DNA of 23,522 nt from a virus: positions 1 through 23,522 of the IMG/VR virus record IMGVR_UViG_3300035198_000022; one strand, given 5' to 3'. A program made the translations under genes and the position numbers. The notes beneath the pieces are model-generated. The model made no database searches. It saw only the letters and a list, made by a program, of their open reading frames with translations, and was not told where the DNA came from. The stretch's first letter is position 1, and each line of letters begins with the position of its first letter. Below, one piece after another: positions 1 through 23,522 of this stretch.

Positions 1-81
1 TGTTATTTTATAAACATCTTTAACAATTTTTAACCTTTTTTGTAGCTGATTTGTTATAATCTTAGATTCTAAGCATAAAAA
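1..81. other. Chromosomal flank outside the prophage
   Basis: This AT-rich stretch lies beyond the CCA end of the tRNA fragment, so it should be host chromosome. I see no gene in it. A short inverted repeat, CTTAGA-T-TCTAAG, sits at 61-73 just downstream of the tRNA 3' end in the minus direction, but no T-run follows it, so I do not call it a terminator. Confidence 0.5.
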
Positions 82-126
82 TGGCAGGGGAGACAGGAAT
101 TGAACCCGCAGCCTACGGTTTTGGAG
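82..126 (-). other. Prophage attachment site: 3' half of a tRNA-Trp gene
   Basis: Read on the minus strand, this is the 3' half of a tRNA. It has an anticodon loop CTCCAAA with anticodon CCA (122-124), the 3' side of the anticodon stem (ACCGT), a variable loop, a T-arm with GCGGG and CCTGT pairing around loop TTCAATT, the acceptor strand CTCCCCT, G discriminator and CCA (82-84). The 5' half is missing. Bases 127-131 pair with only three of five anticodon-stem bases, and no AGGGGAG acceptor strand follows. Integration into the 3' part of a tRNA leaves exactly such a fragment at one end, with the intact tRNA restored at the other, integrase-proximal end. That end would lie beyond the right edge. 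The true crossover could be anywhere in the shared segment. Confidence 0.85.
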
Positions 127-131
127 TGCGT

Positions 132-150
132 ATCAACACATTTTGTTGAT
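132..150. repeat. Inverted repeat next to the attachment core
   Basis: ATCAACA at 132-138 and TGTTGAT at 144-150 form a perfect 7-bp inverted repeat around a 5-base spacer. It starts six bases from the tRNA-derived segment on the phage side. It may be part of the integrase-binding region or a small RNA hairpin. The sequence alone does not decide. Confidence 0.5.
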
Positions 151-220
151 TTAAGTATATTGATGAAAGCATTGAAATAAGCAGGTTTGTCATGCTTTTC
201 CTTTTCTGTTTTTATGTTAT

Positions 221-285
221 TTTGTGCCCTTATTAGTTTATTTTGTCCCCAATTTGTCCCCAATTTGTCCCCAATTTGTTCCCAA
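221..285. repeat. Tandem 11-bp repeats, probable integrase arm sites
   Basis: The unit TTTGTCCCCAA occurs four times head to tail at 242-252, 253-263, 264-274 and 275-285; the last copy has one change. A degenerate fifth copy starts at 221, about two helical turns away. An 11-bp period puts every copy on nearly the same DNA face. Together with the position about 115 bp from the attachment core, this suggests arm-type binding sites for the phage integrase or excisionase. The function is inferred. Confidence 0.6.
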
Positions 286-309
286 TATATTATAGCATAT
301 TTTGGGCAT

Positions 310-348
310 AAAAAATAGACCCTACATTCCTATTTTAGTTTGTAGGGT
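310..348 (-). terminator. Intrinsic terminator after the left-end cargo genes
   Basis: On the minus strand ACCCTACA (348-341) pairs with TGTAGGGT (326-319) around a 14-base loop, followed by CTATTTTTT. The stem is 8 bp with no mismatch. It closes the transcript of the three cargo genes just after the stop codon at 352. Confidence 0.8.
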
Positions 349-351
349 GTT

Positions 352-621
352 TTAATTAACTATATTTCTGTCTATATAATTGAAATCAACATTAAATGGC
401 AAATACTTTTTAATGAATTCTTTATTTCGTTTTTTATAATCCATAATAGATGCGCCAATTATTTCATCAGTTTTCCTATCATAATAAGTATACACACCAT
501 AATAGTTTTCGTCAGCAAAAGCCGGAGAGATCTTTTCAATAAAAATATCAAGTATATCGTATTCTTTATTGTAGATGTATTTTAATGAACTATTTGGAAC
601 TTTTGTTTTGCTTGCCATCAT
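352..621 (-). CDS. DUF2283-like protein, putative antitoxin/partner
   Basis: This 89-residue protein resembles DUF2283-type small proteins. It has YNKEYDILDIF near the N-terminus, then a second strand region YYGVYTYYDRKTDEIIG and an ASIMDYKKR end, the usual beta-rich plan of that family. DUF2283 proteins are often found beside small toxins, but no activity is known for this one. The start at 621 is chosen because GGAGGG at 629-634 lies seven bases upstream; an upstream ATG at 651 lacks such a site. The gene starts inside the 3' end of the nuclease-like gene, so translation is probably coupled. It is the last gene before a strong terminator. An antitoxin role is inferred from small size, overlap and partner; the family call is moderately secure. 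Confidence 0.6.
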   Translation of the reverse strand: MMASKTKVPNSSLKYIYNKEYDILDIFIEKISPAFADENYYGVYTYYDRKTDEIIGASIMDYKKRNKEFIKKYLPFNVDFNYIDRNIVN

Positions 622-994
622 ATACAATCCCTCCAGTCGTTTTAATTTCATTTGCCCTTCTAAGCAGATAAGTAGTTACTATTGTTCCTACATTTTCATT
701 TTCATTGCTGAATTCAACTATAGTTTTTAATATATAGAACCTTTCATCACCAGGTATCAAATCATAATAATCCTGTCTGTTGGGGTCAACTATCAAAACA
801 TCACTACCATCATATTCAGGTTTGACGTTTTGAATTATATAACGAGGTTGTTCTATATTGCTTTTTATTAATTCTGGTATACTAATATCTTCCCCATGTT
901 TTTCTTTAATATGATTTACCCACGTATCTGCTTTTAAGGATACTCTTCTCCCTAACGGATCCGTAGTAACAAATATAAAATTATTCTTTTCCAT
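590..994 (-). CDS. Probable PBECR/RelE-like nuclease, putative toxin
   Basis: This is a 134-residue soluble protein. The N-terminal half has the pattern VSLKADTWVNHIKEKH, then PELI, then IEQPRYII. The C-terminal half has a strand TIVTTYLLRR ending in GGIVYDG. This arrangement (a W..HI..KH helix, an I..P..I strand and a final VTTY-type strand) is what I know from the phage-encoded Barnase-EndoU-ColicinE5/D-RelE-like (PBECR) families, which are predicted RNases. Candidate active-site residues are the two His in NHIKEKH and the Arg pair RR. It lies between a DUF3467-like gene and a DUF2283-like gene, in one transcript separate from the lysis operon. The last 32 bases overlap its downstream partner. 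A toxin role is inferred; it could instead be a housekeeping phage RNase. Confidence 0.55.
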   Translation of the reverse strand: MEKNNFIFVTTDPLGRRVSLKADTWVNHIKEKHGEDISIPELIKSNIEQPRYIIQNVKPEYDGSDVLIVDPNRQDYYDLIPGDERFYILKTIVEFSNENENVGTIVTTYLLRRANEIKTTGGIVYDGKQNKSSK

Positions 995-1027
995 ATTTAT
1001 CTTACCCTTTTTATTTTACCTTATTCA

Positions 1028-1282
1028 TTATTTTTTTTCTTGTGCAGGCCCTAAATTAATATTTCCTAACATTTTTTCATAATTGTTTATAACTTCGCTC
1101 AATGATTTTAACAATATTTTAGCATGTTGTGGGCTCATTATTATTTTAAAATCAATATCTTCGTCACACATAGGTTTATTTCTATCTTTCTTAATGCCTA
1201 TATTAAAATTAAAATCATAGTTGCTTGCTTCTATTTGTATAACGTTACAATAATAAATTGGTTTTTTATTTTCGTTTTCCAT
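1028..1282 (-). CDS. DUF3467 family protein
   Basis: The 84-residue protein matches the DUF3467 pattern. It opens with IYYCNVIQIEASNYDFNFNIG, where family members have a strand ending in phenylalanine-rich residues. The signature MSPQHAKILLKSL follows, and then a helix ending in NYEKML. The molecular function of the family is unknown; members occur widely in bacteria and on mobile elements. The gene is first in a three-gene unit and follows a strong sigma-A promoter (1323-1352). An AAAAGGGG ribosome site lies a few bases before the ATG at 1282. There is no signal peptide or membrane segment. Its place at the head of a toxin-antitoxin-like unit suggests a regulatory or accessory role, which is inference. 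Confidence 0.75.
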   Translation of the reverse strand: MENENKKPIYYCNVIQIEASNYDFNFNIGIKKDRNKPMCDEDIDFKIIMSPQHAKILLKSLSEVINNYEKMLGNINLGPAQEKK

Positions 1283-1322
1283 TCATCTTTTCCCCTTTTA
1301 AACTATAAAATTATTTCATCTA

Positions 1323-1352
1323 ATTATAGGCACTATTTTTTAAAAAAGTCAA
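1323..1352 (-). promoter_or_regulatory. Strong sigma-A promoter for the cargo unit
   Basis: On the minus strand TTGACT (1352-1347) and TATAAT (1328-1323) are separated by 18 bases. The -10 is a perfect consensus and the -35 matches five of six positions. Transcription would start near 1315, about 30 bases before the ribosome site of the DUF3467-like gene. A separate promoter after the lysis terminator suggests expression in the lysogen, independent of the late operon. Confidence 0.8.
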
Positions 1353-1410
1353 GCACTACATATAGTTGCAAAATTAATCATAAGTACAAAATATATTTTT
1401 GCACTATATA
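1330..1410. promoter_or_regulatory. Three GCACTA-motif repeats over the cargo promoter
   Basis: On the plus strand GCACTATTTT (1330), GCACTACATA (1353) and GCACTATATA (1401) are direct repeats of a GCACTA core. The first lies in the -10/-35 spacer, the second abuts the -35 box and the third is farther upstream. The upstream copy also forms GCAC-N8-GTGC (1401-1416), and the middle one contains ACTA-CATA-TAGT. The layout is what operator sites look like; the binding protein is unknown. Confidence 0.45.
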
Positions 1411-1417
1411 TTGTGCA

Positions 1418-1441
1418 TAAAAAAATAGCCCCCGAAGGGGC
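1418..1441 (-). terminator. Intrinsic terminator of the late/lysis operon
   Basis: On the minus strand GCCCC-TTCG-GGGGC (1441-1428) is a 5-bp GC stem capped by a cUUCGg tetraloop and followed by TATTTTTTT. It lies four bases after the holin stop codon. It separates the late transcript from the promoter-bearing cargo unit. Confidence 0.9.
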
Positions 1442-1445
1442 ATGA

Positions 1446-1766
1446 TTATTGCTCAAGCTTTTGTTGGTTTAATACTATATTCATTTCTTTTACTGCAGCC
1501 TCAATAAGTATATTTATTTCATCATCTGTGAGTTTATTTTTTGTTAATTGTTTAATTATTGTTATCGCCTCTGCTTTCTTGTCAGGTCCTTTCCCGTTAC
1601 CTATTTGTTGTTCGACAGCCATTACAACATTTTTGGCAATGTTGTAATACTTTTTTGTATTTTCTGCGCCTATCTTTGTGTTTATAAAATTTATAGCATA
1701 TCCTAAAGCTGCCATAACTACTATTTGTACACCTGCGGTTAAAAAAGTCGTTACTAAATCCTTCAT
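1446..1766 (-). CDS. Phage holin, LLH family
   Basis: The 106-residue protein fits the LLH family of holins (Phage_holin_6_1). It has one N-terminal membrane helix (about residues 4-28, TFLTAGVQIVVMAALGYAI), then a mostly helical, charged cytoplasmic part with KKYYNIAKNVVMAVEQQIG and a C-terminal helical segment. Holins of this type make the membrane lesion that lets the endolysin reach the wall. It is the last gene of the lysis cassette; its ribosome site GGGAGG forms the last codons of the amidase gene, so the two are translationally linked. The start at 1766 has good spacing. A terminator follows immediately. The family call is firm; the exact lysis behaviour is not visible. Confidence 0.85.
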   Translation of the reverse strand: MKDLVTTFLTAGVQIVVMAALGYAINFINTKIGAENTKKYYNIAKNVVMAVEQQIGNGKGPDKKAEAITIIKQLTKNKLTDDEINILIEAAVKEMNIVLNQQKLEQ

Positions 1767-1770
1767 ACTA

Positions 1771-2505
1771 TTACCTCCCTAAAATTTTTAAAGTTTTATC
1801 GAGAAGTGCTGAAACTTCTCCCCATGTTACGTTGCTATCAAGATTATGGTTATCTGAAACGATTCCTAATTGTTTTAATCTGTCAAAACTTCCTTGTGCC
1901 CAATGTGGCACTGGTGGCGTTGGTGTTAGTGGCGTTGATGGTGTAGGCTTTTGTGGCGCCGGCAGATTAAAAGCTACGCATACCGCATTTGCAATAGCAA
2001 AGGCTATGTCGTTCAGATTGCCTTCCTGAGCTAAAAAGCTTGCATCTGTTGGATTGTCAATAAACAAATTCTCTAACAAAGTTGCTGGCATATTAGTTCT
2101 CCTAAGGACCCAAAGATGTGCTGCTTTTAAACCTCTATCTGCAAAACCTTTAGAACTATAAAATGCAGCTACATTATCATGCATTAATCCAGCTAAGTAT
2201 ATCGAGTGTTGGGAAGCATTATTTCCATAATAATTTTCAAAACCACTTCCGCCTCCACTATTAACATGTATTGATATGAAATAATCCGCACCGGCATTGT
2301 TAGCTATATCGCATCTCGTCTGAAGGTCATTGCTACTATCCCAAACTGTATTATCACTATCCCTTGTCAGAATAACATTACAGCTATTCTCTAAAAGGTC
2401 TCTTGTTTTTAATGCCAGCTTTAATGTTATATCTTTTTCTTGAAGCCCATTACCAACAGCTCCAGGGTCATATCCACCATGCCCTGGGTCAATACATATC
2501 TTCAT
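1771..2505 (-). CDS. Endolysin: N-acetylmuramoyl-L-alanine amidase (Amidase_3)
   Basis: This 244-residue enzyme should cleave the bond between muramic acid and the stem peptide, freeing phage by wall lysis. The Amidase_3 domain fills about residues 1-172. Zinc ligands are visible as H9 (DPGHGG), E23 and H80 (SIHVN), and the catalytic glutamate as E145 (TLLENLFIDN). A Pro/Thr-rich linker of about 20 residues (PQKPTPSTPLTPTPP) leads to a C-terminal domain that looks like one SLH-type unit (HWAQGSFDRLKQLGIVSD, then VTWGEVSALL), presumably for wall binding. There is no signal peptide, as expected for a holin-dependent endolysin. The start at 2505 is preferred over the ATG at 2511 because GGAGG lies eight bases before it but only two before the other. 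It lies between the XhlA-like and holin genes. Confidence 0.9.
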   Translation of the reverse strand: MKICIDPGHGGYDPGAVGNGLQEKDITLKLALKTRDLLENSCNVILTRDSDNTVWDSSNDLQTRCDIANNAGADYFISIHVNSGGGSGFENYYGNNASQHSIYLAGLMHDNVAAFYSSKGFADRGLKAAHLWVLRRTNMPATLLENLFIDNPTDASFLAQEGNLNDIAFAIANAVCVAFNLPAPQKPTPSTPLTPTPPVPHWAQGSFDRLKQLGIVSDNHNLDSNVTWGEVSALLDKTLKILGR

Positions 2506-2510
2506 ATACA

Positions 2511-2756
2511 TTACCTCCTCGTTATATAATTCAAAATTGTAAAAATTAAGCCCACGCCAGTTATAGCTACCGGCATGAGCCGCATTAACGTGGACAGTTT
2601 GCTTGCGGTATCGTCGACCTTTTGACGCAACCCGTTGTAATCCCTTATAAGAGTCCTTGTCTCGGCTATCTCCTTGCTTAGATCTGCCATATCCAATTTG
2701 AGTTGTTGAAACATTTCATATAGCTCTTTGTTGTTATACCATTCTTTTTGTTCCAT
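2511..2756 (-). CDS. xhlA: XhlA family hemolysin-like lysis protein
   Basis: The 81-residue protein has the XhlA plan. A long N-terminal coiled-coil region (KELYEMFQQLKLDMADLSKE onward to about residue 55) is followed by one C-terminal membrane helix (LMPVAITGVGLIFTILNYI) and a short positive tail (TRR). In PBSX-like prophages XhlA works with the holin in membrane disruption. The start at 2756 is preferred over the ATG at 2762, because AAAGGG is too close to the first ATG and about nine bases from the second. The gene lies just before the amidase, whose start region overlaps its stop codon area. The gene symbol is by family resemblance. Confidence 0.8.
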   Translation of the reverse strand: MEQKEWYNNKELYEMFQQLKLDMADLSKEIAETRTLIRDYNGLRQKVDDTASKLSTLMRLMPVAITGVGLIFTILNYITRR

Positions 2757-2785
2757 CTGCATGCGCCCTTTCTGTCAAAAATATA

Positions 2786-2805
2786 AAGCAGGTTTAAACC
2801 TGCTT
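2786..2805 (-). repeat. 20-bp perfect palindrome at a stop codon, possible attenuator
   Basis: AAGCAGGTTTAAACCTGCTT is a perfect palindrome that contains the TAA stop of the 54-residue gene. In the transcript it can fold as a stem with a TTTAAA loop, followed by TTATATTTTT. It could be a weak terminator or attenuator between tail and lysis genes, or a protein-binding site. The T-run is interrupted, so termination is uncertain. Confidence 0.5.
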
Positions 2806-2958
2806 CTTAACTTTTAAAGTTTGTTCTAATACTGCAACTCTGTTTTCTAAATCTGCTATTTTTGTTTCTAACTTTTGGTGCTTTTCTTCTTCTGATAATT
2901 CTCTTTCAACCACAATTACATCTTTACCGTCTTTATCTTTTATTTGTTTAATTTTCAT
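2794..2958 (-). CDS. Small coiled-coil phage protein (54 residues)
   Basis: This short gene reads from ATG at 2958 to TAA at 2794. The protein starts MKIKQIKDKDGKDVIVVERE and continues with a clear leucine/isoleucine heptad helix (HQKLETKIADLENRVAVLEQ). It is charged, has no membrane segment and ends KKQV. Its start overlaps the stop of the Ig-like gene as ATGA, the usual sign of translational coupling, and GGAGGTGA lies upstream inside that gene. It sits between tail-tip and lysis genes, where Firmicute siphophages often carry small proteins such as XkdX. I cannot assign a family. The reading is secure from the overlap, ribosome site and coherent helix pattern. Confidence 0.75.
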   Translation of the reverse strand: MKIKQIKDKDGKDVIVVERELSEEEKHQKLETKIADLENRVAVLEQTLKVKKQV

Positions 2959-3362
2959 GATACGGTCACCTCCGCACTTGCCGAACCACAGTGCGTACTT
3001 GTAACCGTGATTGTATATGTTCCTGCTTGAGCAAAATTAAACTGCTGTGTTGCCTGTAAATTTGTTACATTTGCTGAAATAGGCGTGCCAGACTGCCCGT
3101 TGTAAACCACAACAAAGTTTACGCTTGTATCTGGAGAGTTGGATGGTAATGTTGCTGTAACGGTAAAAGCAGTATTAACACTTGCCGTTGTTGGTACGTT
3201 TATTTGTATTGGACCATATATAACCCATTGACCTGTTGTTGCGTCATAAAATGCTCTGTCTTGTGCGTTCCAGACATTTCCATCGCCATTGACCCAATTC
3301 TCTAAACATTGTCCGGTAATAATCTTCCCGTTTGAGTCAATTTGGAATAAATAACCTGTCAT
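2955..3362 (-). CDS. Tail-tip accessory protein with Ig-like domain
   Basis: The 135-residue protein has two parts. Residues 1-50 (YLFQIDSNGKIITG, then NGDGNVWNAQDRAFYD) look like a small beta domain seen in tail-fibre-linked proteins. Residues 51-135 have the alternating pattern of an Ig-like fold: INVPTTASVNTAFTVTATLP, then VNFVVVYNG, then a closing AQAGTYTITVTST strand and a final AEVTVS strand. Such domains on phage tails are thought to bind cell-surface sugars weakly. The start at 3362 is fixed by AAAGGAGG about nine bases upstream; an earlier ATG at 3404 lies inside the fibre gene and has no comparable site. It directly follows the tail fibre, so it may decorate or fold it. The exact role is unknown. 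Confidence 0.65.
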   Translation of the reverse strand: MTGYLFQIDSNGKIITGQCLENWVNGDGNVWNAQDRAFYDATTGQWVIYGPIQINVPTTASVNTAFTVTATLPSNSPDTSVNFVVVYNGQSGTPISANVTNLQATQQFNFAQAGTYTITVTSTHCGSASAEVTVS

Positions 3363-3376
3363 AATTTTTACCTCCT

Positions 3377-4657
3377 TTACATGATTATTAAGCGTGCTTG
3401 CCAAAGGTTGGCGTTAATCGAGCTCGAGGTCGAAATGTAAAGACTTACTCCTATTGTGTGCCCGTCTGTGATTGATATTGCAGCTGAACGCGTAAACGCA
3501 GTTGCTGAGTTTGTACCCATTGTAACAATTGACGTTGATGATGAACTATCATATAATGCGACATCAGCCCAAACCCCTTGACCTGCTGAAGCTATACCAA
3601 AAACTGCTTCAAAATAAATACTACGCCCTACCGCATAAGAAGAACTCCAGGTAAAATTTGTATTATAAAGATTACCAGGCGATGTTGCGGTACTTTGCAA
3701 TGGATTGGCGCTTGAAAGCAATGTAATTACATGCGCTGATGGCGAATTTCCTGCATGCCAAGCGGTATAATTATTCAATCTTATAACACCATTTTGGCCA
3801 ACAGTAATGCGGTATGCACTAGCTGTTTCATCAGAAATGATGAAATTGCCTTGATTGTCTGAGTATATGCCATACGCCCGCCCTGTCGATGACGTAGTAT
3901 TTATAAATTTAATGCCACTTGCCCATCCTGTGGTTGCCCCTTGAAGTGTCAAGCTTGGAACGTTCGCATTTTGAGAGATGACAAGAGGAGCCGGCATCGT
4001 ATCTCCCGCTTTGTTGACAGGAGTATAACCTATATTGGCTACTGCTGCGCCTGAAGCGAGTGCACTTGCTGGAACGGTACCGCTTGTTATCCAAGAGCCA
4101 TTTACGATTATTGACGTTCCTGTTGTGTTGCTTGTTGGAACATTTGCAGGAATAGCGTTCCCGTAAACTGCCGGTGAACTTGAACTTGTTGGCATACCAG
4201 TACCAAGTTGACTATCTGGAATGTTGTCTGTATAGCTTGTTGTCGTGTTGTCCCATATCACGAAGGCGAATTTTTCTGTTCCTGTTGCTCCGCCTGCTGC
4301 TGTGCGGTATATTGCCCTTCCTATTGTGCCAGCACCGCCGCTTGCTATATTTGTCAAATTTACCTGACCATTTGTTACTGTTACGGCTGCACTGTCGGCA
4401 GAAGGCGCAAAACCATTGACGTAAAAGGAACCATCTGACTGTTGCCAGCCTGTAATCAATACAGTCTTATAGTAATACGTTCCGTTTAGGTTCCCTGTCC
4501 CTGTAGCTGTTCCAGCAGGCGCTGAAGGCGTTGCTTGTGCTTGTGTTAAAGTCAATTGCCCTACATCTGCCTGCCCGCTTAATGCTTGTATTATCTGCCC
4601 TACATCGCTCGCTAAAGGATTAGTGCCGGATTGCGGAGCCTTAAATACGTTACTCAT
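3377..4657 (-). CDS. Tail fibre / receptor-binding protein
   Basis: This 426-residue protein is rich in Ser, Thr, Gly and Ala, as fibres are. Residues 1-35 are a short N-terminal attachment segment (FKAPQSGTNPLASDVGQII). Residues about 50-150 resemble a fibronectin-III-like module (GTYYYKTVLITGW, then GRAIYRTAAGG, then TTTSYTDNIPDSQLG). Residues about 185-330 hold short repetitive strands, including GYTPVNKAGDTM, a phrase common in fibre shafts, and YTAWHAGN. The C-terminal third is a beta-rich tip with no collagen repeats and no chaperone-like peptidase motif. The start at 4657 has AGGTGA upstream. It lies at the end of the tail genes next to the Ig-like protein. Host-binding function is inferred from composition and position. 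Confidence 0.75.
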   Translation of the reverse strand: MSNVFKAPQSGTNPLASDVGQIIQALSGQADVGQLTLTQAQATPSAPAGTATGTGNLNGTYYYKTVLITGWQQSDGSFYVNGFAPSADSAAVTVTNGQVNLTNIASGGAGTIGRAIYRTAAGGATGTEKFAFVIWDNTTTSYTDNIPDSQLGTGMPTSSSSPAVYGNAIPANVPTSNTTGTSIIVNGSWITSGTVPASALASGAAVANIGYTPVNKAGDTMPAPLVISQNANVPSLTLQGATTGWASGIKFINTTSSTGRAYGIYSDNQGNFIISDETASAYRITVGQNGVIRLNNYTAWHAGNSPSAHVITLLSSANPLQSTATSPGNLYNTNFTWSSSYAVGRSIYFEAVFGIASAGQGVWADVALYDSSSSTSIVTMGTNSATAFTRSAAISITDGHTIGVSLYISTSSSINANLWQARLIIM

Positions 4658-4671
4658 TTATATATATCACC

Positions 4672-5133
4672 TCAATTTCCTAAAATCTGTATTGCCCACT
4701 GTGCTACAAGCATTTCACCGGAGTTTACAACAAAACCTGAAAGTGCCGCATGCGCCCATAAATTATTGGCAGCATCTTTTAAACCTATTTCCGTCCATGT
4801 ACCTTGAATCGGGTCTGACGTTTGCCATGTGCACACATACTGGGCAAAGTACGATAAATAAGGCTGCATACTTGATATAGGCTTTAAGGTAGCACTTGCA
4901 GGCGACCATAAATCTGTATCTGTACTTGCCGGCGTGCCTGCGCCTGTGCCTAATTCCATCTGCGAAGGTATCTGTAAAGGATAAGATATCGTATTTGTGA
5001 GTACATTAACTATATACTGCCTTGCATAATTTGTAACCGTGTTATGCTCTTGTATCCTGCGTATTATTTTATTGTCTTTTATTACAAACAAATCAACTAT
5101 TCCTTGCCATTTTAATCCTTCTTTTATTTCCAT
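4672..5133 (-). CDS. Tail-tip/fibre-associated protein
   Basis: This 153-residue protein shows the pattern QEHNTVTNYARQYIVNVLTN followed by MELGTGAGTPASTDTDLWSP. That NTVTN...GTGTGTP arrangement is shared by many tail-fibre-linked phage proteins whose role is not defined. The C-terminal half (TWQTSDPIQGTWTEIGLKDA, then VAQWAIQIL) is beta-rich. The start at 5133 is chosen because the protein body begins there and it overlaps the upstream gene by 10 bases; an earlier start at 5193 would lie deep in that gene. It is between the 79-residue protein and the fibre, which places it at the tail tip. I give no specific function. Confidence 0.6.
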   Translation of the reverse strand: MEIKEGLKWQGIVDLFVIKDNKIIRRIQEHNTVTNYARQYIVNVLTNTISYPLQIPSQMELGTGAGTPASTDTDLWSPASATLKPISSMQPYLSYFAQYVCTWQTSDPIQGTWTEIGLKDAANNLWAHAALSGFVVNSGEMLVAQWAIQILGN

Positions 5134-5363
5134 TGCCCTTGCCCCCATTTCCAGCCGGGATTGACAGCCTGTCCGTTCACGATTCCGCCCCATACGAAGT
5201 TGGCAGGATTCAACAAGCTTAAATTTACTCTGCTATCGCTTAACTGTGCACTATCGTTAGGTGCTATCATCTTCTGAATTAGTGCGTTGTCGTCTGCTGG
5301 TGGCGGTTCTTCCTTTTCAATTAGTTGCCTTAATAACTGTGCTAACAAATCTTCTCTTGCCAT
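5124..5363 (-). CDS. Small tail-region protein (79 residues)
   Basis: I do not recognise this family. The N-terminus is a helix (REDLLAQLLRQLIEKEE) followed by a proline-rich turn (PPPADD), another short helix, and a Trp/Gly-rich C-terminus (FVWGGIVNGQ, then GWKWGQGQWK). It has TAAGGAGTGA before the ATG at 5363, and its stop overlaps the next gene. It lies directly after the tail hub gene, so a small baseplate or fibre-linking role is likely, but that rests on position only. Confidence 0.55.
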   Translation of the reverse strand: MAREDLLAQLLRQLIEKEEPPPADDNALIQKMIAPNDSAQLSDSRVNLSLLNPANFVWGGIVNGQAVNPGWKWGQGQWK

Positions 5364-5374
5364 ATTATCACTCC

Positions 5375-6679
5375 TTAGTAAACATAAGGTGTATCACTGA
5401 AATGGACGGTATACTTAAAAGTTGGAGCGCTGTTCAAAGGCTGCGATACTATTGTCTTTTCAATTTTTACCACATAGAAGGCTTGGTTCTGAAATTGTCC
5501 ATCCATGCGCAAATTGGAAGTTAGATAAAAATATTGTCCAGGCTGCCAGCCTTGTAAGAAACTGTTAAACTGTCCTGTGTAGTGCGGATAAGCATACTTA
5601 TACAATTCCAGTTTTCCTCTTATATCTGCGAGTGTTTGGTCTATGCTTGTAAGCTGCTGATCCCTGACAGCGTATTCGTATACGCCGTCTTGCAGATCTC
5701 TTTGTTTCATAACTGACATTGCGTTTGGGTCATTGTACATACTTATCATGTCATACATCGGTTTATAAGTAATGCTTAATAGCTGTCCTGCCGCAGGCGC
5801 AGCATTAAACCTGAATGTCTTGTTGGAAAAATTTACATAACATGTGCTGTCTTGTGTAGTAGACGAAGGCGTACCATCAATGAGGTCCAATTTTACTTTT
5901 TGTGCTGCACCATTCAAGGTTACTGCAATATCGTTCAAGTTGTGTTTAGGCTCGTACGCAGTGTAAAACGTGCCCGTTTGACCGTCCGTCTGAAAATTTT
6001 GTGTAATACTGTAAGCTGCTGGTATTTTATATCCTGTTAAATATATTTGATTCCGAACCTGTGATATATCTTCGGCAAATTCAAGATTGCTATAGTTTTG
6101 CGTGTCCGTGTCCGGCAGCAATGTATTATTCGGCAAAGGTGACTGCACCGTCATTAAAGGCGAGAAATGAACGTCTTTGTTATAGTCAATCCAAAACTGA
6201 AAGCCTACATCGTCAGCTAATTTTTTAATTGCCTTAGAAGGCTCTACGTGGTCAAACTTGATTTGTGAAATATAAAAGGCGTTGCTCGTACCTTGAACAT
6301 TGTTGTATGTGAAACCTGTCGTGAAGGTTTTTATAATGTCTATTACAATGTTGCCTGCCGTATATCCGCTATATGTGTTCACAACTACTTTTTTGTCCAA
6401 CCAAAAGGTATAATCTTTACAATCTATAGTATACAACATTTGGTCAGTTGCAATCGCCTGCTCTTTCGGCGTCATTATGACACCGCCAAATTCTATATCT
6501 GAACCGTTTAATACCTTTACTTCCTGTCCGCCTTTCGGATACGGTACCGCTTGCTTCGGTATCAGCAAATCAAAAGACAATGTGTCGTTATTTACCGCTA
6601 TATTGCTTTGTATCTTAATACTTGATAAATCTACATATTTTGTGTAATCTTGTCCGCCTATTAAGATTTGTATTGACAT
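5375..6679 (-). CDS. Tail hub / baseplate protein (gp27- or Tal-like)
   Basis: The 434-residue protein starts MSIQILIGGQDYTKYVDLSS, a typical hub start in which a short beta barrel is followed by QEVKVLNGSDIEFGGVIMTP. Residues about 85-180 carry the second hub domain: DCKDYTFWLDKKVV, then GYTAGNIVIDIIKTF, then SKAIKKLADDVGFQFWIDY. The C-terminal part is again beta-rich (GQFNSFLQGWQPGQYFYL). Hub proteins form the trimeric tail tip through which the tape measure and DNA pass. I see no peptidase motif at the C-terminus. It has AAGAGGTGA before the ATG at 6679. It follows a terminator at 6704-6731 with no promoter visible between, so it must depend on read-through. Confidence 0.75.
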   Translation of the reverse strand: MSIQILIGGQDYTKYVDLSSIKIQSNIAVNNDTLSFDLLIPKQAVPYPKGGQEVKVLNGSDIEFGGVIMTPKEQAIATDQMLYTIDCKDYTFWLDKKVVVNTYSGYTAGNIVIDIIKTFTTGFTYNNVQGTSNAFYISQIKFDHVEPSKAIKKLADDVGFQFWIDYNKDVHFSPLMTVQSPLPNNTLLPDTDTQNYSNLEFAEDISQVRNQIYLTGYKIPAAYSITQNFQTDGQTGTFYTAYEPKHNLNDIAVTLNGAAQKVKLDLIDGTPSSTTQDSTCYVNFSNKTFRFNAAPAAGQLLSITYKPMYDMISMYNDPNAMSVMKQRDLQDGVYEYAVRDQQLTSIDQTLADIRGKLELYKYAYPHYTGQFNSFLQGWQPGQYFYLTSNLRMDGQFQNQAFYVVKIEKTIVSQPLNSAPTFKYTVHFSDTPYVY

Positions 6680-6703
6680 AAAAAATCACCTCTTAAAAAA
6701 GGC

Positions 6704-6731
6704 ATAAAAAAGGCACCTTTGAAAGGTGCAC
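6704..6731 (-). terminator. Intrinsic terminator between cargo gene and tail hub
   Basis: On the minus strand GCACCTTT-C-AAAGGTGC (6729-6713) is a near-perfect stem, folding with a short TTCAA loop, followed by CTTTTTTATG. It sits just after the stop codon of the membrane/OB-like gene and 25 bases before the ATG of the hub gene. Confidence 0.85.
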
Positions 6732-6736
6732 AATTA

Positions 6737-7675
6737 TTATTTTTCTACATAATTTCCGATAATGCCTAATTCCATTGTTGTACCGCCGACTCTGTTCGGT
6801 GCGTTAACATATCCTACAGGCACGCCATAAATCGTAACAGTGTCGCCTGTATTAATACCGCCTTGGTCATGCATATTCATATAGTCAATATACGTTCCGT
6901 CCGGACAGCTTATTGCCATCTCCGCAACCTGATGCTCACCGTCACCGTACACCTTAGAAGCGTTACTTCCCGGTGCATATTCCTGCAGCATCACGACTCT
7001 ACCTTGTATTTTTAACATTTTACCATAATAGTTAAAAGGTGCTTTAAAAACGTCTTGCGGTGCTGCCGGTATTGCAATTTCCGGACTGTTCTCAGGCGAA
7101 AAACCGAAAAGCGCATCTATTGCAATTTGTGTATTGCCGTTTGTTTTTGCATCGTTGTCGCTTGTGTTCCACTTATTATATGGATTGTTCAGTAAGCTAT
7201 TCCAATATTTCTTTTGTGCTGCCTCTACGTCTGCGTCTGTCTGCGGTCCAGCCTTAGTAACTTCGGTTTTAGCAGGCGTTACTGCTTTCTTGTTTTCCTT
7301 TTTATTGTCCTGCGGTTTCTTGGCTACCTTTTTAACGCTTGCCTTTTTCTTGTCCGTTACCTGTGCCTTGTTTACTACACTGCTTTTATGCGGTTGTGTG
7401 TTCTTAACAGGCTGAAGCGTGTTAAGACCGCAAATAAGGACTGTTAGTGCTACCGCAAAAGGTATTGACGCTTTTATAAAAGTCGTTCCTCTTTTCTTAT
7501 AGGTAAACAAATCAAAAAAGTAAAACGCAACGAAAGGCGCTGAAAGGAATACAAGGAACAAGCTAACGCCACCTACAAGACTCGTTAAAACTACAAGGTA
7601 ATATACAGAGGCTATAATCATCTTCCATTTTGTTTTGCTTCTGAATCCCGGAATAAATGATAAAATTTTATCCAC
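6737..7675 (-). CDS. Membrane-anchored OB-fold-like protein, probable prophage cargo
   Basis: This 312-residue protein is not a tail protein by its features. Residues about 19-54 hold two membrane segments, and about 69-85 a third (FAVALTVLICGL). A Lys/Ala/Val-rich linker (100-135, KKVAKKPQDNKKENKK) follows. The C-terminal ~100 residues look like an OB-type beta barrel (GKMLKIQGRVVMLQEYAPG, then GINTGDTVTIYGVPVGYV). The start is taken as GTG at 7675, because GGAG lies eight bases upstream; a GTG at 7684 abuts the ribosome site. It sits inside the tail operon with a possible promoter before it and a terminator after it, as expected for a cargo (moron) gene. A role in the lysogen, such as superinfection exclusion, is a guess. 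The family is unknown to me. Confidence 0.6.
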   Translation of the reverse strand: MDKILSFIPGFRSKTKWKMIIASVYYLVVLTSLVGGVSLFLVFLSAPFVAFYFFDLFTYKKRGTTFIKASIPFAVALTVLICGLNTLQPVKNTQPHKSSVVNKAQVTDKKKASVKKVAKKPQDNKKENKKAVTPAKTEVTKAGPQTDADVEAAQKKYWNSLLNNPYNKWNTSDNDAKTNGNTQIAIDALFGFSPENSPEIAIPAAPQDVFKAPFNYYGKMLKIQGRVVMLQEYAPGSNASKVYGDGEHQVAEMAISCPDGTYIDYMNMHDQGGINTGDTVTIYGVPVGYVNAPNRVGGTTMELGIIGNYVEK

Positions 7676-7706
7676 GCAAAACACTCCTCTTATTATTTTT
7701 ACCTAT

Positions 7707-7712
7707 ATTATA
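7707..7712 (-). promoter_or_regulatory. Possible promoter of the membrane/OB-like gene
   Basis: A perfect TATAAT -10 box lies on the minus strand about 30 bases before the start at 7675. The region 17-18 bases upstream holds no good -35 box; the best (ATCGCA) matches three of six. Without a -35 or TG extension the promoter may be weak or need an activator. Confidence 0.4.
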
Positions 7713-7743
7713 CGCCTTTAGAGAAAATAATGCGATACCTTTA

Positions 7744-10700
7744 TTAAAATTTCCCTTGCATTTTAGCTTGTTGCCATATTTCTCGAGCAACGATTTGTCC
7801 TAATTCTTTTTCGTTTCTTGCAACATTGCCTTGGACATAAACATTTATTACAGGACTCCTGCTATTGCCTGCGCCTGCAGTGGCTACGCTATGCACTACG
7901 TTGTACGACGCACTCAAACCGAAGTCTAAGGTTGGCATTGTTTGTTTGACAGGTGCTATCATCTCTAACGCAGCTTTACGTACTTTATCCGCACCGTCTG
8001 ATAAACCGCCAGCAAACATATTCACAAGGTTCGGAGCCCACGTGTCGGCATCGGCACCTGGCCCTTCTTTCGCTGGAGAATGGAAGCCTAAAAAGTTTTT
8101 AGCTTCTTGCACGACACTACTTGCAGCACTGGCTACTTCGCCTATCATATTCTTTATACCTTGGACAAAACCGTGTATAAGATTTTCACCCCACTGCAAA
8201 GCCTCGCCTGGAAGATTTACGAAGAAATTCCTTATCTCGTTTATCATGTCGCTGACAGCATTTATTGCATTTGATATACCGTTCGTGAATGCACTTTCTA
8301 TATTATTCCATAAATCAGTTACAAAGTTAATCACTGCGTTTATGCCATCATTGAAGCTACTAACTATCTTGTTCCACAAATCAGTTACAAAGTTAACAAC
8401 TGCATCTACGCCTTCGCTGAATCCATCTTCTATATCGCTCCATAAATTTGTTACGAAGTCAATAACTGCGTGTACGCCTGCTTCGAATCTATTTTTTATA
8501 TTGCTCCATAAACTTGTTGCAAGGCTAATAAGATGCTGAACAAGTCCAGACCATATACTTTTTATAGCATTCCACATGTTATGCGTTATTTCCTGGAGCT
8601 TTTCCGAGGCATGCTGGAAAACGTCTCCTATGTCACTCCATTTTCCTGTGAGCATGTCATAAATAACCAATACTGTCGTAAAGAAGATCGTCTTAATGAC
8701 GTCCCACACTGTTTTTAATACTTCTTTGATTGTGTTCCATACCGCTGATGTTATTGCCTGTATTGCGTTCCAGTCGGCTTCAATCAATGCTTTAATTGCC
8801 CCAACTACAGACATTATAACGGCTTTAATGCCGTTCCACACTGTTTCTATTACCGTTTTAACAGCGTTCCAAGCTGTAGTAGCAACAGACTTAATTGTAT
8901 CCCATGTATTTACTAAAAATGCCTTAATTTGGTTCCAATGTGTGTATATTAGGACTGCCAACGCTACTATAGCTGCGCCGATTGCTACCCATACTAATAT
9001 CATTGGATTGGCAACGACTGCCATAACTAAACTTCTGAATGCAGTTAAAGCAATGCTACAAGCCGATCTGAATACACCTCCTAAGGACGTAACTATCTTT
9101 ATTAAGCTTGTGAAACCGCCTACAAGCTTGCCTGCAGAACCAACAATTCCGCCTATAACGCTTGTTGCTGCTCTAAAGCCTAACATAAGCTGACCAAAGC
9201 CTGCAGCTGCCATAAAAGCCATACTGCCTATTGTTGCCAATATTCCTACTAAAGCAGCGGTTACGGCTATAACTTTCTGCGTTGCCGGCGACATTTTCTG
9301 AAAGCCGGCCGCTAACTTTTCTATAAAGCTTGCAGCCTTGGAAATCATTGGCGCTAATTGTCCGCCTAAGGTTATTCCTAAGTTCCCAATTGAAGTCTTG
9401 AATTTTTCTAAAGCGTCTCCAAAACCTTTTTCGGACTCTTTTAAGGCTGCTGCTGTTGCACCGTGTGCCTTCTGCATTTGCTGCAAAGTGTGAGTATACT
9501 GTTCATGTGCATTTTTGCCCAGTGCAAGAGCTGCAATATAGGCTCTTTGATTCGGCAGTAATTTCTTAAGTTCTTCGTTGTTACCTTTTGTTGCGCCTAT
9601 TGCTTCATTAACCATGCCTGTCAAGCCTTTTTGTTTCAAAGCTGCTGCATCCCATTCTATACCCAGCTTTTTCGCTTCTTTGGTTGCTTCTGCTGTTGGT
9701 GCTATCATACCTATTATTAAGCTGTTCAAGTTCATCGATGCCATTTCTGCACTCTTACCAACATTTGTTAAGGTTGCCTGCGCTGCTGCAAGCTCTTCGT
9801 AACTTACACCAGCTGTAGCAGCAGCCGTTGCAGACTGTCCGACAGACCTCGCTAAATCGTCGAAGTGCATTTGTCCATTGTTAACGGCGGTGAACATAAC
9901 GTCCATAATGTGCGTTGCTTGGTCAGCGGACAAACCATAAGCACCCATAACAGCGTTCAATGCTCTTGTTGAAGTGTCTAAATCCGTGTTGCCTGCTTTT
10001 GCACCTTCGGCTGCTACTTTTAATTCTTCCATTGCTTTGGTAGTATCTGTCAAGCCTGTCGCAACTACGTTGTATAAACCTTTCGCCAAATCGTTGGCAC
10101 TTATTCCAGTTTGGTTACTAAGGTCTATTATGCTGCTTTCTAAGTTTTTAAAACCGCCTTCAGAAAGTTTGGCTTCTTCGTTTACCAATCTCATAGACTG
10201 GTCAAATTCGCCAAAGCTTTCTACGGACTTCTTAACAGCTGCGTCAATCGGTGCTGCAATAGCAGCAAGCGTCATACCAGCGAACATCATATCCATGCTT
10301 GTTCTATTTGAAAACAAGTCTATATTTTTGCCTAATCCGTTTATAGACTCTTCAGCTGCGGTGGCACCGGTTGCGTAACTGGTTGCCATTGCGGTAGCAT
10401 CTTCTTCCGCTCTTGGTGCAACGGTTCTCATTCCTTCGCCAATTCGGCTTAAATCTTCTTCGGCTTGCCTTGCTGAATCGGCAAAGGCGTTTGTTACTTG
10501 GCTACTTTCTTCTTCGGCTGCAGGTGCTATAGATTGCAAACCTTCACCAATCCGGCTTAAATCTTCTTCGGCTTGCCTTGAAGGTGCTGAAAAGGCGTTT
10601 CCGACTTCCTCCGCTTCTCTTTCCGCTTCTGGTGCAACGTTGTTTAACCCTTCACCAATTCGGCTTAAATCTTCTTCAGCTTGTCTTGAAGATTCGGCAA

Positions 10701-10929
10701 AGGCATTAGAAATTTCTTCCGCTTCTGCTTCTACCGGTTCAGTTAACGACCGCACCGCTTCACCTGCGCTTTCCATGGAAGAATTCACAACGTCAGTAAC
10801 TGAATTGAAGGCGCTGGTCATGCTCTCGGCAGCTTGCTGAACCGCTTTAATAGCTTCAACTAAGGATTCAAAGGCAGCTGTAGCCTCGTTCTGTGCCTCT
10901 ATTACAATTTGGAGTGACATGTCATCCAT
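7744..10929 (-). CDS. Tape measure protein
   Basis: At 1061 residues this is the longest gene. It sets tail length and is ejected with DNA. Residues 75-182 are three 36-residue repeats sharing RQAEEDLSRIGEG. Residues 205-530 are a conserved TMP region (FDQSMRLVNEEAKLSEGGF, then an ATGL segment). Membrane-like helices lie at about 550-580 and 643-661 (MILVWVAIGAAIVALAVLIY). Residues 665-752 are eight 11-residue W-N-x-I-K repeats, and 808-895 four 22-residue repeats. FHSPAKEGPG (949-958) is a phrase common in tape measures. AAAGGAGG lies 11 bases before the ATG at 10929 and overlaps the end of the chaperone frameshift product. About 1061 residues suggests a tail near 150-160 nm by the usual 0.15 nm per residue. 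Confidence 0.93.
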   Translation of the reverse strand: MDDMSLQIVIEAQNEATAAFESLVEAIKAVQQAAESMTSAFNSVTDVVNSSMESAGEAVRSLTEPVEAEAEEISNAFAESSRQAEEDLSRIGEGLNNVAPEAEREAEEVGNAFSAPSRQAEEDLSRIGEGLQSIAPAAEEESSQVTNAFADSARQAEEDLSRIGEGMRTVAPRAEEDATAMATSYATGATAAEESINGLGKNIDLFSNRTSMDMMFAGMTLAAIAAPIDAAVKKSVESFGEFDQSMRLVNEEAKLSEGGFKNLESSIIDLSNQTGISANDLAKGLYNVVATGLTDTTKAMEELKVAAEGAKAGNTDLDTSTRALNAVMGAYGLSADQATHIMDVMFTAVNNGQMHFDDLARSVGQSATAAATAGVSYEELAAAQATLTNVGKSAEMASMNLNSLIIGMIAPTAEATKEAKKLGIEWDAAALKQKGLTGMVNEAIGATKGNNEELKKLLPNQRAYIAALALGKNAHEQYTHTLQQMQKAHGATAAALKESEKGFGDALEKFKTSIGNLGITLGGQLAPMISKAASFIEKLAAGFQKMSPATQKVIAVTAALVGILATIGSMAFMAAAGFGQLMLGFRAATSVIGGIVGSAGKLVGGFTSLIKIVTSLGGVFRSACSIALTAFRSLVMAVVANPMILVWVAIGAAIVALAVLIYTHWNQIKAFLVNTWDTIKSVATTAWNAVKTVIETVWNGIKAVIMSVVGAIKALIEADWNAIQAITSAVWNTIKEVLKTVWDVIKTIFFTTVLVIYDMLTGKWSDIGDVFQHASEKLQEITHNMWNAIKSIWSGLVQHLISLATSLWSNIKNRFEAGVHAVIDFVTNLWSDIEDGFSEGVDAVVNFVTDLWNKIVSSFNDGINAVINFVTDLWNNIESAFTNGISNAINAVSDMINEIRNFFVNLPGEALQWGENLIHGFVQGIKNMIGEVASAASSVVQEAKNFLGFHSPAKEGPGADADTWAPNLVNMFAGGLSDGADKVRKAALEMIAPVKQTMPTLDFGLSASYNVVHSVATAGAGNSRSPVINVYVQGNVARNEKELGQIVAREIWQQAKMQGKF
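8245..8508 (-). repeat. Four 22-residue repeats in the tape measure
   Basis: Residues 808-895 repeat the pattern W-S/N-x-I-x6-G-V/I-x-A-V/I-x-F-V-T-D-L with exact 66-base periodicity. The units begin at W808, W830, W852 and W874. These are twice the length of the 11-residue units farther upstream, with more diverged sequence. Confidence 0.85.
8674..8937 (-). repeat. Eight 11-residue W-N-x-I-K repeats in the tape measure
   Basis: Residues 665-752 repeat an 11-residue unit with W (or V in one case), N/D, I/V and K/Q, at W665, W676, W687, W698, V709, W720, W731 and W742. This tryptophan-spaced repeat is a known tape-measure feature. Confidence 0.9.
10384..10707 (-). repeat. Three 36-residue (108-bp) repeats in the tape measure N-terminus
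   Basis: Residues 75-110, 111-146 and 147-182 each begin NAF and contain RQAEEDLSRIGEG with an alanine/glutamate-rich end. They are similar enough at the DNA level to have arisen by duplication and could recombine with each other. Confidence 0.85.
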
Positions 10930-10934
10930 TCTTT

Positions 10935-11494
10935 TTATTTCCTCCTTTCAAGCGCTGACTTTTGTACTTTTGCTTCTTCTTCCATGAAAGCGATAGCAAG
11001 TTCGATATCTGTCGCATTTTCTTTATAAATTTGCGAAGGTGGACAACCAAACTTTTCACATAACTTATAAACGAGATAAGGTGTATAATCTATATTTTTA
11101 GCAGTAGGACGTCCTCGTAAAGCCTGCCCTACTGCGGTTATTAGTTTTTTGTTTCTTCGTCCTGTGTTGGAGCGAGTGCCTTTATTATTCTTTCTACAAC
11201 ATCTGACGGCACATGGTCTAAAGCGTCTGGCGTTGTAGGTTCTATTGGCTGCTCGGTTATTTCGTCTGTGAGATTCCAGCTTAATATTAATTTAGATGCT
11301 ATATCTTTCATGGCGTTTATTTGTTCTTCTGTTATTCCTTGTTCTACACTTTTTGGTGCAAACTTAGCGAACGCCATTTTCTCGCCAAACGACATCATCT
11401 TAGGATTCTTTATTTCCACAAAAAACGGTGTTCCGTTATTGTCACCTAAATCGCTAAAATCTATTCTAAGCCTTGGATTAACTTTATAAGCCAT
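10935..11494 (-). CDS. Tail assembly chaperone GT fusion by -1 frameshift
   Basis: The product reads the upstream chaperone gene to codon 117, slips back one base at A AAA AAC (11144-11150), then reads 69 further residues to TAA at 10937-10935, for about 186 residues. The extension starts LITAVGQALRGRPTAKN and continues with KLCEKFGCPPSQIYKENATD and a helix ending EEEAKVQKSALERRK. It has no ribosome site or start of its own, and it fills the gap before the tape measure. This is the G/GT organisation known in lambda and many siphophages, in which the T part recruits tail tube subunits while G binds the tape measure. Its end overlaps the tape measure ribosome site. Confidence 0.85.
11141..11494 (-). 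CDS. Tail assembly chaperone G
   Basis: This is the 0-frame product, 117 residues, with KVNPRLRIDFSDLG at the start, FFVEIKNPKMMSFGEKMAF as the core, then helices rich in charged residues and a C-terminal PSDVVERIIKALAPT. Its position between the tail tube and the tape measure and its slippery 3' end identify it as the G-type chaperone, the major form, which coats the tape measure during assembly and is absent from the virion. The start at 11494 has AAAGGAGG upstream. The stop TAA at 11141 follows the slippery AAC directly. Confidence 0.85.
   Translation of the reverse strand: MAYKVNPRLRIDFSDLGDNNGTPFFVEIKNPKMMSFGEKMAFAKFAPKSVEQGITEEQINAMKDIASKLILSWNLTDEITEQPIEPTTPDALDHVPSDVVERIIKALAPTQDEETKN
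11144..11150 (-). promoter_or_regulatory. Programmed -1 frameshift site A AAA AAC
   Basis: The heptamer is in the correct phase of the chaperone frame (ACA AAA AAC TAA), so both tRNAs can re-pair after slipping. The 0-frame stop follows at once. The -1 frame is open from here to 10935. No obvious strong downstream pseudoknot is visible, but GC-rich pairing partners (GGACG, CGTCC) lie about 30 bases downstream. Confidence 0.85.
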
Positions 11495-11508
11495 AATTTA
11501 AACCTCCT

Positions 11509-12435
11509 TTAATAACTTGCTATAGAATTTACTAACTGCAATAAAGCAGGGCCACCGTCTGTGGCATTGTCTATGCATTCAAATTCTACATCTCCTTGAA
11601 TGACTTCCTTGGCTGTTATTGTGTCTTTTATGAAAGCTGCCTTTGACATTTGGATAGTAAGCTGATAGCCTGTTGTCGCCTGCGTTCCTGTCAAAACAAG
11701 CGAAGGCTGCGTATTCTGCAAATAGTTATTCAATTCGGTATCGTCCGCTTTATCAAACGTTGCTTTGCCTGTTACTTCCAACCCCCCTGCAACAATCGTA
11801 TTGACATCTTGCGAATTGTAAGCTGGAAACTGAACATACAATTTTCTTTTAAATGCTACATCGAAACCTACGAGATTATAAGTCTGCGTTCCGCCTAATG
11901 TTGCCTTAAATTGCCAGCTTAAAAGCGGTACTGTCGATGTCGGCGCAGGTGTTGTAGCCGTTCCAGCTGTGAAATATTTTCCTTCTGTTTTAAAAGTATA
12001 TTCCAAAGCTGCGTTCGCTGCCCACTTAAAAGTCAGTTCCTCCGCCATCTGTCCGGGAAAAGATTTAACGTTTGTACCATCATAGTAAGAATGTGTCAAA
12101 CTTACAGGCTGTGCAGTCCTGTTTAGCTGTATTTTGTGCGTATAAGGTGCTGCTGTTCCGGAAACTGTGTCCGTTCCCAGCATCGCCAAGGCAAAAAGTC
12201 CGATAGCGTCAGGAAATACCTCGCCTGTTACTTCAAATGTGGACTTCCTTGTGCCTTGCATTACATTGTAAGTTTCTGCCATTGCGCCTCTTATGCCCTG
12301 GTCTTTAATGTAATTGATAACTATTCCTGGCTTTACGTCTTTGAACGGTACGAAGTATACCGGTGCTGCTGCTGTTCCAAACGTTGTTTCTTTGGCCACT
12401 CCGTACCAGGTTAGTTCTTTTGGTGTATACGTCAT
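11509..12435 (-). CDS. Major tail tube protein
   Basis: The 308-residue protein starts TPKELTWYGVAKETTFGTAA, the usual tail tube start in Firmicute siphophages (WYG..KE.TFGT). It continues with VPFKDVKPGIVINYIKDQGI, then FEVTGEVFPDAIGLFALAM and a long beta-rich body. The C-terminal part (KEVIQGDVEFECIDNATDGG, then LLQLVNSI) resembles the closing strand of the family. Subunits stack as hexameric rings to form the tail tube. The start at 12435 overlaps the previous stop by one base (TAATG), with AGGAAGTG upstream. It is placed before the chaperones and tape measure, as expected. Confidence 0.85.
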   Translation of the reverse strand: MTYTPKELTWYGVAKETTFGTAAAPVYFVPFKDVKPGIVINYIKDQGIRGAMAETYNVMQGTRKSTFEVTGEVFPDAIGLFALAMLGTDTVSGTAAPYTHKIQLNRTAQPVSLTHSYYDGTNVKSFPGQMAEELTFKWAANAALEYTFKTEGKYFTAGTATTPAPTSTVPLLSWQFKATLGGTQTYNLVGFDVAFKRKLYVQFPAYNSQDVNTIVAGGLEVTGKATFDKADDTELNNYLQNTQPSLVLTGTQATTGYQLTIQMSKAAFIKDTITAKEVIQGDVEFECIDNATDGGPALLQLVNSIASY

Positions 12436-12605
12436 TATGCTTCACTTCCTTTCATATCATTAATCTCCTGTGTTTCTGCAAGTTCTTCCAAAAAAGGACT
12501 GTCTAAATATTCTTTGCTTTCTATTTTATCGCCTTTTTTCACGTTCCTTAGTCCTAACGCTGGAAAATCTCTCGGTATTTCGTCAGTATATTCATAAACA
12601 TGCAT
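12435..12605 (-). CDS. Small phage protein (56 residues)
   Basis: This short gene reads from ATG at 12605 to TAA at 12435. The protein starts MHVYEYTDEIPRDFPALGLR and ends with a glutamate-rich tail (DSPFLEELAETQEIND). GGAGGTAATATA precedes the ATG, with a proper ribosome site, and its stop overlaps the tail tube start as TAATG. I do not recognise the family. It lies between the tail terminator and tail tube, so it may be a small assembly factor. The reading is supported by spacing, ribosome site and coupling. Confidence 0.7.
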   Translation of the reverse strand: MHVYEYTDEIPRDFPALGLRNVKKGDKIESKEYLDSPFLEELAETQEINDMKGSEA

Positions 12606-12616
12606 TATATTACCTC

Positions 12617-13036
12617 CTAACTATAAACTACTTGTGTCATTTCCACGACTCGCAAAGTAAACCTTATTCCAAGATATTCTACGCCAGCATATTCCATTTT
12701 GCCATACTGATATTTAATCACGCCTGAATTTAAGCATGCACCGCTTAGTTGGATATTTTTATCGAATGTCGCTATTACAAGGTCTATATACGACTTCAAT
12801 GTCCTGTCGGCTGCGCTTAAATCACCGCCTTTTTGCACGTATAAATCCATATTTAAATCGTGTTCTATTCTTCTTATAGACGGCAACCTTGGCCACTGTA
12901 AGTTTCCAGAAGATGGATAAGTTACAAAGCAAGGCAACTGGTTTAAAGAGGTTGGAACGTCTTGGAACGCTGCTCTGATACCTGGCATTGTCTTTTGTAC
13001 ATTTACAGCACCTTTGATTATATCGTTTATAGCCAT
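12617..13036 (-). CDS. Probable tail terminator protein
   Basis: The 139-residue protein has an N-terminal helix (AINDIIKGAVNVQKTMPGIR) and then alternating strands: LPCFVTYPSS, IEHDLNMDLYVQKGGDL, a helix AADRTLKSYIDLVIATFDKN, and VEYLGIRFTLRVVEMT. This is the pattern of tail terminator proteins, which cap the tube and join the head. The start ATG at 13036 has GAGAGG eight bases upstream; a GTG at 13045 is inside the previous gene and too close to that site. It follows the gp10-like gene and precedes the tail tube. The family call is by order and pattern. Confidence 0.65.
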   Translation of the reverse strand: MAINDIIKGAVNVQKTMPGIRAAFQDVPTSLNQLPCFVTYPSSGNLQWPRLPSIRRIEHDLNMDLYVQKGGDLSAADRTLKSYIDLVIATFDKNIQLSGACLNSGVIKYQYGKMEYAGVEYLGIRFTLRVVEMTQVVYS

Positions 13037-13037
13037 T

Positions 13038-13490
13038 TTATTCACCTCTCAAAGCCTTGTTGATTTCTTTTTCTAAAACACCCTTGACTTCTTCTTTGCT
13101 TTCTTCGAAGGCTGGGCGCATATAAGGCTGTGCTTTCATGCCTTTAATATGCCTTGCAAAGAATTGCTGATTGCCTTGCTTCCACGCTAAAACTTTCGCC
13201 TTCTTAGGATAAATAAGATCGCCCTTAGGACCATATAAACCAGTACCAAATTCTACAAAGACACCATACTTTGCCACGCCTGCGTCCTGTATAATCTTGC
13301 CTGTAAAACTTCCAAAGCTTGACACCTCCGAATGAATAGACCTTTTTAATGTTCCTGTTTTCCTTGGCGCTTTGTCTACCGCTTTGTTTGTTATTAGTTT
13401 CGTTGCTTCTTTAACGCCGTTCCTTAGTCCTGCGTCTAACCGCTCAGCACAATTCAATATGCCTTCTGGAACCTGCACGTGTATTATCAT
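13038..13490 (-). CDS. HK97 gp10-like head-tail joining protein
   Basis: The 150-residue protein carries the gp10 pattern: LRNGVKEATKLITNKAVDKAP, then RKTGTLKRSI, then AKYGVFVEFGTG, then RHIKGMKAQPYMRPAFEES. In HK97-type phages this family lies at the head-tail interface. The start ATG at 13490 overlaps the adaptor stop as ATGA with AAGGTGG five bases upstream; a GTG at 13499 is less likely. It follows the adaptor gene and precedes the tail terminator, as in many siphophages. Confidence 0.85.
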   Translation of the reverse strand: MIIHVQVPEGILNCAERLDAGLRNGVKEATKLITNKAVDKAPRKTGTLKRSIHSEVSSFGSFTGKIIQDAGVAKYGVFVEFGTGLYGPKGDLIYPKKAKVLAWKQGNQQFFARHIKGMKAQPYMRPAFEESKEEVKGVLEKEINKALRGE

Positions 13491-14275
13491 ACTGTCCACC
13501 TTCTGTATCTTTGAACAATAGCTATTATATCGGTTGGTATGGCGTGTTTATATTGCAAGATACCTAAATCCGTATTTCCTACAGCGTCCGAATAACCGCT
13601 GTCACGTTCCTTGTATAACCTTGCTGCAAGCATTGTTGCTGCTAATACAATATCATCTGGCAATGGATTATAACCGCCACTATAAGTTACAGTTGCTATT
13701 CCTGATTTAACTATAAATAACTCATCAGGCATAACCTTTAAAAAATAACTATCTTCAATATAAGATTTTGTCAAGTCAAGATTAATCGCAGGTATTACTG
13801 GATTAATTTTGAATGTAGCGATTGTAACGTCACTTAAAGTGACTACAGGTTTAGAAAGCGGAATAACAATGTAGCCTTTATTGTCAATGTATGCGGTTTT
13901 GGTTTCCGTCACCTGTTCATAAGCAAAGCCTGCAGGAACATGCGTTAAAGAATCAAACCATCTTGACGCAGGCTTAACGTAGTTTTGTAAAATTGTGACA
14001 TTTATAACAGGCGCATTAGCTGAATGGTTGTTAGCCAACGCCGATACAGCTATACTGTTTCCGCTCACACTTTGTATTGTAACCGTTTCACTTACCGTAG
14101 GATTGTTGACGTCTATAATTAAGCTACTGCCTACCGTCCAGTCTGGAGGCGGTGCCTGATTTAAACTTATAGACGTACTACCTGCAGTGACTGCATTGTT
14201 TAAAACTTCTGGACTTTGGAACGCTAAAGCCTGTGCGACATTACTAACATTAGTATAAAGAGCGGTGCTTATCAT
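13487..14275 (-). CDS. Head-tail adaptor with extra beta domain
   Basis: At 262 residues this is roughly double a normal adaptor. The C-terminal part (LPDDIVLAATMLAARLYKER, then IPTDIIAIVQRYRR) is the helical adaptor pattern of gp6/gp15-type connectors. Residues about 27-98 are an added beta domain: AGSTSISLNQAPPPDWTVGS, SLIIDVNNP, TVTIQSVSGNSIAVS, and NHSANAPVINV. That pattern recurs in phage and surface proteins. Adaptors form the ring under the portal. The start ATG at 14275 is preferred over GTG 14281, as AGGTGA gives better spacing. It ends overlapping the gp10-like gene. Confidence 0.7.
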   Translation of the reverse strand: MISTALYTNVSNVAQALAFQSPEVLNNAVTAGSTSISLNQAPPPDWTVGSSLIIDVNNPTVSETVTIQSVSGNSIAVSALANNHSANAPVINVTILQNYVKPASRWFDSLTHVPAGFAYEQVTETKTAYIDNKGYIVIPLSKPVVTLSDVTIATFKINPVIPAINLDLTKSYIEDSYFLKVMPDELFIVKSGIATVTYSGGYNPLPDDIVLAATMLAARLYKERDSGYSDAVGNTDLGILQYKHAIPTDIIAIVQRYRRWTV

Positions 14276-14285
14276 AAGCACTCAC

Positions 14286-14495
14286 CTACTTTTCTTTCTT
14301 CGTTGTTTTTTCTACGTTCCGCAGTTCATCAAGAATTTCTTTTTCTAAAGGTTCTAAATGCTCTTCCCAATGCTCGAAGCTGATTAGCATTTTACCTGCT
14401 TCCTCCGGGACCTCTGCTATGCCTTTGACGACTTTATAAATCTTGCTGTTGATTATAACAGCCTCAACGTCTTTTAGATTAGTTTTTATTAACAT
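14286..14495 (-). CDS. Small head-region protein (69 residues)
   Basis: I do not recognise this family with confidence. The protein starts MLIKTNLKDVEAVIINSKIY, continues EVPEEAGKMLISFEHWEEH and ends with a charged helix (LEKEILDELRNVEKTTKKEK). It is positioned straight after the major capsid protein, where many siphophages carry a small protein of this size. The start ATG at 14495 has GGAGG eight bases upstream; a GTG at 14504 sits on the ribosome site. The region before it carries a strong hairpin (14519-14551). Confidence 0.6.
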   Translation of the reverse strand: MLIKTNLKDVEAVIINSKIYKVVKGIAEVPEEAGKMLISFEHWEEHLEPLEKEILDELRNVEKTTKKEK

Positions 14496-14518
14496 AAGCT
14501 GCACCTCCTATAGTATAA

Positions 14519-14551
14519 AATAGCAAGAGGAAAAACCTACCTCTTGCTATT
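14519..14551 (-). terminator. Strong hairpin after the capsid gene
   Basis: On the minus strand AATAGCAAGAGG (14551-14540) pairs perfectly with CCTCTTGCTATT (14530-14519) around a 9-base loop. It begins within the capsid stop codon. Only TTATAC follows, so there is no real U-run. It may act as a partial terminator or protect the capsid mRNA 3' end. Confidence 0.6.
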
Positions 14552-16043
14552 AGCCATTTGCTATATTCTGCAAAATTGCCATACTGCCTGGAAAATAGTT
14601 CTTAAATACCTGCTGCGCTCTTACCTCGAAGTCATAACGTGGTCCTCCGCCAGCCTGTCCTGCGTATCTGGAAGTAGCGTATTCTATCTGTGTGTATTCA
14701 AGCAAGGTTTCAATCTCCATTACGTTAGCGACAAGATTGTTAGGATATGGCAATTTCTCAGTCAAGAAGATTATAGTACCTTGTGGCAACCATGGATGCG
14801 TTTCTATCGGTATTGCTCTGCCGTTTACGGCTTTGTTCAGGTATGTTTCTACCAACTGACCGCCGACAACTGTCTGCCTCTCTCCAATATCATTTGGACG
14901 GAACATTGTATAAGCACCACCGCTTGCTATAATCTTATTCGATATATTCATATGGTCTACGCTGTTGCACAACATTTTTGTCGGCGACAACTTCGCATTG
15001 CCCCAGAGGTACTGCAAAGCTGCGTCTATTTCCGCTATGGTACCGTTAGAGCCTGTCAGTGTAGCACCGTCCAAAGATTTGACATAAGCACCTGAAGGCT
15101 GACCTTGTCCTGCTGCTACAAATGTTCCGTTATTATAGCTGCCGGTTAAGGTTGCTATAAGTCCATTGTATGCGTTTAGATCTGCGGACTGGTCTACTGT
15201 CGGTGCTGTGCTTGACGGTGTTCCTAACATAGGTAGCGTTGCAGTTGGTACTGCCTGTGCTGCGGTCGGCACGCTCGTTATTGTAACTTTGTTTATAGAA
15301 GTGGAAGTATAGTAATACAGTGTACCGCCTGCATTTCCTACATACCAGTCGTAAACAACTGCACCTGGTACATATGCTACCGTTGCGGTTATGGAGTTTG
15401 TTGAACCGCTTAATGTACCTGAAGTAGCTGGTGTTGATGCTGCAGTATTCTTGCCGTCATAATAGCCTTGCAATGTCCTTGCTGCTACCGCTACGCCTAC
15501 ATTGACGGCTCCGATTGTACCGCCTGTAGAAGAAACGGTTAAAGTCGGTGTCGAAGGTGTTCCTAAACTGAAATTCTGTCCTCCTAAATCGATTATATCT
15601 TCCTGTTCCATAAGCGCATATAATAAGTTTATACCTGCAGTCGCTCTTAAATCCTGGAAACCTTGTGCCTGAATTTGCGCGTCATATTGTACACTGTCGC
15701 CTAAGGATATAACCTGATAGGCTGCCATAAAATCTTTTTCTGCAGTAGATACAAGATTTCCTGCATAGCCAAAGCCTGTCGTTGCTCTCTGGTTAGTTAC
15801 GTTTATTCCTGTGATTGCCTTCCAATGCGCAGCAGGTGCACCGATAGGCGCCTTTACTCTTGGTAATGAGTTCCTAAATGGTGCCAATACAGGAAATAAT
15901 GATTTTGCAGGCCTTTCCAAATTATAGCCTGTAATACCTGTTGCGGTTGTATAACCTTGTGTTACAGCGTCCTTCGCTAAAGGTTCCTGTAAAGCCTGTT
16001 TAGCCAAGTCGATAGTTTCTTGAGTTACTTTTAAATCTGTCAT
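14550..16043 (-). CDS. Major capsid protein with inserted beta domain
   Basis: The 497-residue protein has an HK97-like layout. The N-arm region (TQETIDLAKQALQEPLAKDA) leads to SLFPVLAPFRNSLPRVKAPI and AYQVISLGDSVQYDAQIQAQ, then LYALMEQEDIIDLGGQ. The C-terminal part has IDAALQYLWGN, KMLCNSVDHMNISNKI, and FLTEKLPYPNN. Residues about 160-270, between GTPSTP and PMLGTP, are Ser/Thr/Ala-rich strands (NVGVAVAARTLQGYYDG, then YDWYVGNAGGTLYYYTST) that look like a fibronectin- or Ig-type insertion. Such a domain would lie on the capsid surface. The start ATG at 16043 overlaps the upstream stop (TAATG) with AAAGGAGG before it. It follows the protease/scaffold gene and precedes adaptors. The capsid call is firm; the insertion boundary is approximate. 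Confidence 0.85.
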   Translation of the reverse strand: MTDLKVTQETIDLAKQALQEPLAKDAVTQGYTTATGITGYNLERPAKSLFPVLAPFRNSLPRVKAPIGAPAAHWKAITGINVTNQRATTGFGYAGNLVSTAEKDFMAAYQVISLGDSVQYDAQIQAQGFQDLRATAGINLLYALMEQEDIIDLGGQNFSLGTPSTPTLTVSSTGGTIGAVNVGVAVAARTLQGYYDGKNTAASTPATSGTLSGSTNSITATVAYVPGAVVYDWYVGNAGGTLYYYTSTSINKVTITSVPTAAQAVPTATLPMLGTPSSTAPTVDQSADLNAYNGLIATLTGSYNNGTFVAAGQGQPSGAYVKSLDGATLTGSNGTIAEIDAALQYLWGNAKLSPTKMLCNSVDHMNISNKIIASGGAYTMFRPNDIGERQTVVGGQLVETYLNKAVNGRAIPIETHPWLPQGTIIFLTEKLPYPNNLVANVMEIETLLEYTQIEYATSRYAGQAGGGPRYDFEVRAQQVFKNYFPGSMAILQNIANG

Positions 16044-17692
16044 TATTTATTACCTCCTTTAAAAATTCCTTTTGCTCTTCTTAATGCTAATTCTTGGCTT
16101 ATTCTGTCTTTTACTAAAGTGTCATTTGTAGTTTTGAACAAGTTTTCTAAAACCTGCTCCTCCATGTTGCTCATGTCTACATTGCTCGTCCATTTAAATA
16201 CGTTTAGAATGTCAGGTGAACCTCCATTTAATACAGGCGCGATTGGTTGCGGTGTATCATGTATTTCCTTCACCATCTTTTCCAATGTTTCAAATTTTTT
16301 CAAGAGTTCATCATTGTTTGGTTTCGACATAGACTTTGCTAATGTTCCTATTTTATTTTCCATAACCTTATTCAATATATTAAAGAATATTTTTTCAGTT
16401 TCGACATTTGGTGCTTCTTCGCCAGTGTTTGTGCCTTCTTCGCCATTTTCAACTTTTAAGTGTTCTTCTGGCCCGTAATCCGCACCTGTCATAGCTGCAT
16501 GAATATGGTTAATTGCATGTTTTAAATGAATCGTTCTTTTTGCGCTTAATGCCTTTCCTATTTTCGTCAAGTCATCTTTTGCGTTCTTCTCGGTTACTCC
16601 GACTTTATCTTCAGCGTCTTTAACGTTTTTCATACCACCTTCAATGTCGATTTTGTCTTCTCCGTTCGGTTCGTTCGGAAATTCCTCATTTTTATCATCG
16701 TCTCCATCACCGTCAACCTCTTTGACATCAATCGGTGCAGGCGGTTCATCTATTGGAGTTAATGCTTTCAAGAATATCTGGACCTGTTCCAACGTTAAAC
16801 CAGCTGCCTGTGCAGCCTTTTCTATATCTTCAGCTTTCACGTTTTTCTCACCTTCTTTTTCTTTTTTGCTTGGTGTTATTATTTTACCATCTTTATATTC
16901 GTATTTACCACCTTCCAGCCTGCTTGCTGCCGAGGCTATACGCCTGCCAATCCTTGACCACTGCTCGTCCGTATAACCGCCTTTTTCCTTTGCGCCTCCA
17001 TGGTTAAAGTATACCACTGCCGCCTTAATATGTTCTTTGTCGATTGGATACTTATAGTTGTCTGGATCTCCATAGTCCTCTTTGCTCTGTGGATAACCTT
17101 TAGGAGGTGATTTATGTGCATTTGTCACACCGTCTTTCTTCTCGAGGCTCATTGGCTCACCTCCTTTCAGGCTTGATATATCAAGTTTGCTTATGACCTG
17201 CATTATATCGGCACCTGGCACCGCAGGATTGTCGACTAAACTATATTCCGAAAGTTCTGGAATATACCTAAATGCCTGTTCTTTGTCATCATACCATCTT
17301 TTAGCGTATCTTCCACCGATAGAAAAGCTATTTAAAATTCCTTCGTCAATATCCTTGATTATTTCTTTCTTGCTCGGTGGAATATATGCGCCTACAAAAA
17401 TACCTTTGTAAGTTTTGCCGTCAATTACCGTTTCGGTCGGCTGCCAACTTATTGTCTTGCCAATCGTTACTGGTTGGTGCATAAGTCTAACATTGCCTAA
17501 ATTCTTACCTTCCGTACGTTTAGCGATTTCGTCCGACCATTTCTGGAACGCTTTTACCGTTCCTTCAAAGTCCGCTATTTCTCCTTGCTTATCTTTCCTT
17601 TCCAAAATAACAAAACCGTAAACTTCTCGTCCGCCGTCTTCTGTTTTTTCCACTTTAGTAAAAGGTGCGGAAATCAAAACTTTGTCTTCCAT
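16043..17692 (-). CDS. Prohead protease fused to a scaffold-like region
   Basis: The 549-residue protein begins with an XkdF/S78-type serine protease domain (1-175): H72 (RLMHQPV), S124 (NSFSIGGRY) and an acidic ELSEYSLVDNPA segment (147-157). Next, about 187-275, comes a DUF6582-like segment (PPKGYPQSKEDYGDPDNYKY, then HIKAAVVYFNH, then WSRIGRRIASAASRL). After that the protein is highly charged and acidic (VKEVDGDGDDDKNEEF), with helices typical of a scaffold. The start ATG at 17692 follows AAAGGAGG; any longer reading would overlap the portal gene without a ribosome site. An internal ATG at 17152 gives residues 181-549 alone. It lies between portal and capsid. The protease would cleave head proteins after assembly. 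Confidence 0.85.
   Translation of the reverse strand: MEDKVLISAPFTKVEKTEDGGREVYGFVILERKDKQGEIADFEGTVKAFQKWSDEIAKRTEGKNLGNVRLMHQPVTIGKTISWQPTETVIDGKTYKGIFVGAYIPPSKKEIIKDIDEGILNSFSIGGRYAKRWYDDKEQAFRYIPELSEYSLVDNPAVPGADIMQVISKLDISSLKGGEPMSLEKKDGVTNAHKSPPKGYPQSKEDYGDPDNYKYPIDKEHIKAAVVYFNHGGAKEKGGYTDEQWSRIGRRIASAASRLEGGKYEYKDGKIITPSKKEKEGEKNVKAEDIEKAAQAAGLTLEQVQIFLKALTPIDEPPAPIDVKEVDGDGDDDKNEEFPNEPNGEDKIDIEGGMKNVKDAEDKVGVTEKNAKDDLTKIGKALSAKRTIHLKHAINHIHAAMTGADYGPEEHLKVENGEEGTNTGEEAPNVETEKIFFNILNKVMENKIGTLAKSMSKPNNDELLKKFETLEKMVKEIHDTPQPIAPVLNGGSPDILNVFKWTSNVDMSNMEEQVLENLFKTTNDTLVKDRISQELALRRAKGIFKGGNK
17150..17168 (-). promoter_or_regulatory. Internal ribosome site and start for a nested scaffold
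   Basis: AAAGGAGGTGA lies seven bases before an in-frame ATG (17152), at codon 181 of the protease/scaffold gene. The site is as good as any gene start in the window. It would produce a 369-residue scaffold without the protease domain, as lambda C/Nu3 does. Confidence 0.75.
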
Positions 17693-17708
17693 AAAATTAT
17701 TACCTCCT

Positions 17709-19988
17709 TTATTCCTTATCCACCTCTGCGTCTGCTGGTGCGGGGCCAAAACTTCTAACACAGTTAGGATGCTGTAATAAATGTTCTCTCGCATAATCCA
17801 ATGTCCAAACTTCTCCATTAACTTCAGCGCACGCCTTACAGCCATCGCCATCGTAAACTTGCACCTTCGCCTCACCTGCCTTTTCGTATAGTGATAATGC
17901 TGCGTCATTCCATGCAAAGCCGGTTTCGGTGCGTGCTATGGCATTTGCTCTTGCTTCGGAAAATGCGTAACTGTCTTGAAGCTTATCGCTAATTTCCTGT
18001 GGCGTTAAACCTTCGTCCATATAAGTTATTAAATCAGTTCGCAACATATCACGTGTACTGTCCGTTAGACCTGTAACAAGTTCGGCAGTTCGCTGCTCTG
18101 CGTATTGTTCGGCTAACTCGTGATATGTTTCGTCAATCTCGAAACTTCCGCTTAGCGTAGAAGCTGCTTCATCTATTGCATCTAAGTATATTTCAATCAA
18201 GACAGGCTTAAGAAGCGTTTTCAAATCGTCATTCCAAGAAGAAGAAGGCGTATCATTCTGCTTCTTGACATTTTCTCTAACAAGGTCTGCTATGAACGCC
18301 TTTTTATGTTTTCGAAAAAACTTGTAAAGCTTTCCTGCCAGCTTGTGCGCCTTAGCTTCTTCTATAACGTTCTTGAATGGATACTTTGCCTTGTTAGATT
18401 TGATAAAAAAATCCTTCATCGCTTTTTCGGCGGTTTCTTCTTCTTCTATATCTTCTCTTACTTCTTCCTCTGTATCACTATCGTTTATATCGTTATCCGA
18501 TAAAGGTTGTTCATTCGCTTTTGCTCTTTGTGCGTCCGCCTGTGCTTCGATTAATCTGAGATTCGCTTTGCTCTTTTCAATAATGTCGTCTATCGGCATG
18601 AAGCCTTCACGTGAAGAATAGAATCCACGTGGTACTGGTTTAACCGAGTCAGCTTCTAAACCTAAACGCTGTATTCTAACCTCATCAGGACTTACAACGC
18701 CATTTTTAATATAGATTTCATCTCTTTGCGCCATCATTAACATGTCCTCCTGCTCTTCAATGTTGAGAAACTTGAATTTCAGGTTCGGCATGTTAAAGTA
18801 TTTATTAATTATGCCTGTGTATATTCTCGCAAAAAACATTGCAGAAGGCTTAATACTTCTCCTATATTGGACATTTTCCTGCGTCTCTCCAGATGATTTG
18901 TTGACTTTTTCGGTAAATCCTAACTCGGCAGGCGTAACTTTGAACGCTGCACAAGTCTTTTGTAACATAAACAAAGGAAAATTCACGTCAAACTTTGTTT
19001 CTTTGGCATTTGTTACTTTACTGCCGAACGGTATCCACTTTACTTTATGCTTCTGCGCTTGGTCGCCTGCCATTACCGTATCATACATTTCCTGAATAGC
19101 CTTAATCTGGTCAGGCGATTGCGCTGACTCTGGCGCTTCTATCCATGTCTCAGGCACGCTGCCTTCCGTAAAATACTGCAAAAAGTACAATTGGAACCTT
19201 ATATCGGTATTTATCGTATTCAAAAGCCATTCTATCGGACTAAAGCCATAAAGCTTATTTGTCCGCTTTCTGAAAGGCCTGTATATAAGCTGGTCTTTTG
19301 TAAGCCACACCCACGGCATGCCATAAGCCCATTGCACATATGCAGGCGCTGGCACTTCAGGTATTCTGCCGAAGTAATCTACAAGCGGTGCTATTGTTGT
19401 ACCGTCTACAGGCTCTAATGCGCTTAATTCTCCGCCTTTTGTCAAATGTGGATATATTGCCAAAGCGTCAAATGCCAGCCAATCATATGCCAACTGGTTT
19501 TGGAAATCGTCAAACAGCGTATGACCGTCAGGCTTTTCAAAGAATTCTCTTATTTTTCTTATCTCGCTTTCGTATTTCTTTGCCTCGTCTGGATTGTCCT
19601 CATCAGCTGGTACAATATTCCAGTCAAGGTTCCTTAATTCGTCCTGCCGTACTTCTATAGCAATCTGGGCTATATCGTACATTTCTATAACGTTTCTGAT
19701 AGTTTCAAACTGGATTTGTTCCGTGCTGCGTGGCTTCTGGACTATATTCTGTCCTATCATATATTCAAACTGCCGTGGTTCAGCGCCTATTGGCTGCGTT
19801 GGATTCAACGGCATACCTGGACTAAAAGCTTCTTGGTTCGTCATTCCTTGTTGTTCCATGCTTCGTATCATTTGCCTCGGCACAGCTTGCTCACTTGTTA
19901 TTATCTTATCATTCCTTGCTATTGACTGCGTTACAGGTTCAAGGTTTGTTATTTTTACGCTTGCACGACTGTTTGCAAAGTTCGGCAT
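17709..19988 (-). CDS. Portal protein fused to MuF-like head protein
   Basis: The 759-residue protein joins two functions. Residues 70-480 are a portal: STEQIQFETIRNVIEMYDIA (88-107), DELRNLDWNIVPAD, YDWLAFDALAIYP, KLYGFSPIEWLLNTIN, and ending in PVPRGFYSS. The portal ring is the entry point for DNA. A strongly acidic linker (500-520, SDTEEEVREDIEEEE) connects to a MuF-type domain (about 620-759): ANAIARTETGFAWNDAALSL (681-700), then a CKAC (717-720) and HPNC (740-743) pair that could bind zinc. In most related phages these are two genes. The start ATG at 19988 has AAGGAGGTGA before it. The gene follows a small membrane protein and precedes the protease. Confidence 0.85.
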   Translation of the reverse strand: MPNFANSRASVKITNLEPVTQSIARNDKIITSEQAVPRQMIRSMEQQGMTNQEAFSPGMPLNPTQPIGAEPRQFEYMIGQNIVQKPRSTEQIQFETIRNVIEMYDIAQIAIEVRQDELRNLDWNIVPADEDNPDEAKKYESEIRKIREFFEKPDGHTLFDDFQNQLAYDWLAFDALAIYPHLTKGGELSALEPVDGTTIAPLVDYFGRIPEVPAPAYVQWAYGMPWVWLTKDQLIYRPFRKRTNKLYGFSPIEWLLNTINTDIRFQLYFLQYFTEGSVPETWIEAPESAQSPDQIKAIQEMYDTVMAGDQAQKHKVKWIPFGSKVTNAKETKFDVNFPLFMLQKTCAAFKVTPAELGFTEKVNKSSGETQENVQYRRSIKPSAMFFARIYTGIINKYFNMPNLKFKFLNIEEQEDMLMMAQRDEIYIKNGVVSPDEVRIQRLGLEADSVKPVPRGFYSSREGFMPIDDIIEKSKANLRLIEAQADAQRAKANEQPLSDNDINDSDTEEEVREDIEEEETAEKAMKDFFIKSNKAKYPFKNVIEEAKAHKLAGKLYKFFRKHKKAFIADLVRENVKKQNDTPSSSWNDDLKTLLKPVLIEIYLDAIDEAASTLSGSFEIDETYHELAEQYAEQRTAELVTGLTDSTRDMLRTDLITYMDEGLTPQEISDKLQDSYAFSEARANAIARTETGFAWNDAALSLYEKAGEAKVQVYDGDGCKACAEVNGEVWTLDYAREHLLQHPNCVRSFGPAPADAEVDKE

Positions 19989-20026
19989 TGTTTCACCTCC
20001 TTAATCATACGAAACAAAAATTTCGT

Positions 20027-20356
20027 TCACTTCTTCTTAACTTCTACGCTTTCAACATACTTACGGTCTAATATTACACACTCTTCTTCATTGTATATCT
20101 CAAAAATTCCATCAGGTTGCTTTAACCACGCTCGTATTTGTTCGTACTGTTCTTTATTTAGTATCAATCTTGTTTTTGAGCCAGAAGAAAAACTTATCTT
20201 TATATAGTACGCTTCTTCTTCCTGCGTCTTTACCTTCCCTTTTACCGCTATATATGCAATGATTGCTATTAATGTAATATTGAATATTACACCGATTATT
20301 ATATTGCTTGTTACAGTGCCACCAATTAACAAGTTACTAACTAACAAACTTATCAC
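20027..20356 (-). CDS. Small membrane protein (109 residues)
   Basis: I do not recognise the family. Residues about 3-40 are one or two hydrophobic segments (VTSNIIIGVIFNITLIAIIA), followed by a charged stretch and a beta-like part (RLILNKEQYEQIRAWLKQ, then ECVILDRKYVESVEVKKK). The GTG start at 20356 overlaps the terminase stop (GTGA). A TTG at 20347 with GAGGTGAT eight bases upstream is an alternative. A membrane protein between terminase and portal is unusual for a structural cluster. It could be a passenger gene. Composition is AT-rich like the terminase gene. Confidence 0.55.
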   Translation of the reverse strand: MISLLVSNLLIGGTVTSNIIIGVIFNITLIAIIAYIAVKGKVKTQEEEAYYIKISFSSGSKTRLILNKEQYEQIRAWLKQPDGIFEIYNEEECVILDRKYVESVEVKKK

Positions 20357-21891
20357 CTCGTTTCAGGAAATGGATTAGAATTTTTATTTTGTTTTGATTT
20401 TTCATATTCTAATTTCAAAAAATCATAAAATGGGTCATAATCTGTAATTTGCATTCCTGCATAACTTGCAGTATCAACTTGGTCATCATGTTTACCATTT
20501 GGGAATGTTACAAGTTCTTCCTCATATGCACTTAGCCAATGCCCCCCCATTCTGTGATATACTTTCCCATTTTCGTACAATACCATTATTGTTGTAGCCC
20601 TTGTTAATTTATCTGTATCCGCTTTTAATTCTTTAATCGGTAGCCCTTTTCTTGTAAGTGTTTGTTTTAGTGCTATACCGGCATTCTTTGTTTCTATGCC
20701 TTGGAATCTTGGCCTCTTAGATTGATAAAGATTAACAAATGCTTTTTCTTGGTCTGGGACTTCTATTTGTTCTCTAAATACATCATCAAGTAACAGGGCT
20801 TTATCTGGCGTAACTATCCATGTTGATATAACTGTATAATCTGCCTCTGTTTTAGTTGATGAGGCTGTATCTGCTGTTTGGAATACCCAGCACTTGTCTT
20901 TAAGATATTTTTTATCTCCTTCCGGCGCATGAAGAATATAATAATTGTCTTTTTCTTCAAAATATCTAAACCATTGCCTTTTAAATTTATTGCCTTCGCT
21001 TGGTTGCGGGCGTTGTTGATATAATGCTGCAAAAAAATAAGAGCCTAATGCTCTTTCAGCCGATTTATAATCATCAACTGTAAATCTTTCGGGCCAAAGT
21101 ATATCTCCAGGTTTTCTACCTAATACATCTTTTTCTTCTGCAAATGCAGGGAAATTTATTATTTCCCATTGTTCACCTCCATTTTTTGCTTCTTCTAATA
21201 ACCATCCAGATAAATCATCTTCATGCCATCTCGTCTGAACAATTATTATTGCTCCATCTGGTTGTAATCTTGTTCTTAAAGTAGCTCTGTATTCATCTTT
21301 TATTTTTCTTCTGTATGTTTCTGAATTTGCTTCTTCTGCATTTTTTACAGGGTCATCTATTATCATCAAGTCAGCACCTTTACCAGTAATAGCACCGCCT
21401 ATTCCTGTTGCTACCATTCCGCCTCTATAACCTTGTAGATTCCAATTTTCTACCGCTGAACTATCATTAGCAATGGTAACACCAAATATATGCTCCCCGT
21501 ATTCTCTTAATATATTTCTGTTGTTTCTCCCTGAACGCTTTGCAAGGTCATCTCCATAACAAGCAACTATAATTTGTTTGTTCGGATTGCGCCCTAAAAC
21601 CCATGAAGGAAAAGTTTCCGTTATTGTCATTGACTTTGAATGTCTTGGAGGCATAAATACCATTAATCTCTTTACTTCTCCTTGCTCCACTTGTTCTAAT
21701 TTATCACATAAATATCTTGTATGTCGTACATGTGCGTATAAGTCTCCATAAATATATTTAAGGTACCACTGGTAGTCTACATAAGCCAATTCTTTCATTG
21801 CTTGCTCTATTGGTTTGTTTTGTATAAGCTTTATTTCGTCTGGTGTAAGTATTACATATAATCTATTTATAAATTCTTCTTTAATGGTCAT
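20353..21891 (-). CDS. terL: Terminase large subunit
   Basis: The 512-residue protein is the packaging motor. Residues 81-87 (PPRHSKS) are the Walker A-like loop after LMVFM, 175-180 (LMIIDD) the Walker B with the catalytic acid, and TRWHEDD the coupling motif. The C-terminal nuclease half shows the acidic residues TADTASSTKTEADYTVIST and GKHDDQVDTASYAG. The start at 21891 is preferred over the ATG at 21900, because AGAGGA lies nine bases before it and abuts the other. It overlaps the small subunit gene by 11 bases. Its base composition is lower in GC than portal and later genes. Confidence 0.93.
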   Translation of the reverse strand: MTIKEEFINRLYVILTPDEIKLIQNKPIEQAMKELAYVDYQWYLKYIYGDLYAHVRHTRYLCDKLEQVEQGEVKRLMVFMPPRHSKSMTITETFPSWVLGRNPNKQIIVACYGDDLAKRSGRNNRNILREYGEHIFGVTIANDSSAVENWNLQGYRGGMVATGIGGAITGKGADLMIIDDPVKNAEEANSETYRRKIKDEYRATLRTRLQPDGAIIIVQTRWHEDDLSGWLLEEAKNGGEQWEIINFPAFAEEKDVLGRKPGDILWPERFTVDDYKSAERALGSYFFAALYQQRPQPSEGNKFKRQWFRYFEEKDNYYILHAPEGDKKYLKDKCWVFQTADTASSTKTEADYTVISTWIVTPDKALLLDDVFREQIEVPDQEKAFVNLYQSKRPRFQGIETKNAGIALKQTLTRKGLPIKELKADTDKLTRATTIMVLYENGKVYHRMGGHWLSAYEEELVTFPNGKHDDQVDTASYAGMQITDYDPFYDFLKLEYEKSKQNKNSNPFPETR

Positions 21892-22363
21892 CTTGACCAT
21901 TCCTCTTATCTATTATGTCTTTTATTGTTATGCCGGTTACTTCAAGCCGGCTGTTTTGTTCTATTTCTTGTTTGTCTCTCCACTCCAATGGTTTTCTATT
22001 TTTTAGCCAGAATATCTGTGCTGTCGTATTAGGTTTCTCATATTTTCGTATCCGTACAACATCGCCTTTATTCGTCACTGCATCTTCCTCGTAATAATGT
22101 CCTACTGCAGATTTAAAAAGAGCATTTTCTACTTCTCTGTCTGCTACCTCTTTGCCTTTTTTTAAGGCCTCTCTTATATCTTCAAATTGATTCATCCATT
22201 TATATAAAGTATTAGGAATTACGCCCATATTTTGCGCTATCTGCTCATTTGTCAGTCCATCTCTTGCCCACCCTTGGATCTTTAGAAGTCCTTCTTCTGT
22301 CAACCACTCTTCATATTTTCCTTTTCGCCCACGTCTTTTTTTCTCATCCATTTTACAAGACAC
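21881..22363 (-). CDS. terS: Terminase small subunit
   Basis: The 160-residue protein recognises packaging-site DNA for the large subunit. An N-terminal basic stretch (EKKRRGRKGKYEEWL) precedes a helix-turn-helix (GLTNEQIAQNMGVIPNTLYKW), then a helical oligomerisation part (FEDIREALKKGKEVADREVE) and a C-terminal segment with YEKPNTTAQIFWLKNRKPLEW, a phrase common to terS proteins. The GTG start at 22363 has AAGGGAGG three bases upstream, which is close; the ATG at 22351 is possible. It is the first gene of the packaging/head operon, after a terminator. Confidence 0.85.
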   Translation of the reverse strand: MSCKMDEKKRRGRKGKYEEWLTEEGLLKIQGWARDGLTNEQIAQNMGVIPNTLYKWMNQFEDIREALKKGKEVADREVENALFKSAVGHYYEEDAVTNKGDVVRIRKYEKPNTTAQIFWLKNRKPLEWRDKQEIEQNSRLEVTGITIKDIIDKRNGQDDH

Positions 22364-22397
22364 CTACCTCCCTTCGCTTTAATTTGTTTCAAAAGCA

Positions 22398-22424
22398 TGA
22401 AAAAAGAGCCTTGTTTCGGCTCTA
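22398..22424 (-). terminator. Intrinsic terminator upstream of terS
   Basis: On the minus strand AGAGCC-GAAACAA-GGCTCT (22423-22405) is a 6-bp GC-rich stem followed by TTTTTTC. It lies about 100 bases after the regulator gene and about 35 before the terminase small subunit gene. No promoter is visible between it and terS. Confidence 0.8.
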
Positions 22425-22524
22425 CCCAATCGGGCTATTTTACTCTTAGAAAAAACTGGCTTTTGTAAAATTTTCTATTGTTCTATTATGTATAACATTT
22501 CATCTTAATAATAACATAAGATTT
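22425..22524. other. Intergenic region, possible late control site
   Basis: This gap between the regulator and the terminator is AT-rich. It holds TTCTATTG-TTCTATTA as a short direct repeat (22474-22489) but no good sigma-A promoter that I could find. A late promoter needing the ArpU-like activator could lie here. Confidence 0.3.
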
Positions 22525-22965
22525 TCAGGAAATTTGGGAAAATTTCAAAAAGCGATCATGTTTCTTCCGTTCAGTGCTCCCGTCACCAACTACACCCATA
22601 CGTGTAGCAATCTGTTGCCATGAAAGGCCTTCAATATATCTTAAAGTCAATATCACCCTCATCTCGCTGTCCGGCACTGTGGCTATATATTCTTCAATCT
22701 CTTCTCTTTTTTTCATTAAGTCTTTTAAACGATGCTCTAATTTATTATAGAGATGTTTGAGCCGTTTTTCATATTCAGGGATGGATATTCCTTCTATGCG
22801 AAACGTTCGCCTTATGTATGGCCATTCTGAATCAGAACCCTTTACAACATCAGTAGCCGTATATGTATCTATTGCACATTTAGTCTCATCAATTTCTTTT
22901 TGAAGTAACTCAATTTCTTTATTCAAAAACCTTAGCTGAGATAATTGCTTTTTATCCATTGCCAT
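22525..22965 (-). CDS. ArpU/RinA-type late transcription regulator
   Basis: The 146-residue protein has an N-terminal coiled coil (LSQLRFLNKEIELLQKEIDE), a middle helix (EKRLKHLYNKLEHRLKDLMK), and a C-terminal sigma-70 region 4-like helix-turn-helix (MRVILTLRYIEGLSWQQIAT, then RMGVVGDGSTERKKHDRF). This order is typical of ArpU/RinA/DUF1492 proteins, which turn on late genes in Firmicute phages. It sits between the early region and terminase, where such regulators normally lie. The start ATG at 22965 has GGATGAG-like sequence before it, a weak ribosome site. Confidence 0.85.
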   Translation of the reverse strand: MAMDKKQLSQLRFLNKEIELLQKEIDETKCAIDTYTATDVVKGSDSEWPYIRRTFRIEGISIPEYEKRLKHLYNKLEHRLKDLMKKREEIEEYIATVPDSEMRVILTLRYIEGLSWQQIATRMGVVGDGSTERKKHDRFLKFSQIS

Positions 22966-22976
22966 CTCATCCCATC

Positions 22977-23105
22977 CTATAATTTAACTTGTTTGTTGCT
23001 CTCCATCAGCCATTTATAAAACTCATATCCTTTCGGATATTTCTGACTCCAAAGCTCTTTTGTTATGTCTTTATATCTTTTCTTCTTCTTTTTCTTCTTC
23101 GCCAA
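22977..23105 (-). CDS. Small lysine-rich phage protein (42 residues), TTG start
   Basis: This gene starts with TTG at 23105, five bases after AGGAGGGG, a strong ribosome site that decides the start. The protein begins MAKKKKKKKRYKDITKELWS and ends with SQKYPKGYEFYKWLMESNKQ. It ends at TAG 22977 just before the regulator. The lysine run suggests nucleic-acid binding, but no family is recognised. The evidence is the ribosome site, position and coherent reading. Confidence 0.65.
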   Translation of the reverse strand: MAKKKKKKKRYKDITKELWSQKYPKGYEFYKWLMESNKQVKL

Positions 23106-23143
23106 CTTTTCCCCTCCTAAACAGAGTCAGGGATAGCTTTATA

Positions 23144-23323
23144 CTACCCCTCTTTAATCTCTACTGTAACCTTCAAAACTTTATTTTTACATATTACAAG
23201 CTTTACTGCTTCTGATAAAAATGTTTCCGGAATATCAAACTGTACCCTTGCACCGTCACCGCCAAATTTAAGGCCGCTCTGAATCGGCGGTATTGTTGCT
23301 AAAAATTCAATTTTATCCATCAT
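23144..23323 (-). CDS. Small phage protein (59 residues)
   Basis: This gene reads from ATG at 23323 to TAG at 23144. The protein is MMDKIEFLATIPPIQSGLKF, then GGDGARVQFDIPETFLSEAV, then a final strand KVLKVTVEIKEG. The two strands around a helix are typical of small replication-region proteins. It overlaps the RusA-like stop as ATGA, with GAGGAGG upstream; an ATG three bases later has better spacing. No function is assigned. Confidence 0.65.
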   Translation of the reverse strand: MMDKIEFLATIPPIQSGLKFGGDGARVQFDIPETFLSEAVKLVICKNKVLKVTVEIKEG

Positions 23324-23522
23324 GATACCTCCTCTATCTCGATCTCAACACGCTCTTGTTCTTTATTGTCTATGTAATATATCCCTGTCCCTTCTCCATA
23401 GCGGATTATTTTTTTGTCGTTAGGAATAACTCCTGCATATTGTAAACCATCTTCAACTATCTTAATGTAATTGCTTAAATCACCATGTCTTTTGCCTTGT
23501 ATATAAATCCTCATCGTTAGCA
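23320..23522 (-). CDS. RusA-like Holliday junction resolvase, C-terminal part
   Basis: The frame stays open to the window edge, so this is a partial gene; the ATG at 23514 is probably internal. Visible residues include RHGDLSNYIKIVEDGLQYAG, then VIPNDKKI and a closing ERVEIEIEEV strand. This matches the C-terminal half of RusA-family enzymes, which cut Holliday junctions in phage DNA. The family's DxDN motif appears here as DLSN, so one of the expected catalytic acids is replaced by Ser. PNDKK supplies the later conserved Asp. It precedes the two small genes and the late regulator, as in many siphophages. Confidence 0.7.
   Translation of the reverse strand, partial: LTMRIYIQGKRHGDLSNYIKIVEDGLQYAGVIPNDKKIIRYGEGTGIYYIDNKEQERVEIEIEEVS

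Follow-up and report, generated by a model that had tools for sequence, protein, structure and literature searches.

Several described nuclease and toxin-antitoxin (TA) systems come close to the locus analysed here. PBECR2 (PF18810) comprises phage barnase-EndoU-ColicinE5/D-RelE-like (BECR) nucleases (Iyer et al. 2017, PMC5512222), whilst a RelE/ParE toxin survey published in 2025 takes in DUF4258, a toxin family of the RelE/ParE superfamily, together with toxin-antitoxin-chaperone systems, reports that HigBAC is activatable by phage, and omits both PBECR and DUF2283 (PMC11980606). The open-licence literature searched yielded no paper naming DUF2283, a single passing mention of DUF3467, and no description of the trio of DUF3467, PBECR-like nuclease and DUF2283-like protein reported below, although it may have been predicted elsewhere; this agrees with a first-pass annotation of the sequence, which had supposed DUF3467 to be an undescribed third member. 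None of the three proteins matched the anti-phage defence models of PADLOC-DB.

The three-gene cassette resembles each of these systems in part. In contrast to PBECR2, its nuclease falls below the family cut-off and is a free-standing single domain paired with DUF2283, not a domain within a polyvalent or MuF protein. As in higBA-secB and mqsRA-secB, a BECR-type RNase toxin (predicted here), an antitoxin and a small third protein share one operon, however the third component of the cassette is not SecB by sequence and is encoded first, and the putative antitoxin is DUF2283 and not HigA or MqsA. DUF4258-DUF2283 pairs, which we found in several Bacillota genomes (L150-L153), likewise place DUF2283 beside a RelE/ParE-superfamily protein, but have another toxin family, a short 70-aa DUF2283 and no visible DUF3467. 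Two-gene pairs in Bacillota and Bacteroidota (L197-L211) consist of a homologous nuclease and then an adjoining DUF2283, but are without DUF3467 and form a separate group in the nuclease tree (support 100/99). The likeness to type II TA systems lies in two small, overlapping or adjoining genes kept as a pair in 24 of 24 loci; what appears to be new is DUF3467 as a third component on such a TA-like pair.

The window, as we call the whole 23,522 nt stretch analysed, is IMGVR_UViG_3300035198_000022, a 23.5-kb virus record of tailed-phage type. On its minus strand, packaging and structural genes are followed by holin/endolysin genes, a terminator, the cassette, a second terminator and the 3' half of a tRNA-Trp gene, with the following features around the cassette:

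1771..2511, minus strand: endolysin (amidase), phrog_435, E 4e-54
1446..1766, minus strand: holin, Phage_holin_6_1, E 1.1e-16
1441-1428, minus strand: lysis-operon terminator, upstream of the cassette, then TATTTTTTT
1353..1417, minus strand: possible operator region read from the sequence, quasi-palindrome TGCACAATATATAGTGCA at 1417-1400 and imperfect copy TGCAACTATATGTAGTGC at 1370-1353
1352-1323, minus strand: promoter-like TTGACT-18 nt-TATAAT, 11 of 12 consensus bases
1028..1282, minus strand: gene 1, DUF3467 protein (P0001), 84 aa, PF11950 E 1.8e-10
590..994, minus strand: gene 2, PBECR-like nuclease (P0002), 134 aa, predicted toxin, PBECR2 E 0.058
352..621, minus strand: gene 3, DUF2283-like protein, about 89 aa, predicted antitoxin, phrog_36767 E 2.6e-11
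303..350, minus strand: cassette terminator, 8-bp stem then TCTATTTTTT, -12.0 kcal/mol, z -2.6
242..285, no strand: tandem repeats TTTGTCCCCAA with an 11-nt period near the attachment-site core, candidate integrase arm sites by inferred role
82..126, minus strand: tRNA-Trp 3' half, 45 nt (CTCCAAAACCG...CTCCCCTGCCA), attachment-site core, matching full tRNA genes

In a search of genomes, intact tRNA-Trp genes of many Bacillota and of some Saprospiraceae proved to end in this tRNA-Trp half, which also adjoins integrase genes in two loci (L019 and L025); we conclude that the record ends at an attachment site. The cassette is therefore positioned between the lysis genes and the attachment-site core. 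The space between lysis genes and attachment site is a usual home of lysogenic cargo, and the GC content of the three genes (27%, compared with 40% elsewhere in the phage) is, like their position, consistent with such cargo. The first-pass annotation had proposed a cargo unit transcribed separately from the lysis operon, and both proposals agree with these features, as the cassette has its own terminator and a promoter-like sequence close to consensus. The latter is simply the best of many, since 18 promoter-like sites were observed across the region against 14.7 expected. The terminator fold was equalled in 4 of 200 shuffles, and its long loop caused a simple scan to miss it. The imperfect copy in the possible operator region abuts the -35 hexamer, but a motif scan of the repeats at 1353-1417 was no better than chance, so we treat this region as a lead only. 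Rfam found no RNA within the window. As a separate observation, a 20-nt stretch of the nuclease mRNA (828-847) pairs perfectly with the endolysin mRNA at its ribosome site and upstream end (2517-2536), and complementarity over 31 nt is 84%; a perfect stretch of 20 nt did not arise in any of 200 codon shuffles, and the complementarity is absent from two other cassettes (L169 and L164). Found post hoc, it may be chance or, if real, may damp endolysin translation.

The grouping of the three genes is not chance; they constitute a genuine, conserved unit. A search for phrog_36767 across 299 Bacillota genomes yielded cassettes that keep the window's gene order in L142, in L148, whose three proteins share 46-55% identity with their window counterparts, and in L143, which has a frameshift in DUF3467. 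The nuclease profile matched six of the 299 genomes, all six of which also encode a phrog_36767 (DUF2283-like) protein; DUF3467 occurred in just 10 of the 299, but in five of the six with the nuclease (~8e-8 by a hypergeometric calculation done by hand). Further cassettes came from viral contigs and plasmids, searched by profile and by alignment. On a plasmid-borne prophage of Anoxybacillus the cassette is flanked by a LexA-like repressor and a recombinase, its genes annotated as DUF3467, hypothetical and DUF2283, and on a phage-plasmid of Staphylococcus nepalensis it lies downstream of the lysis amidase (amidase, transporter, cassette). An endolysin directly precedes the cassette in L169, and whole cassettes were also present in L170 and L171, two further virus lineages beyond the Staphylococcus and Anoxybacillus elements. 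In a frame-wise profile search excluding the window, DUF2283 directly followed the nuclease on the same strand in every one of 24 loci (23 distinct), thus no nuclease homologue was found without its DUF2283 partner, a case named by the first-pass annotation as refuting its reading, and in all eight intact cassettes measured the two genes overlap by 17-44 nt. DUF3467 lies upstream in 12 of 13 relatives from the window's clade, one of these being a fragment at a contig end.

The assignment of gene 2 to a PBECR-like nuclease, made by the first-pass annotation, held for its active-site residues and, with low confidence, its modelled fold, but not for family membership, as P0002 itself scores 14.0 bits against a PBECR2 cut-off of 27.1 (relatives 22.7 and 20.2). 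The middle protein of the Anoxybacillus plasmid cassette matches nearly the full profile (E 1.2e-4); for the relative P0008 (E 1.2e-4) the alignment covers residues 18-119 of its 120 positions. Across ten homologues (alignment A8), D12, L20, H28, P50, Y76, T107 and Y125 are invariant and R73 nearly so; a His, Arg and Thr set is retained. In the model the invariant H28 falls within a helix (22-33) and the invariant T107 within a strand (99-109), matching the N-terminal helical His and late-strand Ser/Thr of BECR-fold endoRNases, and a His in the N-terminal helix with a C-terminal Thr agrees with the published description of the PBECR active site (PMC5512222). Structural comparison, set beforehand as the test of this assignment, left it standing: the top five PDB structures by VIA-align (7m5f, 7vd7, 6cp9, 3ao9 and 9w3a) are all toxin ribonucleases or toxins of TA or contact-inhibition systems, led by the CDI toxin 7m5f (Z 7.1, 3.3 Å, 92 residues). 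With a model confidence of pLDDT 64, and Z values below 8 not being proof of the BECR fold, an N-terminal helix leading into four or five strands, we regard the nuclease as BECR-like at low confidence. Single-sequence searches with the nuclease found nothing in viral contigs, genome contigs, plasmids or phages, and DNA patterns for a DPLGR/W..HI motif returned no hits or chance open reading frames only.

The open-reading frame of gene 3 spans 352-651. ATG 621 is more likely to be its start than 651, having a GGAGGG ribosome site just upstream, and from there the gene overlaps that of the nuclease by 32 nt, in line with the overlapping DUF2283-like partner first proposed. The protein has no Pfam match and does not reach the DUF2283 (PF10049) cut-off of 23 bits. 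Its probable DUF2283 identity is visible only through relatives, namely phrog_36767 and syntenic homologues matching DUF2283 at 40.9 and 28.1 bits (E 2.3e-10 and 2.3e-6), with the last protein of the Anoxybacillus plasmid cassette at E 2.3e-10. Single-sequence searches of viral contigs and phages with the DUF2283-like protein found nothing, nor did a sequence search of solved structures, profiles included, find a relative of any of the three proteins. No DNA-binding domain is recognised in DUF2283, and autoregulation is consequently not evident.

A broader profile recovered more distant relatives of the nuclease in Bacillota and Bacteroidota, and in all 11 examined the nuclease is followed by DUF2283, whilst none has DUF3467. 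The presence of DUF3467 changes only once on the nuclease tree, on a branch with 100/99 support, a pattern matched by none of 500 label shuffles, although long branches make finer placement unsure. Together these results identify the nuclease-DUF2283 pair as the core and DUF3467 as the addition of one clade, one frequent on phages and plasmids; as the tree is unrooted, it does not settle whether the state with or without DUF3467 is the older. The proposal that all three genes form a module therefore stood as far as a conserved unit is concerned, with DUF3467 as an add-on outside the core. Distances of the nuclease and DUF2283 are correlated (Mantel r 0.72, p 0.0006), more strongly than those of either with DUF3467, the correlation of nuclease and DUF3467 being weak (r 0.39, p 0.06). 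Three decayed loci have a broken nuclease with DUF2283 still open, through a frameshift (G103), a deletion (G138) or stops (G213), as would be expected if the toxin were lost first; these frames come from draft assemblies and sequencing errors may contribute.

We consider it probable that this is a TA-like cassette that the prophage bears next to attR as lysogenic cargo, composed of a BECR-fold RNase, a DUF2283-like antitoxin and an accessory DUF3467. Gene 2 would encode a toxic ribonuclease cutting cellular RNA, and the gene 3 product, translated from the overlapping start, would bind and block it as in type II pairs. Gene 1 would supply an accessory third component, a regulator or sensor. 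By analogy with the SecB-like chaperone of toxin-antitoxin-chaperone systems, our likeliest guess is that DUF3467 stabilises or gates the antitoxin, and a disturbance of this gating, for instance when another phage superinfects or the prophage is lost, would release the nuclease; any part in phage defence is putative.

The DUF3467 protein itself was identified correctly at the outset, as P0001 scores 41.1 bits against a PF11950 cut-off of 25. Its AF2 model has a beta-beta-beta-alpha arrangement (pLDDT 79, good core confidence), a fold suggestive of a regulator that oligomerises or associates with nucleic acids. COMM domains, which are dimer-forming modules, head its structural matches (Z 5.2-6.1; 8esd, 2.0 Å over 58 residues). 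SecB was not among the model matches listed, nor was there a match to it in Pfam. As all Z values are low (6.1 or less), we claim neither a COMM nor a SecB identity. In one locus (G296) a frameshifted DUF3467 stands beside an intact nuclease and DUF2283, and this, with the weak coevolution with the nuclease, means that its role may be minor; the evidence suggests an accessory and not the antitoxin itself.

A possible if tentative alternative keeps the same TA pair and has DUF3467 act on RNA, the ribosome or RNA polymerase, thereby bringing the nuclease to its target. The Bacteroidales DUF3467 sits between rpoC and rpsL-rpsG-fusA, one Bacillota copy (L187:1438-3132) is directly downstream of a gene for a Ro60/TROVE RNA-binding protein, and besides COMM domains the model gave later, weak matches to the nucleic-acid-binding folds PUR-alpha, PC4, MRP1/2 and Whirly. 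However, where a distant homologue sits in an operon is not decisive for function, these matches share the same low Z ceiling, and the two-gene relatives dispense with DUF3467. Incidentally to this question, MT836236 (L166:5956-6282), although filed as a phage, is a piece of Bacteroidales chromosome carrying rpoC, DUF3467, rpsL, rpsG and fusA; DUF3467 matches in Octadecabacter and Bacteroides plasmid records, and in a mislabelled Bacteroidales contig of the phage set, have no bearing here.

Somewhat more doubtful is a DUF3467 acting as a second, co-acting antitoxin or as repressor of the operon. Antitoxin genes often come first in their operon, as DUF3467 does here, and it also precedes other toxin genes: in Marinitoga camini virus 2 (L165:560-1569) DUF3467, a 116-aa protein and a PemK-like toxin share one operon, possibly another three-gene toxin unit, in viral contig L177 DUF3467 lies ~160 nt before a HicB/HicA pair, and more weakly in G178 it stands two genes before a ParE-like gene (sub-cut-off scores). 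Yet the model has no evident DNA-binding motif, the nuclease of G296 is open despite the frameshifted DUF3467, and the existence of pairs without DUF3467 also argues against this role. A broader reading, which we hold with similar reserve, is that mobile TA operons whose toxins are unrelated (PBECR-like, PemK-like, HicA and ParE-like) share DUF3467 as a general third component, one that has a COMM-like or PUR-like fold, works as a sensor, chaperone or targeting factor and was recruited from a protein of the core gene-expression operon.

That the nuclease is a tool of infection, for host mRNA shut-off or counter-defence, and not a TA system expressed in the lysogen, seems improbable. Host RNAs or CRISPR RNAs have been suggested as cleavage targets of solo phage PBECR domains (PMC5512222), but the cassette has a promoter and terminator separate from the late operon and is located by attR, and many chromosomal copies have no adjoining phage genes. 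Unrelated cargo brought together by chance is barely credible, having in its favour only that individual proteins score weakly in Pfam and being contradicted by conserved order, overlap and tree congruence.

If the preferred reading of a TA-like cassette with an accessory DUF3467 is true, it would provide a testable function for two widespread families, DUF2283 and DUF3467, and would describe a three-component TA type spread by Bacillota phages. Natural variants with and without DUF3467, and with broken and intact nucleases, would be available for testing what the third component contributes, and the cassette would be relevant to the means by which lysogenic cargo confers protection or addiction on its host.
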